DNA from: Gracilimonas tropica DSM 19535
GTDB taxonomy: Bacteria > Bacteroidota > Rhodothermia > Balneolales > Balneolaceae
Direction of reading: 5' to 3'
NCBI RefSeq assembly: GCF_000375425.1
Contig: NZ_AQXG01000010.1
Span: 60,706 to 124,705, forward strand
Length of the DNA: 64,000 bases
The translations under genes and the position numbers were made by a program. A model generated the notes under the pieces. That model was not told the origin of the DNA and searched no databases. It worked only from the letters and a program-made list of their open reading frames with translations. Below are positions 1 to 64,000 of this stretch, piece after piece. How positions within the stretch are numbered: position 1 is the stretch's first letter; the number at the start of each line of letters is the position of its first letter.

Positions 1-1103
1 ACGGTTACTCCTCGTGCAATCCCAATAATGAAACAAACACCCAGCAGGTCTTTGGCCCCATCCACGAATTCCCGAATGAAATCCCGTTCGTTGATCCGCA
101 ACAGAAAACCCATCAAAATGGAGGAGATGAGAAATAAGGTCGTCATTTCAGCCAGCCACCAGCCCAGAATGGCCACACCATAGATCATCACCCCAAAAGT
201 GCCGCCAAATAAGGTGAGCAGCAGGATTGTTTTCAAAGGCAAAGTTGAGATAGACCGATCAATCTTGACAACTGAAAATGGATTATCGTTTTCGGAATCT
301 CCTTTCAACAGGGAAAATGAAGCATTGGATTTTACTTTTTTTGCGTATCGGTTTATGTAGATCAGGGAGGCTGTAATTCCTATAAATAACATCCCAAGGC
401 GGCTGCTCAATCCTACCGTCCAGTCGATGCCGGCAATATCGGAAGCGATGATGGTTGAAAAAGGATTCGTAGTGCTGGCCATCACACCCAAGTGGGAGCC
501 GATCACAATGACGGCCAAGGGAACCAACCGATCGTATCCCGCCGCCAGAAAAACGGGCACTAAAAGCGGATAAAAAGCGAGGGTCTCCTCAGCCATCCCA
601 TAGGTTGAGCCACCGATTGCCATCAAAACCGCCACTATAATAATGAGAATGACTTCTCTTTCTTCCAGCTTTCCGGCGAGGAAGGCAATGCCCTCATCCA
701 GCGCTCCGGAATGATTAAAAACCCCGATGAATCCACCGATCATGAGCACCAGCAGTATGATGTCAATCACATCGTACATTCCCAAAATGGGGGCCATGAA
801 CACATCGATAATTCCCTGCGGATCAGACTCGATGGTTTCGTATGTGCCCGGTACAGATACCGATCGTGTGATTGCGCCACTTTTAAATTTCTCCAGCTCT
901 ATGTTGATGTTTAGATCCTGAAGCGTCTGTTCGGTGGCCTCCAGTTTTTGGATTCCATCCGGTGAATTCAGCTCAAATATTTCTTCACCCGCATTATAGT
1001 TTATGGTATGATACGTTCCGGCTGGCAGTAGCCAGGTCGCAACGGCAGCCAGTGCAATCACGAGCATCAATACGGTGTAAGGAGAAGGGAATTTTAATTT
1101 CAT
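1..1103 (-). CDS. YfcC-family / C4-dicarboxylate-carrier-like membrane transporter, 3' end outside window
   Basis: Reading the minus strand from the ATG at 1103 gives 367 codons without a stop, running off the left edge, so the gene is partial at its C-terminus. The product starts with an N-terminal membrane segment (residues about 8-27), a periplasmic-looking stretch of about 80 residues, then a series of hydrophobic helices. The stretch GGSTYGMAEETLAFYPLLVP is typical of the YfcC/C4-dicarboxylate anaerobic carrier family, thought to move amino or organic acids across the inner membrane. The substrate cannot be told. It diverges from carA; a shared promoter region lies in 1104-1300. Confidence 0.75.
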   Translation of the reverse strand, partial: MKLKFPSPYTVLMLVIALAAVATWLLPAGTYHTINYNAGEEIFELNSPDGIQKLEATEQTLQDLNINIELEKFKSGAITRSVSVPGTYETIESDPQGIIDVFMAPILGMYDVIDIILLVLMIGGFIGVFNHSGALDEGIAFLAGKLEEREVILIIIVAVLMAIGGSTYGMAEETLAFYPLLVPVFLAAGYDRLVPLAVIVIGSHLGVMASTTNPFSTIIASDIAGIDWTVGLSSRLGMLFIGITASLIYINRYAKKVKSNASFSLLKGDSENDNPFSVVKIDRSISTLPLKTILLLTLFGGTFGVMIYGVAILGWWLAEMTTLFLISSILMGFLLRINERDFIREFVDGAKDLLGVCFIIGIARGVT

Positions 1104-1214
1104 CAAAAGATTTTTTTCTGTGAATGGGAACCAAAAGTCTGTATTTATTTTCTAAAATTCAGATTTAAAACAGAGTATTTCATTTCCCGGGCCTCAAAAA
1201 ACCTCTAATCTTAA

Positions 1215-1245
1215 TTGAAACAAAAATTCCCTCTCCTTATCTTAG
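1215..1245 (+). promoter_or_regulatory. Candidate Bacteroidota-type promoter for the carA leader
   Basis: TTG at 1215-1217 is followed after 20 bases by TATCTTAG at 1238-1245, close to the phylum consensus TTTG-N19-21-TAnnTTTG; the two tRNA genes in this window carry TATCTTTG in the same role. The predicted start would be near 1252, giving a carA leader of about 400 bases. The match is one base off in the -7 box, so this is a moderate-to-weak call. Confidence 0.35.
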
Positions 1246-1301
1246 TGAAACTTCAAATGAAGCACTCACTCTAATTAACGATTTAGCAATCCATAGTTTA
1301 A

Positions 1302-1403
1302 ATGTATCACAACGGCGAAGCCTCAAAAAAAGGAGGTCGCAGTCGTGATGGTATTTTTTTTACCTATTCATATTATTTCCCAAATCCGACGCGGTTTCCG
1401 TAG
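1302..1403 (+). CDS. Putative 33-residue leader peptide upstream of carA
   Basis: A short open frame starts at ATG 1302 and stops with TAG at 1401-1403, inside the loop of the terminator hairpin 1382-1411. Near its end it encodes IFFTYSYYF and then ends TRFP. Eight T in a row (1354-1361) and a generally U-rich stretch precede the hairpin. Ribosome-coupled attenuators have this arrangement: pyrL upstream of pyrBI with a U-rich pause tract, or pheL with Phe codons. There is no clear ribosome site, which is common in this phylum. It could be chance; the position relative to the terminator is the main support. Confidence 0.35.
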   Translation: MYHNGEASKKGGRSRDGIFFTYSYYFPNPTRFP

Positions 1404-1416
1404 TCGGATTTTTTTT
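1382..1416 (+). terminator. Intrinsic terminator in the carA leader (possible attenuator)
   Basis: AAATCCGAC (1382-1390) pairs with GTCGGATTT (1403-1411), with a small CGG/CCG inner stem in the loop, and the T run extends through 1409-1416. It points toward carA and lies about 235 bases before the carA start, where no upstream plus-strand gene needs ending. It therefore suits premature termination of the carA transcript or of a small RNA. Confidence 0.6.
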
Positions 1417-1432
1417 GACCTAAAATTTCCAT

Positions 1433-1597
1433 TCGCTCCAACGCAAAGCGTATGGAGCGAGGCAAAACTTTCATTTGCACCAATACTTAGTGTTTGGAGT
1501 GCGAGAAATTTATTACCAACTGGTTACGATGCTCCGCGTCGTAACCAATTTAGTCCTCATTCTGTCCGATTGATATCGGCTGCAAGCATTTTGCTTG
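1433..1597 (+). repeat. Tandem array of short hairpins between leader terminator and carA
   Basis: Five inverted repeats follow each other. At 1433-1460 the stem starts TCGCTCCA with loop AAA. At 1477-1502 is a diverged version of the same hairpin. At 1521-1547 the stem starts TGGTTACGATGC with loop TCC, like the triloop palindromes elsewhere in this window. Two small ones lie at 1566-1579 and 1583-1597. An open frame through this array is judged not to be a gene. The array looks like REP-type repeats inserted in the carA leader; a role in RNA processing is possible but not shown. Confidence 0.6.
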
Positions 1598-1650
1598 TGA
1601 CAATCCTTCACTCAACTTCAATTTCACCAAACCAGAACTACATCTAACCC

Positions 1651-2748
1651 ATGTCTCTAAAAGAACGAAAAAAAGCCAAACTTGCACTCAGCGACGGAAC
1701 CGTGGTTCACGGAGAAGCTATCGGTCACGATGGTATTACCGGTGGCGAGCTGTGTTTTAATACCAGCATGACCGGCTACCAGGAGATCTTCACCGATCCC
1801 AGTTACTACGGTCAGCTCATGATGATGACCTATCCACATATCGGAAACTATGGTACCATGCCCCGGGATGATGAAGCCCGCAAAGTGATGGTGGCGGGAG
1901 TTATCTGTAGGGCCTTTTCTCATGAATATAGCAACGGAATGGCCGACCGGAGTCTACAGGAATATCTTGAGGATAATGAGATCACCGGAATTTCAGGCGT
2001 TGATACCCGGATGCTGGTTCGTCATATCCGCGAAAAAGGCGTGATGAATGCCGTGATCTCCAGTACGGAAATGGACGAAGACAAACTCGTTCAAATGGCC
2101 AAAGACTGGGATGATATGGAAGGACTGGAGCTGGCAACGAAAGTCACCCGATCTGAAGCTCAGACCGTCAATGGAAAAGACGATTTCCGCGTAGCAGCTT
2201 TTGATTACGGGATCAAACAGAATATTATCAACAATTTGAATAAGCGTGGTTGTACGCTGCGGATCTTTCCGGCAAAGACTTCAGTCGAAGAGATCAAAGA
2301 ATGGGAAGCCGATGGCTACTTTTTCAGTAACGGACCCGGGGATCCTCAGGCCACCGCCGAGTATGCTCTTGAAGCTGTGAATTACGCAAAAAGCACCGGC
2401 AAACCTGTTTTTGGAATTTGTCTCGGACATCAATTGATGGCCCTTAGCGAGGGACTCAAAACCACCAAGATGTTTGTGGGTCACCGAGGAGCCAATCAAC
2501 CCGTGAAAAACCTGTCAACCGGTTTGGTAGAAATTTCAACCCAGAACCACGGTTTTGCCGTCGATGAAGATTCGCTGGATGAGAACATTGCGGAAGTCAC
2601 CCACATCAACCTAAACGACAATACCATTGAAGGGCTGAAGTTCAAAAACTTCCCGGGATTTTCGGTGCAGTATCACCCCGAAGCCTCACCCGGACCACAT
2701 GACTCAGCGTACCTGTTCGATCAGTTTATAGATATGATGCGGAAGTGA
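1651..2748 (+). CDS. carA: Carbamoyl-phosphate synthase small (glutaminase) subunit
   Basis: The 365-residue protein hydrolyses glutamine and passes ammonia to CarB for carbamoyl phosphate synthesis (pyrimidines and arginine). The N-terminal CarA domain carries GGELCFNTSMTGYQEI. The C-terminal class I amidotransferase domain has the nucleophile Cys257 in GICLGHQ and the His/Glu of the triad in QYHPEASPGPHDS. Length fits the family. carB follows after 230 bases filled with repeats, so the two are probably still co-transcribed. The long leader upstream holds a terminator and may regulate both genes. Confidence 0.96.
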   Translation: MSLKERKKAKLALSDGTVVHGEAIGHDGITGGELCFNTSMTGYQEIFTDPSYYGQLMMMTYPHIGNYGTMPRDDEARKVMVAGVICRAFSHEYSNGMADRSLQEYLEDNEITGISGVDTRMLVRHIREKGVMNAVISSTEMDEDKLVQMAKDWDDMEGLELATKVTRSEAQTVNGKDDFRVAAFDYGIKQNIINNLNKRGCTLRIFPAKTSVEEIKEWEADGYFFSNGPGDPQATAEYALEAVNYAKSTGKPVFGICLGHQLMALSEGLKTTKMFVGHRGANQPVKNLSTGLVEISTQNHGFAVDEDSLDENIAEVTHINLNDNTIEGLKFKNFPGFSVQYHPEASPGPHDSAYLFDQFIDMMRK

Positions 2749-2794
2749 ACATTGAAGAATGAACAGCTAAAACTGAAATAAAGAAGAAGAAAAA

Positions 2795-2845
2795 TCCTCC
2801 CTGGAGGGAGGTGTCGGACTGAGCGAATGCGAAGTCGGGCGAAGG
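2795..2845. repeat. 51-bp dispersed repeat, copy 1 (second copy at 23417)
   Basis: The segment starts with a hairpin CCTCCCTGGAGGGAGG and continues with GGACTGAGCG and GCGAAGTC. It matches 23417-23467 over 51 bases with about six differences by eye. It sits between carA and carB. No transposase is adjacent to either copy, so it is a non-autonomous dispersed repeat. Confidence 0.8.
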
Positions 2846-2883
2846 GTGTAAGTAGCCAGTGGCTTTGCACTTTTCCCATACAG

Positions 2884-2928
2884 GAGGCAGAGCCTCTATC
2901 AAGCGTTACGCAGCAGAGCTACGTAACG
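2884..2928. repeat. Two triloop palindromes (AGA class) in the carA-carB gap
   Basis: GAGGC-AGA-GCCTC lies at 2884-2896 and a longer palindrome with stem CGTTACGCAGC, loop AGA, at 2904-2928. The same pair of motifs, in either orientation (AGA or TCT/TCC loop), recurs at 21397-21532, 26548-26590 and 34644-34688. This marks a REP-like family spread between genes. Confidence 0.75.
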
Positions 2929-2978
2929 AGAACCAACATTGAACTCACTTTACCACAAAACTAACCACTCAAAAAAAC

Positions 2979-5807
2979 ATGCCCAGACGCGACGACATCC
3001 ACAAAATTTTGATCATTGGTTCAGGACCTATTGTAATTGGTCAGGCTTGCGAATTTGACTACTCGGGTTCTCAAGCCTGCCGCTCTCTTCAAGAAGAGGG
3101 ATACGAAATTGTGCTTATCAACTCAAATCCGGCCACCATTATGACGGATCCGATCATGGCTGATGCCGTGTATATGCTGCCGATGACCACTGATTCCATC
3201 CGGGAAATTGTAGCCAAGGAAAAACCCGATGCGGTACTCCCTACCATGGGCGGTCAAACCGGCTTGAACCTCTGCCGGGACCTGGAAAAAGAGAATTTCT
3301 GGAAAGATAATAATGTGAAGATCATCGGGGTAGATATTGATGCGGTCGAGCTTACTGAAGATCGCCAATTATTCCGCGATAAGATGGAAGAGATCGGTAT
3401 CGAACAGTGTAAAAGTAGAACAGCTCAATCTCTCCTTGATGCCAAAGAGATCAAAGAAGAATTGGGAGGCCTGCCGATCGTGATCCGCCCTTCGTTTACC
3501 ATGGGTGGAGCCGGTGGCGGAATCGTGTGGAATGAAGATGAGTTTGAGCGAAAGGTGCTGCGCGGACTGGAAATGAGTCCGGTGCACCAGGTGCTGATCG
3601 AGGAATCTATTTTTGGGTGGAAGGAATATGAGTTGGAGCTTTTACGGGATGCCAACGATAATGTGATCATCATCTGCTCCATCGAAAACATGGATCCAAT
3701 GGGCGTTCACACCGGAGATTCTGTTACGGTGGCTCCAACCCAAACCCTTACCGACAAGCAGCTGCAACACATGCGCGATTCGGCCATCAAGATGATGCGC
3801 AGTATCGGAACCTTCGCCGGCGGGTGTAACGTGCAGTTTGCGATGGAGCCGGGAAGTGACCGGTTGGTTGCGATCGAGATCAATCCAAGGGTAAGTCGTT
3901 CTTCGGCACTCGCTTCGAAAGCAACGGGGTATCCGATCGCGAAAGTAGCCACTAAGCTGGCCGTTGGTTATACACTGGACGAGCTCAAAAATCAGATCAC
4001 GGGCACCACTTCAGCTTGTTTTGAGCCAAGTATTGATTATGTGGTGTGCAAGATCCCACGATTCAACTTCGATAAATTCCCCGGTGTGGATGAAGAGCTG
4101 ACCACACAAATGAAAGCTGTGGGTGAAGTGATGTCGATCGGGCGAAATTTTCCGGAAGCACTAAACAAAGCCTGGCAATCACTGGAAGTTGGTCGCGATG
4201 GATTGGGCGCAGACGGCTACGAAGAATTTGATCGAAAAACCGTTCGCGAGCGTCTCCTGAAACCCTACTGGGATCGCTCCATGCAAATCCGAAATGCTTT
4301 CAAGTTGGGTGCTTCGGTAGAAGAAATTGCGGATATTACCAAAGTAGATCCGTGGTTCCTGCAGCAGATTCGGTATATGGTTACTCTGGAGAATCGCACC
4401 GAAGGGCAGGCGCTTAAAGATATTACGAAAGACGATTTCTTTGAGCTGAAACAAGCCGGATTCTCTGATTCACAAATCGCGTATCTGCTTAGCAAAAGCG
4501 GTGAAAAAGTGGACGACAAGAAAGTCCGTGATCGCCGAAAAGAATTAGGACTCACCCCATCCTTCAAAATGGTAGATACTTGTGCGGCTGAATTCCCAGC
4601 TCAAACCCCATACTACTATTCTGCTTACGAAGGGGAGAATGAAAGCGAAGTCACCGACAAGAAAAAAGTGTTGATCCTGGGTAGCGGCCCGAACCGAATT
4701 GGACAGGGTATCGAGTTTGATTACTCTTGCACGCATGCGGTTCTGGCTGCCAAAGAAATGGGCTACGAAGCCATTATGGTGAATTGTAATCCCGAGACCG
4801 TTTCCACCGACTTCGATTTTGCGGACAAGCTCTACTTTGAGCCGGTGTATTGGGAGCGCGTGCTGGATATCATCGACCACGAAAAACCCGAAGGAGTCAT
4901 CCTGCAGGTGGGTGGACAAACGGCGCTCAAGCTCGGAAAACGGTTTGTGGAAGAAGGCATCAAGATCTTTGGGACCGATTTTGCCATGATCGACTTTGCC
5001 GAAGACCGCGGCGAGTTCTCCAAATTCCTGCAAAAACTTGACATCCCGTTTCCTGAATATGGAACGGCCTTTGAAGTGGAAGATGCTGTAAAAATCGCCA
5101 ACAAAATTGGCTATCCCGTGCTGATTCGCCCAAGTTACGTGCTTGGAGGACAGGGCATGCGGATCGCCGTGAAAGAGGAAGAACTGCGAAAATATGTAGC
5201 CAACATCCTGAAAACCCATCCCGAAAATGCCTTCCTGATCGATAAATACCTGGAGCAGGCGATCGAGGTAGATGTGGATTCGGTGTATGATGGCGGTCAG
5301 CTTCATATTGCCGGAATCATGCAGCACATCGAGCCCGCCGGAGTTCATTCCGGAGATTCCACGGCGGTCATTCCACCCTATTCGCTTAGTGATGAAGTCA
5401 TCAAGACCATTGAGGAATATCAGGAGAAGATCGCGGAGAATATGGAGATCCTTGGATTCCTGAATGTGCAGTACGCGGTGAAGGATGAGAAGGTGTACGT
5501 GCTGGAAGCCAATCCTCGTACCACGCGAACCATTCCATTTCTGGCCAAAGCCACCCAGCGTCCGGAAGCAGCCATTGGTGTGAAGGTGATGCTCGGCGCC
5601 AAGCTCAAGGAATTCGACCTGGAATCGAAGCTGGAAAATTGGGCCATCAAAGAGCCGGTGTTCCCATTCGATAAATTCCCGGAAGTGAAGAAGGAGCTCG
5701 GTCCGGAAATGAAATCAACAGGGGAAAGCATTTACTTTGCCAAGGATTTCAACGATGAGCACTTCAAGAAACCTTACGAGTTCAAGAGCTTGTATTTATC
5801 CAAATAA
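2979..5807 (+). CDS. carB: Carbamoyl-phosphate synthase large subunit lacking the allosteric domain
   Basis: The protein uses ammonia from CarA, bicarbonate and two ATP to make carbamoyl phosphate. Two homologous ATP-grasp halves are visible, beginning [20 protein letters not shown] and [21 protein letters not shown], with [10 protein letters not shown] and SYVLGGQGM loops. At 942 residues it stops just after the second synthetase half ([12 protein letters not shown]). The E. coli enzyme is about 1073 residues and ends in an MGS-like domain that binds UMP, IMP and ornithine. No coding continuation follows the stop at 5805-5807, so this is not a recent frameshift. Shorter CarB proteins are recalled from some Bacteroidota. 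Confidence 0.95.
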
Positions 5808-5887
5808 TATAAACCTTGAATCAGCAGCTTCCCTCGTATCCTAAGTATTTTTAGGGACTTTAAACAACAGTAGCTCAGCATCATTAA

Positions 5888-5917
5888 AGGCTCCTTTTTG
5901 AAGGAGCCTTTTTTTGT
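5888..5917 (+). terminator. Intrinsic terminator after carB
   Basis: AAAGGCTCC and GGAGCCTTT form a stem with a short T-rich loop, followed by seven T. It closes the car operon, 80 bases after the carB stop. Confidence 0.88.
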
Positions 5918-6039
5918 AAATCGCATATAGGGAAATCACTACATGCGGTTGGGGATATACAGTTCAACTTAAAAATGAGCTTTGCATAAACTGTTTTTCA
6001 CAATAACAATCATTGTGACAATAAATTTAGGAGAGAACA

Positions 6040-6525
6040 ATGAAAACAATATCAAAGATAACCTCTGTGTTTCTGATGATCTTATTTTTGAGTGTGAATG
6101 CATTTGGGCAACAAAAGGGCCAACAACAGCAGCAACAAATGCAGCAGCAGATGCAACAAGCTCAACAAATGATGCAAAAGATGAATCAGCTTCAGGAACG
6201 AGCTCAGAAAATGAATCAGGAGATGAACAAAAAGATGGAGCAGACTCAAAATGAGCAGTTGCGAAATCAATACCAAAACATGTACCGGTTTGGAGAGCAG
6301 CTTGCCCTGACGATTGGAACCATGAAAAATGCCGCTGAGCGTTGCAACCTTATGCTTCAGGATCAGGAAATGTTGCAAGACCGTGAAATGAGACAAGAAA
6401 TGGAGCGCTTACGCCTTCACCTGAATGATATGACCGGCAAGGCCGAAGAAGCACTTACCGCTATGGATCAAATCCGGCTGAGACTACAGGAACAGGAGCA
6501 AACCGCTCGATCAGAGTCTGAGTAG
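6040..6525 (+). CDS. Secreted Gln/Met-rich coiled-coil protein, function unknown
   Basis: 161 residues with a Sec signal peptide (MKTISKITSVFLMILFLSVNAFG, residues 1-23, given in two parts: charged start then hydrophobic core). It continues with a stretch to about residue 75 dominated by Q, M, K and N, then a helical region rich in E, R and M with heptad character. A good AGGAG site lies six bases before the ATG. It is followed 48 bases later by an outer-membrane-type protein and probably shares its transcript. No family is recognised. Met-rich secreted proteins sometimes bind copper or scavenge oxidants, but that is only a guess. Confidence 0.75.
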   Translation: MKTISKITSVFLMILFLSVNAFGQQKGQQQQQQMQQQMQQAQQMMQKMNQLQERAQKMNQEMNKKMEQTQNEQLRNQYQNMYRFGEQLALTIGTMKNAAERCNLMLQDQEMLQDREMRQEMERLRLHLNDMTGKAEEALTAMDQIRLRLQEQEQTARSESE

Positions 6526-6573
6526 TTATTTTAACGAAAGTATAAATACAATTAATCTTATCGGGAGTTGGCG

Positions 6574-7488
6574 ATGAGTGCCATCAGATCGAATGTAGGG
6601 TTATATGTGGTGGTGATGCTGAGCTTGTGGGTTATCGGTTCTTCCGGTGTGCAGGCTCAGCAGGTTTCTTATTCGGGAAGTATGCAATACACCTCCGGCA
6701 CGTATTTTTTTGATAAAACGACGGAAACCTTTTCATTCTCGAATGGCCTTGGAATCAACGGCGAACGGATGAGTATTTCATTCTCGGTACCATATATCGT
6801 GCAAAATTCTCCCTGGATCTCATATGGCGCAGCGGGCTTTCTCCCCACCGGAGGTCCTCAACATAAATTTCTTCAGGATTCAACAGGTCGCCGGCCGGGA
6901 AAAGGCGATGGCGATGGCGGAGGAAATACCTCGGATTTTACAGCAAGAAAGATTGCCTCTGATGACCCGCCTATCATAATACCGGATACGGCTTCTTATA
7001 CAGAATCCAGTTTTGGAGACCCAACGCTGTTTGCAAATGTGAAGTTGTTCACCTCGCCTCATGGAGATACCAATATTCAGCTGAATACCAGCCTGAAAGT
7101 GCCTGTCGCCGATCCGAATACCGGGTTCGGAACCGGAGAATGGGATATAGGCCTGGGAGCATCGGTTTCACACCGACTGGAAGATTTTTTCTTTTTCGCA
7201 GACCTGACAAAGTGGTGGTTTGGAGACCTTCCGGATCTGGAGCTGAAAGATCCTATCTCATATACCTTTGGGGTGAGCCATTGGATCGGTGGAGGAAAAT
7301 GGTTCATTAACAGTACGCTTACCGGATACACCGAAATTATTAATGATTACGATCCTCCTTTGGATTTTGGCGCAGGCTTAGGCTTTATCGCCTCTGAAAG
7401 AGCCACACTTAACTCCACCATCTCAATGGGGATGAGCGAATCTTCAGCAGATGTATCGGTAGGGGTGGGCTGGAGCATTAAACTATAG
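6574..7488 (+). CDS. Putative outer-membrane beta-barrel protein
   Basis: The ATG at 6574 is preferred over an in-frame TTG at 6568, because GGGAG at 6563-6567 then has proper spacing. The product (304 residues) begins with a signal peptide ending near QAQQ. It has alternating aromatic/hydrophobic strands typical of a small barrel, including LNTSLKVPVADPNTGFGTGEWDIG, split here as LNTSLKVPVADPN and TGFGTGEWDIG. This region recalls the MetA-pathway/transporter-like outer membrane family. A Gly/Asp-rich loop lies near residues 105-120. Role unknown. Confidence 0.7.
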   Translation: MSAIRSNVGLYVVVMLSLWVIGSSGVQAQQVSYSGSMQYTSGTYFFDKTTETFSFSNGLGINGERMSISFSVPYIVQNSPWISYGAAGFLPTGGPQHKFLQDSTGRRPGKGDGDGGGNTSDFTARKIASDDPPIIIPDTASYTESSFGDPTLFANVKLFTSPHGDTNIQLNTSLKVPVADPNTGFGTGEWDIGLGASVSHRLEDFFFFADLTKWWFGDLPDLELKDPISYTFGVSHWIGGGKWFINSTLTGYTEIINDYDPPLDFGAGLGFIASERATLNSTISMGMSESSADVSVGVGWSIKL

Positions 7489-7664
7489 CCGCAAGTGCAT
7501 TCTATTGCACGGATCGAAGATCAATAAAATTCTTACAGGTTTTCATTTAACAGAGCGCTGTAAAAGCCTTATCTTTTATAAAGAATAAAAATATTAACGG
7601 CACAGGAGATCTGAACCGATTCATTCAATAACATCCTGAGAGGTCTCCAAATATTCATTAGTCT

Positions 7665-9854
7665 GTGATCAAAGAAGCAAAAACTACCCTAAAAGAAACG
7701 TTTGGCTATGATTCTTTTCGTCCCCTGCAGGAAGATATCATCAGCCAGGTACTCAAGAAAAAAGATGCACTTGTAATTATGCCCACCGGCGGGGGGAAAT
7801 CCCTTTGCTATCAAATACCGGCGTTATTATTTGACGGCTTAACGGTGGTGGTTTCACCGCTCATTTCCCTGATGAAGGATCAGGTAGAACAGCTTCGGGA
7901 ATTCGATATCAACGCAGTTCACCTGAACAGCTCGCTTTCTCCGGAAGCCTATGGCTATAATCGCCGGCAGGTGCTGCAGGGTAAAGCAAAACTGTTGTAT
8001 ATAGCCCCTGAAACTTTACTAATGGACAAGACCAGGGAACTGCTTCAGGATATTCAGGTTGATCTTTTTGCCGTGGATGAAGCGCACTGTATCTCGGAAT
8101 GGGGGCACGATTTTCGCCCGGATTACCGTGAATTGGCAACGGTTCGGAAAGAACTATTTCCCAATGCCACTTGTATGGCGCTGACGGCAACAGCGACTCC
8201 CCGTGTTCGGGAAGATATTATGAAGACGCTGGAATTCGGTGAATCTGCAGAGTTCGTAGCCAGTTTCGATCGCCCAAACCTGTTTTTGAAAATTGCGGAT
8301 AAGGATGATGCCACCAATCAGGTGCTTGATTTTCTTTACACCCGTAAAAATCAGTCGGGGATCATTTATTGTATCTCCCGCCGTCAGGTGGATGAATTGT
8401 ATCAGGAACTGGAAGATGAAGGCTATTCGGTGAAACCGTACCACGCCGGACTCTCGGATCGGGATCGGGCCATCAACCAGCGGCAGTTTATTCGGGATGA
8501 TGTACAGATCATCGTGGCAACCATTGCGTTCGGGATGGGAATCAATAAGCCGAATGTGCGTTTTGTGATGCACTACGATATGCCGCAAAATATCGAGCAG
8601 TATTATCAGCAAATTGGCCGCGCCGGTCGCGATGGGCTTCGATCCGATTGTGTGATGTTGTTCAGCTATAACGATCGCCATAAGATCAAATACTTCATCA
8701 ATAAAAAAGAGGGACAGGAAAAAGAGATCGCCGAAAAACACCTGGATGATCTCGTCAGGTTTATCGAAACCAAGAAGTGCCGTCGTATTCCATTGATGAA
8801 ATATTTTGGGGAAGAGTACCCTAAAGATGAATGCGGCATGTGCGACAATTGCCTGTCTAAAGATGAGGATGTGGAGGATTTCACCCTGCAGGCTCAGAAG
8901 ATGCTGAAATGCATTTCAGAACTGGAAGAAAGCTTTGGGAAAACCCAGGTCATTAATGTATTGCGAGGTTCCAAAGCACAAAAAGTGCTGGACGAAGGTC
9001 ACGATAAGTTGGAATCTCACGGTTCAGGAAAGGAATGGTCCAAGAATCAGTGGGAGCAATTATCGCGGATGTTGCTGCGTCAGGATTATCTTGCCAAGGG
9101 CGAGCATAAAGAGCTGACTATAAAAGATAAAGGCCGGTCCGTACTCAGCGGAGATGAGAACGTATTTGGAACCCTTGACCGCACCGCTACAGCTATGACC
9201 ACCGAGGAAGCTTCTCGCGTAGCGAACGAAGTGGAAGCAGAATACGACGAAGATCTTTTCGAGATCCTGCGCAAAGAACGCAAAAGCCTGGCTGATGAAA
9301 AAGGCATTCCTCCCTACACCATCTTTCCGGACACCACGCTTATGGAAATGGCCTATTATTATCCCAAAGATAAAGAGCACCTGCTGCCATTGTATGGGGT
9401 TGGTGAAGTGAAAGCCAAGAAATATGGTTCTGCATTTATAGGAGTGATCAAAAAATATACGGCCGAGCATGGCATCGAATCGAAGGAAGAATCGCTTCAG
9501 GAAAAAGCGGAAGAATTAGAGAACACGGAGCTTCATCAGCAGATAGGGAAGGCTTTCAATAAGGGGCAGTCCATTGAGCATCTGGCCGAAGAGCACGGTG
9601 TGAAAGAAGTTACTATTCTGAATCACCTGAAAGATTACCTTAAAGAAGGCAACGACCTGCGATTGGATGGCATCACGGAAGCTACTTCGCTATCGCTTCG
9701 CCAGCAGGATGAGATCATCAAGATCTTTGACGAAAAAGGCTCACATATGCTGAAAGTAGTGTACGACCGCATGAATAAGAAGATCGGTTACGACCAAATT
9801 CGCATTATGCAATTGTATTTTATGGCAAACGAAGCGGCAGAGAAATCTGCATAG
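7665..9854 (+). CDS. recQ: ATP-dependent DNA helicase RecQ
   Basis: 729 residues. The 3'-5' SF2 helicase core carries Walker A TGGGKS (residues 41-46) and the DEAH box (138-141) in [17 protein letters not shown]. The helicase C domain contains the ARGRDG-like IGRAGRDG motif. A zinc-binding RecQ-C region has [12 protein letters not shown] and CGMCDNC, followed by the winged-helix RQC, an HRDC domain (about residues 550-620) and a further HTH-like tail. The start is GTG at 7665: an in-frame TAG lies six bases upstream and no ATG is available. It acts in recombination and replication-fork repair. It is monocistronic and converges with the next gene, 10 bases away. Confidence 0.95.
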
Positions 9855-9864
9855 AAATCTAAGC

Positions 9865-10269
9865 CTACGGGGATAACCTAAAATGCATGTTGAGGTCATT
9901 CATCATTGTTGCAGGCTTGCCATTACAGGATCCCGGTACAATTTCTAAATATCGAAAACCAGAGCGGACGAGTTCCGTTAGCCTTGAATCCGAAGAATGT
10001 ATCAGGTGGGCATAATCAATGTTACCTTGTTTGTCAATAATGAGTGAAAAAGAGACGGACCCTTGAACGCCCTCCCTTCTTAATTCGGGAGGGTATCCGA
10101 TTTTTTTTAAAACCTGATTTTTGTTTTGATAAATAGGTAATTGATAGTCTTCAAAGCATTGTTCAGGTGAGACTACTCCAAACTCTTTTTTCTTTTCAGC
10201 CATGATCTCTCGAGAGGTTTTACATGATTGAAAAAGTATCAAAAAGACTAAAAGAAGAAAAAGTTTCAT
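9865..10269 (-). CDS. Small lipoprotein with TonB C-terminal-like domain
   Basis: The ATG at 10269 is preferred to a TTG three codons upstream. The product (134 residues) starts with a lipoprotein signal ending LFQSC. A segment around residues 55-131 resembles the TonB C-terminal fold as found in periplasmic energy-transducer-like proteins: PPELRREGVQGSVSFSLII, then DKQGNID. It lacks the proline-rich spacer and N-terminal membrane anchor of true TonB, so a role in energising transport is doubtful. Codon and base use are more AT-rich than recQ. Confidence 0.7.
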   Translation of the reverse strand: MKLFLLLVFLILFQSCKTSREIMAEKKKEFGVVSPEQCFEDYQLPIYQNKNQVLKKIGYPPELRREGVQGSVSFSLIIDKQGNIDYAHLIHSSDSRLTELVRSGFRYLEIVPGSCNGKPATMMNDLNMHFRLSP

Positions 10270-10404
10270 AAGCAACAATCAACTAAATTTACTCCGAATT
10301 TCATACTATGAAATTCTCATGTAAACTACTATAAATGTTCAAATTCACGTTGAAATTATCCTGAATTTGCCTCAAACTACAGCCTTTATGTAATAGGAGA
10401 AATT

Positions 10405-13251
10405 TTGATCCAACGCGACTCACTCACACGAAAATTATACGCTCAAGACGCCTCGCTCTACCAAGAGATGCCCGAAGGTGTTTCCTTTCCAACATCCATC
10501 GATGATATTCAGGCGCTGGTGAAACAAGCCAACCTGGAAGGCTTTACGATCACAGCCCGAAGTGCAGGCACCAGCCTGGCCGGACAAACTACCGGCGGAG
10601 GCGTTGTCATGGATGTCTCTCGTTTTATGAACCGGATTTTGACAATCGACGAGAACTCTAAGATCGCTCATGTTCAACCCGGAGTGATTCGTGATACGCT
10701 GAATCGGGAAGCCGCCAAATCTCAGCTCTTATTTGGCCCTGATACTGCCACCACCAACCGCTGTATGATCGGCGGAATGATCGGGAATAATTCATCCGGT
10801 TCCTTTTCCATTAAATATCTGACTACACGCGATCATACGTTAGAGATCGAAGCTGTTTTAAGTGATGGCTCTAAAGCGGTGTTCAAGCCTTTGACTCCTG
10901 AAGAACTGGAAGCCAAGAAAAAGTTTGACAATCTTGAAGGGCATATTTACCGCTCCATGCTAAAATTATTGGAGCGAAACCGTGCGCTGATCGAAACAAG
11001 TTACCCGCACAAAGATATCATTCGCCGAAACACCGGCTATGCGCTTGATAAGTTGCTGGAGATGCAGCCTTTCAATCCAAACGGCCGGAAGTTCAATCTT
11101 TGTGAACTGCTCTGCGGAAGTGAAGGTACGCTGGCAATGACGGCATCCGCAAAGCTCGACTTGAGTCCCCTTGATGAACATAAGTTGGTGATCGTTCCTC
11201 AATTCAAAACGCTGGATGAAGCCATGCGGTCAGCGGTGGAGATCGTAAAATTTGAGCCGGCTGCAGTTGAATTGGTTGATCACGTTATTTTGGATGCAAC
11301 CAAAGGAAATATTGAGCAGCGTAAGAACCGGTTCTTTTTAGAAGGAGAGCCACGCTACATTTTGATCACTCAATTTGAGGGAAGTGACCCGGATGTTCTT
11401 CAGCAGAAAGCGGAAAAGCTGGCATCGGTTCTGAAAGAAAAGGAACTTGGTTACGCTTACCCCATCATATCTGAGCCGAATAAAATGAAACGAACCTGGG
11501 ACCTCAGAAAAGCAGGTCTTGGCCTGTTGATGGGACTTGGTGAAGACGGGCGTTCTCCTTCTTTTTGTGAAGACACCGCCGTTCGCGTTCAGGATCTTCC
11601 GGAATATGTGAAAGAATTTGAGCAGATATTGGAGCGACACAACACGCAATGTGTGTTTTATGCGCACGCTTCGGTGGGAGAACTGCACCTGCGGCCTCAA
11701 ATCGACATCATGACCGAGGCGGGACTTCAGAAAATGAAAGTGATGGCCGATGAGATCGCTGATCTTGTTACTAAATACAACGGCTCACTTTCCGGTGAAC
11801 ATGGCGATGGCCGTGTTCGTGCGCCCTATATCAAAAAGATACTGGGAGAAGAAATGCTTCCGGTTCTGCGACAGGTGAAGGAAATTTGGGATCCCGAATA
11901 CGTTTTCAATCCCGGAAAGATCGTCAACCCCAAGCCCATTGATGAAGACCTTCGGTTCTCTCCTTCCTATAAAAGGCCTAAACCGGAAACTGTTTTCGCT
12001 TGGCGAAAGGAAGGCGAATTTGGCAGCGCTATGGAATTATGCAATGGCGCAGGCGTGTGTCGCAAGCTGGCTGAAAGCGGCGGCACGATGTGTCCGTCCT
12101 ATATGGCTACCAAAGATGAAAAAGATTCAACTCGTGGTCGTGCCAATGTATTCCGACAGGTTTTTGCAGGAGAAGATCCGCGCGGATATGAATCGGAAGA
12201 GTTGCGGGAAGCATTGGATCTGTGCCTGAGCTGCAAGGCCTGTAAGAGTGAATGTCCCGCCAATGTGGATATGGCCAAAATGAAAGCGGAGTTCATGAAT
12301 GGCTGGCATGAGAAAAACGGCTCCAAACTGAAAGAGAGATTCTTTGCTGATGCCGGAAAACTGTTTCCTTTGGCATCCATTACCCCGAATTTGGCTAATA
12401 AAGTTGTATCTACAAAACCGGGAAAATGGGTGTTTGAGAATGTGTTTGGGATTGATGCACGGCGGGATCTTCCGGAATTTGCTCCAAAAACATTCCGCTC
12501 ACATTTCAAAAAACATCAGAGGAATGGAGCGGTCAGGTCCAATGAGAAAGTGGTGTTGTTTGTAGACCTTTTCACCAATTACAACGATCCGGAAATTGGG
12601 ATGAATGCGGTACATGTGCTGGAGAAAATGGGTTTTGAGGTGATCATCCCAAAAGCGATGGAGTCGGGCCGGCCCCAGCTTTCCAAAGGCTTTTTGAAGG
12701 AAGCGAAATCCATCACCAAAAACGTATTGAACGAATTTGAGGAATTTGTGAATGCAGGCATTCCGGTCGTTGGATTAGAGCCTTCTGAAATCCTGACGTT
12801 ACGGGATGAATTCCTGGAGCTTTGTGAATCTGAGCAGCTTCCATTGGCCAATAAGCTTGCTCAGCAATCTTTCACTTTTGAGGAATTTATAGCGAATCAC
12901 AAAGACCGAATTCCGGCTTCCGGTTCACCCCGAAAAGTGATGCTGCATGGTCACTGCCACGCTAAGGCATTAGTCGGAAATGAACCGACCGTGGAAGCTT
13001 TGGAATCAGCCGGTTATGAAGTAGAAATTTTGGAAACCGGTTGCTGCGGAATGGCCGGTAGTTTTGGCTACGAGAAAGATCACTTCGATGTCTCCCAGGA
13101 AATTGGCGAGTTGGTTTTATTTCCGGCACTTCGAAATAATCAGGAAGATGAAGTTTGTGCTCCGGGATTTTCTTGCCGCCATCAAATTAAAGACGGCGTA
13201 GATCGTAAAGCAGAACATCCGGCCTCGTTGATCGCCCGCGCTATTTTGTAA
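10405..13251 (+). CDS. FAD-linked oxidase / Fe-S oxidoreductase fusion (YdiJ/GlcD-GlcF type)
   Basis: 948 residues from a TTG start, preceded by AGGAGA; no in-frame ATG is available. N-terminal FAD_binding_4 domain (SAGTSLAGQTTGGGVVMDVS and GNNSSGSFSIKY), then the FAD oxidase C domain to about residue 510. Next come two 4Fe-4S clusters in CRKLAESGGTMCPS and CLSCKACKSECP. The C-terminal CCG-type region carries HGHCHAKA and GCCGMAGSFGYEK. The family oxidises D-2-hydroxyacids such as D-lactate or D-2-hydroxyglutarate and passes electrons to the respiratory chain. The exact substrate cannot be read from sequence. Confidence 0.9.
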   Translation: MIQRDSLTRKLYAQDASLYQEMPEGVSFPTSIDDIQALVKQANLEGFTITARSAGTSLAGQTTGGGVVMDVSRFMNRILTIDENSKIAHVQPGVIRDTLNREAAKSQLLFGPDTATTNRCMIGGMIGNNSSGSFSIKYLTTRDHTLEIEAVLSDGSKAVFKPLTPEELEAKKKFDNLEGHIYRSMLKLLERNRALIETSYPHKDIIRRNTGYALDKLLEMQPFNPNGRKFNLCELLCGSEGTLAMTASAKLDLSPLDEHKLVIVPQFKTLDEAMRSAVEIVKFEPAAVELVDHVILDATKGNIEQRKNRFFLEGEPRYILITQFEGSDPDVLQQKAEKLASVLKEKELGYAYPIISEPNKMKRTWDLRKAGLGLLMGLGEDGRSPSFCEDTAVRVQDLPEYVKEFEQILERHNTQCVFYAHASVGELHLRPQIDIMTEAGLQKMKVMADEIADLVTKYNGSLSGEHGDGRVRAPYIKKILGEEMLPVLRQVKEIWDPEYVFNPGKIVNPKPIDEDLRFSPSYKRPKPETVFAWRKEGEFGSAMELCNGAGVCRKLAESGGTMCPSYMATKDEKDSTRGRANVFRQVFAGEDPRGYESEELREALDLCLSCKACKSECPANVDMAKMKAEFMNGWHEKNGSKLKERFFADAGKLFPLASITPNLANKVVSTKPGKWVFENVFGIDARRDLPEFAPKTFRSHFKKHQRNGAVRSNEKVVLFVDLFTNYNDPEIGMNAVHVLEKMGFEVIIPKAMESGRPQLSKGFLKEAKSITKNVLNEFEEFVNAGIPVVGLEPSEILTLRDEFLELCESEQLPLANKLAQQSFTFEEFIANHKDRIPASGSPRKVMLHGHCHAKALVGNEPTVEALESAGYEVEILETGCCGMAGSFGYEKDHFDVSQEIGELVLFPALRNNQEDEVCAPGFSCRHQIKDGVDRKAEHPASLIARAIL

Positions 13252-13325
13252 ACCACAGAGGGCACAGAGTTTCATGGAGAATTAGAAACTAAAAAACACC
13301 ACGTATCTCTGCGTTCTCTGTGGTT
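13251..13325 (+). terminator. Long inverted repeat after the FAD/Fe-S oxidoreductase gene
   Basis: AACCACAGAG (13251-13260) and CTCTGTGGTT (13316-13325) are perfect complements, with further pairing CAGAG/CTCTG inside. It directly overlaps the stop codon of the preceding gene and abuts the recN remnant. It may act as a terminator despite a weak T-tract. A version of the right arm (CTGTGGTT) also sits before the intact recN end near 15384. Confidence 0.5.
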
Positions 13326-13330
13326 AATTT

Positions 13331-13438
13331 AATTCTTAAACGTATTCTTCTCGATCAATTCACGGGCGCTGGTGAGGGCCGAATCGGTAATTTGTGAACC
13401 GCTGATCAGGCTGGCGATTTTATGGATGTGTTCTTCTT
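13331..13438 (-). pseudogene. Remnant of the recN 3' end (duplicate)
   Basis: 13331-13438 matches 15400-15507, the last ~36 codons of recN, with about six differences over 108 bases by eye. It keeps the recN stop and the reading frame, but upstream of it the sequence diverges completely and no start exists. It lies in the same orientation as recN, on the far side of the AT-rich gene at 13531. The duplication therefore brackets that gene. Confidence 0.85.
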
Positions 13439-13530
13439 TAAAATTAAAGGGATTTGGAAATTGTCGAAATAAAGAATTAATATGGTACAAAAAGGCATAC
13501 TAAATGTTAATATAATAGGGAGTTGTATCT

Positions 13531-15309
13531 ATGAATTATCGGGTCATTTTTTTAATAATTTTTTTTGCAGTAGGGACTACGGAAATTTTCGGGCAAAGCT
13601 ATATCACCCCGAATTATTATGCCTTTCAACCTGATGAACAATCGTATTTCTTTAAGCCTATTGAATTTTCAGAAATGCAGAATAGCGTTTTTGAGAATAT
13701 TTGGGCAAGGTATTCTCCTGATCCTTTGTCATCATTAGTTGTTAACCCATCCAACATTATTTCTTTCAAAGAAGATGTGTATGCCTATGGATCGTACAAT
13801 TCGGCAACGTATGAAATGAAAGAATACTCCTGTTTTGCTTGTTACACGAGGAGAAATAATCCTGACGTTCTTTTGTCTTCTATTCAAAAACCAGCTTTTA
13901 ATAGTGCGCTCATAGTCAGCCCTTTTACGAATAAAAGAATTAAGCTTGGCATTACATATCAGTACTTAGGCAATGGGCAAAACTATTATGTCCTTGCGCG
14001 GCCAACTTATAATGAAGACCAACCTCATGTCACTTCAGACGTTTCATATAATTTATCTTCGTCACGAGCTGTTTTTGATGATTACGATAATCTGCAAACC
14101 AGAGCACATTTTCCCTCCCTTTATGCTGGAATTCCAATTGGGGACAGGCTTTATGCAGGGCTGAAAATAAACTATGCAAACTATAAGGTAACAGGTGGCC
14201 AATTAGTTGATGGCAAGAATGTTAATTATGTTGATGATATTGACCCAAATTCGGGGTTAAGCAGTAATAGAAATAGAAACTCGGTTTATGATCACTGGGA
14301 ATATACCTTGGCGCTAAATTATAACTTTTCAGATCACTTCAATTTGGGAATAGATGGAGGGTACTTGAACGGGGATTTTGATCAAGTTGGAAATGAAAAT
14401 TGGGGACGCGAAAATATTAATGTAGATGAAACATTCCGATATAAATATTACGCTAATAATGAATATAGAGCAGATTTTATTAAGACCGGTGACCTCTGGA
14501 AATTTGGTATAGATGGACAATACTCACCCTCCAATGATCTTGATTTTTTTATCAATTATAGAATCTGGATGGGGAATCAAGACCTTAATTATGGTTTGAA
14601 TACTAATAATGTATGGATGAATCTTACTATTCAAGACCCTAATATAAATGAAATAAATAGAGAGGTTTCAAATTCTGAAAGCATGAGGAATACTTTCGGA
14701 CAAGGAAGTATTTCAGAAGTAAGTCATTTGTTCTCCTTTAATTTCAGAAGATGGCTTTCATCAGAGACAAGAATTAGTAGTGGTATTCAGGTGGTTTTTA
14801 ATATTAACGACAAAAATGTACAAACTACCGATAGAGGAATTCAGACAAGTACAGATGAAGAAACTATTGATGGTGTAGTGGAGCATAGCCGTTTCCGAAG
14901 ATCAGAAAGTATTACAGAATTCATTGATGAAAGCACGTTAAATCAATTTTCACTTTATATCCCATTAATTATAGATAGACAACTCTGGGCTAAAACCAAT
15001 ATTCAGTTAGGGGCACTGTATATTTTTCAGGAAACAGAAATAACAGAGAAGAGAAACGTTAACTCAGCCTTCGAAATTTATATAAATGATAATGGAATGG
15101 AGTCTTTATTAGAGGACTCAAACAGTAATGAAAATTCTAATACTTACTTTGAAAATCCTGCTTATTTCAACGGATTTTTAATGATATCGTTTTCTCCATC
15201 AAATAAAGTAAAGTTAGGGATAACAGGTTTTACCAACAAAAGAGTTATTAGCCCGAGCCTTTCTCAAAATGACATTGGGTTTAAAGTGAGTACCGAACTA
15301 AGGTTTTGA
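13531..15309 (+). CDS. Outer-membrane beta-barrel protein of unknown function, AT-rich, probably acquired
   Basis: 592 residues with a Sec signal peptide (cleavage near FGQ, residue 22). There are many alternating strands rich in Tyr, Asn and Ser, and the C-terminus ends in Phe (STELRF), the classic signature for BAM-assembled barrels. GGGAG precedes the ATG by about eight bases. Codon use is clearly more A/T-rich than in the flanking genes. It sits between two copies of the recN 3' end and is the only gene in the interval, which suggests insertion by transfer. No family is recognised; transport or adhesion are both possible. Confidence 0.75.
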   Translation: MNYRVIFLIIFFAVGTTEIFGQSYITPNYYAFQPDEQSYFFKPIEFSEMQNSVFENIWARYSPDPLSSLVVNPSNIISFKEDVYAYGSYNSATYEMKEYSCFACYTRRNNPDVLLSSIQKPAFNSALIVSPFTNKRIKLGITYQYLGNGQNYYVLARPTYNEDQPHVTSDVSYNLSSSRAVFDDYDNLQTRAHFPSLYAGIPIGDRLYAGLKINYANYKVTGGQLVDGKNVNYVDDIDPNSGLSSNRNRNSVYDHWEYTLALNYNFSDHFNLGIDGGYLNGDFDQVGNENWGRENINVDETFRYKYYANNEYRADFIKTGDLWKFGIDGQYSPSNDLDFFINYRIWMGNQDLNYGLNTNNVWMNLTIQDPNINEINREVSNSESMRNTFGQGSISEVSHLFSFNFRRWLSSETRISSGIQVVFNINDKNVQTTDRGIQTSTDEETIDGVVEHSRFRRSESITEFIDESTLNQFSLYIPLIIDRQLWAKTNIQLGALYIFQETEITEKRNVNSAFEIYINDNGMESLLEDSNSNENSNTYFENPAYFNGFLMISFSPSNKVKLGITGFTNKRVISPSLSQNDIGFKVSTELRF

Positions 15310-15397
15310 AAAAACAAGTTAATAAACAACTATAAATACATAGTTTAGAAGGATAAAATGAATCCAAAAAAATTAATGTATCCCTGTGGTTTTGAAG

Positions 15398-17104
15398 TTA
15401 ATTCTTAAACGTATTCTTCTCGATTAATTCACGGGCGCTGGTGAGGGCCGAATCGGTAATTTGTGAACCGCTCATCAGGCTGGCGATCTCGCGGATGTGT
15501 TCTTCTTCGGAAAGCGGAATGATGCGGGAAACGGTTCGTTCGCCTTCCTCCGCTTTGGCCACTTTGTAATGCTTGTGCGCCTGACTCGCAATCTGCGGCT
15601 GATGCGTGATCGCGATGATTTGGCAATACTCTGAAAGCTTTCGCATGGATGCTCCCACTTTCTCAGAGATCTCCCCACTGATGCCCGTATCAATTTCATC
15701 AAAGATCATCACCGGAAGACTGTGTTCTTTGGCGAGAATGGATTTCAGCGCAAGCATCACGCGACTGATCTCCCCTCCGGAAGCGATCTTCGCCAGTGGT
15801 TTGGGCTCTTCGCCTTTGTTGGTAGAAATGTAGAGCCGAACGTCATCGCAACCGGTTTCGGTGCAGTCGATGGTTTTGCCGTCCACTTCGATCCAGCCGT
15901 TGTTGGAAAGCAGCCAGTCTACGCGGACATCCAGCTTGGAATGAGGAATGCCCACTTTAGCGAGTTCTTTTTGTATCAATTCACCCAGTTTTGCACCGAC
16001 TTTTTTTCTTGTTTTGTGAAGGGAAACAGCGTGTTCTCTGAGTACTTCAGCTTGGGTTGAAATAGCATTTTCCAGCTTTTCGATCTCCAGATCAAAGTTA
16101 TCAGCAATAGAGAGCTCGCGCTGAATCTCGTGCATATACTTGATGAGGTCCGGAAGATCGCGCTGATATTTTTTCTGTAAACGGTTCAACTCAGATTGAC
16201 GCTGCCGCAATTCTTCCAGCCGCTTAGGGTTGAACTCAATGCTGTTTCGATAGCGCTCGGCAAAAGCAATCGCTTCATTTACGCTTACTCGCGCTGCGTT
16301 AATTTCCTCCAGGTAATTCTTGAATTCCGGTTCAATGCGGGAAAGATCTTCCAGATTCAATTTCAGGAAGTTCAGAAGCTGAATGATATTGCCATCGTCA
16401 GAATCCGCCATCTCTGAAATCGCAGCGGCTTTTTGATCGAGTACTTCGGCATTATCCAGCAGGTTCATCTCGGATTCCAACTGCTCCAGATCAATATCCG
16501 CCAAACGAGCTTCTTCCAATTCCTGAAGCTGAAAACGATAAAGCTCGGTTTTCTCCTGAAGCTCATGTTCGCGTTTCTTCAGTGACCGAAGCTCTTTCTG
16601 CAGCTCCTGCATCTTCCTATATTCAGCCTGATAGCTTTTTAAGATCGGCTCGATCTCCCCAAACCCATCGATCACACCAAGGTGATTCTCTTCTTTCAAT
16701 AAGAGTTGATGATCATGCTGCCCATGCAAATCCACTAACAGATCTCCGGCGGCTTTTAGTACGCTAATATTTACGGGTGTATCATTGATAAAAGCCCGGC
16801 TGCCGGTTCCCCTGATTTCCCGCCGAAGGATCACATATTCGCTAAACTCTACTTCATTTTCTTCAAACAGCTGCTTCAACTCCTCTTCTTCCCCAACCCG
16901 AATGGTTACCTCTGCAATCGCTTTATCGGCTCCGCGGCGAATAACATCCGTATCAGCCCGTTCACCCAAAATCATATTCAGCGCTCCAATAATGATCGAC
17001 TTCCCGGCGCCCGTCTGTCCGGTCAAAATATTCAACCCCTCTTCAAACGCAACTTCCAGCTCATCAATAAGAGCGAAGTCTTTTATATAGAGTGATTTGA
17101 TCAT
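15398..17104 (-). CDS. recN: DNA repair protein RecN
   Basis: 568 residues; an SMC-like ATPase that acts early in double-strand break repair. Walker A is GQTGAGKS near residue 29. A central coiled coil (about 150-380) is rich in E, K, L and Q. The signature ASGGEISRVMLALK and Walker B VMIFDEIDTGISG are present, followed by ITHQPQIA. Length agrees with the family. The 3' end is the source, or the twin, of the remnant at 13331-13438. It converges with the upstream oxidoreductase gene once the insert is ignored. Confidence 0.95.
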   Translation of the reverse strand: MIKSLYIKDFALIDELEVAFEEGLNILTGQTGAGKSIIIGALNMILGERADTDVIRRGADKAIAEVTIRVGEEEELKQLFEENEVEFSEYVILRREIRGTGSRAFINDTPVNISVLKAAGDLLVDLHGQHDHQLLLKEENHLGVIDGFGEIEPILKSYQAEYRKMQELQKELRSLKKREHELQEKTELYRFQLQELEEARLADIDLEQLESEMNLLDNAEVLDQKAAAISEMADSDDGNIIQLLNFLKLNLEDLSRIEPEFKNYLEEINAARVSVNEAIAFAERYRNSIEFNPKRLEELRQRQSELNRLQKKYQRDLPDLIKYMHEIQRELSIADNFDLEIEKLENAISTQAEVLREHAVSLHKTRKKVGAKLGELIQKELAKVGIPHSKLDVRVDWLLSNNGWIEVDGKTIDCTETGCDDVRLYISTNKGEEPKPLAKIASGGEISRVMLALKSILAKEHSLPVMIFDEIDTGISGEISEKVGASMRKLSEYCQIIAITHQPQIASQAHKHYKVAKAEEGERTVSRIIPLSEEEHIREIASLMSGSQITDSALTSARELIEKNTFKN

Positions 17105-17208
17105 GAAATTGAAATTAAAGATTCAAGATTAATGGCTATGGCAAAGCAGGTTTCTTCTATATGAATGCAAAGATATTAATGATTTTGGACATGTCATACA
17201 TTCCTTGG

Positions 17209-17273
17209 TTTCGCCCTTTCAGGATTACGATTTATATAGATTTCCCACAGGGCGTTGACCTGTGTTAGTGATG
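17209..17273. repeat. Palindromic repeat, outer left copy of RAYT-1 array
   Basis: CGCCCT-TTC-AGG (17212-17223, degenerate right arm) is followed by CACAGGGC-GTT-GACCTGTG (17246-17264) and TTAGTGAT. The same order of motifs occurs at 17974-18077 on the other side of the transposase gene, in the same orientation. Confidence 0.8.
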
Positions 17274-17301
17274 TTCTTTCATTTCTGCTGCCACTTAATG
17301 T

Positions 17302-17892
17302 CTATGTAGTATTGAATTTAAACTTTGTCAAATTGATATCCTTATTGAGCTCCGAAGGAGCGGAATGACCAACATAGGGCAACGCCCTATGCAAGCAACG
17401 AGCTCTATCAGTAAGCCCCAACGGGGCGGAAGCCGTTGGATAATCCCATAAATACCGTTCATCATATTCAACTTTATGCTTTTTCAACAGCATTACGAAC
17501 TCCTCTTTGAAAGTAATCTTAAGGTGATGCTCGTGCTGATCCCTGATATACTCAACAACATTCTCGACTTGTGATTGGGATACTGAAAAAGCGCCATATC
17601 CATCCTGCCAATAAAAGGTTTGGTATTTACCTCCTTTTGTTTTGATCCACTTCGAAGAGCTTTGCTTCAACTCCTGAATCAGTTTCATTGGGGCAATTTT
17701 TCTTGATATCTGAGAAAGTATATGCACATGGTTTGTGAATCCTCCTACCTGAACCGGATTACATTCCCAATTCTTACAAATTCCACCTAGATAGTTATGA
17801 AGATGAGTTTCAATTTTATCATCTATGAAATGCTTTCTGTGTTTAGTCCCAAAAACAATGTGCATATATATTTTTGATAATGATTGTGGCAT
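17302..17892 (-). CDS. IS200-like Y1 transposase (REP-associated, RAYT-1)
   Basis: 196 residues. The Y1/HUH family cleaves single-stranded DNA with one tyrosine. The HUH motif is HVH (residues 55-57, in FTNHVHIL) and the nucleophile is Tyr115 in VEYIRDQHEHH. The usual family end is near residue 150 (KVEYDERYLWD). The remaining ~46 residues (ASAPLGLTDRA onward) are the translation of the palindromic repeat at 17349-17441. It lies alone, flanked on both sides by the same repeat class, as for a RAYT with its cognate REP sequences. There are no accessory tnpB and no subterminal structures of a classic IS605. Confidence 0.85.
   Translation of the reverse strand: MPQSLSKIYMHIVFGTKHRKHFIDDKIETHLHNYLGGICKNWECNPVQVGGFTNHVHILSQISRKIAPMKLIQELKQSSSKWIKTKGGKYQTFYWQDGYGAFSVSQSQVENVVEYIRDQHEHHLKITFKEEFVMLLKKHKVEYDERYLWDYPTASAPLGLTDRARCLHRALPYVGHSAPSELNKDINLTKFKFNTT
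17349..17441. repeat. Palindromic repeat cluster inside the 3' end of RAYT-1
   Basis: Three triloop palindromes: GCTCC-GAA-GGAGC (17349-17361), CATAGGGC-AAC-GCCCTATG (17373-17391) and GCCCC-AAC-GGGGC (17415-17427). Loops GAA and AAC are the complements of TTC and GTT in the copy at 17974-18077. This is therefore an inverted copy of that element. Confidence 0.85.
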
Positions 17893-17973
17893 TGTTTTAT
17901 ACCCGTGTTGTTTCTGTTTATATAGTTAGAGGGGTTCTAGTTCAATTCCTTACAAATTTTTTTCAACTTCTTC

Positions 17974-18077
17974 GTTTCGCCCTTTCAGGGCGAGTATTTT
18001 CCACTTGCTTGTCCACAGGGCGTTGCCCTGTGTTAGTGATTTGGCCCCGTTGGGGCTATAATCGAATTATCCAACAT
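17974..18077. repeat. Palindromic repeat cluster on the 5' side of RAYT-1
   Basis: Three palindromes in the order CGCCCT-TTC-AGGGCG (17978-17992), CACAGGGC-GTT-GCCCTGTG (18014-18032) and GCCCC-GTT-GGGGC (18044-18056), followed by a trailing AATTATCCAAC. Stems vary between copies while loops stay TTC or GTT, as expected for recognition of loop plus fold. The gap 17893-18371 holds only these repeats and the degenerate copy at 18246. Confidence 0.85.
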
Positions 18078-18245
18078 CAGGGATTCTTTCCAGATATTAT
18101 TAAAGACTTGAATTGAGGTGACTTACGAAGTTCCCGGTATGCTTTGTTCAGGAGTGACAGATATTTTATAAACTCTCCCAAAACTGAAACTCATGCTAAA
18201 CACTAATTTTTACTGGGAATTGTGTCGTCTATACTTAATGGTAAA

Positions 18246-18331
18246 AGCTCCGAAGAAACGAACATCACCAACATAGGGCAGCGCCATATGTAACAACCAA
18301 CGTAAGCATAAAGCTCCAAAGGAGCGTAATC
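18246..18331. repeat. Degenerate RAYT-1-type repeat upstream of rluD
   Basis: GCTCCGAAGAAACG is a decayed first palindrome; CATAGGGC-AGC-GCCATATG is a decayed second one; GCTCC-AAA-GGAGC at 18313-18325 is intact apart from its loop. The orientation matches the cluster at 17349-17441. Confidence 0.7.
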
Positions 18332-18371
18332 CAAGTGTAAAACAAAGCCCAAAACTGCGTACCTTTAGTTC

Positions 18372-19388
18372 ATGGAAAAGAAAGCTGGAAAAGACCGACA
18401 ATCTACGATATACGAACATACCGTTCCTGAAGGGCAGCATAGCGATATTCGCCTGGATAAATACATCACTTCGTTTGTGGAGAATGCTTCGCGGACAAAA
18501 GTTCAGGAGGCAATCAAGGATGGATATGTGACCGTAAACGGGAAGAAGGAAAAATCCTCATACATCATGCAGCCGGGCGATGAGATCTTCATCGAAATTC
18601 CCAAACCTCCTCCACCTGAAGCTAAGCCTGAAGAAATGGAGCTGGATATTGTGTATGAAGATGATGACATCATTATTGTAAATAAAGAAGCTGATATGGT
18701 AGTCCATCCCGCTTATGGAAACTGGACGGGCACGCTGGTGAACGGCTTGATGTATCACGTGGATGAGCTGGCGGGTGATGAAGAAGATGAGAATTTACGT
18801 CCCGGCATCGTGCACCGGCTCGACAAAGACACCAGCGGATTATTGGTAGTGGCCAAGAATGATGAAACGCTTGCCACACTCAGCGGACTTTTTCAGGAAA
18901 AAGATGTAGAGCGAACGTACTGGGCTATCGTTTGGGGAACTCCGGATGCGGAAGGCACGATCGAAGGAGATATTGGTCGCTCCAAAAGAGACCGAAAACT
19001 GATGACAGTAAAAGCCCCCGGAAATGGGAAGCACGCCGTCACTCACTATAAAGTCCTTGAATATTTTGATTATCTGAGCCTGGTGGAAGTGAAGCTCGAA
19101 ACCGGCCGAACGCATCAAATTCGTGTTCATTTTGCACATATCGGTCACCATGTTTTTGGAGATCCGACTTACGGTGGAACATCAGTTCGTTATGGTCCCA
19201 ACACCGGCTCCCGAAAAGCCATGTTCCATAATTTGATCACCGGACTTGGGCGACAAGCCCTTCACGCTAAAACCCTGGGATTTGAGCACCCTTCCACCGG
19301 AGAAATGGTTCGGTTCGATTCTGAATTACCGGACGACTTTCAGCATGTACTTACGATGCTCCGGGAGAATTGTAAACAGGAATATTGA
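18372..19388 (+). CDS. RluD-family 23S rRNA pseudouridine synthase
   Basis: 338 residues: an N-terminal S4 RNA-binding domain (residues about 25-85, IRLDKYITSFVENASRTKVQ) and a RluA/RluD catalytic domain. The catalytic Asp is in GIVHRLDKDTSGLLVVAKN. The product isomerises uridines, most likely in helix 69 of 23S rRNA if it is RluD itself; RluC/RluA-like specificity cannot be excluded. The next gene starts three bases after the stop, so the two form an operon. Confidence 0.9.
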   Translation: MEKKAGKDRQSTIYEHTVPEGQHSDIRLDKYITSFVENASRTKVQEAIKDGYVTVNGKKEKSSYIMQPGDEIFIEIPKPPPPEAKPEEMELDIVYEDDDIIIVNKEADMVVHPAYGNWTGTLVNGLMYHVDELAGDEEDENLRPGIVHRLDKDTSGLLVVAKNDETLATLSGLFQEKDVERTYWAIVWGTPDAEGTIEGDIGRSKRDRKLMTVKAPGNGKHAVTHYKVLEYFDYLSLVEVKLETGRTHQIRVHFAHIGHHVFGDPTYGGTSVRYGPNTGSRKAMFHNLITGLGRQALHAKTLGFEHPSTGEMVRFDSELPDDFQHVLTMLRENCKQEY

Positions 19389-19391
19389 CCG

Positions 19392-20039
19392 ATGGGGAAA
19401 ACGGGAATCGTCATAGGAGCTACCGGTTTAGTCGGTTCACAAATTGTGAATCTGCTTTTGGACGATGATCGTTATTCGCTGGTCAAAGTATTTCATCGGA
19501 GAAGCACGGGGCTTCAACATCCCAAACTGGAAGAACATATCATTGATTTTGATGAGATCGATGAATGGAAAAGCCAGATAAAAGGAGATGAATTGTATTC
19601 TGCCCTTGGTACCACCATCAAAAAAGCGAGGAGTCAGGAGCGGCAATACACCATCGACTATACCTATCAATTTGAAACGGCCAAAGCTGCTGCTGAAAAT
19701 GGCGTAAAGAAGTACAGCTTGGTTTCATCTGCCGGAGCAGATCCACAATCCAAAGTGTTTTATTCTCGGTTAAAGGGTGAATTAGACGAAGCCGTTAAGA
19801 AACTTCCGTTTGAATTGATCACGGTCATGCGGCCATCCATTTTAGCTGGAGAGCGAAATGAAAGTCGGCCGGGAGAAGCCATTGGTATGTTCTTAGCCCG
19901 CATTTTTACCAAAATTTCGGGCCTGAAAAAATACCGTCCTATTCCGGGACGAACGGTGGCTCAGGGGATGATCAACTCGCTGCACAAATGTCCGCCGGGC
20001 TATCATATTTTTGAACTCGACGAGATTTTTCATTTGTGA
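19392..20039 (+). CDS. NAD(P)-binding Rossmann protein, HTATIP2/TIP30-like
   Basis: 215 residues with an N-terminal nucleotide-binding motif GATGLVGSQIV (residues 8-18). The core IDYTYQFETAKAAAENGVKK and SSAGADPQSKVFYSRLKGEL is typical of the TIP30 branch of atypical short-chain dehydrogenases, with the YSRLKG segment standing for the Y-x3-K site. Function in bacteria is unclear. It follows rluD by three bases and likely shares its transcript. Confidence 0.75.
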   Translation: MGKTGIVIGATGLVGSQIVNLLLDDDRYSLVKVFHRRSTGLQHPKLEEHIIDFDEIDEWKSQIKGDELYSALGTTIKKARSQERQYTIDYTYQFETAKAAAENGVKKYSLVSSAGADPQSKVFYSRLKGELDEAVKKLPFELITVMRPSILAGERNESRPGEAIGMFLARIFTKISGLKKYRPIPGRTVAQGMINSLHKCPPGYHIFELDEIFHL

Positions 20040-20088
20040 GCCGGTTTAGTTAATATCGGATTCAACTTTTCCCAAACCGATATTACCT

Positions 20089-21369
20089 ATGAAAAAGATT
20101 CTGCTGCTTTTCCTGATTTCCGTTTTTACTTATCCTGCCTTTGCCCAGGATCAACTCAAACAGATCATTGATGAACGGGCCGATGAAATTGAAGAACAAG
20201 TGATCGAGTGGCGCCGTCATTTCCACGAAAATCCGGAGCTCTCCAATCGCGAATTTGAAACGGCGGCATATATTGCAGAATATCTGAATGAACTGGGGCT
20301 GGAAGTGGAAACCGAAGTGGCTCATACCGGAGTAGTGGCGCTGCTGGAAGGCGGTCAGCCCGGCCCGGTGATTGGTTTGCGCGCTGATATCGACGGACTT
20401 CCCGTCACCGAACGCACCGATGTCCCTTTCAAATCCGAAGCCACAGGAATGTATCAGGGCAAAGAAGTTGGAGTGATGCACGCGTGTGGACATGATACCC
20501 ACATCGCTATGCTGATGGGCGTAGCCAAGATCTTGACCGAAAACAAAGATCAGATCAAAGGCACCATCAAGTTCATCTTTCAACCGGCTGAGGAAGGCGC
20601 GCCGCAGGGTGAGGAAGGCGGAGCGGAACTCATGGTGAAAGAAGGCGTGCTTCAAAATCCTGATGTGGATGTGATCTTCGGATTGCACATCAATGATGCC
20701 ACGCCCGTGGGTACCTTACGCTATCGTTCAGAAGGCATCATGGCGAGCGTGAACAGTTTTAGTGTGGAGATCAAAGGAAAACAGGCGCATGGTTCGGCTC
20801 CGTGGAATGGAGTGGATCCGATCGTAACGGCCGCACAGATCATCAACAATGCACAAACCATTGTGAGTCGAAATATGGAACTGACCAAGCAAGCGGCTGT
20901 GGTTACGTTCGGGGTGATCGAAGGCGGGGTTCGGCATAACATCATCCCTGAATCCGTGAAAATGGAAGGAACTATTCGAGCACTGGATGAAGATATGCGA
21001 CAACTCATTTTCAAACGACTGGAAACCATCATCCAAAACACGGCTGAAAGCAACGGAGCAGAAGCCACCTTGACCATCCACGATGGATACCCGATCACCT
21101 ATAATGATCCGCAACTCACAGAAATGATGGCGCCAACCTTAGAAGAAGTGGCAGAAGGAAATGCGGTCATTATGGATGCCATAACCGGAGCTGAAGATTT
21201 CTCCTTCTTCCAAAAAGAGATTCCCGGGTTGTATTTCTTTGTAGGTGGAAAGGCGCCGAACCGTGAAGCCGCCGGTCACCATACTCCGGATTTTTATATT
21301 GATGAAAGCGGGATGAAATTGGGCGTTCGTGCTATGAGTTATTTGGTGGTGGACTATATGAACCGGTAA
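20089..21369 (+). CDS. Exported M20-family amidohydrolase
   Basis: 426 residues with a signal peptide (KILLLFLISVFTYPAFAQ). Zinc-binding peptidase M20D features are GLRADIDGLPV, MHACGHDTHIAMLMG, FQPAEEG and the late TGAEDFSFF. The dimerisation domain lies between about residues 210 and 330. Relatives cleave N-acyl amino acids, indole conjugates or hippurate; export suggests scavenging of acyl amino acids or peptides in the periplasm. It starts 49 bases after the preceding gene. Confidence 0.88.
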   Translation: MKKILLLFLISVFTYPAFAQDQLKQIIDERADEIEEQVIEWRRHFHENPELSNREFETAAYIAEYLNELGLEVETEVAHTGVVALLEGGQPGPVIGLRADIDGLPVTERTDVPFKSEATGMYQGKEVGVMHACGHDTHIAMLMGVAKILTENKDQIKGTIKFIFQPAEEGAPQGEEGGAELMVKEGVLQNPDVDVIFGLHINDATPVGTLRYRSEGIMASVNSFSVEIKGKQAHGSAPWNGVDPIVTAAQIINNAQTIVSRNMELTKQAAVVTFGVIEGGVRHNIIPESVKMEGTIRALDEDMRQLIFKRLETIIQNTAESNGAEATLTIHDGYPITYNDPQLTEMMAPTLEEVAEGNAVIMDAITGAEDFSFFQKEIPGLYFFVGGKAPNREAAGHHTPDFYIDESGMKLGVRAMSYLVVDYMNR

Positions 21370-21396
21370 GAACATCCAACTTTGAACTTTGGATCT

Positions 21397-21532
21397 CGTG
21401 ACGTAGCTTGCTATGTCACGCCTTGCAGAGGCTCCGCCTCATACTATAAAAACTTGCCCTCTTCTGTTCAATATTCAATGTTGTTCTCGTTCCGTAGCTC
21501 TGCTACGGAATGCCCAATCGAGGCTCTGCCTC
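21397..21532. repeat. Triloop palindrome array (TCT/TCC class)
   Basis: Four hairpins: CGTGACGTAGC...GCTATGTCACG (21397-21420), GAGGC-TCC-GCCTC (21428-21440), TTCCGTAGC-TCT-GCTACGGAA (21490-21510) and GAGGC-TCT-GCCTC (21520-21532). They are the reverse-complement form of the motifs at 2884-2928 and 34644-34688. They lie between two convergent genes. Confidence 0.8.
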
Positions 21533-21563
21533 ATACTACGAAATCAGGTCGATTTCGATAGCT

Positions 21564-22487
21564 CTACTTCTTCCCTTCCTCTTCATCCTCCGGCTTGAAC
21601 TCATCCAATTTCCCACCAATTAATTCAATTGGAATGGATTTACTCGCTTCGCCGGAATAGATGGAAACATGCGGGAATGGAATTTCGATATTCTCTTCGT
21701 CGAATCGTGCTTTCACTTCTTCGTTGATGCTGTTTTTTAACAGAATAAATTCATCTTTAGGTGCCCATACTAATAAGAGCAAATCGATAGAAGATTGCCC
21801 AAACATATCAAAAATAACCTGCGGTTTAGGTTCGGAAAGACAGTATTCGTTGTTTTCGGCTACATCCAATAAGATATCTCGGACTTGGGAAATATCTTCT
21901 TTGTAGGCCACCGATATTGTTGCATTGAACCGGCGAATAGGGAATTTGGTGAGATTTGTTACTTCTTGCTTGATGATCATTTCGTTGGGAATGCGCACAA
22001 AACGATTATCAAAAGTGCGGAGTTTCACCGAAAGCATATCAATGGAAAGAACGGTGCCGGTAGTTTGGTTGATCATGATGATATCATCTACTTTAAACGG
22101 CTGTTCCGCGATCAGGAATAAACCGGAAATGATGTTGGAAACACTGGTCTGAGAGGCAAACCCCAGGGCCACTCCCAAAATACCGGCAGCTCCTAATAGT
22201 GGAGCAAGGCTGAAACCCAACTGTCCCATCACCATTACAATCATGATTACAATACCGGTATAAAAAACTACCTTGCCGGCCAGCATTCCGTAATGGCTTG
22301 CATATTTTTTAGTGAAGAACGAACGTGCCCATCGTCTCAATATGAATAATAATGGAATGCCAATAACAAAAATAACGGCAAGCTGCAGTAGAGTGGTCAG
22401 GAATTCTTGAGAGATAAAAGCTTCCAGGTTCAGGTCTGAAAGAGCTGAAGTAGAGTCGATGAGGGTTGAAGTAGTATCTTGTTGCAT
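21564..22487 (-). CDS. MscS-family mechanosensitive channel
   Basis: 307 residues with three to four membrane segments. The MscS pore helix is GAAGILGVALGFASQTSVSNIISGLFLI (shown here as GAAGILGVALGF and ASQTSVSNIISG), followed by the beta domain PFKVDDIIMINQTTGTV and the cytoplasmic alpha/beta domain. The tail is acidic. It opens under membrane tension to release solutes after osmotic downshift. It lies 15 bases downstream of a DUF432-like gene and is read from the same strand, so the pair forms an operon. Confidence 0.9.
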   Translation of the reverse strand: MQQDTTSTLIDSTSALSDLNLEAFISQEFLTTLLQLAVIFVIGIPLLFILRRWARSFFTKKYASHYGMLAGKVVFYTGIVIMIVMVMGQLGFSLAPLLGAAGILGVALGFASQTSVSNIISGLFLIAEQPFKVDDIIMINQTTGTVLSIDMLSVKLRTFDNRFVRIPNEMIIKQEVTNLTKFPIRRFNATISVAYKEDISQVRDILLDVAENNEYCLSEPKPQVIFDMFGQSSIDLLLLVWAPKDEFILLKNSINEEVKARFDEENIEIPFPHVSIYSGEASKSIPIELIGGKLDEFKPEDEEEGKK

Positions 22488-22502
22488 GTTTCGGTTTCAG
22501 GA

Positions 22503-23279
22503 TTATCGGGCAGAAATTAAAGTGTCGTCAAACAGCATCTTGAAGGTGCGGGTGGCAAAACTTCTGGAAATGGGGTGGCGGGGTTTTGTGATCTGTTCGC
22601 CCTTGCCTAAATGAGCCGGCAGTTTGCCGGTCATAGTCACGTCGCTGTGTTGTTCTTCGCCCTGGTACACGATCCTGGTTTCATCCGCCCAAAGCTCATT
22701 TTTGACATTGTAAATGCTAAGACGTTCTACGCGATAGCAAAAACGTTCAAAATTAAGCTCGGTATTGGATTTATTGGTGATCTGAATAGGGCAGTTAATC
22801 AGAAAAGGTTTACTTTCGACCTCAGCCAGATTTCTGCGCGCCTTACTCGTTAACCAATAACAAAGTTCGCCTTCCATGGTATCGCCGAACCAGGTTCGGG
22901 ACAGTTTATTAATGGGAATTTCATGGAGCACATATTTTGACTTTGCAAGGCTGATCTCCATCCAGGCGGGAATGCGACAATAGACTTCGATCTTGGCTCC
23001 GGGCGTCAATTTTAAGGGGTATTCTGAACTTACAATCACCGGAAGGTCCGGGAAAACAGGGCGAACTTGGATGTCACTCTCATCGGCTTTTGGAGCCCAT
23101 CGCTCCCATTCTGTTTTTTCATCTATTCTGGGAGGTTTCTTGGTATCATCTGCATAGGCGTAGGAGATCCAGAACTCCTCATTTTTTCTTTTGATCCATA
23201 CGTGTAGCGAATCAATATTCAGATGAAGAGGTTCTTCTCCCTCATTGGCAGCATAATTCTTCCAGATCGAAGATGACAT
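22503..23279 (-). CDS. DUF432-like protein, partner of MscS
   Basis: The ATG at 23279 (MSSSIWKNYAAN) is chosen over a TTG at 23324. The resulting 258 residues resemble DUF432: WERWAP near residue 75, a beta-rich body, VIVSSEYPLKLTPGAKIEVYC split as VIVSSEYPLKL and TPGAKIEVYC, and TWFGDTMEGELCYW. No signal peptide or clear membrane segment is seen. DUF432 genes are recalled next to mscS in several phyla, suggesting a linked role in channel control or osmotic response. The biochemical function is unknown. Confidence 0.7.
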   Translation of the reverse strand: MSSSIWKNYAANEGEEPLHLNIDSLHVWIKRKNEEFWISYAYADDTKKPPRIDEKTEWERWAPKADESDIQVRPVFPDLPVIVSSEYPLKLTPGAKIEVYCRIPAWMEISLAKSKYVLHEIPINKLSRTWFGDTMEGELCYWLTSKARRNLAEVESKPFLINCPIQITNKSNTELNFERFCYRVERLSIYNVKNELWADETRIVYQGEEQHSDVTMTGKLPAHLGKGEQITKPRHPISRSFATRTFKMLFDDTLISAR

Positions 23280-23416
23280 AGACAAATGATTATCCGGTGG
23301 TTTATTTGAAAATAAAATGTACAAATTTCCCGACTTGCCAAAACGAGAATATTTGGTGATGGATATTTATCGAAATTTGACATCATCTGATTTTACCCCG
23401 GAGACTCAGGGTAAAG

Positions 23417-23467
23417 TCCTCCCTTGAGGGAGGTACCGGACTGAGCGCATGCGAAGTCTGGCGGAGG
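23417..23467. repeat. 51-bp dispersed repeat, copy 2
   Basis: It matches 2795-2845 over 51 bases with about six differences; the hairpin here is CCTCCCTTGAGGGAGG. It lies in the gene-free stretch 23280-23739, which otherwise holds only the hairpin at 23603 and no ORF I can support. Confidence 0.8.
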
Positions 23468-23602
23468 CTGTTGGCGCCCAGGCCAAAATTGCTTAATCTG
23501 ATTATGTTTCTCCGAATTTTGATTCTAAGTCGAATCAGACAAAAATATCCATAGCTCTAACACCCCTCAAAATCAGTCAGGAACACCCACCTTGAGCTTT
23601 TG

Positions 23603-23628
23603 TTACTTTTGGGTCAAGCCAAAAGTAA
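23603..23628. repeat. Perfect 10-bp-stem inverted repeat upstream of the GH13 gene
   Basis: TTACTTTTGG, loop GTCAAG, CCAAAAGTAA. There is no T-tract after it. Position 112 bases before the GH13 start would suit an operator or a mobile repeat end; neither is shown. Confidence 0.6.
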
Positions 23629-23739
23629 GAGCATAAAGGATGAATGGTTGAGTCTTGTTTGCCAACCATGAAAGCATTTACATAAGAAAATGGTTGCCAA
23701 GCTTATTATCATAGCGCAGCACAACTAAAATTTATATTC

Positions 23740-25602
23740 ATGAAGAAAGTTTTTTCCTTAGCGCTCCTGTTTTTTACGGTCAATATTCCGGCGATGGCCC
23801 AATGGTCGGATGAAATTGAAATAGTAGACCCTCCTTTCTGGTGGGTACAAATGCCCGTTAATGAACTTCAAATTCAACTGTATGGAGATGAGCTGGGCCA
23901 CTACCGCGCCTCTGTGGATTATCCCGGGGTGAAATTGAGGCGACAACTGGCTGTCGATTCCCCCAACTACCTTTTCCTCTATTTTGAGATTTCAGACAAA
24001 GCCAAAGCCGGAGAAATGGAGATCGTTCTTTCTCGGGGTGATGACGAGTTAACCCTGAATTACGAGCTCAAAACCCGCGAATCTACCGAAGGCCGGCATC
24101 AGGGTTTTGATCCTTCTGATGTGATTTATTTGATGATGCCCGATCGGTTTGCCAACGGAGATCCTTCTAATGATTCCATCGAAGGCATGCTGGAAGCGGC
24201 GGATCGCTCCAATCCCGAACGACGTCAAGGTGGCGATATTCAGGGCGTGATGGATCATCTGGATTACATCAAAGATTTGGGTATGACCGCCATTTGGTTC
24301 ACCCCAATTATTGAGAACGATATGAAACCGGAATATGGAGCGTATCACGGTTATGCGGCCACGGATCTTTATCGCGTGGACCGGCGCTATGGAAGTAATG
24401 AGGAATACAAAGCGCTCATCGAAAAAGCGCACGAAAAAGACATGAAAGTGATCATGGATATGATCCACAATCACATTGGCGATCAGCACTGGTGGATGAA
24501 CGATCTGCCCACGGCCGACTGGGTGCACGATATCGAAAAATATGGAACCACTAATTTTCGCGGCGCAGTAGGCTCTGATCCATATGCCTCTGAGTACGAT
24601 TCTGACAAACTCATGAACGGCTGGTTCGTGCCCCAAATGCCCGATCTGAATCAGAAAAATGAACTGCTGGCCGATTACCTCATCCAAAATACCATTTGGT
24701 GGATCGAGTATTCCGGTATTGATGGCATTCGCATGGACACCTACGTGTATCCCGATCAGGATTATATGGCACGATGGGCGAAGGAAGTGCTTGAGGCCTA
24801 TCCCAATTTCAATATTGTGGGAGAATCGTGGGTGAATACCGTTCCGGCCGAAGCCTATTGGCAATATGATGAGCCCGGCGTGGAAGATGGCTATGATTCC
24901 CATTTACCGAGTGTTACCGATTTCCAGATCGCCAATGCCGCAAGACAAGCGTTTACCGAAGATTTTGGCTGGCTCAACGGACTCAGTAAATTATACTACG
25001 TTCTCTCACAGGATTTTGTGTATGCCGATCCTATGCTGAATGTCATTTTTCTGGATAACCACGATATGGGACGCATTTTTGAAACGGTCGGCAAGGACGA
25101 AGACTACTTTAAAATGGCCTATGCATTTCTGATGACCACCCGCGGAATTCCCCAGGTCTATTACGGTACCGAACTGATGATGGCCCACGAAAACCGTGGC
25201 GGCGATGACGAAGGCTGGCGACAAACTATGCCCGGTGGCTGGCTCGATGACGAAAGAAGCGTGTTCACCGAAGAAGGGCGCACTGACAAAGAAAATGAGA
25301 TCCTGAATTGGATCACTAAACTTACGGAATGGCGAAAAGATGCGGTGGCCATTCATGAAGGAAAGCTGGTGCATTTCGTCCCCGAAAACAATGTTTATGT
25401 CTATTTCCGCATCCACGAAGAACAAACCGTGATGGTAGTGATGAACGCCGGTGAAGAATCCATTACCCTAAATAGAGACCGTTTTGCTGAAATTCTGGAT
25501 GATTTTGAAGCTGGGGTTGATGTGATTTCCGGGAATCAAGTTTCCGTATCAGACGACTTTGAAGTGGCAGAAAAAACGGCCGGGGTTTGGGAGTTGAAGT
25601 AA
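23740..25602 (+). CDS. Exported GH13 alpha-amylase family enzyme (neopullulanase/cyclomaltodextrinase-like)
   Basis: 620 residues: signal peptide to about residue 20 (MAQW), then an N-terminal beta domain as in cyclomaltodextrinases (20-125). The GH13 barrel begins DVIYLMMPDRFANGDPSND. Catalytic residues are Asp333 (GIRMDTY), Glu362 (VGESW) and Asp439 (FLDNHD). MIHNHIGDQHWW marks region I, and a small C-terminal beta domain follows. It hydrolyses alpha-glucans outside the cytoplasm, similar in outline to SusA. No susCD genes are nearby, so it is not part of a visible utilisation locus. Confidence 0.9.
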   Translation: MKKVFSLALLFFTVNIPAMAQWSDEIEIVDPPFWWVQMPVNELQIQLYGDELGHYRASVDYPGVKLRRQLAVDSPNYLFLYFEISDKAKAGEMEIVLSRGDDELTLNYELKTRESTEGRHQGFDPSDVIYLMMPDRFANGDPSNDSIEGMLEAADRSNPERRQGGDIQGVMDHLDYIKDLGMTAIWFTPIIENDMKPEYGAYHGYAATDLYRVDRRYGSNEEYKALIEKAHEKDMKVIMDMIHNHIGDQHWWMNDLPTADWVHDIEKYGTTNFRGAVGSDPYASEYDSDKLMNGWFVPQMPDLNQKNELLADYLIQNTIWWIEYSGIDGIRMDTYVYPDQDYMARWAKEVLEAYPNFNIVGESWVNTVPAEAYWQYDEPGVEDGYDSHLPSVTDFQIANAARQAFTEDFGWLNGLSKLYYVLSQDFVYADPMLNVIFLDNHDMGRIFETVGKDEDYFKMAYAFLMTTRGIPQVYYGTELMMAHENRGGDDEGWRQTMPGGWLDDERSVFTEEGRTDKENEILNWITKLTEWRKDAVAIHEGKLVHFVPENNVYVYFRIHEEQTVMVVMNAGEESITLNRDRFAEILDDFEAGVDVISGNQVSVSDDFEVAEKTAGVWELK

Positions 25603-25617
25603 TCCAAAGCCCTCGTT

Positions 25618-25634
25618 CCCAACCACCGGGTTGG
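25618..25634. repeat. ACC/GGT palindrome related to RAYT-2 repeats
   Basis: CCCAACC-ACC-GGGTTGG is the same core motif as at 26653-26676 and 27333-27354, about 1 kb before the RAYT-2 gene and just after the GH13 stop. Confidence 0.6.
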
Positions 25635-25707
25635 ATCGAGTTGAAAAGCCAACTTGATTATTAAGTTCGACTTCTCTATTTAACTTATCACAAAAAGAGA
25701 GGGGTCT

Positions 25708-26472
25708 ATGTCAAAGATAATCACTTTAGTAATAGCACTGTCATTCATAATATCAGGTTGTATTTTTGATCCGGGATTCGATTGTGGCTTTATTGATTAT
25801 CCCAGAAGAGAGGGATCTTATACTACAAGTCATATTCCTGATCAATATGTTGCATTGGGGGATACCTTGTTTTTAAACATTAATGAATATTGGGATTATG
25901 AATCTGATTGCAACGAGTATTTCGACGATCCTCAATTAAATAGCTTTATTGCTGATTCAAGGGAGGTCGAGCTTCATCGTCAGGAAAACAATGTGTTCAT
26001 TATAGGACAAAAAACAGGAACATTTTCAGCAACAATCATTGGTTCAGCCGAACTGATAAGAGACCATAAAAAAAGAACCGAAGTCATTCCCATGACTTTT
26101 AACATTGAAGTGGGAACCGATCCAGGAAGTCCGCTTAGGCAGCGGGCTACTTATTCTTCTACGAGAAGGATTGATAGTATTCGTGTTACCGAAGTAGATA
26201 TGGAAAATAAAGCGTTGAGATTCACAGCAGATTTCTCGCCGGAATATACAGCAGGAAATGTTCAAACTCAGTGGGCACTCTATCCAGTCCGGGATTTAGA
26301 TTCACTAATACTTATGGATATTTCATTAGAAACAGAGCGTGAATATGAGAATGATTATTCCTTCAATCCCGATTCCCTCTATCCATTTTATTATGGCTAT
26401 GTTGAAGTACAACCCGGCCGCCGAATATTCGGAAAAACATTCATTCTCAATACTAAAGAATATTTCGAATAG
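25708..26472 (+). CDS. Hypothetical lipoprotein
   Basis: 254 residues starting with a lipoprotein signal ending ISGC (Cys18), so it is membrane anchored and periplasmic or outer-membrane facing. The body is beta-rich with many Asp and Tyr. GTFSATIIGSAELI and VIPMTFNIEVG look like Ig-like strand pairs, but no domain is recognised with confidence. AGAGAGGGG precedes the ATG. Base use is more AT-rich than neighbours and it lies beside a mobile-repeat region, so it may be a recent arrival. Confidence 0.65.
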   Translation: MSKIITLVIALSFIISGCIFDPGFDCGFIDYPRREGSYTTSHIPDQYVALGDTLFLNINEYWDYESDCNEYFDDPQLNSFIADSREVELHRQENNVFIIGQKTGTFSATIIGSAELIRDHKKRTEVIPMTFNIEVGTDPGSPLRQRATYSSTRRIDSIRVTEVDMENKALRFTADFSPEYTAGNVQTQWALYPVRDLDSLILMDISLETEREYENDYSFNPDSLYPFYYGYVEVQPGRRIFGKTFILNTKEYFE

Positions 26473-26547
26473 GATCCTTGCCAAGCAGTTTGGAAGCGAG
26501 CGTAAATTAGTGCTCGACGCAGAGTCTCAGGCACGAGGCTTTAGGAT

Positions 26548-26699
26548 GAGGTGGAGCCTCAATAGGGTATTCCGGAGCGGAGCAGCGGAACGAGGGTGAA
26601 AGTATTGCAAATAACCTTTTTGAATCCTGACCACTTTATCGCTCTTAACCTCGTTCCCAACCACCCGGTGGGGAACGCAAGTCGGGACCACCCGGTCCC
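26548..26699. repeat. Mixed palindromic repeat cluster on the 3' side of RAYT-2
   Basis: It contains degenerate AGA/GGA-class palindromes (GAGGTGGAGCCTC at 26548; TTCCGGAGC-GGA-GCAGCGGAA at 26570-26590). These are followed by two ACC/GGT-class palindromes: GTTCCC...GGGGAAC (26653-26676) and GGGACC-ACCC-GGTCCC (26684-26699). The second class is shared with the other flank of the transposase gene. Confidence 0.8.
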
Positions 26700-26722
26700 A
26701 ATGCAGAAATAACACTGAAATA

Positions 26723-27259
26723 TTATCCTTCAAATAAGGTAACCGGTATCAGCCCATCCATCCCTGAGTAATCACGGGCTGAAGAATACCTCCAATCTTC
26801 AGGCTTGTCGACAAACCCACTCTTAACTGGATTGAAATGAACGTATTCCATTTTTTGAGCCACCATTTTATTAGAAATGAGTTGTTTTGGATGTAGCCCT
26901 TCCTCCCAAACTTGATACGTTCTGCCCACTTTGTGATTGCGCTTATTGAATTTCAATTTCGTTAGCCAGCGAGAATGTCCATTGTCTTTTAGATAAGTAA
27001 GGATTCTCCGTGCTGCATAAGACTTAGTAAGCCTGAGACTGTTAGAAAGATCATCACTCTTTACAATAGCATGAAAATGATTGGGCATAATTACATATGA
27101 ATAGAGGATCACGTTTTTGTTTTGTTGCATAAAAACGAATTGATCCAACAGGATTTGTGCAACCTGAGGTTTACAAAGTATTGGTAATTCTTCAAGAATC
27201 GTACTTGTGATGAAATATGGATAGTATGATTCGTGAAATTTGTAGCGGCTTCTTCCCAT
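26723..27259 (-). CDS. REP-associated tyrosine transposase (RAYT-2)
   Basis: 178 residues from ATG 27259. Y1/HUH signatures: HFH at 61-63 in VIMPNHFHAIVK and Tyr139 in EYVHFNPVKSGFV, the H-x-NPV form that separates RAYTs from IS200. A WRYSSARDY segment lies near the C-terminus. The gene stands alone, bracketed by ACC/GGT palindromes (26653-26699 and 27310-27354), the expected layout of a RAYT that handles its cognate repeats. It is intact. Confidence 0.88.
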   Translation of the reverse strand: MGRSRYKFHESYYPYFITSTILEELPILCKPQVAQILLDQFVFMQQNKNVILYSYVIMPNHFHAIVKSDDLSNSLRLTKSYAARRILTYLKDNGHSRWLTKLKFNKRNHKVGRTYQVWEEGLHPKQLISNKMVAQKMEYVHFNPVKSGFVDKPEDWRYSSARDYSGMDGLIPVTLFEG

Positions 27260-27309
27260 GTTTTTACTTAGTAAGAGCGATGAGATGCGTATTCCTTACA
27301 AACTTTTTT

Positions 27310-27390
27310 GGACCAGGTGGTCCATCAATGCATTCCCAACCGGGTGGTTGGGAACGAGCTTGAGCTCCTGTCGACAAAGAGCCTCAGGTA
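27310..27390. repeat. Palindromic repeats on the 5' side of RAYT-2
   Basis: GGACC-AGGT-GGTCC (27310-27323) and TTCCCAACC-GGGT-GGTTGGGAA (27333-27354) form clean hairpins. A looser repeat around GAGCCTCAGGTACAGGGCTC follows to about 27390. Together with 26653-26699 they bracket the transposase gene. Confidence 0.8.
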
Positions 27391-27509
27391 CAGGGCTCAA
27401 GGGAGAGTTTGTTTGTTTCACTATATCACCAAATCCCTATATCACTATACTACAAACTTCACCGAAAAGGCCGTATCTTTAAGGCTTGAATCAAGCTGAA
27501 CGAGACATT

Positions 27510-29117
27510 ATGAGCACGGCCACTGCCGAATCCCAAATTACAAAAGAGGCGAAAAAACGACGCACCTTCGCCATCATATCACACCCCGATGCCGGGAAAA
27601 CTACCCTCACCGAAAAGCTGTTGCTGTATGGTGGAGCCCTGCACGAGGCCGGTTCCATCCGTGCCCGAAAAGCAAGTCGCCACGCTGCTTCCGACTGGAT
27701 GTCGATAGAGCAGGAGCGTGGGATTTCGGTGACTTCCTCCGTACTTCGTTTTGAGAAAGACGATATCAAATACAACCTGTTGGATACACCCGGCCACAAA
27801 GACTTTTCTGAAGATACGCTTCGTACGCTGGTTGCCGCAGACAGTGGTTTGATGGTGATTGACGTTGCCAAAGGCGTTGAGGAGCAAACCGAGAAGTTGT
27901 TTGAAGTTTGTAAGCTGCGTGAAGTGCCGGTGATCACTTTTGTGAATAAATGTGACCGCCCCGGTATGGAGCCGCTGGAAGTGCTCAGTAATATCGAGAA
28001 TAAGCTGGGGATTGAAGCCGTGCCGGCAAGTTGGCCGATGGGCTATGGGCAAAAATTTCAGGGCATCTACGATGTGATCGAGAAGAAAGTGCACATGTAT
28101 CAAAAAACAGAGCATGGTGCAAAAAAAGCGGTCACGGAAATATTGGATCTGGAGGATGCACTGGCAAAATCCTCCATGTCGGATGTTGAAAAAGAAGCCT
28201 TTGAAGAAGAGGTAATGCTTATTGACGATATGTACGAAAGCATGGATCGCGAAGCCTACGCCACCGGAAAAGTAACTCCGGTTTTCTTCGGTTCAGCCCT
28301 GCATAACTTTGGATTGGATGTATTCCTGAATTACTTCCATCAGCTGGCTCCCCATCCGCAGCAGTACAAAACGCCTGATGGAGTTGTTCGTGACCTGAAT
28401 GACGGTTTTTCCGGTTTCATCTTTAAAATGCAGGCCAACATGAATCCTGATCACCGGGATTGTGCGGCCTTTATTCGTGTTGCTTCCGGGAAGTTTGAAC
28501 GTGGCCAACAGGTGACGGTCGCAGGTATCAACAAGAAAGTTAAAATGTCGACCCCGCATACGCTGATGGGCGACGACAGGCAACTTATGGAAGAAGCCTA
28601 TCCCGGCGATATCGTTTCGATCTTCAATCCCGGTTCATTCCGTATTGGCAGTACGATCTATGAATCCAATGAAGTGAAGTTCGATGTGATTCCATTGTTT
28701 ACGCCCGAGCATTTTCAGAAAGTGGCGACCAAAGATCCTTTCAAACGAAAACAGTTACGTGAAGGACTGAAGCAGCTTTCTGAGGAAGGGGTGGTTCACG
28801 TATTTGAAGTGCCCAATGGCGTCGGAAATGAGTTGTTGCTGGGAACCGTAGGTGTACTTCAGTTTGAAGTTGTAGAGCATCGCATGTTGGCAGAATATGG
28901 TGTAGAGCTCATCAAAACGCCGGTTTCCTATTTCTGTGCGCGGTGGCTTCCAAACGGGCGAGATGATGTGATCGAGAAGCTTGAAGCGAGCTATTCAACC
29001 CACGTGACCAAAGACATGGAAGAGAACCCCATCGTGTTGTTTGATTCGCAATATGCGTTGAGTCAGGCCGAAGAGAAAGTGGGAGCGGAGAACCTGTTTA
29101 AGTTTAAGCAAGGTTAA
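27510..29117 (+). CDS. prfC: Peptide chain release factor 3
   Basis: The ATG at 27510 (MSTATAESQI) is chosen over a TTG at 27486 because the first eight codons add nothing seen in the family. The protein (535 residues) is a translational GTPase that recycles RF1/RF2: G1 SHPDAGKTTLTEKLL, G3 DTPGHKDFSEDT, G4 NKCDR. The switch region ERGISVTSSV fits RF3, and the domain II-III core is present (FSGFIFKMQANMNP). It stands alone downstream of the RAYT-2 region. Confidence 0.95.
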   Translation: MSTATAESQITKEAKKRRTFAIISHPDAGKTTLTEKLLLYGGALHEAGSIRARKASRHAASDWMSIEQERGISVTSSVLRFEKDDIKYNLLDTPGHKDFSEDTLRTLVAADSGLMVIDVAKGVEEQTEKLFEVCKLREVPVITFVNKCDRPGMEPLEVLSNIENKLGIEAVPASWPMGYGQKFQGIYDVIEKKVHMYQKTEHGAKKAVTEILDLEDALAKSSMSDVEKEAFEEEVMLIDDMYESMDREAYATGKVTPVFFGSALHNFGLDVFLNYFHQLAPHPQQYKTPDGVVRDLNDGFSGFIFKMQANMNPDHRDCAAFIRVASGKFERGQQVTVAGINKKVKMSTPHTLMGDDRQLMEEAYPGDIVSIFNPGSFRIGSTIYESNEVKFDVIPLFTPEHFQKVATKDPFKRKQLREGLKQLSEEGVVHVFEVPNGVGNELLLGTVGVLQFEVVEHRMLAEYGVELIKTPVSYFCARWLPNGRDDVIEKLEASYSTHVTKDMEENPIVLFDSQYALSQAEEKVGAENLFKFKQG

Positions 29118-29456
29118 TTTTCGCACAGAAATCAGTAAAAATTTTTAAGAAAAAATTTTAAAACCTCTCCTTTTTCCCAGATTGAGAGGCCTTCTTATAT
29201 CAAATCACAAACGCGGGAAAAATATCTTCTCGACTATTTCTTTGGAAAACCGCTTCCAATTTTAATTTGCAGAGATGCAACTAAGTTCATGATTTCATAA
29301 CACAAAAAATTCATCTGACCTATACAAACCGGCTGTTAAGTTGCTTAATTTTAGAGGGTATAATACAAGCGGTTCTGATTACCTTTTCTCCATTCGGCTC
29401 ATCTAAAACACAGAATCCTTTGAAAATAATTCAACAACTTACGACGACTACATTCC
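29118..29456. other. AT-rich intergenic stretch with no recognised gene
   Basis: The only structure seen is a weak stem CCTCTC/GAGAGG (29164-29189) without a T-tract, which could end prfC. No RNA gene or small ORF with support was found. The sulP promoter must lie here. Confidence 0.5.
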
Positions 29457-30986
29457 ATGAAGAAGTACTTAGACCTCTTTGGTCTTAATGATAAAATTGA
29501 TTACAAAACAGAAGTTTTAGCAGGTTTAACCGTATCCATGGCGCTTATCCCGGAAGCTGTGGCATTTGCCATGATTGCCGGACTTTCTCCTCTTACGGGT
29601 TTGTACGCTGCTTTTATGATGGGTTTGGTAACGTCTGTTATTGGCGGGCGCCCGGGCATGATTTCCGGGGCAACAGGAGCGGTAGCCGTGGTTTTGGTAT
29701 CATTGGCCATTTCACACGGACCGGAATACATTTTTGCGGCCGTTGTATTAGCAGGATTGATTCAGGTGGGTGCCGGAATGCTGAAGCTTGGAAAGCTGAT
29801 GCGCCTCGTTCCTCATCCCGTAATTTTTGGATTTGTGAACGGTTTGGCCGTCATCATATTTATGTCGCAGCTCGATCAGTTTAAAACGCCATCCGGTGAA
29901 TGGATGACTGGCCAATCGCTCTATGTGTTGCTTGGATTGGTGGTTTTAACCATGGCCATTATTTGGGGACTTCCCAAATTCAGCAAGAAAATCCCCGCTT
30001 CCCTGGTCGCAATTTTAACCATCTTTGCGGTAGTGGTAGTCTTTGGAATTGAAACCAAAACCGTGGGTGATATTGCTTCCATTCAGGGCGGATTTCCTCC
30101 GTTTCACATTCCTCAAATTCCATTTACCTGGGAAGCTTTTATGGTGATTCTCCCCTATTCCGCAATCATAGCCGGAGTTGGGTTGATCGAAAGTTTGCTT
30201 ACTCTGAATATTATTGATGAAATTACCGAAACCCGTGGAAATGGAAATCAGGAAGCCATTGCACAGGGAACAGCGAATATCTTTTCAGGATTTTTTTCCG
30301 GAATGGGCGGTTGCGCTATGATCGGGCAGAGTTTGATCAACGTTTCATCAGGAGCACGAACTCGAATTTCCGGAATTGTAGCAGCGGTGATGTTGCTGGT
30401 ATTTATCATGTTTGGTTCCGGTTTGGTGGAACTGCTGCCTATGGCCGCACTCACCGGTTTGATGATTATGGTGGCAATCGGAACTTTTGAATGGGCCAGC
30501 TTGAAAACCTTCAACAAAATGCCGGTTTCCGATATTTTTGTGATGGTAACGGTGACTTTAGTTACAGCCGTACTTCATAACCTGGCACTGGCGGTTTTGG
30601 TTGGGGTGATTATTGCCGCACTGGTTTTTGCCTGGGATAACGCCAAGAGAATCCGTGCCCGCAAACACATTGATGAGGACGGAATCAAACACTACGAAAT
30701 CTACGGGCCGCTTTTCTTTGGTTCCATCACCGTATTCAATTCCAAGTTTGATGTGATGAATGATCCCAATGAGATCATCATCGATTTTAAAGAAAGTCGC
30801 GTGGTGGATATGTCGGCTATTGAAGCCTTGAACAAGATCACCGAGCGCTACAGCAAAGTAGGAAAAACGGTTCACCTAAAACATCTAAGCAAAGATTGCC
30901 GGCATCTTCTTCAAAATGCGGATGCCATTATCGATGTAAACGTAATGGAAGATCCAAGTTACAAAGTGGCTTTGGATAGAGTTTAA
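29457..30986 (+). CDS. SulP-family anion transporter with STAS domain
   Basis: 509 residues with about 12 hydrophobic segments. The SulP signature area is AGLTVSMALIPEAVAFAMIAG (parts: AGLTVSMALIPEAV, AFAMIAG) and SGFFSGMGGCAMIGQSLINV. The C-terminal STAS domain (about 400-509) contains IIIDFKESRVVDMSAIEAL. It carries sulfate, bicarbonate or another small anion across the inner membrane; the substrate is not evident. It is monocistronic, ending at a bidirectional terminator. Confidence 0.92.
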   Translation: MKKYLDLFGLNDKIDYKTEVLAGLTVSMALIPEAVAFAMIAGLSPLTGLYAAFMMGLVTSVIGGRPGMISGATGAVAVVLVSLAISHGPEYIFAAVVLAGLIQVGAGMLKLGKLMRLVPHPVIFGFVNGLAVIIFMSQLDQFKTPSGEWMTGQSLYVLLGLVVLTMAIIWGLPKFSKKIPASLVAILTIFAVVVVFGIETKTVGDIASIQGGFPPFHIPQIPFTWEAFMVILPYSAIIAGVGLIESLLTLNIIDEITETRGNGNQEAIAQGTANIFSGFFSGMGGCAMIGQSLINVSSGARTRISGIVAAVMLLVFIMFGSGLVELLPMAALTGLMIMVAIGTFEWASLKTFNKMPVSDIFVMVTVTLVTAVLHNLALAVLVGVIIAALVFAWDNAKRIRARKHIDEDGIKHYEIYGPLFFGSITVFNSKFDVMNDPNEIIIDFKESRVVDMSAIEALNKITERYSKVGKTVHLKHLSKDCRHLLQNADAIIDVNVMEDPSYKVALDRV

Positions 30987-30995
30987 GCCTATTTA

Positions 30996-31018
30996 AGAGG
31001 CTTGGTGTGAGCCTCTTC
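30996..31018 (+). terminator. Bidirectional terminator between sulP and the metzincin-like gene
   Basis: AAGAGGCT, loop TGGTGTG, AGCCTCTT, with T-rich sequence after it on the plus strand. It lies between convergent genes. Confidence 0.75.
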
Positions 31019-31024
31019 CTTCTT

Positions 31025-31816
31025 TTACTTTCCACCGTTGGCCTGAAGGTCGGCTACACAATTTTCATCCAAAGAAGGGATCTCTTCACCAAGAAACTGG
31101 TCAAATAATCCGGAGTTTTCCATGGCGTAATACATCAGGCAGTTGTCGTTGGTGCAGTGGTTTCCGTGTTCGTCATCCTGGTGGTCGGTCTGCATATCCG
31201 TACCCGATCCGGAGATATTCACCAACCCAAAAAGGTGTCCAAATTCATGCCGAAAAGAAACGGATTCTGTCAGCGACCTGGACGGTTGGTTTAATGCCGG
31301 TCCGCTCACCTGCTCATAAGTGCCCCCGAAAAAGGCAGCAGAGGTGTTGTAATAAGCAATTCCCAATACACTGCCATCCTCATAAGAACCATCCACGATG
31401 ATCATATAAGCCCGGAGAGTACTGTCATCTTCTTGGGTAAAATGATCCCGGTACTGACCTTCCAGCTCTCTGATCTCATTGGCGGTGTATGTGGATTGAT
31501 CCGATGAAGGTATTTGCGTTGGCTCCATCAAAGAAACAGAAGTTTTGTTGAGCCGCAGTTCCAAAAAAGATTTGAGATTGGTGAGGGCATCTTCATCAGG
31601 AGCAACACCCGGCATGTAATCAATTTCAACTTCGAGCTTGGTAAAGGATTCATCCGATAAAAAATCATTTGCTGATAACCCCGGGTTTTGGGTGTGAGGA
31701 TAAGTTATAGGGTCATCCTCATCGGGGTCGGGCCCGGTGTTGTCAAGACAACCGGTAAAACTTAACGTAAACAGTAAAAGTGTGGGGAGAATATATAAGC
31801 GTATCAAGGACTTCAT
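31025..31816 (-). CDS. Membrane-anchored metzincin-like metalloprotease (archaemetzincin-related)
   Basis: 263 residues. Lipoprotein signal ending FTGC (Cys23), then an acidic linker. The active-site helix is HEFGHLFGLVN (190-200), followed by HC at 220-221, then C226 and M228, i.e. HCx4CxM. This equals the archaemetzincin pattern HExxHxxGxxHCx4CxM with about 20 residues inserted before the third His. The protein should be a zinc peptidase on the outer face of a membrane. Related membrane metalloproteases with this insertion are recalled from Flavobacteriia. Confidence 0.75.
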   Translation of the reverse strand: MKSLIRLYILPTLLLFTLSFTGCLDNTGPDPDEDDPITYPHTQNPGLSANDFLSDESFTKLEVEIDYMPGVAPDEDALTNLKSFLELRLNKTSVSLMEPTQIPSSDQSTYTANEIRELEGQYRDHFTQEDDSTLRAYMIIVDGSYEDGSVLGIAYYNTSAAFFGGTYEQVSGPALNQPSRSLTESVSFRHEFGHLFGLVNISGSGTDMQTDHQDDEHGNHCTNDNCLMYYAMENSGLFDQFLGEEIPSLDENCVADLQANGGK

Positions 31817-31933
31817 TGAACGTATTCTTTTTTTGATTATTCATTGTAATTAAATGCCTTTCAGCGACTTATTGTTCCATAAATGAGATAGAGAAATTCT
31901 TTCTAATATGGTTAGATATGTGTAATTTATGTT

Positions 31934-33019
31934 ATGAATTCAGCTTTCCCCATACGCAAAATCATCCATGTAGATATGGATGCTTTTTATGCCGCCGTTG
32001 AGCAGCGGGATCATCCCGAATTGCGAGGAAAGCCGGTAATTGTGGGCGGTTCCCCAAGTGGACGGGGAGTGGTGGCTACAGCCAGTTATGAAGCCAGAAA
32101 GTTTGGAGTGCATTCAGCTATGCCGGCCTCAAAAGCAGTACGTCTTTGTCCACATGGAATTTTCGTGAAAGCCCGTTTTGATGCCTATAAAAAAGCCTCA
32201 CAGCAAATACGGGAGATCTTTTTTGAATACACCGATCTGGTGGAACCACTTTCTCTGGATGAAGCTTTTTTGGATGTCACTGAAAATCACAAAGGACTTC
32301 CATCTGCTACGCTCATAGCAAAAGAGATCAAAGAGAAGATCTACGAGGTTACTAAATTGACGGCTTCAGCAGGAGTTGCTCACAATAAATTCCTGGCAAA
32401 AGTGGCTTCAGATGTAAACAAACCCAATGGACTCACACTCATCACCCCGGAAAAAGCAGAGGCTTTTTTGGAAGAACTGCCCATCGAGGACTTCTTTGGA
32501 GTAGGAAAAGCAACGCAGAAAAAAATGCATGCCGTGGGAATTAAATCCGGGGCAGACCTTAAAGAGTGGACGGAAATTGACCTGGTGAAAGCCTTCGGGA
32601 AATCGGGACGGTTTTATTATCGGATTGTTCGGGGTATTGACCATCGGGAGGTGAAGCCGCATCGGGTGCGGAAATCATATGGCAAAGAGCGCACTTTTTC
32701 GGAAGACATCGACAGCCTGGAGTGGATCCATAATTTTCTGGATGAATTAGCGCAGACGATAGCTGAAGGCATGAAGAAGATCAATGCAGCCGGAAAGACC
32801 ATCACCCTGAAAGTACGTTATGATGATTTTGATACCATAACCCGAAGTTATTCGCTTCCGCATCACACCAACCGCTATCGGGATATCACGGATGTAGTTC
32901 GGAAGTTACTGGAGGAAACCGAAGTGGGAAGCCGGCCGGTGCGTTTGTTGGGAATCACGCTATCCAATCTAAACCTAAATGAGGAAACTGTTTGGGAGCA
33001 GCTCGAATTTTCTTTTTAG
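31934..33019 (+). CDS. dinB: DNA polymerase IV
   Basis: 361 residues; Y-family translesion polymerase. The N-terminal MDAFYAAVEQRDHPELRGKPVIVGG (parts: MDAFYAAVEQRD, HPELRGKPVIVGG) holds the first metal-binding Asp, and SLDEAFLDVTEN holds the second Asp/Glu pair. A helix-hairpin-helix thumb and the little-finger domain (KSYGKERTFSEDI) follow. The C-terminus ends LEFSF; no clear QLxLF clamp motif. It is divergent from the metzincin gene and separated from fabI by a long inverted repeat. Confidence 0.95.
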   Translation: MNSAFPIRKIIHVDMDAFYAAVEQRDHPELRGKPVIVGGSPSGRGVVATASYEARKFGVHSAMPASKAVRLCPHGIFVKARFDAYKKASQQIREIFFEYTDLVEPLSLDEAFLDVTENHKGLPSATLIAKEIKEKIYEVTKLTASAGVAHNKFLAKVASDVNKPNGLTLITPEKAEAFLEELPIEDFFGVGKATQKKMHAVGIKSGADLKEWTEIDLVKAFGKSGRFYYRIVRGIDHREVKPHRVRKSYGKERTFSEDIDSLEWIHNFLDELAQTIAEGMKKINAAGKTITLKVRYDDFDTITRSYSLPHHTNRYRDITDVVRKLLEETEVGSRPVRLLGITLSNLNLNEETVWEQLEFSF

Positions 33020-33036
33020 TACATAGGTACTAATGT

Positions 33037-33081
33037 GTTTCGGAGTTACAGCGTTGAAATCTATCACTGTAACTCCGAAAC
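33037..33081. repeat. Perfect 15-bp-stem inverted repeat between dinB and fabI
   Basis: GTTTCGGAGTTACAG (33037-33051) and CTGTAACTCCGAAAC (33067-33081) are exact complements with a 15-base loop. No T-tract follows. It may terminate dinB, act as an operator upstream of fabI, or be a mobile palindrome; no other copy was noticed in the window. Confidence 0.75.
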
Positions 33082-33174
33082 GCTTAAACACCATCGCACT
33101 TTCTGCACTATCATTTTACCGAGATTATCGTGAATTTCCCCGCGTACCATTCAACAATAAGAAACTGACAAAAA

Positions 33175-34008
33175 ATGAGTGACGGTTACGGATTATTAAA
33201 AGGAAAAAAAGGAATTATTTTTGGTGCTTTGGATGAGCGAAGTATCGCCTGGCGAATTGCTCTGGCTTGTAAACGGGAAGGCGCAGATTTTGTATTAACA
33301 AACGCCCCGGTTGCCCTTCGTCTGGGAGCCCTGGATGCATTAGGAGAAGAAACAGGCGCCCCTATCATCCCCTGTGATGTAACCAAAGACGATGAGATCC
33401 AGGACTTGATGAATCAAACCAAAGAACACCTGGGTGGCGGCGTTGATTTTATTTTACACGCAGTGGGAATGTCTCCAAATGTTCGCAAGAAAAAAGAATA
33501 CACCGACCTGAATTATAATTGGTTACAACAAACACTCGATATCTCAGCGATCTCATTGCATCGGGTTCTTCACCATGCCGATGAAATGGATATGCTGAAT
33601 GATGGCGGTAGCGTGGTGGCGCTTTCCTATATCGGGGCACAACGGATTTTCTCCAAATATTCGGATATGAATGATGCCAAAGCACTGCTGGAAAGCATCG
33701 CCCGAAATTACGGAAGTCGCCTGGCAAAACGAGGCATTCGGGTGAATACGGTTTCTCAGGCCCCAACTAAAACTTCGGCTGGAACCGGAATCAAAGGTTT
33801 TGATGGCATGTACACTTTTGCCGACAAAATTGCTCCAATGGGAAATCCATCTGCGGATGAATGTGCAGATTACTGCGTGACATTATTCTCTGATCTGACT
33901 CGTAAAGTCACCATGCAGAATCTCTACCACGACGGCGGATTTGTAACGGCAGGAATTTCTGAGGAAATGATCGACGACCTTGCCAAACTGTATTCTGACG
34001 AAGACTAA
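33175..34008 (+). CDS. fabI: Enoyl-[acyl-carrier-protein] reductase FabI
   Basis: 277 residues; NADH-dependent reductase that completes each cycle of fatty acid elongation. Features are GIIFGALDERSIAWRIALA (NAD binding, with the FabI-type R-SIAW), ILHAVGMSP, and the Tyr-x6-Lys pair in KYSDMNDAK. RVNTVSQAPTKTSAGTGI forms the substrate loop. Length is slightly above the family mean. ruvC follows 15 bases later, so they may be co-transcribed. Confidence 0.93.
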   Translation: MSDGYGLLKGKKGIIFGALDERSIAWRIALACKREGADFVLTNAPVALRLGALDALGEETGAPIIPCDVTKDDEIQDLMNQTKEHLGGGVDFILHAVGMSPNVRKKKEYTDLNYNWLQQTLDISAISLHRVLHHADEMDMLNDGGSVVALSYIGAQRIFSKYSDMNDAKALLESIARNYGSRLAKRGIRVNTVSQAPTKTSAGTGIKGFDGMYTFADKIAPMGNPSADECADYCVTLFSDLTRKVTMQNLYHDGGFVTAGISEEMIDDLAKLYSDED

Positions 34009-34023
34009 TCTCAAATTTGCACT

Positions 34024-34599
34024 ATGCCTGATGTTATCCTCGGCATTGATCCCGGTTCCCGAAATACAGGCTATGCCCTGCTGACGGAAGAAAATGGAAA
34101 GCTGATCGCCTTGCGGTGTGATGTAATCCGTATGGCCGATATAGATGATCATGCCGAGCGATTACAGGTGATTTTTGAGAAAATCTCAGGCGTCATTCGT
34201 TCCAATAAACCCACAGCGTGTGCAGTTGAAACGCCGGTTTATGGGGTTGATCCCATGGCTATGTTGAAGTTGGGTCGTGCTCAGGCCGCTGCTATGCTGG
34301 CCATTACCAACAACGGACTTCAGGCGGTGGAATATTTCCCAAAAGTGGTGAAGAAATCCATCACCGGAAACGGAAATGCCAGCAAAGAGCAGGTGGCTTT
34401 TATGCTGAATAAAATGGTGAAACTGCCGGATGAAAAACTCTCGAATGATGCTACCGATGCCTTGGCTGTAGCCTGGTGTCATTTGATGAAAGGCAAAGGA
34501 ATTCCCGGGTCAACCAAAAAGAAAACCCACCAGAATAACGCCAAAGGAGACTGGGCCAGTTTTGTGGCCGATAATCCGGATCGTGTGAAGGGAATGTAG
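34024..34599 (+). CDS. ruvC: Holliday junction resolvase RuvC
   Basis: 191 residues; endonuclease that cuts Holliday junctions. Catalytic acids are seen as Asp9 (GIDPGSRNTGY), Glu69 (AVETPVYG), Asp142 and Asp145 (NDATDALAVAWCH). About 30 basic residues extend beyond the usual core at the C-terminus. ruvA lies 188 bases downstream, separated by palindromic repeats; ruvB is not in this window. Confidence 0.95.
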   Translation: MPDVILGIDPGSRNTGYALLTEENGKLIALRCDVIRMADIDDHAERLQVIFEKISGVIRSNKPTACAVETPVYGVDPMAMLKLGRAQAAAMLAITNNGLQAVEYFPKVVKKSITGNGNASKEQVAFMLNKMVKLPDEKLSNDATDALAVAWCHLMKGKGIPGSTKKKTHQNNAKGDWASFVADNPDRVKGM

Positions 34600-34643
34600 T
34601 TTGTCCAAGCGGTCGCTTGAACAAGTTTGATTCGGTTAAAAGT

Positions 34644-34754
34644 TTGAGGCAGAGCCTCAATTATGCATTCCGAAGCAGAGCAGCGGAACGAGGGTTTTAT
34701 TTCCGCATAATAGTGCAAAAATTTCACCCGGTCATTCCTGCGAAAGCGGGAATC
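34644..34754. repeat. Triloop palindromes and an ATTCC/GGAAT palindrome between ruvC and ruvA
   Basis: TTGAGGC-AGA-GCCTCAA (34644-34660) and TTCCGAAGC-AGA-GCAGCGGAA (34668-34688) belong to the AGA/TCT class. GTCATTCCTGCGAAAGCGGG at 34731-34750, continuing AATC, is a different, widely seen palindrome type; a related motif is at 55257-55282. The repeats split what is often a tight ruvC-ruvA unit. Confidence 0.75.
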
Positions 34755-34787
34755 TAATTGCTCAACAACGAACAAGATGGTTAAAAA

Positions 34788-35384
34788 ATGATCGCATTTT
34801 TAAAAGGATATATCGAAGAGAAACGAGAAGGTGAAGTCGTTTTAGATGTTAGCGGCGTGGGCTATTCGGTGGAAATCTCCTCCATCACGCAAGAGCAACT
34901 GGAAAGTGCCGGCTCGGAAGTGAAGCTGCTCATTTATCATCACATCACCGACAGCGACCAGCGATTATTCGGATTCTTTTCGACCGATGAAAAAGCGCTC
35001 TTCGAAAAGCTCATCACGGTAAAAGGTGTGGGGCCAAAATTAGGACTTACTATTTTATCCGGACTTCCTGCCAATCAGCTTATCGGAGCCATTACCAATG
35101 GAGAAGAAGCGACGCTCTCCAAAGTACCCGGAATTGGTAAGAAAACGGCGCAGCGCATTATCGTGGAGCTAAAAGATAAGCTGGCGGAATATGCAGCCTC
35201 AGCCGGCGTAACGCCGACGAGCTCTTCAGAATCAAGCATCACCGGAGAAGCTATTTCTGCGCTCGAAGCACTCGGATTCAAGAAAAAAGAATCGGAGCAA
35301 GCCGTAATGAAAGCTTTGAGAGAAACGGATGGTGAAGATGCTTCGGTCATTATCAAAAAAGCGCTGGCTAGTTTAAATAAGTAA
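34788..35384 (+). CDS. ruvA: Holliday junction branch migration protein RuvA
   Basis: 198 residues. N-terminal OB fold (MIAFLKGYIEEKREGEVVLD), two helix-hairpin-helix motifs (LITVKGVGPKLGLTIL and LSKVPGIGKKTAQRIIVEL), and a C-terminal domain that contacts RuvB (about 150-198). It binds Holliday junctions and loads RuvB. Length is typical. Confidence 0.95.
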   Translation: MIAFLKGYIEEKREGEVVLDVSGVGYSVEISSITQEQLESAGSEVKLLIYHHITDSDQRLFGFFSTDEKALFEKLITVKGVGPKLGLTILSGLPANQLIGAITNGEEATLSKVPGIGKKTAQRIIVELKDKLAEYAASAGVTPTSSSESSITGEAISALEALGFKKKESEQAVMKALRETDGEDASVIIKKALASLNK

Positions 35385-35408
35385 AGGGAATTCGGTAAAC
35401 ATTCGGCG

Positions 35409-35420
35409 GAATTGTATAAT
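35409..35420. promoter_or_regulatory. Candidate operator upstream of the first HMA-AraC regulator
   Basis: GAATTGTATAAT lies 50 bases before the regulator start and matches GAATTGTGTAAT at 38499-38510, upstream of the P-type ATPase gene, with one difference. The shared site at two members of one metal locus suggests a common regulator. Confidence 0.4.
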
Positions 35421-35469
35421 GCAGATTTGTTATGAATGCAGTTTCTTTTAGTTGTGTTAAATTAGTGCT

Positions 35470-36042
35470 ATGGAAAAACTTACGCTGCATATCAAAAATA
35501 TGGTTTGTGACCGCTGTGAAATGGTGATCGAAACGGCCCTGACTGCTTTGGGACTGGAAGTAAATCACGTGCAGTTGGGCAAAGCCGAAGTAACCCGAAA
35601 TGGCGGTAAACCCACGATTCACGAGATCGAAAAGGAACTGGAACGCTTTAATTTTGGGCTGATCAAAGATGAGGAATCTATTTTAGCCGAAAAGGTAAAG
35701 ACCACATTGATCGAATGGATCGATTCGGGAGATTTAGAAACGGATGATATTTCCTTATCTGATCACCTGGCAAAAAAGCTTGCCAAAAGTTATGCAACCA
35801 TATCGAGGGTTTTTTCAAGAAAAGAAGAGATCACGATCGAAAAATATTTTATTCGCCTGAAGATCGAAAAAGCTAAGGAATTAGTGGAATATGGAAACCT
35901 GAGCTTCAGTGAGATCGCGTACCAGTTGGGATATAAGAACCTTCAGCATCTTTCCCGACAGTTCAAGCAAATAACTGGGATGAGCATGAGTGAGTATCAG
36001 AAATTACAAGATCCCGAGCGCAAGTCATTGGATAAGATCTGA
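35470..36042 (+). CDS. HMA-like metal-binding domain fused to AraC-type regulator (copy 1)
   Basis: 190 residues. The N-terminus resembles a heavy-metal-associated ferredoxin-like domain with Cys13-x-x-Cys16 in HIKNMVCDRCEMVI. A linker of about 40 residues follows, then an AraC HTH domain (about 95-180) with LSFSEIAYQLGYKNLQHLSRQF (parts: LSFSEIAYQLGY, KNLQHLSRQF). It may sense a metal directly and control the neighbouring genes. The homologue at 38528 has the same layout. Its stop overlaps the next start by one base (TGATG), indicating coupling. Confidence 0.85.
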   Translation: MEKLTLHIKNMVCDRCEMVIETALTALGLEVNHVQLGKAEVTRNGGKPTIHEIEKELERFNFGLIKDEESILAEKVKTTLIEWIDSGDLETDDISLSDHLAKKLAKSYATISRVFSRKEEITIEKYFIRLKIEKAKELVEYGNLSFSEIAYQLGYKNLQHLSRQFKQITGMSMSEYQKLQDPERKSLDKI

Positions 36043-36494
36043 TGAAGCTAAAAGTTCCACCGGCGCTGCTCTTCATTGTTTTTGTACTGATCATGCGTGT
36101 CACTGATCAGCTCTTTTCCTTCGAGATAATAGCTTCTCCCTATCAACAAATGGTTGCATATATTGTATTTGGAGTTGGGGTGATCATAGGGCTTCTTGGA
36201 GTGTTTGAGTTCCGGCGAAGATCAACTACGGTAAATCCTCACAAACCCGAAAATACGAGCGAGTTGGTTACTTCCGGGATTTATCAAATCTCCCGAAACC
36301 CGATGTATTTGGGATTGTTGATTGGCTTGGTGGCTGTAGCCATCCGACTGGGAAATGTAAGCTCAATGCTGCTTTTGCCGGTCTTTGTATGGTACATGAA
36401 TGTGTTCCAGATCAAGCCGGAGGAAGAGGTAATGGAGGAAAAATTTGGTCAGAATTTTATCCGCTATATGAATTGTACGAGACGGTGGATCTGA
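36042..36494 (+). CDS. ICMT-like integral membrane methyltransferase family protein
   Basis: 150 residues, four to five hydrophobic helices. The isoprenylcysteine methyltransferase-like core has LVTSGIYQISRNPMYLGLLIG, split as LVTSGIYQISRNP and MYLGLLIG, and a C-terminal EEEVMEEKFG...RRWI. Bacterial members methylate unknown small substrates at the membrane and often sit near metal or stress genes. It is translationally coupled to the upstream regulator and abuts the P-type ATPase gene tail to tail with no gap. Confidence 0.8.
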   Translation: MKLKVPPALLFIVFVLIMRVTDQLFSFEIIASPYQQMVAYIVFGVGVIIGLLGVFEFRRRSTTVNPHKPENTSELVTSGIYQISRNPMYLGLLIGLVAVAIRLGNVSSMLLLPVFVWYMNVFQIKPEEEVMEEKFGQNFIRYMNCTRRWI

Positions 36495-38444
36495 TCAACA
36501 GCAAGTATCACAACACGCCGCCGGCACATTATTCTGAGAATCAGTTTGGGATCCGCTGAACATACTCCGAAAAGTGAGGCCTTCCGAGAATTTGTATTGA
36601 ATGCGAATGGCATTTGCAATCGCGATGAGTGCCACGCCCACATCCGCAAAAATGGCCTCCCACATGGTAGCCAATCCTGCAGTAGCAAGCACCATGACTA
36701 ATATTTTGATGCCCAAAGCAAACCCGATGTTCTGCCAGACGATCTTCTGTGTGTAGCGGCTGATATCGATTCCGGTCAAGATTTTTGAAGGTTGATCATT
36801 TTGAATGACTACATCCGCCGTTTCGATGGTAGCATCGGAACCCACCCCGCCCATGGCTATACCCACATCGGCCAGCGTAATAACCGGTGCGTCGTTCACT
36901 CCATCGCCCGCGAACCCAACGGTATTCCCATTACCCAGCGACTGTTCCACAAACCGGTATTTATCTTCGGGAAGTAAGTTGCCATATGCTTCATCAATGC
37001 CCAATTGATCAGCCACATAGGAGGCCACTTGTTGATTGTCTCCGGAAAGCATGACGATTCTTTTCACCCCATTTTCTTTTAAAGCCCGGATGGTCTGTTC
37101 ACTGTCTTCCTTCAGGGAATCTGAAATCGTGATCGTACCTGCATGTTGATCTTCCACTGCGATGTGAACGTAGGTGTTCGGTTTCGTAAAGTCGCCTGTG
37201 GATAAACTTACTCCATGATCGTTCAGTAGCTGTACATTGCCTACTAATACCCGTTTTTGTTGAACCGAACCCTTCACTCCTTTTCCGGAGATCTCGACCT
37301 GATCTTTCACCTCGTAAAACGCTTGACCATTTTTGAAGGAGAGAATGGCTTTGCCGATGGGATGGGTAGAATGCTGTTCCAGCGATGCGGCATAAGAAAC
37401 GACTTCCTCTTGGCTGAGTCCATTATAAACAGTGACACTCTGAACCTCAAAGGCACCTTCAGTGAGCGTGCCGGTCTTGTCGAGATATAGTACATTCATC
37501 TTGCGGAGCTGATCCAGATAGTCAGAGCCTTTCAATAAAATGCCATTCGCAGAGGCCGCTCCAATTCCACCAAAATACCCCAGTGGAATTGAGATGACCA
37601 ACCCGCAAGGACAGGAGATCACCAAAAAGATAAGGGCTTTATAAAACCAATCATGAAATACATAGGGATCAGTGAAGAAGTAAGGAAGGAACGTGACACC
37701 AATAGCCAGCCAAACCACGATGGGGGTATAGACTTTTGCAAACCGGGTCATAAATCGCTGGACCGGCGCCTTTCGCTGAGTGGCTTCCTGAACCATATTC
37801 AGGATGTTTGCCAGTTTTGTATCCTTGAATGTTGACGTCACTTTTATTCTTATGGGAACGACCTCATTAATGGATCCGGCCCAAACCTCATCTCCTTCCT
37901 TGTAGCTCCTGGCTTTGGATTCTCCGGTTAATGCGGCCGTATTCAATGAGGCGTTGGGAGATAATAATATGCCATCCAGCGGAACCTTTTGTCCGGGTTT
38001 CACCTGGATGATGGCTCCCGTCTCAACACGTGCTGCGTCTACTTCTTTTACTTCATGGCCTTGTTCAACAACGGCGGTATCCGGCTGCTGGTTTATGAGA
38101 GTTTGAATAGAGTGACGTGCTCTCTGTACGGCATTTCCCTGGGCATATTCACCGATCATATAAAAAAGCATGACCGCAACTCCTTCCGCATATTCGCCAA
38201 GTATAAACGCACCTACCGTGGCAATGCCCATTAATAGAAATTCACTGAAAACAGTCCCCTTTTTGATGGAATCTATGGCTTTAACCCAAACCGGTCCGCC
38301 AACGAACAGGTAAGAAATCCCATACAATGAGAGATAGAAATATTGATGGCCGGTAAAGTGGAACACATGCTGAAACAATAATGCAGCGATCAGGAAAGCC
38401 GAACTGAGTGCGACTTCTTTATATTTTTTGATGAATGAGAGCAT
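36495..38444 (-). CDS. P1B-type heavy-metal-exporting ATPase (Zn/Cd/Pb type)
   Basis: 649 residues. No N-terminal HMA domain; the protein starts directly with membrane helices. Metal-binding helix SCPCGLVISIPLGYFGG, phosphorylation Asp near residue 323 in DKTGTLTEG, TGES in the actuator domain, and GDGVNDAPVITLADVGIAMG (the hinge) are present. The LVISIP form of the CPC helix fits ZntA/CadA rather than copper pumps. The C-terminus ends CCDTCC, a likely metal-binding tail. It is probably controlled by the HMA-AraC regulator 83 bases upstream. Confidence 0.93.
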   Translation of the reverse strand: MLSFIKKYKEVALSSAFLIAALLFQHVFHFTGHQYFYLSLYGISYLFVGGPVWVKAIDSIKKGTVFSEFLLMGIATVGAFILGEYAEGVAVMLFYMIGEYAQGNAVQRARHSIQTLINQQPDTAVVEQGHEVKEVDAARVETGAIIQVKPGQKVPLDGILLSPNASLNTAALTGESKARSYKEGDEVWAGSINEVVPIRIKVTSTFKDTKLANILNMVQEATQRKAPVQRFMTRFAKVYTPIVVWLAIGVTFLPYFFTDPYVFHDWFYKALIFLVISCPCGLVISIPLGYFGGIGAASANGILLKGSDYLDQLRKMNVLYLDKTGTLTEGAFEVQSVTVYNGLSQEEVVSYAASLEQHSTHPIGKAILSFKNGQAFYEVKDQVEISGKGVKGSVQQKRVLVGNVQLLNDHGVSLSTGDFTKPNTYVHIAVEDQHAGTITISDSLKEDSEQTIRALKENGVKRIVMLSGDNQQVASYVADQLGIDEAYGNLLPEDKYRFVEQSLGNGNTVGFAGDGVNDAPVITLADVGIAMGGVGSDATIETADVVIQNDQPSKILTGIDISRYTQKIVWQNIGFALGIKILVMVLATAGLATMWEAIFADVGVALIAIANAIRIQYKFSEGLTFRSMFSGSQTDSQNNVPAACCDTCC

Positions 38445-38498
38445 AGGGTCTTTTCGAATTCACCCAAAAATAATGAAGCCAATATTGCCTGAATTGCA

Positions 38499-38512
38499 GA
38501 ATTGTGTAATTC
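38499..38512. promoter_or_regulatory. Candidate operator between regulator copy 2 and the metal ATPase
   Basis: GAATT-GTGT-AATTC is a perfect 5-bp inverted repeat located 55 bases upstream of the ATPase start, in the 83-base gap. Its first 12 bases match the site at 35409-35420 with one difference. Confidence 0.45.
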
Positions 38513-38527
38513 TTTTGTACGATTGTG

Positions 38528-39094
38528 TTATAGCTTATCGATGTAGATGCGCTTGTTTTCCTTTACGTCCTTAAAATGGGAAGGAGATAACCCGGTTTCT
38601 TTTTTGAACTGACGGGAGAAGTGTTGCTGGCTGCTGTAGCCCAGCTCATAGGCGATCTCCGTCAGGTTTTGTTCCCCATAAACGATCAGCTCTTTGGCGC
38701 GTTCTATCTTTTGCAGGATATAATACCGTTCAATGGATTTGCCTTCCACGTTCGAGAACAGCCGCGACAAGTACTGATAATCTCTGTTGATTTGTTTTGA
38801 AAGGTGATCGGAAAGATTGCCCTCCAGCACCTTGTCGGTGCGAATGAGTTGTATAATGAGGTGTTTGACCTGTTCTACAAGCCGGCTTCCCTTGTCGTTG
38901 ATGATATCAAAACCATTGGTGCGGACAACCTGTTCAAGGTGCTTATACTTTTCAGGGTCAACCGGTTCCTGAAGGGTGAGTTTGCCGAGCTCGAGATTGC
39001 GTACCTCAAAACCCGCTTCCTCAAGTTTCTCCTCTAAAACGATGGCGCAATGGCTGCATACCATATTCTTGATATGAAAATGCTGTTCATTCAT
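38528..39094 (-). CDS. HMA-like metal-binding domain fused to AraC-type regulator (copy 2)
   Basis: 188 residues with the same plan as the protein at 35470: Cys13-x-x-Cys16 in HIKNMVCSHCAIVL, a helical middle and a C-terminal AraC HTH (LTEIAYELGYSSQQHFSRQF). The two are clearly paralogous but diverged in the middle region. It is read toward the P-type ATPase gene and ends 83 bases before it, the expected position for its regulator. Confidence 0.85.
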   Translation of the reverse strand: MNEQHFHIKNMVCSHCAIVLEEKLEEAGFEVRNLELGKLTLQEPVDPEKYKHLEQVVRTNGFDIINDKGSRLVEQVKHLIIQLIRTDKVLEGNLSDHLSKQINRDYQYLSRLFSNVEGKSIERYYILQKIERAKELIVYGEQNLTEIAYELGYSSQQHFSRQFKKETGLSPSHFKDVKENKRIYIDKL

Positions 39095-39164
39095 GCCTCA
39101 AAAATACCAAGGGAATGGATGCATTCAAAGAAAGAAGGAATGCCCCTTGAAGATATGGGTAATC

Positions 39165-39980
39165 CTAAGGTGCACTAACCAAAACAATATTTTCGGCTAT
39201 TAATCCCTTGTCATTTTCGGTAACATCAAACTCAAAAATGAGATCGCGGCTGGGAAGGTAGCCGGTATCAAAGTCATCTTCGAATTGAGAGATATGTGCA
39301 AATACCGTTTTGTAGGGAGACTTCTTGTCCCGGGAATCTGTGATCCACAAGCAGTCTTCCTTCCGCGTAAGGAACCGGAGAAAACCATAGCCTTCATCTT
39401 GTGTAAAATCGTAGCACACTCCGCGAACGCGCGATCCGGTCTCTCCCCAGCTGTATGGAGAATCGATCGGTAAAAGGCCGGGAATCAGATATCCGGAAAT
39501 GGAGGAATCCACGGCTTTTTTAAGAGCGGTAGATACATTGTCGAAGCCAACCAGTTCCACCCGGCATCCCTTGTCCTGAAGTGCATTGACCACACTTACA
39601 TAACTTCCGCTGCTGGAAAGAAGGACGATCTTGTCGAGCTTTTCGGATTGGGTAAGCAGGTCTACCGCCATATCCATATCTATGGTCGACTTCGAGATGG
39701 TTTCCCCGGTTTCGTGATTGGTATAGGTTTGGATCGGTTTTTCGATCACTTTGTATTCAAAATCCCTGAGTACTTCACAAAATCGTTGGGTCTTATGGCG
39801 ATATTCGGCGTCTTCCTTGAGCCGTTCTTCATCATAACAAAGGTAAACATTCAGCCTGGATGCGATTCCTCCTCCCCTGCACGCAAACATCCGCAAAACA
39901 TCATAGCGAAGGCCATAGCCTCCATTCATGGTTACATTGACTGCATCAACAAATATTCCAACTCGTTCTTGAGTATTCAT
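39165..39980 (-). CDS. NYN-domain (LabA-like) protein with C-terminal cold-shock-like domain
   Basis: 271 residues. The N-terminal ~170 residues match NYN/PIN-like RNases: VGIFVDAVNV (first acidic motif), STIDMDMAVDLL (second) and a third region reading LLSSSGSYVSVV, where active members have SGDxDF. The C-terminal ~85 residues resemble a cold-shock domain: DEGYGFLRF, TVFAHISQF, and LIFEFDV then KGLIAENIVLV. The fusion suggests RNA binding plus cleavage, or binding only if the weakened third motif has cost activity. It is monocistronic. Confidence 0.75.
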   Translation of the reverse strand: MNTQERVGIFVDAVNVTMNGGYGLRYDVLRMFACRGGGIASRLNVYLCYDEERLKEDAEYRHKTQRFCEVLRDFEYKVIEKPIQTYTNHETGETISKSTIDMDMAVDLLTQSEKLDKIVLLSSSGSYVSVVNALQDKGCRVELVGFDNVSTALKKAVDSSISGYLIPGLLPIDSPYSWGETGSRVRGVCYDFTQDEGYGFLRFLTRKEDCLWITDSRDKKSPYKTVFAHISQFEDDFDTGYLPSRDLIFEFDVTENDKGLIAENIVLVSAP

Positions 39981-40145
39981 AATGATATTCCTGCATAGTA
40001 AGTATTAATAATAGTATCGAAGTGGGATGTCGTTTTTTCATAACTTCATCTCTAGCAATGAATTAACACAAAAAAATAGCATAGAATCAATTTATTTAAT
40101 ATTAAAATAAAAAGCCTGAAAAGAACTGATGCTATAACTTGAAAA

Positions 40146-41627
40146 TCAGGAGGCGGAGGCGGTATCGGGAATAGATTTTACAGAGCGGTAGGTGATCCCA
40201 AGGATGATAAGCATGCCAAGTATTAGCAAGGTTCCTGAAACCAACCATTCATTATACCCATAGCCCATAATATATGGTTTGAGATAAAAAGTTGCGGTGG
40301 CGGTCAACATCACCCCAAAGCCGGATACAAGCTTGTAAGGTACACGAAATGCGTTAGTAGAATAATAATAGATGAGCATGGCCATGGCGCCATAGCTGAT
40401 AAGAGTGGCTGTGGCCGACCCCATCATTCCGAAAAAAGGAATAAGCGTAAGGTTAGCTATGATGGTAATGCCAGCGCCAAAAAGGGTGATCTGGGGAAGC
40501 CGTTTGGTGGTCTCGCTGATGAAGATCCCTGCCGAAAAGTTTATATACCAGCCCTGGAACCAGTAAGCCATGAGCAGCACCGGGACAATGTTGAGTCCTT
40601 CCCAGAATTTTGCATCAACCAGGTAAAAATTCAGGATCGGGATCTTAATGGATACGATCTGTTCGGTAAAAAGGGCAACGGACAAAAAGATACCTGCAGC
40701 TGCGAGATTGAAAAAACTGAATGTTTGTGAGAACGTTTTGGGCGCGGATCTTTCTTCGGATTGACGCATAAAGAAAGGTTGCCAGGCCATGCGAAACATC
40801 TGCACGATCAAGAGCATGAATACCGCCAGTTTGTAGCAGGCTCCGTAAATACCTACGATGTCATCAGAGGTGTAATCCGGTCCGTATAGTTGTTGAACCG
40901 TGGCAGGATCCATAGACTTTAGAAAGAAACGGTCTATCAATTCGTTGATGGCATGCCCAAAGCCGGCGGGAATGAAGGGTAGTCCGAATATCAGGGCCTT
41001 TTTTAGAAAATCTGTGTTCCAGCTGCCTTTTAGCAAAGGAAGGGTGTATAAAGTGGTAGCTAACGCTGTAAGTGTGGAAGCGATAAGGTTACTGATGAAA
41101 ACCCCCTCGATACCATAATTGAGGCCAAGGATCAGGTAGAAATTCAGCCCAAGATTAACAACCACATTTCCGGTTTTGATGACGGCAAAAGAAATGGATT
41201 TACGCTCCAGTCGCAGTTCAGCGAAAGGTACAATAGCGAGGGTATCAAAAAAGAGAATGCCGAGCATCATCCAAAGGATGGAGTCTCCTACCTGAAGGCC
41301 CAATATGGGTGCAATAGCAGGCTGTGCCAGCCAGACCGCTAATACCAGCAAGCCCGAACTAATGAGCAGAAAAAGTTGAATGGTGGTAAAAAAAGACTGC
41401 GCCTTATCCCGGTCTTTTCCATACCGGATGTACGCCGATTCCATGCCCATTTGAAATACGACATTGAATAAAGCAATGGCGGCAAATATGAGTGTGATCA
41501 CACCGTACTGACCTTCAGCAAAAACAGCGGTATGGAGCGGAACCAAAAGGTAGCCTATAAAACGCGCCAGCACGCTGCTGATGCCATAGATAAGGGTATC
41601 CGAAAAAAGTTCTTTGAGTTTGGTCAA
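40146..41627 (-). CDS. Oligosaccharide flippase / polysaccharide biosynthesis membrane protein
   Basis: 493 residues with about 14 hydrophobic segments. The N-terminus (SDTLIYGISSVLARFIGYLL, then VPLHTAVF) is typical of Wzx/MVF-type polysaccharide flippases in Bacteroidota. Such proteins move lipid-linked sugar units across the inner membrane. No glycosyltransferase lies nearby. It precedes aroQ on the same strand by three bases and probably shares an operon with aroQ and the HIT gene. Confidence 0.85.
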   Translation of the reverse strand: MTKLKELFSDTLIYGISSVLARFIGYLLVPLHTAVFAEGQYGVITLIFAAIALFNVVFQMGMESAYIRYGKDRDKAQSFFTTIQLFLLISSGLLVLAVWLAQPAIAPILGLQVGDSILWMMLGILFFDTLAIVPFAELRLERKSISFAVIKTGNVVVNLGLNFYLILGLNYGIEGVFISNLIASTLTALATTLYTLPLLKGSWNTDFLKKALIFGLPFIPAGFGHAINELIDRFFLKSMDPATVQQLYGPDYTSDDIVGIYGACYKLAVFMLLIVQMFRMAWQPFFMRQSEERSAPKTFSQTFSFFNLAAAGIFLSVALFTEQIVSIKIPILNFYLVDAKFWEGLNIVPVLLMAYWFQGWYINFSAGIFISETTKRLPQITLFGAGITIIANLTLIPFFGMMGSATATLISYGAMAMLIYYYSTNAFRVPYKLVSGFGVMLTATATFYLKPYIMGYGYNEWLVSGTLLILGMLIILGITYRSVKSIPDTASAS

Positions 41628-41629
41628 AC

Positions 41630-42061
41630 TTAGTGGCTGGCTAATTGTTCAAGGGCGCGAATGCCGAGAGCGTAACTGTATTTTCCAAAACCGGTGATGA
41701 TGCCGTTCATGACTCCGCCTGTTACCGATTTCTCCCGGAAATCTTCCCGGCCGTGAATGTTTGAAATATGCACTTCAACTTTGGGGATTTCCAGAGGTTC
41801 CAGTCCATCGCGCAGCGCTACTGAGGTGTGTGAATATCCGCCGGGATTGATAACGAGTCCTTCGGTGCCATCTTCCATTGCCTCCTGTACTTTATTAATG
41901 AGCTCACCTTCCACATTACTCTGATAAAAGGAAAGTTCATGTTCGGGAAATTCATCCCGCAGAAAATTCTCCAGGTCTTGCAGGCTGCCGGTTCCATACA
42001 TCCCCGGATTGCGTTTGCCCAACAAGTTAAGGTTAGGGCCATTGATGATAAGGATCTTCAT
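41630..42061 (-). CDS. aroQ: Type II 3-dehydroquinate dehydratase
   Basis: 143 residues; third step of the shikimate pathway, dehydrating 3-dehydroquinate. Motifs: INGPNLNLLGKRNPGMYG with the catalytic Tyr of the flexible loop, INPGGYSHTSVALRD, and EVHISNIHGREDFREKS with the catalytic His. The family usually has NPGAYTHTS; here GGYSH. Its start overlaps the HIT gene stop by four bases (ATGA). Confidence 0.94.
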   Translation of the reverse strand: MKILIINGPNLNLLGKRNPGMYGTGSLQDLENFLRDEFPEHELSFYQSNVEGELINKVQEAMEDGTEGLVINPGGYSHTSVALRDGLEPLEIPKVEVHISNIHGREDFREKSVTGGVMNGIITGFGKYSYALGIRALEQLASH

Positions 42062-42456
42062 AAGCGGATCTCCTTGCTAATTGTTTCTGCTAGTTCGGCC
42101 ATTTCTCCTTCATCCATACTGATTTTCTTTCCCAGGCTGAAGTTTTGGGTGGGGGTGTAAATGGGGATCAAATGAATGTGAGCATGCGGAACTTCCATAC
42201 CTTCTACGATCACTCCCGTGCGGATCGGCTCAAGTGCAAGGTCTAAGCCTTTGGCTACTTTCTGGGAAAATTGGGTGAGTTCGCTCAGTTCCTCCGCAGA
42301 AAGATCAAACAGGTAATCGACTTCCTTTTTTGGGATGCAGAGTGTATGCCCCCGTGCAGCCGGATTGATGTCAAGAAATGCATAATGTTTATCATCCTCT
42401 GCAACCGTAAAACTTGGGATTTCGCGGTTGATGATCTTAGTAAAAATGCTTGCCAT
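42058..42456 (-). CDS. HIT-family nucleotide hydrolase/transferase
   Basis: 132 residues. The histidine triad is HAHIHLIP near residue 91, and the N-terminal ASIFTKIINREIPS is typical of the HINT branch, which hydrolyses nucleoside phosphoramidates. First gene of the HIT-aroQ-flippase operon, with a 4-base overlap to aroQ. Confidence 0.9.
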   Translation of the reverse strand: MASIFTKIINREIPSFTVAEDDKHYAFLDINPAARGHTLCIPKKEVDYLFDLSAEELSELTQFSQKVAKGLDLALEPIRTGVIVEGMEVPHAHIHLIPIYTPTQNFSLGKKISMDEGEMAELAETISKEIRL

Positions 42457-42515
42457 AGTTGAAGATAAAAGATGGTAATTTGATTGAAGATACTATCCAA
42501 AAAACAGAAATCCTT

Positions 42516-43019
42516 ATGAACTCTGCAAGCATATCGAGATTCTTGCTCATCATTGGCCTGATTTGTATTTATGGAATAAGGGAGGCCGGGGCTCAATCTT
42601 CGGAACTGGTGGGGCCCGTTTCAGAAAGTGAAATTTTTAGTGTAGATCGGATCTTTGAGATTTATGTTGATCGTTACCGTCCGGATTCTTCTGCGGTAGA
42701 ATATGTCAAAAACTGGAAAGAACCGGTTAATGTGATTATTTTTTTTGGAACCTGGTGCCGTGATTCGAAGAAATATATACCCGGTTTTATGAAATTAATG
42801 AGAACCGCCGCTCCTGAAAATATTGAAGTTGAATACATTGGAGTGGACGCTCAAAAAAAATTTCCCGGGAAATTTTTAAAAAAGTTTAATATAAAATATA
42901 TTCCCAGCGTCGTGGTTTTAAACGGCGATTCCGAATTAGGACGTATCGAAGAAAAACCACAGAAGCCGATTGAGCTCGCATTTGTTGAGATTCTGAAGAA
43001 GGCGGAAAAAATTGACTGA
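42516..43019 (+). CDS. Periplasmic thioredoxin-like protein with CxxS site
   Basis: The ATG at 42516 is preferred to a TTG at 42459, as it puts the signal peptide (SRFLLIIGLICIYGIREAGAQ, cut here to its core LLIIGLICIYG) at the N-terminus. The 167-residue product has a thioredoxin fold with IIFFGTWCRDSKKYIPGF. The usual CxxC is CRDS (residues 81-84), so it has only one thiol, and cis-Pro is in IPSVVVL. Monothiol thioredoxin-like proteins often bind or isomerise rather than oxidise. It diverges from the HIT gene and precedes a tRNA gene. Confidence 0.78.
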   Translation: MNSASISRFLLIIGLICIYGIREAGAQSSELVGPVSESEIFSVDRIFEIYVDRYRPDSSAVEYVKNWKEPVNVIIFFGTWCRDSKKYIPGFMKLMRTAAPENIEVEYIGVDAQKKFPGKFLKKFNIKYIPSVVVLNGDSELGRIEEKPQKPIELAFVEILKKAEKID

Positions 43020-43033
43020 TTTTTGATTTTTTC

Positions 43034-43066
43034 TTTGCACTCTAATTGATAAATGCCTTATCTTTG
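43034..43066 (+). promoter_or_regulatory. Promoter of tRNA-Lys, Bacteroidota consensus
   Basis: TTTG at 43034-43037, 21-base spacer, TATCTTTG at 43059-43066. Both boxes match the TTTG / TAnnTTTG consensus, and the tRNA begins 12 bases after. Confidence 0.8.
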
Positions 43067-43077
43067 GAATCTCTTAA

Positions 43078-43153
43078 GAATCGGTAGCTCAGTTGGTAGA
43101 GCAACGGCCTTTTAAGCCGTGGGTCGAGGGTTCGAGCCCCTCCCGATTCACCA
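43078..43153 (+). tRNA. tRNA-Lys (anticodon UUU)
   Basis: The acceptor stem GAATCGG pairs with CCGATTC, discriminator A, and CCA is encoded (43151-43153). The D arm is TAGCTCAGTTGGTAGAGCA. The anticodon stem ACGGC/GCCGT carries loop CTTTTAA with TTT at 43111-43113. T arm GAGGGTTCGAGCCCCTC. All stems are complete. Confidence 0.97.
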
Positions 43154-43195
43154 GTTTTTATTGATAAGTTTTCATAATGACTCTCTCTTGACCAG

Positions 43196-43227
43196 CCCCA
43201 TACGATTGATCTCGGATGGGGTTTTTT
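43196..43227 (+). terminator. Terminator after tRNA-Lys
   Basis: CCCCAT (43196-43201) pairs with ATGGGG (43216-43221), followed by six T. Confidence 0.75.
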
Positions 43228-43262
43228 ATTAGGGAGTCTGTTTTTCTTAATGGTATTTCATA

Positions 43263-43300
43263 AAAAAAGCCGTTTCTAAACATATAGAAACGGCTTTTTT
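43263..43300. terminator. Strong bidirectional terminator before the DUF5117-type gene end
   Basis: AAAAAAGCCGTTTCTA pairs with TAGAAACGGCTTTTTT around a short loop. The A-run/T-run symmetry lets it serve both the tRNA side and the minus-strand metalloprotease gene ending at 43322. Confidence 0.88.
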
Positions 43301-43321
43301 ATTATCCGTGGATTGTGTGAA

Positions 43322-45919
43322 TCAGTTCTCTAAACTAAGGCCTGCATCCAATGCTTTTTCGATGCGTGTTTGAACTTCCCTAAGATGTGCTTCAGTGTAT
43401 GCATCAAAGTTATAGGGAGGCGTCAATCTTCTTGAGATACGTTGATTGATTTCTGAAAGCTGAGCCCGTGCTACGGAGCGGGCGTCGGCCGGCATATCAT
43501 TCGGAGCATCGGTCACGATCCCGATCATTTCATCTAAATAAGCACGCTGGAGATCGCGACGGTTGCTGGTGATATTGGTTCCCGGAGCCGTCCATACTTC
43601 ATTCCAGATCGCATTGGTCAGTGAACTCATGAGTTCCGGGATGGTGACGGTGTTCTCCTGGCCAAATTTCACCTCTGTATCACGAATGCGAGCAAGCCTG
43701 GTGCCATCCATAAGCTGACTCAAAAGAGAAGACTGAATTCCGATCAGGTAATCATGCAGCGGGTAGTCGATTCTTCCGCGGTAGGTCATTGAATTCCCCC
43801 AGTGGCTCCATCGGTTTGCTCCAAACTGCTGATAAACTTCTCTTGGGAGTTCAAAGGCATCTTCATCAAAAGCATAGTCAATGATCATATTCAGGGCTTC
43901 TTCCTGCTCCTCTTTTTCAATAGCTACAAAAGGCATCCGGCCGTTGGGATCTCCCACGTGGTCACGGTACTGATATTGACCACCGATATATTTCACGGCA
44001 GGCGCTAAAGCACGGGTGTATTGGAAAAAGTACGTATTGAAAAGATCAGTGGCTTCGTAATAAGGAACGTTATCTGCCAGGGCTACTTCCGGCAGTTCCG
44101 GGATCAATTTTTTTATAAGCATCGCACGGTTCTTCCCCCATCCCAGCGGATCTTCCCCAAGGTCGAATACATTTACATGTGGGTCTACAGCTGCTGAACC
44201 ACGGGCGTCACCATCGGTTCCATAGGCGTGTCCCGGTTGCGCCGCTTGTCGTGCAATCTCTTTGGCTTTTTCAGCATCCGGGGTATAGCCGTAGCTGATT
44301 ACCCAGCGGTCGTAGGAACCAACACCGGGGTTATAGTAATACCCGTCATCTTCCATACCTTCGGGGGAAATATTGACGGTTGGATATTCCATGGCAGAAC
44401 TGAAAACACCACGTTCTTTACCCCATTCTTTGTCATAAAGTTTATCCAGGGGTGTGTCCACAGAAGAACGGAAATTGTGACGAAGGCCGAGCGTATGTCC
44501 TACTTCATGCATGGTTACCCAACGGAAAAACTCATTCACAAAATCATCGGGAACCGGACTGCCGGGAGCCATTTTACCCCTGGCCATCATGATGCCTTTT
44601 GCAAGTTGCATCTGCATGTTCAGCTCGGTATAGAAATCAGCTGATTCTCCGCCTAAACTCAAATGGTTTAGTTCTTCCTGTGATACATCAAAGATCTGAT
44701 CCAGGGCTGCACGGGGTTCCACGAGTTCTCGGTAATCATCTTTGGTGCCTAAGATCATGTTCGCTTCGAAAAGAATATCCGCGTCCAGAATTTCTCCGGT
44801 TCTTGGATCTACTACAGAAGGACCAATAGCACCATAACCGGCTTGGTCTGATACATTCCAGCGCAGTGTTGGATAGCGAATATCTCCCGCTTCAGCTCCT
44901 TCCGGCAACATTTCGGCTTGCACGGCATTCCTGAAACCTGCTGCTTCAAAAGCATCTGACCAGGCTTCAACACCTTCCATCATAGCTTGTCGGTATTCAA
45001 CAGGTACGGTATGGTCGATATAATAGGTAATTGGTTGTACAGGATCGCATAATCCATCTGCTCCGGGTTCTCCGGCACATTCTAATCTCCAGCGGTTAGC
45101 ATATCGTTTGAAGAAGGTCTCGTCTTCAACCGTAAAATCTTTGTGAACAGTAAGGAAATAACCGGCACGGTCATCGGCCATTCTTGGCTCCATGGGAATT
45201 TCAGGTAAGGCCGTCATACTGTAAAAAATAGAAACGGGAATGTAGCGATTGTCGGCTACTGTACGCGGAGCCGAATTTCCTCCATTTTTAAAGGTAAGGC
45301 TGGCTTCGATATTGCTGTTCTCCGGATAAGACTTAACAAGGTTCAGATAACTTCTGGATTTGTCAAAAGAAGCTCTTCCCGGTTGTCCCGGTCGTTCTGA
45401 AACGGCAGCCTCTACCGACTGGCCGATCCCGGAAAAATCAGAAACAAACCAATCATAAACATCGATTAGCATAACACTGTCTTTATTGGTGGCTTCAATT
45501 CCGGCTGTCTCCAAAACAGAATTTCCAAAAGTCAGCTCAACGGCTTTGGCTTCGGGTGTGCCTTCTTTAGCCGTATATTGATAAGGTTTTTGTACCAGGA
45601 AGATCTTTCCTTCCCTTTCTTCGAGTGAAAGAAGCAGGGCTTTGCGGTTAAGCATCAACCCTCCAAAGATAAAAGAAGACCCAATACCCCGGGAGATCTC
45701 AATATTCATAATAAAATCGTTATTGAGCTGCTCTTTGGTTAAGGCCATGTAGAGTGCATCATCGGTTCTGTAGAAATCGAAGTACCCCTCGATGTATTCT
45801 GCATTTTCAGTCAGTTCAGTGAATTTATCTTTTTCATCAGCATCTTTATTTCCTTTTTGAGAAAAACCCAATGAAGGAACAAGCAATACAATGCCGAGAA
45901 ACAGGAATAGTTTCTTCAT
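43322..45919 (-). CDS. Exported zinc-dependent metalloprotease (DUF5117/DUF4953 type)
   Basis: 865 residues with a signal peptide (KLFLFLGIVLLVPSLGFSQ). The N-terminal half has the DUF5117-like region (YIEGYFDFYRTDDALYM, IEISRGIGSSFIFGG). The zinc site is in HEVGHTLGLRHNF near residue 470, an extended HExxHxxGxxH, with a preceding substrate region. Such proteins are common in Bacteroidota and thought to degrade extracellular or periplasmic peptides. Length fits. It is a single gene read away from the MltC-like gene. Confidence 0.88.
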   Translation of the reverse strand: MKKLFLFLGIVLLVPSLGFSQKGNKDADEKDKFTELTENAEYIEGYFDFYRTDDALYMALTKEQLNNDFIMNIEISRGIGSSFIFGGLMLNRKALLLSLEEREGKIFLVQKPYQYTAKEGTPEAKAVELTFGNSVLETAGIEATNKDSVMLIDVYDWFVSDFSGIGQSVEAAVSERPGQPGRASFDKSRSYLNLVKSYPENSNIEASLTFKNGGNSAPRTVADNRYIPVSIFYSMTALPEIPMEPRMADDRAGYFLTVHKDFTVEDETFFKRYANRWRLECAGEPGADGLCDPVQPITYYIDHTVPVEYRQAMMEGVEAWSDAFEAAGFRNAVQAEMLPEGAEAGDIRYPTLRWNVSDQAGYGAIGPSVVDPRTGEILDADILFEANMILGTKDDYRELVEPRAALDQIFDVSQEELNHLSLGGESADFYTELNMQMQLAKGIMMARGKMAPGSPVPDDFVNEFFRWVTMHEVGHTLGLRHNFRSSVDTPLDKLYDKEWGKERGVFSSAMEYPTVNISPEGMEDDGYYYNPGVGSYDRWVISYGYTPDAEKAKEIARQAAQPGHAYGTDGDARGSAAVDPHVNVFDLGEDPLGWGKNRAMLIKKLIPELPEVALADNVPYYEATDLFNTYFFQYTRALAPAVKYIGGQYQYRDHVGDPNGRMPFVAIEKEEQEEALNMIIDYAFDEDAFELPREVYQQFGANRWSHWGNSMTYRGRIDYPLHDYLIGIQSSLLSQLMDGTRLARIRDTEVKFGQENTVTIPELMSSLTNAIWNEVWTAPGTNITSNRRDLQRAYLDEMIGIVTDAPNDMPADARSVARAQLSEINQRISRRLTPPYNFDAYTEAHLREVQTRIEKALDAGLSLEN

Positions 45920-46113
45920 AATAACAGTCGATTAATTTAAGTTTGGTATGAAAGAATTAGGCAATATTTGCTGTATAAGCAACAGCTAAAACAAAGTTTC
46001 ACATCATAAAAACAAGATGAGGTACCATGTGATGGTTTTGGTTTTGCATATTACATGTTACTTTAAGCGAGAATAGATGCTTACATAAGATTAATAAAAA
46101 CGATCAGGGTACA

Positions 46114-47316
46114 ATGGCTTCGAATAATATTCTATTTGCGTTCCTATTCATCATCATTTTTTGTCAGTTTGATCTGATAGCACAGGACCTTAGCTGGGAA
46201 GAATACAGGCAGCAAAGAGAAGAGCAGTTAAGTCAATTTCAAGCTGTACAGGATTCTGCATTATTTGCGAGCGAAGCCGAGTATGAAGCCTTTGTATTTC
46301 AGCATGAAATGGAATATCAGCAGTTTCGGGACGAGATGGAACGTCAATGGGGAGATTTTAAAGAACGAACCAAAAAGAATTGGGTAGAATATAAAAAGGG
46401 AGGAAAGGTAAGATGGGATGTTGATTTTGAGCAGGGAAAAGGAACCGTCGAAGTTCTGGCCGATGAAGAGGCAAATGATGAAAGCCTAAAGAAAGAAATT
46501 GAAGAGGCAGTTTTAGCACTGATATCCAGCCGGGGATCAGAAACGGAGATGCCGGACGAAGAAGCAGACGAGCAAGAAAACGTGCTTCCCGAGCCGGTGT
46601 TAACAGATCAGATCGACATCCCTGAAGACCTGGATACTCAGGAATATGCGAAAGAGCTATCCGATAATATTGAAATAAAAGATGTTCGGGGAGAAGATGG
46701 AAAAGTACGCAAAGTGGCCGTATTGAATTTAGAACTGGTTCCGGATCATTTAAGAACCCGGGCCGAAAAGTTCAGGGAAGAGGTACAAACCTACTCCAAA
46801 CAATATGAACTGGATCCTACGCTGGTACTTGCCATTATCCACACCGAGTCGTTCTTTAATCCAATGGCAAAGTCTCATGCCAATGCGCTTGGGTTGATGC
46901 AGATCGTTCCACGAACAGCCGGCCGGGATGTGTATCGCATTTTAAACGGGAAAGATGCGATCCCTTCCGCTGATTTCCTTTTTCAGCCCGATCAAAACGT
47001 TCTCTTTGGGGCCACCTATCTTGATATTCTGATGAACCGGTATTTGAGAGGCGTTGATGATAAGACGGTACATGAGTATTTAGTGATCTGTGCTTACAAC
47101 ACCGGAGCCGGAAATGTAGCCCGCGCTTACATCAATTCCACCAACTTTAACAGTGCACGTGATGAGATCAACGGGATGAGTCCGCAGGAAAATTACGATC
47201 ACCTAATGGCAAACCTCCCCTGGGATGAAACCAAAGATTATCTCAAAAAAGTAACTGAGCGAAGAGCTCAATATCAGCAGTGGCTGTCGGGTGGGGAAGA
47301 AAGTAGCGAGGAATAA
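46114..47316 (+). CDS. MltC-like lytic murein transglycosylase
   Basis: 400 residues. Signal peptide to about residue 24 without a lipobox, unlike E. coli MltC. The N-terminal domain is as in MltC (RQWGDFKERTKKNWVEYKKG, then RWDVDFEQGKGTVEV). The C-terminal SLT domain has catalytic Glu245 in LAIIHTESFFNPMAKS and the later ALGLMQIVPRTAG and AYNTGAGNVARAY. It cleaves peptidoglycan glycan strands in the periplasm. An acidic insertion lies at about 150-180. A tRNA-Arg gene follows. Confidence 0.9.
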   Translation: MASNNILFAFLFIIIFCQFDLIAQDLSWEEYRQQREEQLSQFQAVQDSALFASEAEYEAFVFQHEMEYQQFRDEMERQWGDFKERTKKNWVEYKKGGKVRWDVDFEQGKGTVEVLADEEANDESLKKEIEEAVLALISSRGSETEMPDEEADEQENVLPEPVLTDQIDIPEDLDTQEYAKELSDNIEIKDVRGEDGKVRKVAVLNLELVPDHLRTRAEKFREEVQTYSKQYELDPTLVLAIIHTESFFNPMAKSHANALGLMQIVPRTAGRDVYRILNGKDAIPSADFLFQPDQNVLFGATYLDILMNRYLRGVDDKTVHEYLVICAYNTGAGNVARAYINSTNFNSARDEINGMSPQENYDHLMANLPWDETKDYLKKVTERRAQYQQWLSGGEESSEE

Positions 47317-47331
47317 TTTGTTGCAGAAATA

Positions 47332-47363
47332 ATTGCCCTGCTGTCAGGTTCTTCTTATCTTTG
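47332..47363 (+). promoter_or_regulatory. Promoter of tRNA-Arg
   Basis: ATTG at 47332-47335, 20-base spacer, TATCTTTG at 47356-47363, identical in the -7 box to the tRNA-Lys promoter. Confidence 0.7.
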
Positions 47364-47380
47364 ATGCTCTCAAATTTTCT

Positions 47381-47454
<74 letters not shown>

Positions 47455-47460
47455 CTTATT

Positions 47461-47508
47461 AAAAGCGACTTATAGAGCATTAAATAAAGCTCTTTGAGTC
47501 GCTTTTTT
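47461..47508 (+). terminator. Terminator after tRNA-Arg
   Basis: AAAAGCGACT (47461-47470) pairs with AGTCGCTTTT (47497-47506), with an inner GAGC/GCTC stem and six T at the end. From here to 47700 no further gene is seen. Confidence 0.85.
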
Positions 47509-47700
47509 AGTTTTTTGGAAACAAAATGAGATGCTCAATCAGTTTCCTTTTTTAGAAATGGGTTTTGCTATCAAAAAAAAAATTTTTCCCTGTCTCCGGT
47601 ACTTTAAAGAATGGGTTCATAAAGCAACGGTCCAAACCCAATTCAAGTTGGCGCGATGTCAGTGAGCGGGTTTCCCAAAATGGGATCGAGAGTGTGAATG

Positions 47701-48894
47701 TTAACTCAAACTCCCAAGCCCTTTCTTAAATCGGTTCATTGCTTCTTCAAGATCGTCCATCGATGCGGCATAACTTAGGCGAACGCCATTCGGTTCTCCG
47801 AAAGCATCTCCGGGAACGAGGGCCAATCCGAATTCATCCAACAGGTATAAACACAGATCTGTAGAAGATTCAATGGCTGAACCGTCCGGCTTTTTGCTGC
47901 CAAGATAGTGCGAAATGTCCGGGAATACGTAAAAGGCACCCCCGGGTGTAAAGCAACTTACGCCTTCAATAGAATTTAGGGTTTGTACTAAATAATCGCG
48001 GCGTTTTTTGAATTGTTCGCGCATGGCCTTCACTTCATCCAAGCTGCCTTTATAGGCTGCTTCTCCTGCTTTTTGCGAGATTGAAGAAGGAGCTGATGTC
48101 TCCTGACTCTGGATCTTGGAAACCGCACTCACAATTTCATTGGAAGCCGCCAGATAGCCTAATCTCCAGCCGGTCATGGCAAAGCCTTTGGAGAACCCGT
48201 TGATCAACACCACACGATCTTTCAGGTCTGGTGCCACATTCAGAATGCCTACATGCTCTTCTTCAAAAACGATGTATTCATAAATCTCATCAGAAATCAC
48301 ATACACTTCCGGATGCTTTCGGAGTACCTCAGCAAGTCCTTCCAACTCCTCTGCAGAATATTGTGCACCGGTTGGGTTGGATGGCGAGCAAAGGATCAAC
48401 GCTTTGGTTTTTGGAGTGATGGCCTTTTCGAGCTGTTCGGCAGTCAGTTTGAAATTATTCTCAAAGGAAGTTCGAACAGTCACGGATTTTCCTTCCGCCA
48501 GACGCACCATCTCCGGATAAGAAACCCAATAGGGAGCGGGAATAATGACTTCATCACCCGGGTCAACCAAAGCTAAAATGGAAAACCCTACCGATTGCTT
48601 GGCACCATTCGAGCAAATGATTTGCGAAGGGTCAAAATCAAGATTGTTGTCGCGTTTGAGTTTCGCACAAATGGCTTCGCGTAATTCCGGAGTTCCGGGA
48701 TTCATAGTGTATCCGTGAAATCCATCCTGAATGGCTTTGATGGCCGCATCACAAATATGTTTTGGTGTTTTAAAATCGGGCTCACCGGCACTTAATGAGA
48801 CAATGGACTTCCCTTGCCTTTTAAGCTCTTTGGCTCGTCCGGTTACTTTAAGCGTTGCTGATGGTTGCAGGTTTTGAGCGCGTTGTGAGATCAT
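47701..48894 (-). CDS. aspC: Pyridoxal-phosphate aminotransferase, aspartate aminotransferase type
   Basis: 397 residues; class I/II fold. PLP lysine in INGFSKGFAMTGWRLGYLA, SLSAGEPDFKTP at the N-terminus, CSPSNPTGAQYS, and ISDEIYEYIVFE. It transfers amino groups between aspartate and 2-oxoglutarate in the family standard; prephenate activity is possible in this subgroup. Monocistronic, with coaD 160 bases upstream on the same strand. Confidence 0.9.
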   Translation of the reverse strand: MISQRAQNLQPSATLKVTGRAKELKRQGKSIVSLSAGEPDFKTPKHICDAAIKAIQDGFHGYTMNPGTPELREAICAKLKRDNNLDFDPSQIICSNGAKQSVGFSILALVDPGDEVIIPAPYWVSYPEMVRLAEGKSVTVRTSFENNFKLTAEQLEKAITPKTKALILCSPSNPTGAQYSAEELEGLAEVLRKHPEVYVISDEIYEYIVFEEEHVGILNVAPDLKDRVVLINGFSKGFAMTGWRLGYLAASNEIVSAVSKIQSQETSAPSSISQKAGEAAYKGSLDEVKAMREQFKKRRDYLVQTLNSIEGVSCFTPGGAFYVFPDISHYLGSKKPDGSAIESSTDLCLYLLDEFGLALVPGDAFGEPNGVRLSYAASMDDLEEAMNRFKKGLGSLS

Positions 48895-49055
48895 AAATCT
48901 TCAAATAAAAAGTGAGAGTGAGTGTGTAAGCGAGTTGGAATATAAAAGCCTTGTTGTAAGAAAGGTAGCCGATAATTATTTAAGAGTTTGCTTTCAACTG
49001 GGCAGGGCTAATCCCGAAACTCTGCAAGATGAAAATGGTACACAGGTTTAGAATA

Positions 49056-49556
49056 CTATTCGGTTTTATCCTGAAACTTATCTTTAAGGGCTTTGGCTAC
49101 ATTTGAAGGCACAAAAGAACTCAGGTCGCCTCCCCAATAGGCAACTTCTTTTACGATAGAGGCGGATATAAAAGTGAATTCTTCATCCGGCATCAGGAAA
49201 ATAGTGTCTACCTCCGGGGCCAGTCGTTTGTTGGTAAGAGCCATCCGAAATTCGTATTCAAAGTCAGAGATCTGTCGAACGCCGCGGACCAGGGTGTCGG
49301 CTTTCATCTTTTGAGCGTGATCAACCAGTAAACCGGTAAACTGATTTACTTCCACTTGTTTTGCCCACTCTTTGTCATGGATACACTCCTTGATCAATTC
49401 AACCCGTTCCTCTCCGGTAAACACAGCATCCTTTTTATTATTTACGGCTACGGTCACGATCACCGTATTGAATAACCGTGTAGCTCGTTCCAAAATATCG
49501 AGATGGCCATTGGTGATTGGGTCAAAAGAACCGGGGTAAAGGGCAATGGTTTTCAT
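49056..49556 (-). CDS. coaD: Phosphopantetheine adenylyltransferase
   Basis: 166 residues; penultimate step of CoA synthesis. YPGSFDPITNGHLDILERA carries the T/HxGH nucleotidyltransferase motif, and VRGVRQISDFEYEFRMALTN is the substrate region. ISASIVKEVA near the end is typical. It lies 10 bases downstream of rsmD, in the widely conserved rsmD-coaD order. Confidence 0.95.
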   Translation of the reverse strand: MKTIALYPGSFDPITNGHLDILERATRLFNTVIVTVAVNNKKDAVFTGEERVELIKECIHDKEWAKQVEVNQFTGLLVDHAQKMKADTLVRGVRQISDFEYEFRMALTNKRLAPEVDTIFLMPDEEFTFISASIVKEVAYWGGDLSSFVPSNVAKALKDKFQDKTE

Positions 49557-49566
49557 AGGAAATGAT

Positions 49567-50127
49567 TTATTTGAGCTCTGATTCTTCCGGGTTTTTCTGG
49601 AAGATGCTTACGATAGTGCGCCCGTAGGCTTTGGTAAATGTGCAATTTGGGTGATCCGAAAAATCTTTGTACTTGTCGTGCTCCAGGAAAAACCAGCCTT
49701 CCTCAGTCAGCCAGTTTTCGGTAAGTATTTTATCAATGATCTCCTCCATGAACGGGTAATCATAGGGCGGATCACAGAATATAAAATGATTGGGTGTGGC
49801 CATTCCATCCAAAAATTTCATCACATCAGCACAAACTACACGCATTTGTTTTTCGATGCCGAATTCTTGGGCGGTTTTCTCAATTTGTTTCGCATTTTGG
49901 GGATCTACCTCTACCGCAGTTACATGTTTGGCTCCGCGGGAGATAGCTTCAAAACCCAGACTTCCAGAACCTGCAAACAGATCCAGAATGATGGTGCCTT
50001 CCATAAACACCCGTGCTTCGATCAGATTAAAGATGCTTTCTTTGGTGCGATCGGTAGTTGGACGTACATCCAATCCTTTGGGAATGGTGAAATGCCTGCC
50101 TTTAAGTTTTCCTGTAATGATCCGCAT
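49567..50127 (-). CDS. rsmD: 16S rRNA (guanine966-N2)-methyltransferase
   Basis: 186 residues; SAM-dependent methyltransferase. Motif I is ILDLFAGSGSLGFEAISRGA, catalytic FCDPPYDYPF, and the N-terminal RIITGKLKGRHF region is typical of RsmD. It modifies G966 in the small ribosomal subunit. It sits directly upstream of coaD. Confidence 0.94.
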   Translation of the reverse strand: MRIITGKLKGRHFTIPKGLDVRPTTDRTKESIFNLIEARVFMEGTIILDLFAGSGSLGFEAISRGAKHVTAVEVDPQNAKQIEKTAQEFGIEKQMRVVCADVMKFLDGMATPNHFIFCDPPYDYPFMEEIIDKILTENWLTEEGWFFLEHDKYKDFSDHPNCTFTKAYGRTIVSIFQKNPEESELK

Positions 50128-50217
50128 AGCGGAATACTCTGATTTTAAGTTTCAAATGTTAAATGAGATTGGGCTTAATTTAACATTTAAAATTGAGCAT
50201 TTTGAATTTCAGGATCA

Positions 50218-51078
50218 TTAAAAATCCAGACTAAGCAGAATGGCAGGAAAAGCCGCAGCAAGGTCAAATCCGTAGGTTTCTTCTTCTGCATGAACACCGA
50301 TGTTTTCGAGTGAATTGAGCCTGGTGATCTCTGCTGAATCATCCCAAAAACCCTGCAATGCATTTTCGATCTCATGGGTTTGGTGCCCGAATAAGTAGAT
50401 CGTTTCATGCAGGCCTTTCATCCAGCCGGAGTTTTTTGCCTGTTGCAGCCAATGGTAAGGAAGGTCTTCGGGCTGGTCGAATGTGATATACGTGGCAGCC
50501 CTGAATTTGCCTAACAAAAAAGAAGTAACAGAGATCACATTCTCGTGACATCCGATCATCATAAAGGAGCCGCCGGGCCTGGCAAAAGCAGACCATTTCT
50601 GAGCCATTTCAAAGTCACTGCTGAAATCTGTGGTAGCCACCTGGGTGGTAAGTTCATCGAAACCGGACATAAGGTTACGCCGGCGCACGCAAAGGAATTT
50701 ATACTCATTATTATGGAGGGCGTGCCAGGTAGGCTCAATATATTCGCGCTCCACTCCTTTCATTAGAATGGCAAGATGGTCTTCGCGCTCGTCAGCGTTA
50801 TCGTAAACTACTTTTGGGAAAACCGTCCAGCATTCGTGGGATGGATGGGTAAGCGCCCGTACCGACTTAATATTATGGCGGGTTCTGAACCGCTCAAAAG
50901 TGGATAGGACGTGAGGGAAGTGGTCTTCATGCTGACGGGTAATGGCATCAATCACATCAAAGTTGAAGTCGAAAGAGCCAATACGAAAAAGGTGTTTGTC
51001 TTGTTCCGGATCGTTAATAGAATAGAAAAGCCGATCCGAGAAAAAACAAACACCTAAGTTAGCAGAAGCGTCACCCAT
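50218..51078 (-). CDS. Conserved hypothetical protein in the rsmD-coaD operon (DUF3822-like)
   Basis: 286 residues, no signal or membrane segment. In Bacteroidota a DUF3822 protein is commonly encoded just before rsmD, and this position plus the layout (CFFSDRLFYSIND at the start, repeated FDFNFDVID-type strands, a late TYITFDQPEDLPYHWLQQAK) fit it. Sequence similarity cannot be confirmed here. The family is thought to have an actin-like (PilM/ASKHA-type) fold. Its start overlaps the preceding stop by one base (TAATG). Confidence 0.6.
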   Translation of the reverse strand: MGDASANLGVCFFSDRLFYSINDPEQDKHLFRIGSFDFNFDVIDAITRQHEDHFPHVLSTFERFRTRHNIKSVRALTHPSHECWTVFPKVVYDNADEREDHLAILMKGVEREYIEPTWHALHNNEYKFLCVRRRNLMSGFDELTTQVATTDFSSDFEMAQKWSAFARPGGSFMMIGCHENVISVTSFLLGKFRAATYITFDQPEDLPYHWLQQAKNSGWMKGLHETIYLFGHQTHEIENALQGFWDDSAEITRLNSLENIGVHAEEETYGFDLAAAFPAILLSLDF

Positions 51079-51548
51079 TAATTCCAGTTTGGAGCATTAC
51101 GCATCGTTGTGCGCTCAAGGCTTCCGACGGCATCATCAGAATCAGGATCCTTGAGTAAATAGATCTGAGGGCGCAGGGTGTCATTGAGCGTGTACTCAAA
51201 ACGATTTCCGGTACGCGGAGAATAAATAAGGGAATCCGGATTATACACATCCATGGTGCCTCCGAACAGAGAATCGCCCATCGCGATCATCAGGGAGTCG
51301 GATTTCAAAAAACTGATAAGAGTATCTAATCCGCCGTCGGTGGGAGGGAAAGTCTCATTTCTGGTTTCATACTGAATCAGTGCATCTTTGGTATCAACAA
51401 GGCGCTGGCGAACCTTCTCGGTCATGGCTTCCCGTTCCTTAACTTCCTGGTACGGGGTGATCAGAGAATCATAAAGCCAGTAAGCAAGGCCAATGATGAT
51501 GATTCCTAAAACGATGGTCAAAATTTTATTACGCGTTTCAATGTCCAT
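51078..51548 (-). CDS. Membrane-anchored pseudopilin-like hypothetical protein
   Basis: 156 residues. One N-terminal membrane helix (KILTIVLGIIIIGLAYWLYD), then a helix with KVRQRLVDTKDALIQYETRN and a periplasmic domain containing FPPTDGGLDTLISFL, YSPRTGNRFEY and DPDSDDAVGSLE. The TPRTGxxFxY- and PPTxxGLxxL-like elements recall type II pseudopilins, but no prepilin cleavage site is seen. It is first in the operon with the DUF3822-like protein, rsmD and coaD. Confidence 0.65.
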   Translation of the reverse strand: MDIETRNKILTIVLGIIIIGLAYWLYDSLITPYQEVKEREAMTEKVRQRLVDTKDALIQYETRNETFPPTDGGLDTLISFLKSDSLMIAMGDSLFGGTMDVYNPDSLIYSPRTGNRFEYTLNDTLRPQIYLLKDPDSDDAVGSLERTTMRNAPNWN

Positions 51549-51722
51549 GAAAAAAGCAGTGAGTTAATTATTTAAGATTTTGAATCCCATAAAATTCGGA
51601 AAAAGAAAATACACGCACACCCATAGATATGCAACTTTACAGGCTGTTGAAAAATATGAATTCATAAAACTTTTACAGGTTGTATTTTCAGCCGACCTTT
51701 TTAACCCGAAATATTTCTTTTT

Positions 51723-53021
51723 TTGAACCGGCAAATCCTTCGTCTTGCGATCCCAAACATCATTAGCAATTTATCGGTACCGCTGCTTGGGGTAGTAGAT
51801 ACCGCTGTGGTGGGCCGGCTCGATCATGTTTATTACCTCGGGGCTATAGCAGTAGGCAGCATCATTTTTGATTTTATTTTTTGGGGATTTGGGTTCTTGC
51901 GCATGGGCACAACAGGATTGGTAGCGCAGGCATATGGTGCACAAAATGAACGGCAAACCCGGGTTCTTTTGGCAAGAGTACTCACCGTAGCCTTTGCAAG
52001 CAGTGTAGTTATACTGTTGATTCAGGTTCCTTTGATCGAGGTTTCTTTGTACCTGGTAAATGCTACCCCGGAAGTAGAGCAGTACACAAGGATCTACTAT
52101 CATATTCGCATTTTTGCGGCTCCGGCTACTCTGTGTTTGTTCGGTATAAACGGATGGTTCCTCGGGATGCAAAATTCAACCTACCCTATGATCGTGACCA
52201 TTTTCCTTAATCTTTTAAACATCGGGTTGAACCTGTTATTTGTGATTCGGTTTGGAATGACCGTAGATGGTATTGCCGCCGGAAGTTTGATCGCCAGCTT
52301 TTTAGCACTTGGGCTGGCCTTTCTGCTTTACCGCTATAAATATGGCGGTGAGCAATGGAACATCAATTGGAGCGAGCTTATTGAAGCTGAAGAACTCAAG
52401 AAATTCTTTTCTGTGAACCGGGATATTGTCATACGGACGCTCTGCCTGATCTTTTCTTACGCCTTTTTTACAGCTAAATCTGCAGAGATGGGAAATGTAG
52501 TATTAGCCGCAAATACCATTCTGCTGCAAATGTGGTACATCAGTTCTTACGGAACCGACGGATTTGCCTATGCTGCGGAAAGCCTGGTTGGGAAATTTAA
52601 AGGAGCCGGCGACGAGGGAAGCCTGAAAAAAGCCGTAGCTGCTAATATGGTATGGGGACTTGGACTCGGGCTCTTGGGAACCATTACCTATGCAGTGTTT
52701 GATGCCGAGATCCTTTCCCTTTTTACAGACAAACAAAATGTGATAGCCATGGCTATGACAGTAGTGATATGGTTGATCGCAGCTCCTTTTGTCAACAGTG
52801 TCTGTTTTATTTGGGATGGAGTGTACATCGGGGCGACGGCAACGGGAGCCATGCGGAATTCCATGCTTATTGCTACGGTCCTGGTTTTCATTCCGGTGTA
52901 TTATTTGAGTGCACCCTATGCCGGTATCCATGCGCTTTGGATGGCCATGACAGCTTTCATGGTGGCCAGAGGAGTTGTACTATCTATTTATGCGCCATCT
53001 CGCATCTTTGGCAAAGGCTGA
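51723..53021 (+). CDS. MATE-family efflux transporter (DinF/NorM type)
   Basis: 432 residues, 12 hydrophobic segments. MATE features are LRLAIPNIISNLSVPLLGVVDTAVVG (parts: LRLAIPNIISNLSVP, LLGVVDTAVVG) and the mirrored second half (VWGLGLGLLG, FVNSVCFIWDGVYIGATATG). The start is TTG: between the upstream in-frame TAA and this codon no ATG or GTG occurs. It exports cationic compounds or drugs, exchanging for H+ or Na+. Confidence 0.88.
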   Translation: MNRQILRLAIPNIISNLSVPLLGVVDTAVVGRLDHVYYLGAIAVGSIIFDFIFWGFGFLRMGTTGLVAQAYGAQNERQTRVLLARVLTVAFASSVVILLIQVPLIEVSLYLVNATPEVEQYTRIYYHIRIFAAPATLCLFGINGWFLGMQNSTYPMIVTIFLNLLNIGLNLLFVIRFGMTVDGIAAGSLIASFLALGLAFLLYRYKYGGEQWNINWSELIEAEELKKFFSVNRDIVIRTLCLIFSYAFFTAKSAEMGNVVLAANTILLQMWYISSYGTDGFAYAAESLVGKFKGAGDEGSLKKAVAANMVWGLGLGLLGTITYAVFDAEILSLFTDKQNVIAMAMTVVIWLIAAPFVNSVCFIWDGVYIGATATGAMRNSMLIATVLVFIPVYYLSAPYAGIHALWMAMTAFMVARGVVLSIYAPSRIFGKG

Positions 53022-53097
53022 AGTGAGAGCAAATGAAGGCAGTTATTTTCTTGTTTTATCTAAGTAGTTTTTTCAGCAATCAATTCAACGGGATAGT

Positions 53098-54018
53098 ATG
53101 CCCTATCTAAAACGTGTTTTTAAGGTTGTATTAACAACTCTCAATAACTTTACTGAGGATAATGGCTTTCTTTACAGTGCGGCCGTATCCTTTTATACCC
53201 TCTTTTCGCTGGCTCCCATTGTTATGATCGCGGTATATGTGAGCGGTTTATTTGTAGCAAGCGAAAGTGTTCTAAGCGAAGTTGCCCGGTTTTTGACCAA
53301 TACCATCGGCTCAGAAAGTACTCAGGCCGTTATGTTGCTTATCGAAACCATACAGGCAGATACTCAAAATGTTTTATTTTTAGTGATCAGTGTTGGGTTT
53401 TTGATCATCTCTGCCACCACGGTATTTGTGCAATTCCGGAATGCTTTCAACCGGATCTTTAGCGTTAAACCACGGCAAGAATACAACTATCTGAAGATGT
53501 TAATGGACCGGTTAGCGGGCTTTGGAATGATATTGCTGCTTGGCCTTGCTTTGATGGTCTCTTTATTTCTCGACTCAATTCTTGCCGGACTGTCTCATCT
53601 GTTTCTTTCCAATTATGAATCCGCAGAGCTGCTTTTGATCGGGATTGGAAATAATTTGCTAACACTTCTGCTTATTTTTCTGGCGGTACTCACCATGTTC
53701 TATTTTTTGCCGGATGTAAAGATCAGGCGCAAAGCGCTGGTGACGGGTACGGCTCTCACAACTATTTTATTGGTGATCGGCAAATTCGGGGTAGGAATGA
53801 TCATCGGTAACAGCTCCTTAAATCAACTTACCGGTGCTTCATCGTCCGTTATCATTTTGATGTTGTGGGTGTACTATTCCAGTATTATTATCTTTTTTGG
53901 CATAGAATTGGTGAAGACCCTGGCGGAAATGTGGCCCGGAGAGATCAAGGCCGGAAAATACACGCAAAAATTAAAACTGGTTGAAATACCGGAACAAAAG
54001 AGGAGTTCAAAAGAATGA
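53098..54018 (+). CDS. YihY/UPF0761 family membrane protein
   Basis: 306 residues with six hydrophobic segments. The family core is seen in LYSAAVSFYTLFSLAPIVMIA, shown as LYSAAVSFYTLF and SLAPIVMIA, and in the late SSSVIILMLWVYYSSIIIFFG. Once annotated as ribonuclease BN or BrkB; the real function is unknown. It overlaps the SixA-like gene by four bases (ATGA), so the two are coupled. Confidence 0.88.
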   Translation: MPYLKRVFKVVLTTLNNFTEDNGFLYSAAVSFYTLFSLAPIVMIAVYVSGLFVASESVLSEVARFLTNTIGSESTQAVMLLIETIQADTQNVLFLVISVGFLIISATTVFVQFRNAFNRIFSVKPRQEYNYLKMLMDRLAGFGMILLLGLALMVSLFLDSILAGLSHLFLSNYESAELLLIGIGNNLLTLLLIFLAVLTMFYFLPDVKIRRKALVTGTALTTILLVIGKFGVGMIIGNSSLNQLTGASSSVIILMLWVYYSSIIIFFGIELVKTLAEMWPGEIKAGKYTQKLKLVEIPEQKRSSKE

Positions 54019-54527
54019 AACAAATATTATTGATGCGTCATGCTAAGTCGAGTTGGGAAGATGGGTCTCTAAAGGATTTTGATCGCCCGCTGAACGGCCG
54101 CGGCAAAGAAGACGCGCCGATGATGGGCAAATTCATCCGGGATATTGGTTATAAGCCGGGGGAAGTTATTTCATCTCCTGCCAAACGCGCACAGGAGACT
54201 ACCCGTTTAAGCATGGCGGCTGCCGAAGTAGATCCGAATCTCATTCGATGGAATGAAGAACTCTACTTTGGCAATATGCGAGATTACATTGCGGCCATAC
54301 AGTCGGCTGATAAAAACCTGGAGCGAATACTGTTGGTCGGGCACAATCCGCTGATCGAAAACACGGCAGGGATATTGGCGGGATCAGAGCATAAGACCTC
54401 CGTTCGGATGCCAACGGCCGCGTTGGTTTGCCTCGAAAGTTTTGCTGAAAAATGGGACGATATCGCTCCGGGCACGTGTCAGATAAAATGGATGATGATC
54501 CCCAAAGTGCTGAAAGAGATTATTTAG
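54015..54527 (+). CDS. SixA-like phosphohistidine phosphatase
   Basis: 170 residues. The catalytic RHAKSSW at the N-terminus, DFDRPLNGRGKEDAP, ISSPAKRAQETT, and VGHNPLIE carry the two His of the phosphoglycerate-mutase-like family. SixA removes phosphate from His of HPt domains or PTS proteins. It is translationally coupled to the YihY-type gene. Confidence 0.88.
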   Translation: MKQILLMRHAKSSWEDGSLKDFDRPLNGRGKEDAPMMGKFIRDIGYKPGEVISSPAKRAQETTRLSMAAAEVDPNLIRWNEELYFGNMRDYIAAIQSADKNLERILLVGHNPLIENTAGILAGSEHKTSVRMPTAALVCLESFAEKWDDIAPGTCQIKWMMIPKVLKEII

Positions 54528-54651
54528 TGACAAGCTGCAAATAGTTTTCTTGAACCATGTGCCTTAAAACTTGCTCCTGGCAATCGCACATTTGGTGCAT
54601 GATTTGTTATATTCACCCAGCAAATAAATTCAACCCAATTCAAAAAAGCAG

Positions 54652-55002
54652 ATGCAATACAAACAGCAATTTTTTTACCTCTGCAAAACCCCATTAAGCG
54701 CGGAAGGTCCCGAACATGTTGAAGTTGTAACCCGCGCCGAAGACAGCGAAGACTTTCCTCGTGTATTTAAGGAGTATGAAGAACTTCGCTCTCATGCCTT
54801 TAATGAAGACAAGATATACAGCGTAGTTCGTGCCGATGATATCTACGATCTGGTGCGAACCGGAACCGAAAAGGAAGCCAAAGAAGAAGCCTACGAAAAA
54901 GCGGAGCAGGAGATCATCACCAACCTGCAACATCGCGTGATGCAAGATGGTGACGCCAACGCAAAAGGCATCCTTAAAGAAGTATATGGCATAGAGGAAT
55001 AA
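54652..55002 (+). CDS. Hypothetical small acidic cytoplasmic protein
   Basis: 116 residues, no signal or membrane segment. A beta-rich first half (FFYLCKTPLSAEGPEHVEVV) is followed by a highly charged helix (EKEAKEEAYEKAEQEIITNL) and a short tail ending YGIEE. No family is recognised. It is followed by a good terminator and appears to be a single gene. Confidence 0.65.
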   Translation: MQYKQQFFYLCKTPLSAEGPEHVEVVTRAEDSEDFPRVFKEYEELRSHAFNEDKIYSVVRADDIYDLVRTGTEKEAKEEAYEKAEQEIITNLQHRVMQDGDANAKGILKEVYGIEE

Positions 55003-55041
55003 CACAACACCACCTCCTTTTATTTATATGCATGATATTCT

Positions 55042-55072
55042 AAATCCTGCAGGCTTGCTTGCGGGATTTTTT
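55042..55072 (+). terminator. Terminator after the hypothetical gene at 54652
   Basis: AAATCCTGCA (55042-55051) pairs with TGCGGGATTT (55060-55069), followed by T-rich sequence. Confidence 0.8.
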
Positions 55073-55130
55073 ATGGTCACAATTTCCCATTTCTTAATGA
55101 GACCCGAGATCTTTTCTGCTTGAACAAATT

Positions 55131-55200
55131 GAAGACAGAAAAGCAGCAGTAGTTCAAGTCTTCAGGCTTGGGTGAGGGTCAGAGACTTTAGTCGCGCTTC
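55131..55200. repeat. Solo partial copy of the RAYT-3 repeat
   Basis: GAAAAGCAGCAGTAGTTCAA and then GTCTTCAGGCTTGGGTGAG matches the right-hand part of the array at 57380-57420 (GAAAAG, AGTTCAAGTCTTCAGACTTG). No transposase is nearby. The gap 55073-55438 otherwise holds only a GTCAT...CGAAGGCGGG palindrome near 55257-55282. Confidence 0.6.
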
Positions 55201-55438
55201 TTAACGAGAGTTAGATATAAAAATCGAGCTTCACAGACAAACAAATAGTGCTTGTCGTCATACCCGCGAAGGCGGGGTAACGATTTATGAGATCATCTGG
55301 GTTCTCAGAAATCTCAGTCATAAACAAAGCCAATCACCCTCATTGTAAATCCTTTTAAATATTCACTTACTTCATGGAACCGTAACAGCTCTGTATTGTT
55401 TACTTAATTGAATATTCATAAAAAAGAAGTAGACTGAC

Positions 55439-55942
55439 ATGAGTATTGAAACCCTAAACGGAGTAGAGTCCATGAAAGTAAATATCGGAATAACCGAAGA
55501 TCATAGAGAGAAAATTGCAGAAGGTCTGTCCAAAGTATTGGCCGATTCATACCTGCTGTATTTGAAAACACACAATTATCACTGGAATGTGACCGGTGAG
55601 CTGTTTCATCAATTACATGAGCAGTTTGAGGAACAATACACAGAACTGGCTGAAGCCATAGATGAGATCGCTGAGCGCATTCGTGCCCTTGGCTTTCGGG
55701 CACCGGGAACCTTTAAAGAATTCAATAAAATCACATCTATTGAAGAAGATACTGACCGTCCAAAGGCCTTGGATATGGTGAAAAGATTAACGGAAGCCAA
55801 TGAGCAAGTTATTCGCACAGCGCGCGAAGCACTTGAACCGGCTAAAGCCGCAGATGATGAAGCCACCATTGACCTGCTGACTGAGCGACTCACGGTTCAC
55901 TCCAAAACGGCCTGGATGTTGCGCAGTCACCTTGAAGAGTAG
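55439..55942 (+). CDS. dps: Dps-family DNA-protecting ferritin
   Basis: 167 residues; four-helix ferritin-like subunit of the 12-mer that stores iron and protects DNA. LKTHNYHWNVTGELFHQLHE holds the ferroxidase His, and HEQFEEQYTELAEAIDEIAE holds the paired acids on helix B. A short N-terminal extension (MSIETLNGVES) precedes a second Met. Followed by csbD, a general-stress gene, after 91 bases. Confidence 0.93.
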   Translation: MSIETLNGVESMKVNIGITEDHREKIAEGLSKVLADSYLLYLKTHNYHWNVTGELFHQLHEQFEEQYTELAEAIDEIAERIRALGFRAPGTFKEFNKITSIEEDTDRPKALDMVKRLTEANEQVIRTAREALEPAKAADDEATIDLLTERLTVHSKTAWMLRSHLEE

Positions 55943-56033
55943 CTATATGCTAATGGTTGTGGGTTGATAAAAATAGCACCTGACCATTAGCCAATTCTCA
56001 TTAATCAATCCTAAATTTAAACAGAGAGAAGTC

Positions 56034-56219
56034 ATGAATGACCTGACCATTAAAGGAAACTGGAATGAATTAAAAGGTAAACTCAAACAAAAGTATTCGG
56101 ATCTGACGGATGATGATCTTACGTTTTCTGAAGGTAAAGAAGATGAATTATTCGGACGCCTTCAAAAGAAGCTGGGTAAAACCAAAGATGAGATCAAAAA
56201 AGAATTAGCTGATCTGTGA
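56034..56219 (+). CDS. CsbD-family stress protein
   Basis: 61 residues: [40 protein letters not shown], then [15 protein letters not shown]. This is the whole CsbD fold, a small helical protein induced in general stress; function unknown. AGAGAG lies upstream. It ends at a terminator with a GAAA tetraloop. Confidence 0.93.
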
Positions 56220-56237
56220 TCCAAAAAAAGTGACCGC

Positions 56238-56271
56238 AACCTTCGGGATGAAAATCCTGAAGGTTTTTTTA
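56238..56271 (+). terminator. Terminator after csbD with GAAA tetraloop
   Basis: AACCTTCGGGAT, loop GAAA, ATCCTGAAGGTT, then seven T. One G-T pair interrupts the stem. Confidence 0.9.
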
Positions 56272-56329
56272 TGTGAATTTTCAGATAAATCATCATATTC
56301 AGTAAAACTTAAATAAAGGGAATACATAC

Positions 56330-57148
56330 ATGGAAAATTTCAACATATCACCGGATGAAATTATGAGCTTTGTGACGACTTTTGGTCCAAAGCTACTTGC
56401 GGCCATAGCTACGCTCGTTATCGGGTTGTGGATCGTAAAGCTAATTGTGAAAGGAGTTGGAAAAGGATTAGAGCGAAGCAATGTAGATGATGCGTTGAAG
56501 ACTTTTCTGAAAAGCCTGGTCTCCATATTGTTAAAAGTGATGGTATATATCTCAGCACTAGGCATGCTGGGTATCCAGATGACTTCTTTTATTGCCGTGT
56601 TAGGTGCCGCCGGTTTAGCTGTGGGTTTGGCGCTGCAGGGCAGTTTGTCCAATTTTGCAGGAGGCGTTTTGATCTTGTTTTTCAAGCCATTCAAAGTTGG
56701 GGATTTTATTGAACGGGGAAGTGAATCCGGAACTGTTGAAAAAATTGATATTCTGCATACGCATCTTCAAACACCGAACAATCAGTTAGTAGTGGTGCCA
56801 AACGGCCAATTAGCAAATTCTCCGATCGTAAATTATTCTGCAAAAGAAACGCGAAGAGCGGTGTTTCCGGTGGGTATTGGTTATACATCAGATGTTAAAA
56901 AAGCCCGGGAAGTGATCCTGAAAGTTCTAAATGAGGATGAGCGCACGCTGGCTGAACCAGCGCCCATGGTAGTTTTGACAAACCTGGGTGACAGCTCGCT
57001 GGATCTGTCGGTACGTGCCTGGACCAAAACCGGTGACTATTGGGGCTATTTTTGGGAAAATCTGGAAAAAATGAAAGAAGAACTGGATAAAGCCGGAATC
57101 GAAATTCCATTCCCGCAACGCGATGTGCATTTGATCAAAGAAGATTGA
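56330..57148 (+). CDS. Small-conductance mechanosensitive channel MscS
   Basis: 272 residues with three membrane helices. Pore helix TM3 starts FIAVLGAAGLAVGLALQGSL and continues NFAGGVLIL, followed by PFKVGDFIERGSESGTV and the cytoplasmic alpha/beta vestibule (VVPNGQLANSPIVNYSA). This is the short, E. coli MscS-like form, in contrast to the longer one at 21564. It releases solutes upon hypo-osmotic shock. Confidence 0.93.
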   Translation: MENFNISPDEIMSFVTTFGPKLLAAIATLVIGLWIVKLIVKGVGKGLERSNVDDALKTFLKSLVSILLKVMVYISALGMLGIQMTSFIAVLGAAGLAVGLALQGSLSNFAGGVLILFFKPFKVGDFIERGSESGTVEKIDILHTHLQTPNNQLVVVPNGQLANSPIVNYSAKETRRAVFPVGIGYTSDVKKAREVILKVLNEDERTLAEPAPMVVLTNLGDSSLDLSVRAWTKTGDYWGYFWENLEKMKEELDKAGIEIPFPQRDVHLIKED

Positions 57149-57172
57149 TCATCACCATGTAGTGAAATTGTG

Positions 57173-57199
57173 AAGGCACTCGTTTGGGTGCCTTTTTTT
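57173..57199 (+). terminator. Terminator after mscS (56330)
   Basis: AAGGCAC (57174-57180 region) pairs with GTGCCTT across a CGTTTG-type loop, followed by seven T. Confidence 0.85.
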
Positions 57200-57207
57200 G
57201 TTGGGAA

Positions 57208-57419
57208 AAGTCTGAAGACTGGTGCGAGCTAAAATCTTAAGTCACCGCTCGGTAACCTTTAGAATTCAGTATAACTTCCTTGCCTCGCTTAAGACGTAAG
57301 ATATCTTCTTTTTTATTGATGAATAGGTAAAGCAGAAAATTATAACGGTGATCTTTTTAGTCTTGAGCGAAGCGGAGACTGAAAAGTGGTAGAAGTTCAA
57401 GTCTTCAGACTTGAGTAAG
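57208..57419. repeat. RAYT-3 repeat array, left (3' side of the gene)
   Basis: It starts with a 45-base unit (AAGTCTGAAGACT... to ...CACCGCTCGG, 57208-57252) that recurs at 58018-58062 with two differences. It continues with CTCGCTTAAGACGTAAGATA and ends with TTCAAGTCTTCAGACTTGAG. The palindrome AAGTCTGAAGACTT and its complement AAGTCTTCAGACTT mark the two ends, so each array is itself a large imperfect inverted repeat. Confidence 0.85.
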
Positions 57420-57434
57420 TATTGACCACAGCAA

Positions 57435-57986
57435 TTAAATCAATATTTCATCAATTGGAATAATTCCGGTTTTATCAATGTACCATTGAGCGCTGCTGTA
57501 GGGATAATCTTGGGGCTTTTTACAAAACCCTTCTTTTACCGGATTATGATGTATGTAATTCATTTTCTGAATGAAAAACGTATTGGATATAACTTCCATT
57601 GGTCGGTTACCCTGTTGCCAAAGCTGAAATTTTTTATTGTTTGGATTATCTCGCCCAGCCTTCTTAAACATCCAAAGAATCCATTTTCGTCTGCTTTCTT
57701 TAGAATTAGTTTTTAAATCCTCTAAGATTGTGACCGAAGTGAATTTTTTGAAATCTCTTAAAATGGAAGAAAGGTTATGATCTTCTTTTGCACTTATCAT
57801 CAGGTGTAAGTGGTTTGTCATTAAGCACCATCCGTGAACTCGCAGTCCTTTGTTTGACTGGCAAAAAATGAGGCTGTCAGTAATAACCTTTTTGTATTTA
57901 GGGCGGAGGAAAACATCAATCCAATCCACAACTGTACAGGTGATGAAATGAGCTTGTTGATGATTATGTATTTTGAACCCCGGCAT
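57435..57986 (-). CDS. REP-associated tyrosine transposase (RAYT-3)
   Basis: 183 residues. HUH motif HLH at 59-61 in LMTNHLHLMIS, catalytic Tyr144 in NYIHHNPVKEGF, and the late YPYSSAQWY segment. Intact. It is flanked by two near-identical repeat arrays in the same orientation (57208-57419 and 58018-58194), a layout of a RAYT captured between its repeats. It belongs to a different RAYT branch from 26723 (HNPVKEG against FNPVKSG) and uses an unrelated repeat. Confidence 0.88.
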   Translation of the reverse strand: MPGFKIHNHQQAHFITCTVVDWIDVFLRPKYKKVITDSLIFCQSNKGLRVHGWCLMTNHLHLMISAKEDHNLSSILRDFKKFTSVTILEDLKTNSKESRRKWILWMFKKAGRDNPNNKKFQLWQQGNRPMEVISNTFFIQKMNYIHHNPVKEGFCKKPQDYPYSSAQWYIDKTGIIPIDEILI

Positions 57987-58017
57987 ATTTTAATATAAAC
58001 GATGAATTTAATGAAGC

Positions 58018-58194
58018 AAGTCTGAAGACTTATGCGAGCTAAAATCTTAAGTCACCGCTCGGAAAGTTGTGTTTGCTTAATCAGGTTTTTGGGCTCGCTT
58101 AAAACTTAAGATATCTGTCGGGACTGAAATTCGGGCAGCTTGTGCAAAGCGGTGACTTAAAAGTAGCAGCAGTTAGTAAGTCTTCAGACTTTAA
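58018..58194. repeat. RAYT-3 repeat array, right (5' side of the gene)
   Basis: Unit AAGTCTGAAGACTTATGCG... (58018-58062), GCTCGCTTAAAACTTAAGAT around 58093, AAGCGGTGACTTAAAAGTAG around 58146, and the closing palindrome AAGTCTTCAGACTT at 58179-58192. From here to 58388 nothing else is recognised. Confidence 0.85.
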
Positions 58195-58388
58195 TACATA
58201 AAAGCACTTTATGTACTTCCAAGTGATAAGGGTGAGGGTACATTCTGCTCTATCTCATTGATCTGAAATGCTTTGATGAACTTTTGCTTTAAATTGCCAA
58301 AGATTGAACAGATATATTATCTTAACTATTCTAAATCACGAAGGCTTTGAGCCGTTAACTTTAAGAACCACGAGGAAGGAAGGTTACT

Positions 58389-60398
58389 GTGGAGAACCTG
58401 GAGCAAAATAAAATTGATTCTGAAAAGAAAGACGTCAAAAAAGAAGAACCAACAAAAACATCGGAAGAACTGACTGAAAAGCAAGAACAAGCAGAAGTTT
58501 CTGAGGTAACCGAAGAGGTTGCTGAAAAGGAACCCTCTGAAACTGATGATACGGAGGTAAGTTCATCTGAAGGGGAGACTACAACTGAAGAAACAGTAGC
58601 TGAAGACGATGATAATGATGAAAGTGAGTCAGCTACGGAGGCAGATGTTAATGCCGAGGAAGAAGAAACTACCTCAGAAGAGCAGCAAGAAGACGCTGAT
58701 GCAGAATCGTTTTACTCCGAGATCGTAGACCGTGCCAAAGAACTGGTGGTTCAAACCGATTGGGCTTTTGTAACCACCGAACTGGCAAATATGGCGCAGA
58801 ATATTGCAGAAGGACCTGAGTCGGTCAGTGAAAAGACAAAAGCGCTTATCGATGAGTTTGAAGAATTGCGAAATAACTTTGAAGAGAAAAAGCGCAAGCA
58901 CTACGAAGAGCAGAATCGCAAGAAAGAAGAGAATCTTGCCAAGAAAAAAGACCTTTTAAAACAACTTTCAGATATTGTCAGTGAAGAAAAATGGACTGCA
59001 ACCAAAGAGGTCAGCAAGATAAAAGGACAGTGGGAGTCCATAAAATTACTTCCAAAAAGCGAGATCGACACACTTGAAAACCGTTTCAAGGAGTTGATGG
59101 ATGAGTTTGAAGATCACAAAGTAGATCGGTTGGTCAAAAAGCTTCAGAAGGAAGAAGAAAATCTTGAGCTTAAGCTTCTGCTGCTCGACAAGATGGATGT
59201 GTTGGTCAAAAAACTGGAGGATGCTACACCGGATTTTGAGGAACTCGAAGATGAGTTCAACAAGCTGATCTCTCAATGGCGTAAAGTGGGCCGGGTTCCA
59301 TCAGAAAAGAATCAGGCGTTGTGGGATCGCTTTAATGGTGTTCAGGATGCCTTCAATGATATGCGGTTCAAAGTAGATGAGAAGTACCGCAAAAAAATTG
59401 AAAAGGCTCTTGAGAAGAAAAGGAAACTGGTTAAAGAAGCAGAGGCTTTGGTAGATCAGGAAAATATTGCCAAAGCAGCCCGTAAGGTGAATAAGCTCCA
59501 CAAAGCCTGGAAAAAGGCCGGCAATCTCCCGCAAAAAGATGAAAATGAAATGTGGGATAAATTCAAGGCTGCAACCGATGCATTCAACCAAAGGAAGTCG
59601 GATAACCTGGAAGTACTGCGTGAGCAGGAAGAGGAAAACCTGGAGAAGAAATTTGAGCTGATTGAACAGGCCAACGAGATCAAAGGCACCGAGGATTTCG
59701 AAAAAGGACATCAAACTATGCAGAGTTTGATGAGTAAATGGAAAAATATTGGCCCGGTTCCGCGTAAAAAATCATCCAAGATCTGGAAGCAGTTCAAAGG
59801 AGCCATGGATGAATTTTATGACCGGCGACGTGAGGCGTTCAAAGATGAACGGAAGGATCAAAAAGAAAATCTCGAGAAGAAAGAAGAGATCCTTGATAAG
59901 CTGGAAGAGCTTGGCAGTCATGACGACCCGGCCCTTGCTGTTCAGGAGGCTAAGAATTTACAGGAAGAGTTCAAGAATGTGGGTTATGTACCTATCAAAA
60001 TGAAAAACAAGATCTGGAAACGGTATCGTGAAGCCTGTGATGTGATCTATGACCGTTACCGGGCATTGGGTTCCGACCTTGGTATGGAGAAGAAGTTGGC
60101 TAATCAGGGAATTGACCCGGATACCCGAAAGGATATCATCAAATTCCAGAAAGAGCGCGACAAACTTAAGAAAGAAACCTCCAGCCTTGAAAGCGAGATG
60201 ATACAGTGGCAGGAGGCTAAAACCTATTTCAAGCCCACCAATCGAGGTAATGCCCTTAAAGACGAGCTTCAGGAAAAAATTGATAATGCCGAAAATGCAA
60301 TAGCAGAAAAACAAGATCGTGTTGCTGAACTCCGGAAAAACATTGATCAACTTAAGCGCAGCAGTGCAGATGATGACTCTGCGGATGAAGAAGAGTAA
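58389..60398 (+). CDS. DUF349 repeat protein with acidic N-terminus
   Basis: 669 residues from GTG, with GAAGGAAGG just upstream. Residues 1-110 are almost entirely E, D, S, T and K, a disordered acidic tail. Five DUF349 repeats follow; examples of their core are WRKVGRVPSEKNQALWDRF, WKKAGNLPQKDENEMWDKF and WKNIGPVPRKKSSKIWKQF. The rest is charged coiled coil. No signal or membrane segment. The molecular role is unknown; DUF349 proteins are common in Bacteroidota. Confidence 0.88.
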   Translation: MENLEQNKIDSEKKDVKKEEPTKTSEELTEKQEQAEVSEVTEEVAEKEPSETDDTEVSSSEGETTTEETVAEDDDNDESESATEADVNAEEEETTSEEQQEDADAESFYSEIVDRAKELVVQTDWAFVTTELANMAQNIAEGPESVSEKTKALIDEFEELRNNFEEKKRKHYEEQNRKKEENLAKKKDLLKQLSDIVSEEKWTATKEVSKIKGQWESIKLLPKSEIDTLENRFKELMDEFEDHKVDRLVKKLQKEEENLELKLLLLDKMDVLVKKLEDATPDFEELEDEFNKLISQWRKVGRVPSEKNQALWDRFNGVQDAFNDMRFKVDEKYRKKIEKALEKKRKLVKEAEALVDQENIAKAARKVNKLHKAWKKAGNLPQKDENEMWDKFKAATDAFNQRKSDNLEVLREQEEENLEKKFELIEQANEIKGTEDFEKGHQTMQSLMSKWKNIGPVPRKKSSKIWKQFKGAMDEFYDRRREAFKDERKDQKENLEKKEEILDKLEELGSHDDPALAVQEAKNLQEEFKNVGYVPIKMKNKIWKRYREACDVIYDRYRALGSDLGMEKKLANQGIDPDTRKDIIKFQKERDKLKKETSSLESEMIQWQEAKTYFKPTNRGNALKDELQEKIDNAENAIAEKQDRVAELRKNIDQLKRSSADDDSADEEE

Positions 60399-60568
60399 TA
60401 CACATTTTCGGTTTAATTAATAATTTTTTACACTTATGTTTTGTTTTAAATGATGAGACAAAACAGATCTGCGAAAGATTATAACTGACGAATAATTTTA
60501 AAGTTGACAGCTATTACAGGGTATAATATTACGATTTTAGACTAAAGAAGAACGAATGTAAAAGATAT

Positions 60569-61459
60569 TTGAAAAACTCATTGAACATAAAGTTTTGGGG
60601 AGTTAGAGGTTCCACGCCTTGTGCAAATGACGAAAACATGCACTATGGCGGCAACACTACCTGCCTTCAGGTTGAGGTTGAAGGGCAAGATGAGTTTTTG
60701 ATTCTGGACTGCGGTACAGGTTTCAGGAATTTTGGTAACAGAATGAATGAAGCAGAACAATCCATTCGGGGAAGGGTGTTTATCACACATCCGCACTGGG
60801 ATCATTTGCAGGGGTTTCCTTTCTTTAAACCCTTTTACGAAGGGAAAAACTGGTTTCGGATCTATTTGCCGCCTCAAGGCGAAATTGGCTGCAAAGAAAT
60901 TCTTCAAGGCCATATGTCCAGTACTTTTTTTCCGGTATCAATCGATATGCTGGAGGCTGACATTGATTGTGATACCTTTCAGCCCGGGACCAAGTATTTT
61001 GAGGAATACTCCATCGAGTATATGTGGGCTGACCACACCGTGCCTACCGCAATTTATAAGCTGAAGTTTGGCGATACAGTGATTGTCTTTAGTCCGGACA
61101 ATGAATTGGCTACGGACGATTCTGAAAAAACCAGGGCTTTTCGTGAAGCTTTTAGCCGGTTTATTAAAGATGTCGACATTCTCATTCATGATGGTCAGTA
61201 TGACCGTGAGCAATATGAAAGCCGGGTTGGCTGGGGACATTCTGCCTGGGAAGAAGTAGTAGAGATAGCTTATGAAGCCGGCGTAAAGAGGTTATTTCTT
61301 ACCCATCATGATCCGGATAATGATGATGAGGTTCTCGCCAATTGGGAGAAAAACATCAAGGAGCAGCACAGCCGGAAATTTGAATTCCTTGCTCTCGCAA
61401 AAGAAGGGCAGGAAGTTGCTATTTCTTATCAAAAGACGGAAAAAATTCCTGCCAAATAA
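60569..61459 (+). CDS. MBL-fold metallo-hydrolase
   Basis: 296 residues. LNIKFWGVRGSTPC at the N-terminus and HPHWDH near residue 75 (HxHxDH), further ligands in DCGTGFRNFG, WADHT, LIHDGQYD and FLTHHDPD. It resembles the phosphodiesterase/PhnP-like branch that hydrolyses phosphodiesters or cyclic nucleotides. The start is TTG at 60569; a second TTG at 60581 cannot be excluded, and an ATG slightly upstream meets a stop at once. Confidence 0.85.
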   Translation: MKNSLNIKFWGVRGSTPCANDENMHYGGNTTCLQVEVEGQDEFLILDCGTGFRNFGNRMNEAEQSIRGRVFITHPHWDHLQGFPFFKPFYEGKNWFRIYLPPQGEIGCKEILQGHMSSTFFPVSIDMLEADIDCDTFQPGTKYFEEYSIEYMWADHTVPTAIYKLKFGDTVIVFSPDNELATDDSEKTRAFREAFSRFIKDVDILIHDGQYDREQYESRVGWGHSAWEEVVEIAYEAGVKRLFLTHHDPDNDDEVLANWEKNIKEQHSRKFEFLALAKEGQEVAISYQKTEKIPAK

Positions 61460-61460
61460 A

Positions 61461-61489
61461 AAAGCCGCAAGTATAAAACCTGCGGCTTT
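61461..61489. terminator. Bidirectional terminator between the MBL gene and the minus-strand barrel gene
   Basis: AAAGCCGCA (61461-61469) pairs with TGCGGCTTT (61481-61489), with A-rich sequence before it and modest T after. It lies between convergent genes. Confidence 0.75.
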
Positions 61490-61513
61490 AGTAATGCTAA
61501 GTTCAACCTTTCA

Positions 61514-61993
61514 TTAGAAATAATAACGTATTCCTAATGCACCGTTTCCATCGAAATCGGTGCTTGGAGCCAGATCAAGAATAGGTACTGCTTCTACAAA
61601 CAAATCGATCTGTGAATCGGGTACAATGTAATTAAGTCCTAAAGGAACCCGGATACCAATGGCGGCATCAGGATCGCTCAATACTAAACGTGCACCTACA
61701 CCGTAGTAAAAAGCGAGGCTGCCTTCGTCAATGTCATTGAACCAGCTGTGAAGAAGGTAGTCGCCATGTAGGTGAAGGGCATCATATCGTCCAAAAGACC
61801 AGGCAGCTCCGATATCAAAAGCAGAGCGTTGGTTATTCCAAAACTTCATGGAAATACCGGTAGGCTCTCCAAGCATAACACCGAGTCCAACATCTCCACC
61901 CCGGCCGTTAACCTGTGCGGTTGCGGTACTCATGTTGAAAAGTAAAAATCCAAAAATTATCGAAAGTGCGGAAACTAATTTCTTTATGTTCAT
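61514..61993 (-). CDS. Small exported outer-membrane beta-barrel-like protein
   Basis: 159 residues with a signal peptide (SALSIIFGFLLFNMSTATAQ). A Gly-rich, aromatic strand pattern (GVMLGEPTGISMKFW, AFDIGAAWSFGRYDALHLHG) and a C-terminal IRYYF that suits outer-membrane assembly. Probably an eight-stranded barrel. No specific family identified. Confidence 0.72.
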   Translation of the reverse strand: MNIKKLVSALSIIFGFLLFNMSTATAQVNGRGGDVGLGVMLGEPTGISMKFWNNQRSAFDIGAAWSFGRYDALHLHGDYLLHSWFNDIDEGSLAFYYGVGARLVLSDPDAAIGIRVPLGLNYIVPDSQIDLFVEAVPILDLAPSTDFDGNGALGIRYYF

Positions 61994-62199
61994 ATTTATA
62001 TGGTTTTATTGATGGTTTCAGTGTTATAAAGAGTATTTAAGTCAAAAATGTTTCATTTTTTTCAAAAAAAAGCAGGTTCTTAGCACAGGAAATATTTTAT
62101 TAGAACCTTGATTTTACAACATAAAGACGTAATGCTGTAAACCCTAATTAAATTAATATTTATTCGTTTTCACCTTAATCATTAAATAACATATACAAG

Positions 62200-62535
62200 A
62201 TGGAAAATTCTTATTACAAACCTGAAGACCTGAAAAAATTTGGTGATATCACGGAATTCCAGAAGAAACTGGGATCCAAGTTTTTTGAATATTACGGAGA
62301 GGTGTTTGAGGAGGGTGCGCTAACCAAAAGAGAAAAAGCTCTTATTGCCCTGGCGGTGGCACATACCGTGCAATGCCCCTACTGCATAGATGCGTACACT
62401 ACCGACAGCCTTGAGAATGGAGCAAGTGAAGAGCAGATGATGGAAGCCGTGCACGTGGCTGCAGCCATTCGCGGTGGCTCTTCGCTGGTACACGGTGTTC
62501 AGATGATGAACAAGGTGAAAGGTTTATCTATGTGA
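62200..62535 (+). CDS. Arsenosugar-biosynthesis-associated peroxidase-like protein
   Basis: 111 residues of the carboxymuconolactone decarboxylase/AhpD fold: EKALIALAVAHTVQCPYCID contains the CxxC (CPYC). It matches the TIGR04169-type protein encoded next to arsS. Its exact role in arsenosugar formation is unknown. arsS follows 128 bases later. Confidence 0.88.
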   Translation: MENSYYKPEDLKKFGDITEFQKKLGSKFFEYYGEVFEEGALTKREKALIALAVAHTVQCPYCIDAYTTDSLENGASEEQMMEAVHVAAAIRGGSSLVHGVQMMNKVKGLSM

Positions 62536-62663
62536 GAATGAGTACACTTGTCAGACTTTTAAAAAACTGACAGGTCTTTCCCGGAAACACAGCTAAGTCT
62601 CATAGCCAATTTATTATTCTCTGGCTGATCGCAAGTTCAGCCAACCAAACTCCCTAAATTATT

Positions 62664-63710
62664 ATGAAAAGTTTACACGCTGAAGCACATGCACTTTCCA
62701 AACCGGAAGTACAGCTCGATATCATTAATTCCCACAATGTTGCCATAAGCAGCCTTCCAAAATTTGAAGAAAAACTGAATGATATCGGGCTTTACCCTCT
62801 TAAACCTACCGGTGTCGAGATTTTCCAAATGAATGTTGGTTATATGTGCAACATGACCTGTAAACACTGCCATGTAGATGCCGGTCCCGATCGGGAAGAG
62901 ATCATGACCAAAGAAACTTTCGAGTATTGTCTCGAGGCGCTCAAGGGAACAGATATTCACACCGTGGATCTGACGGGGGGTGCTCCGGAGATGAACCCTC
63001 ACTTCAGATGGTTTGTAGAGGAAGTATCAAAGATGGGAAAGCATATCATTGTGCGGTCGAACCTGACGATCCTCACTACTAACAAATTCAATGATCTGCC
63101 GGAATTCTTCAAAAAGCATGGAGTTGAAGTAACCTGCTCTCTCCCCTTTTATAGTAAGTTCCGAACTGATAATCAGCGTGGGGAAGGGACCTATGATAAG
63201 TCTATCATAGCGCTCAAAAAACTAAACGATTTGGGATATGGTCAGAAAGGTTCGGGATTGCTTTTGAACCTGGTTTACAATCCGGTGGGAGCTTTTTTGC
63301 CGGGCGATCAGGAACAGCTTAAGCAGCAGTTCAAAAAGGAACTGAAACGAAAACATGATATTGAATTCAATGACCTTTATACCATTACAAATCTTCCGAT
63401 ATCCCGGTTTTTGAATTTCTTGTTGATGTCCGGAAACCTCGAAGAATACATGGAGAAGCTGATTGAATCTTTCAATCCTGCCGCTGCTATGGGAGTGATG
63501 TGCAGAAATACCATTTCCATAGGCTGGGACGGCCGTATGTATGATTGTGACTTCAACCAAATGCTGGAAATGGAAGTAGAGGAAGGTGCCGGCCAACACA
63601 TTCGGGATTTTGATGTGGAGAAATTAAACAACCGGTCAATCAGGATCGATCAGCATTGCTTTGGGTGTACTGCAGGAGCCGGTAGCAGTTGTGGAGGAGC
63701 AACCGTTTGA
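62664..63710 (+). CDS. arsS: Radical SAM protein ArsS, arsenosugar biosynthesis
   Basis: 348 residues. The radical SAM cluster CNMTCKHC (CxxxCxxC) is in VGYMCNMTCKHCHVDAGPD. TVDLTGGAPEMN is the GGE-like motif, and the C-terminal region has DCDFNQML and CFGCTAGAGSSCGG. It is thought to attach the 5'-deoxyadenosyl group to dimethylarsenite. The neighbour at 62200 is its usual partner. No arsM or arsR is in the window; they may lie beyond the right edge. Confidence 0.92.
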   Translation: MKSLHAEAHALSKPEVQLDIINSHNVAISSLPKFEEKLNDIGLYPLKPTGVEIFQMNVGYMCNMTCKHCHVDAGPDREEIMTKETFEYCLEALKGTDIHTVDLTGGAPEMNPHFRWFVEEVSKMGKHIIVRSNLTILTTNKFNDLPEFFKKHGVEVTCSLPFYSKFRTDNQRGEGTYDKSIIALKKLNDLGYGQKGSGLLLNLVYNPVGAFLPGDQEQLKQQFKKELKRKHDIEFNDLYTITNLPISRFLNFLLMSGNLEEYMEKLIESFNPAAAMGVMCRNTISIGWDGRMYDCDFNQMLEMEVEEGAGQHIRDFDVEKLNNRSIRIDQHCFGCTAGAGSSCGGATV

Positions 63711-63933
63711 ACACCATCCAATAAGCTATAAGAGCTTCGGTAAAAAAGACGATTTAGCGGACTTCAAAAGTGTGGAATTTCAACCCGTCTTCGTCTGACC
63801 ACTGAAAAGGCCATGCTATATATTCAAGCACGAAAGTTTAAATGGTAGGTTGTGTAAAAATAAAAAGAAGTGGTCCGACGAATGGAAAGGATCGCGGGTT
63901 TAAAATGTGTGGAAATGTAGGTCCTTGCAGGGT

Positions 63934-64000
63934 TCAATCGTCGGACGAGTTTTTGGGCCTTTGAGAAACTTGTGTTTTTTCATTTATCCGGGCCTGATGG
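63934..64000 (-). CDS. Possible C-terminus of a minus-strand gene running in from the right edge
   Basis: Of the three minus-strand frames, only one stays open from the edge to a stop at 63934-63936; its last 14 residues read TQVSQRPKNSSDD preceded by K. The piece is too short (22 codons) to identify. The stretch 63711-63933 has no gene; it holds one arm of the inverted repeat GTCCGACGA (63873-63881), whose other arm is 63938-63946. Confidence 0.25.
   Translation of the reverse strand, partial: HQARINEKTQVSQRPKNSSDD

Follow-up and report, generated by a model that had tools for sequence, protein, structure and literature searches.

The carAB genes of Gracilimonas tropica are probably controlled by a translation-coupled attenuator that resembles the one at E. 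coli pyrBI and is also coupled to the translation of carA; the supply of pyrimidine nucleotides is the likeliest signal. The leader lies in a stretch of 64,000 nucleotides from strain DSM 19535, which we call the window (Table 1). An attenuator before carA had been suggested in a preliminary description of this DNA, and comparison supports it: an intrinsic terminator stands before carA in all 87 Balneolaceae leaders that could be read, and a frame that crosses it occurs far more often than in shuffled sequences. The same comparison, made on predicted features, supports the end of the leader frame at carA and a hairpin at the leader start codon.

Table 1. Positions of the carAB leader features and genes in the window
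Feature	Position	Strand	Details and basis
Predicted promoter	1215-1245	+	-33 TTG (1215-1217), -7 TATCTTAG (1238-1245), spacer 20
Conserved box TTAGCAATCCATAG in the 5' leader	1283-1296	+	alignment of long-type leaders; part of model R1
Predicted hairpin P2 around the leader start codon (contains GGAGG and ATG)	1304-1354	+	fold; covariation in the equivalent hairpin of relatives
Conserved leader frame	1348-1647	+	99 codons; ATG 1348, TAA 1645-1647, stop 3 nt before carA
Intrinsic terminator, 9-bp stem and T8	1382-1416	+	hairpin 1382-1411, T8 1409-1416; fold and family conservation
carA	1651-2748	+	365 aa; TIGR01368 above cut-off
carB	2979-5807	+	942 aa, without MGS domain; curated model

How might such a leader work? 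Transcription would begin near 1250 and then reach the terminator, and the leader frame would be translated over the terminator up to the start of carA. A ribosome close behind RNA polymerase would cover the hairpin during synthesis of the T8 run, giving read-through, and ribosomes that cross the terminator would reach the carA start codon. If the polymerase is ahead, or the leader is untranslated, the hairpin would form and transcription would stop. By analogy with E. coli pyrBI, the polymerase would move more slowly through the G-poor leader when pyrimidines are scarce, the ribosome would stay close behind it, and carAB would be expressed. The P2-type hairpin, present in the genus of the window and in seven others, may tune the frequency of leader translation. 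We infer that the leader is translated, as we do the direction of control and its signal, be it pyrimidine nucleotides or PyrR.

In E. coli, feedback by UMP is carried by the MGS domain. The genes of the window are identified as carA and carB by curated models; this carB is without the C-terminal MGS domain, which is not among its Pfam matches, and in all 11 genus genomes MGS matches are found on contigs other than that of carA. Both the missing domain and a leader frame that stops at the beginning of carA are in keeping with control at gene level. On the opposite strand, the divergent gene encodes a DcuC-family carrier.

A terminator within an open frame

The terminator was found where the preliminary description had placed it. 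carA was matched, at the threshold used, in 89 of 93 family genomes; in two of these (G052 and G062) the contig breaks off before the leader is complete, leaving the 87 readable leaders. Upstream of carA these leaders share a hairpin of the slightly loose pattern TCCG[A/G]C...CGGA followed by a T-run; one of them (G022) was missed by a rule that admits no mismatch in the stem and was recovered by the pattern. The T-run is exactly eight in 86 leaders and nine in one, though leaders and loops vary, and the fourth stem pair is A-T in 64, G-T in 22 and G-C in a single leader. Folding energies of the matched strings lie between -10.4 and -15.5 kcal/mol. In the window, positions 1290-1420 have a more stable fold than any of 200 shuffles (z -3.71). 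A scan of positions 1-6000 counted promoter-like and terminator-like sites no more often than in shuffles and left the 1382-1416 hairpin unlisted, its loop being 12 nt where the limit of the scan is 8; the case rests on conservation. A second match to the terminator pattern was not found in the window's own genome, and minimum-energy folds of 1290-1420 and 1250-1650 contained no antiterminator.

The conserved leader frame, entered in the mechanical list of open reading frames as starting at GTG 1345, has no Pfam match. An ATG equivalent to that at 1348 is present in 11 of 11 genus genomes, and the frame that it opens crosses the terminator; the first base of its stop codon is 6 nt upstream of the carA ATG in ten of these genomes and 17 nt upstream in one, while the distance from hairpin to carA ranges from 96 to 281 nt. 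Across the family, an ATG placed 21-62 nt before the hairpin opens a frame through the terminator in 75 of 85 loci (dinucleotide shuffles of both flanks: mean 19.8, maximum 32), and in 71 of the 85 a frame of this type stops within -20 to +23 of the carA ATG (mean 5.6, maximum 13); being related, these loci are not independent of one another, yet the genera differ in where the frame starts, in which frame it is and in the length of the gap. The 85 are the readable leaders less G022 and G058, the latter having fewer than 80 nt before the hairpin. When the gap between hairpin and carA is at least 85 nt, 33 of 34 loci have a through-frame that ends at carA, against 0.84 in shuffles. If shuffling is confined to the sequence behind the T-run, a through-frame ending at carA is expected in 27.9 of the 85 loci and in 3.7 of the 34.

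How widespread is the arrangement? At least one locus with a through-frame occurs in 17 of 20 genera, g17 having it in one of three loci. The genera without an ATG through-frame (g9, g16 and g18) are represented by one tested locus each, and genus g3 has one in only 2 of 11 loci. Leaders in the listed census loci are 30-117 codons long. Inspection by eye of some g3 members shows an open frame without a canonical start after the predicted promoter.

Loci outside the family number 80, picked by hand among the matches listed (16 from the order, 40 from the class and 24 from the phylum). By one criterion, a terminator lies within 300 nt of carA in 14 of 16 loci in the rest of the order, 36 of 40 in the rest of the class and 7 of 24 in other classes. 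In the other families of the order an ATG through-frame ends at carA in 9 of 14 loci (shuffles 1.73, maximum 6). In the rest of the class a through-frame is no commoner than in shuffles, with 6 of 36 loci (shuffles mean 5.83, maximum 14), though a terminator is usual there, and in other classes its 2 of 7 loci are not above shuffles (mean 1.31, maximum 4). Regulation outside the order must therefore differ or be absent.

The surroundings of the hairpin also vary. In other Balneolales families a DUF5989 gene precedes the carA hairpin, recognized by a Pfam match in one locus (L067, 1710-1868) and by eye in L063, L065, L068, L069, L071 and L087, and the leader frames begin where this gene ends or shortly afterwards. 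In the rest of the class (L209-L248), 36 of 40 loci have a hairpin of another build, mostly CCTTCCC...GGGAGG with T5-T9, at a distance of 19-190 nt from carA; no evidence of a leader frame accompanying this hairpin was seen in those loci. Between the hairpin and carA of the window, within the open leader frame, are two palindromic repeats, at 1434-1459 and 1518-1550. The second has three looser relatives elsewhere in the genome and the first has no second match in the window; several genus leaders hold similar palindromes.

What of the 33-codon open reading frame at 1302-1403, proposed earlier as the leader peptide? It is present in the window, but its ATG and frame occur in 2 of 11 genus genomes, and this rules it out in that role. 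The T8 tract at 1354-1361 is likewise where it had been described, but, being found in one of 11 genus leaders, it is not conserved as a pause tract and was given up as one. The stop codon noted inside the terminator loop belongs to this non-conserved frame, and the richness in Phe and Tyr is a product of the T-rich tract, the peptide not being conserved. Comparison with relatives, which the preliminary description had recommended, thus keeps the terminator and not the frame at 1302.

The 5' leader and its possible inputs

The promoter-like pair reported earlier, TTGAAA and TATCTT at 1215-1243, is present, and can be read also as a -33/-7 pair of the Bacteroidota type. TATCTT is invariant across 29 aligned long-type leaders. 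For Flavobacterium johnsoniae, the available text of one study gives a -7 consensus of TAnnTTTG at -12 to -5 (PMC6847099). The predicted start of transcription in the window is near 1250.

Leaders of the long type occur in the genus of the window and in seven others (g2, g4, g5, g7, g10, g21 and one genome of g11). In them about 100 nt separate the promoter from the leader ATG, which comes after the conserved box and P2 with its purine-rich stretch and start codon. In most short-leader genomes, judged by eye, the ATG follows the -7 element by about 25-30 nt and there is no P2.

Covariation supports P2. The alignment consists of the 17 of 36 long-type leaders (15 of them distinct) that have equal length in this region, the window leader being outside it; 85.6% of its cells are paired, and 5 pairs and 12 cells are doubly changed. 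The covariation score is 0.236, reached by none of 500 shuffles, and versions of the structure slid along the alignment score at most 0.100, a comparison in which P2 is favoured because its structure was taken from the predicted fold of one aligned sequence. Two of the five measures are weaker, as doubly changed pairs were reached by 8 of 500 shuffles and further pair types by 212 of 500. A covariance model built from the same 17 leaders, R1, matches the 5' domain of the window at E 6.8e-9. Of the 91 genomes to which it was applied, 29 have the domain at carA, including 12 that were not used in building it, the window genome among them; in one genome (G041) the locus appears twice, near both contig ends. 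The stricter filters of the search may lose weak matches, and a single weak match was obtained away from carA (E 0.072). At the sensitivity of R1, the 5' domain is not common to several operons.

Other approaches to the 5' structure gave less. Pairing probability at the start codon did not separate long from short leaders, 0.61 versus 0.60 (mononucleotide shuffles 0.46 and 0.51), and RNAalifold found no useful structure in the 29-sequence alignment. Seven g19 genomes have a hairpin at the leader start, seen in single folds only. A helix P1 (CAAAGCT/AGCTTTG), plausible by eye, was rejected; by eye again, it is not fully paired in members such as G003, G004, G007 and G010.

It is conceivable, and we offer it tentatively, that the leader is a two-stage RNA switch with interchangeable inputs. 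The T8 terminator, crossed by a leader frame with its end at carA, would be its constant output and the 5' module would be genus-specific and set the frequency of leader translation, with a signal at the leader start producing read-through and then carA translation. The input would be a bare start in the short-leader genera, and the start-codon hairpin with the carA-specific box in the lineage of the window. Different 5' hairpins in g3, seen only by eye, would be a further input module of such a switch.

Might PyrR supply the signal? PyrR carrying a pyrimidine nucleotide would bind the 5' leader RNA, at P2 or the conserved box, and lower leader translation or favour the terminator, so that carAB is off when pyrimidines are plentiful. 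We find this rather doubtful, even with PyrR encoded in 88 of 93 family genomes, the copy in the window genome scoring above the curated PyrR cut-off, and pyrR lying directly upstream of pyrB in each of the 10 genus loci examined (L102, the eleventh, is outside the count). Eight genera share a conserved 5' domain that is specific to carA and shows covariation in its start-codon hairpin, which speaks for PyrR, but the short-leader genera, which are without this domain, still keep the terminator and the through-frame. Nor did any Rfam PyrR element match the leader: Rfam families, those elements included, gave no match at the gathering score in the window leader, three weak and unrelated matches far below the cut-offs when allowed up to E 10, and one weak unrelated match in 11 relatives up to E 1. 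A diverged PyrR site in the leader is possible. The short leader of pyrR itself, viewed by eye in the window genome (L106) and nine further genus loci, shows no terminator.

Insulation, codons and the nature of the signal

One would think that a terminator in this position could be an ordinary, constitutive one that insulates carA from upstream transcription, the leader frame then serving translational coupling only. In order-level relatives the hairpin shortly follows the upstream gene and could serve that gene, and other classes, where 7 of 24 loci have a terminator upstream of carA, are also in keeping with insulation. In the genus of the window, however, the predicted promoter is on the carA strand, with the divergent gene to one side of it and the hairpin to the other, so there is no same-strand upstream gene to terminate. 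Insulation, moreover, does not need a frame kept open across the hairpin, as it is in 75 of the 85 family loci, and we consider it improbable.

The translation-coupled attenuator that we prefer requires no particular codon, and the reading of the hairpin bears directly on this. Among the 71 family loci with a through-frame ending at carA, the hairpin is read as TCC-GAC (SDTVSVVGFF) in 42, as ATC-CGA (IRRGFRSRIFF) in 27 and as CCG-ACG in two, and the frame changes within genera g2, g5 and g11. Since species read the hairpin in different frames, no one codon can serve as the signal; the drifting frame speaks for a mechanism that requires nothing but a moving ribosome, and argues strongly against attenuation at Phe, Tyr or Arg codons. 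No conserved run of regulatory codons was found in the leaders, in which neither peptide nor frame is conserved. Attenuation at arginine codons, imaginable because the window hairpin encodes RRGFRSR, all 11 genus members read IRR[G/V][F/I]RSRIFF and carbamoyl phosphate also feeds arginine synthesis, is very improbable and was set aside, as other genera read the hairpin in other frames, only the 27 sharing this one, and the frame shifts inside three genera; the same holds for Phe or Tyr codons, Phe being the commonest residue before the hairpin (122 of 902), yet with no fixed one-codon run conserved. The earlier preference for attenuation of the pyrBI type over a type responsive to aminoacyl-tRNA is thereby upheld.

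The composition of the leader may bear on the signal. G makes up 7.9% of the sequence between the leader ATG and the hairpin against 15.3% between the T-run and carA, and the leader value of about 8% compares with 20% in the first 45 nt of the 34 mechanically listed window frames of at least 200 aa. T is mildly raised, to 33% versus 28% at the starts of the window frames, and no U-specific pause tract is evident. A G-poor leader would stay unstructured, and the speed of the polymerase would then depend on U, C and A; the leader might in this way sense pyrimidines. CATAT or CATAC occurs before the hairpin, up to 45 nt upstream, in 41 of 72 census leaders (shuffles 11.9, maximum 21), mostly 14-25 nt before the CCG of the hairpin.

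Relation to known systems

If the proposed attenuator is correct, carAB would be controlled by ribosomes overrunning a terminator in nearly the whole order, whose members are mostly salt-loving bacteria. The leaders would also be comparative evidence for functional coupling of transcription and translation in the Bacteroidota group, where we know of little work on such coupling. Attenuators of the pyrBI type that have no conserved peptide would be recognizable by a frame that drifts across the hairpin while remaining open and having its stop at the gene that follows. Our literature search, which covered few subscription papers, turned up no description of attenuation at carA in Balneolales or Bacteroidota, and the available portions of PMC2965389 and PMC9723704 make no mention of it in these bacteria.

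Several known leaders invite comparison. Those of the pheL and trpL type also combine a leader frame with an intrinsic terminator; as the available text of PMC4824070 has it, such a leader ends before the terminator, whereas the carA leader crosses it and is without conserved regulatory codons. The PyrR-regulated pyr leaders of the Bacillus type share with the carA leader a pyrimidine gene, a leader terminator and a PyrR encoded in the genome; they differ in that the carA leader is without a known PyrR RNA element and has a leader frame crossing the terminator. The carA (SRC-12-1) motif is likewise a candidate regulatory RNA directly upstream of carA. It is described as one extended imperfect hairpin in betaproteobacteria, in Polynucleobacter and its relatives (PMC8632094), thus in another phylum, and a terminator with a crossing frame is not mentioned in the available part of that description, on which alone the comparison was made.

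The closest parallel is pyrBI. Attenuation there needs no specific codons, and the pyrL leader has 44 codons. In the accounts available to us, the leader gene of E. coli contains the terminator, and termination is averted when coupling across this site is tight (PMC4824070, PMC5021804). The carA leader is like pyrL in having an intrinsic terminator inside a leader frame, in preceding a gene of the pyrimidine pathway and in its codon independence. It is unlike pyrL in the gene and lineage concerned, carA in Balneolales, in a hairpin frame that drifts, in a length of 30-117 codons rather than 44, in being without a strong U tract, and in the start-codon hairpin of some genera. The carA leader would thus be the pyrBI principle at work in another gene and another lineage, and what is new is the drifting frame, the position of its stop at the gene that follows and the additional start-codon hairpin of some genera.
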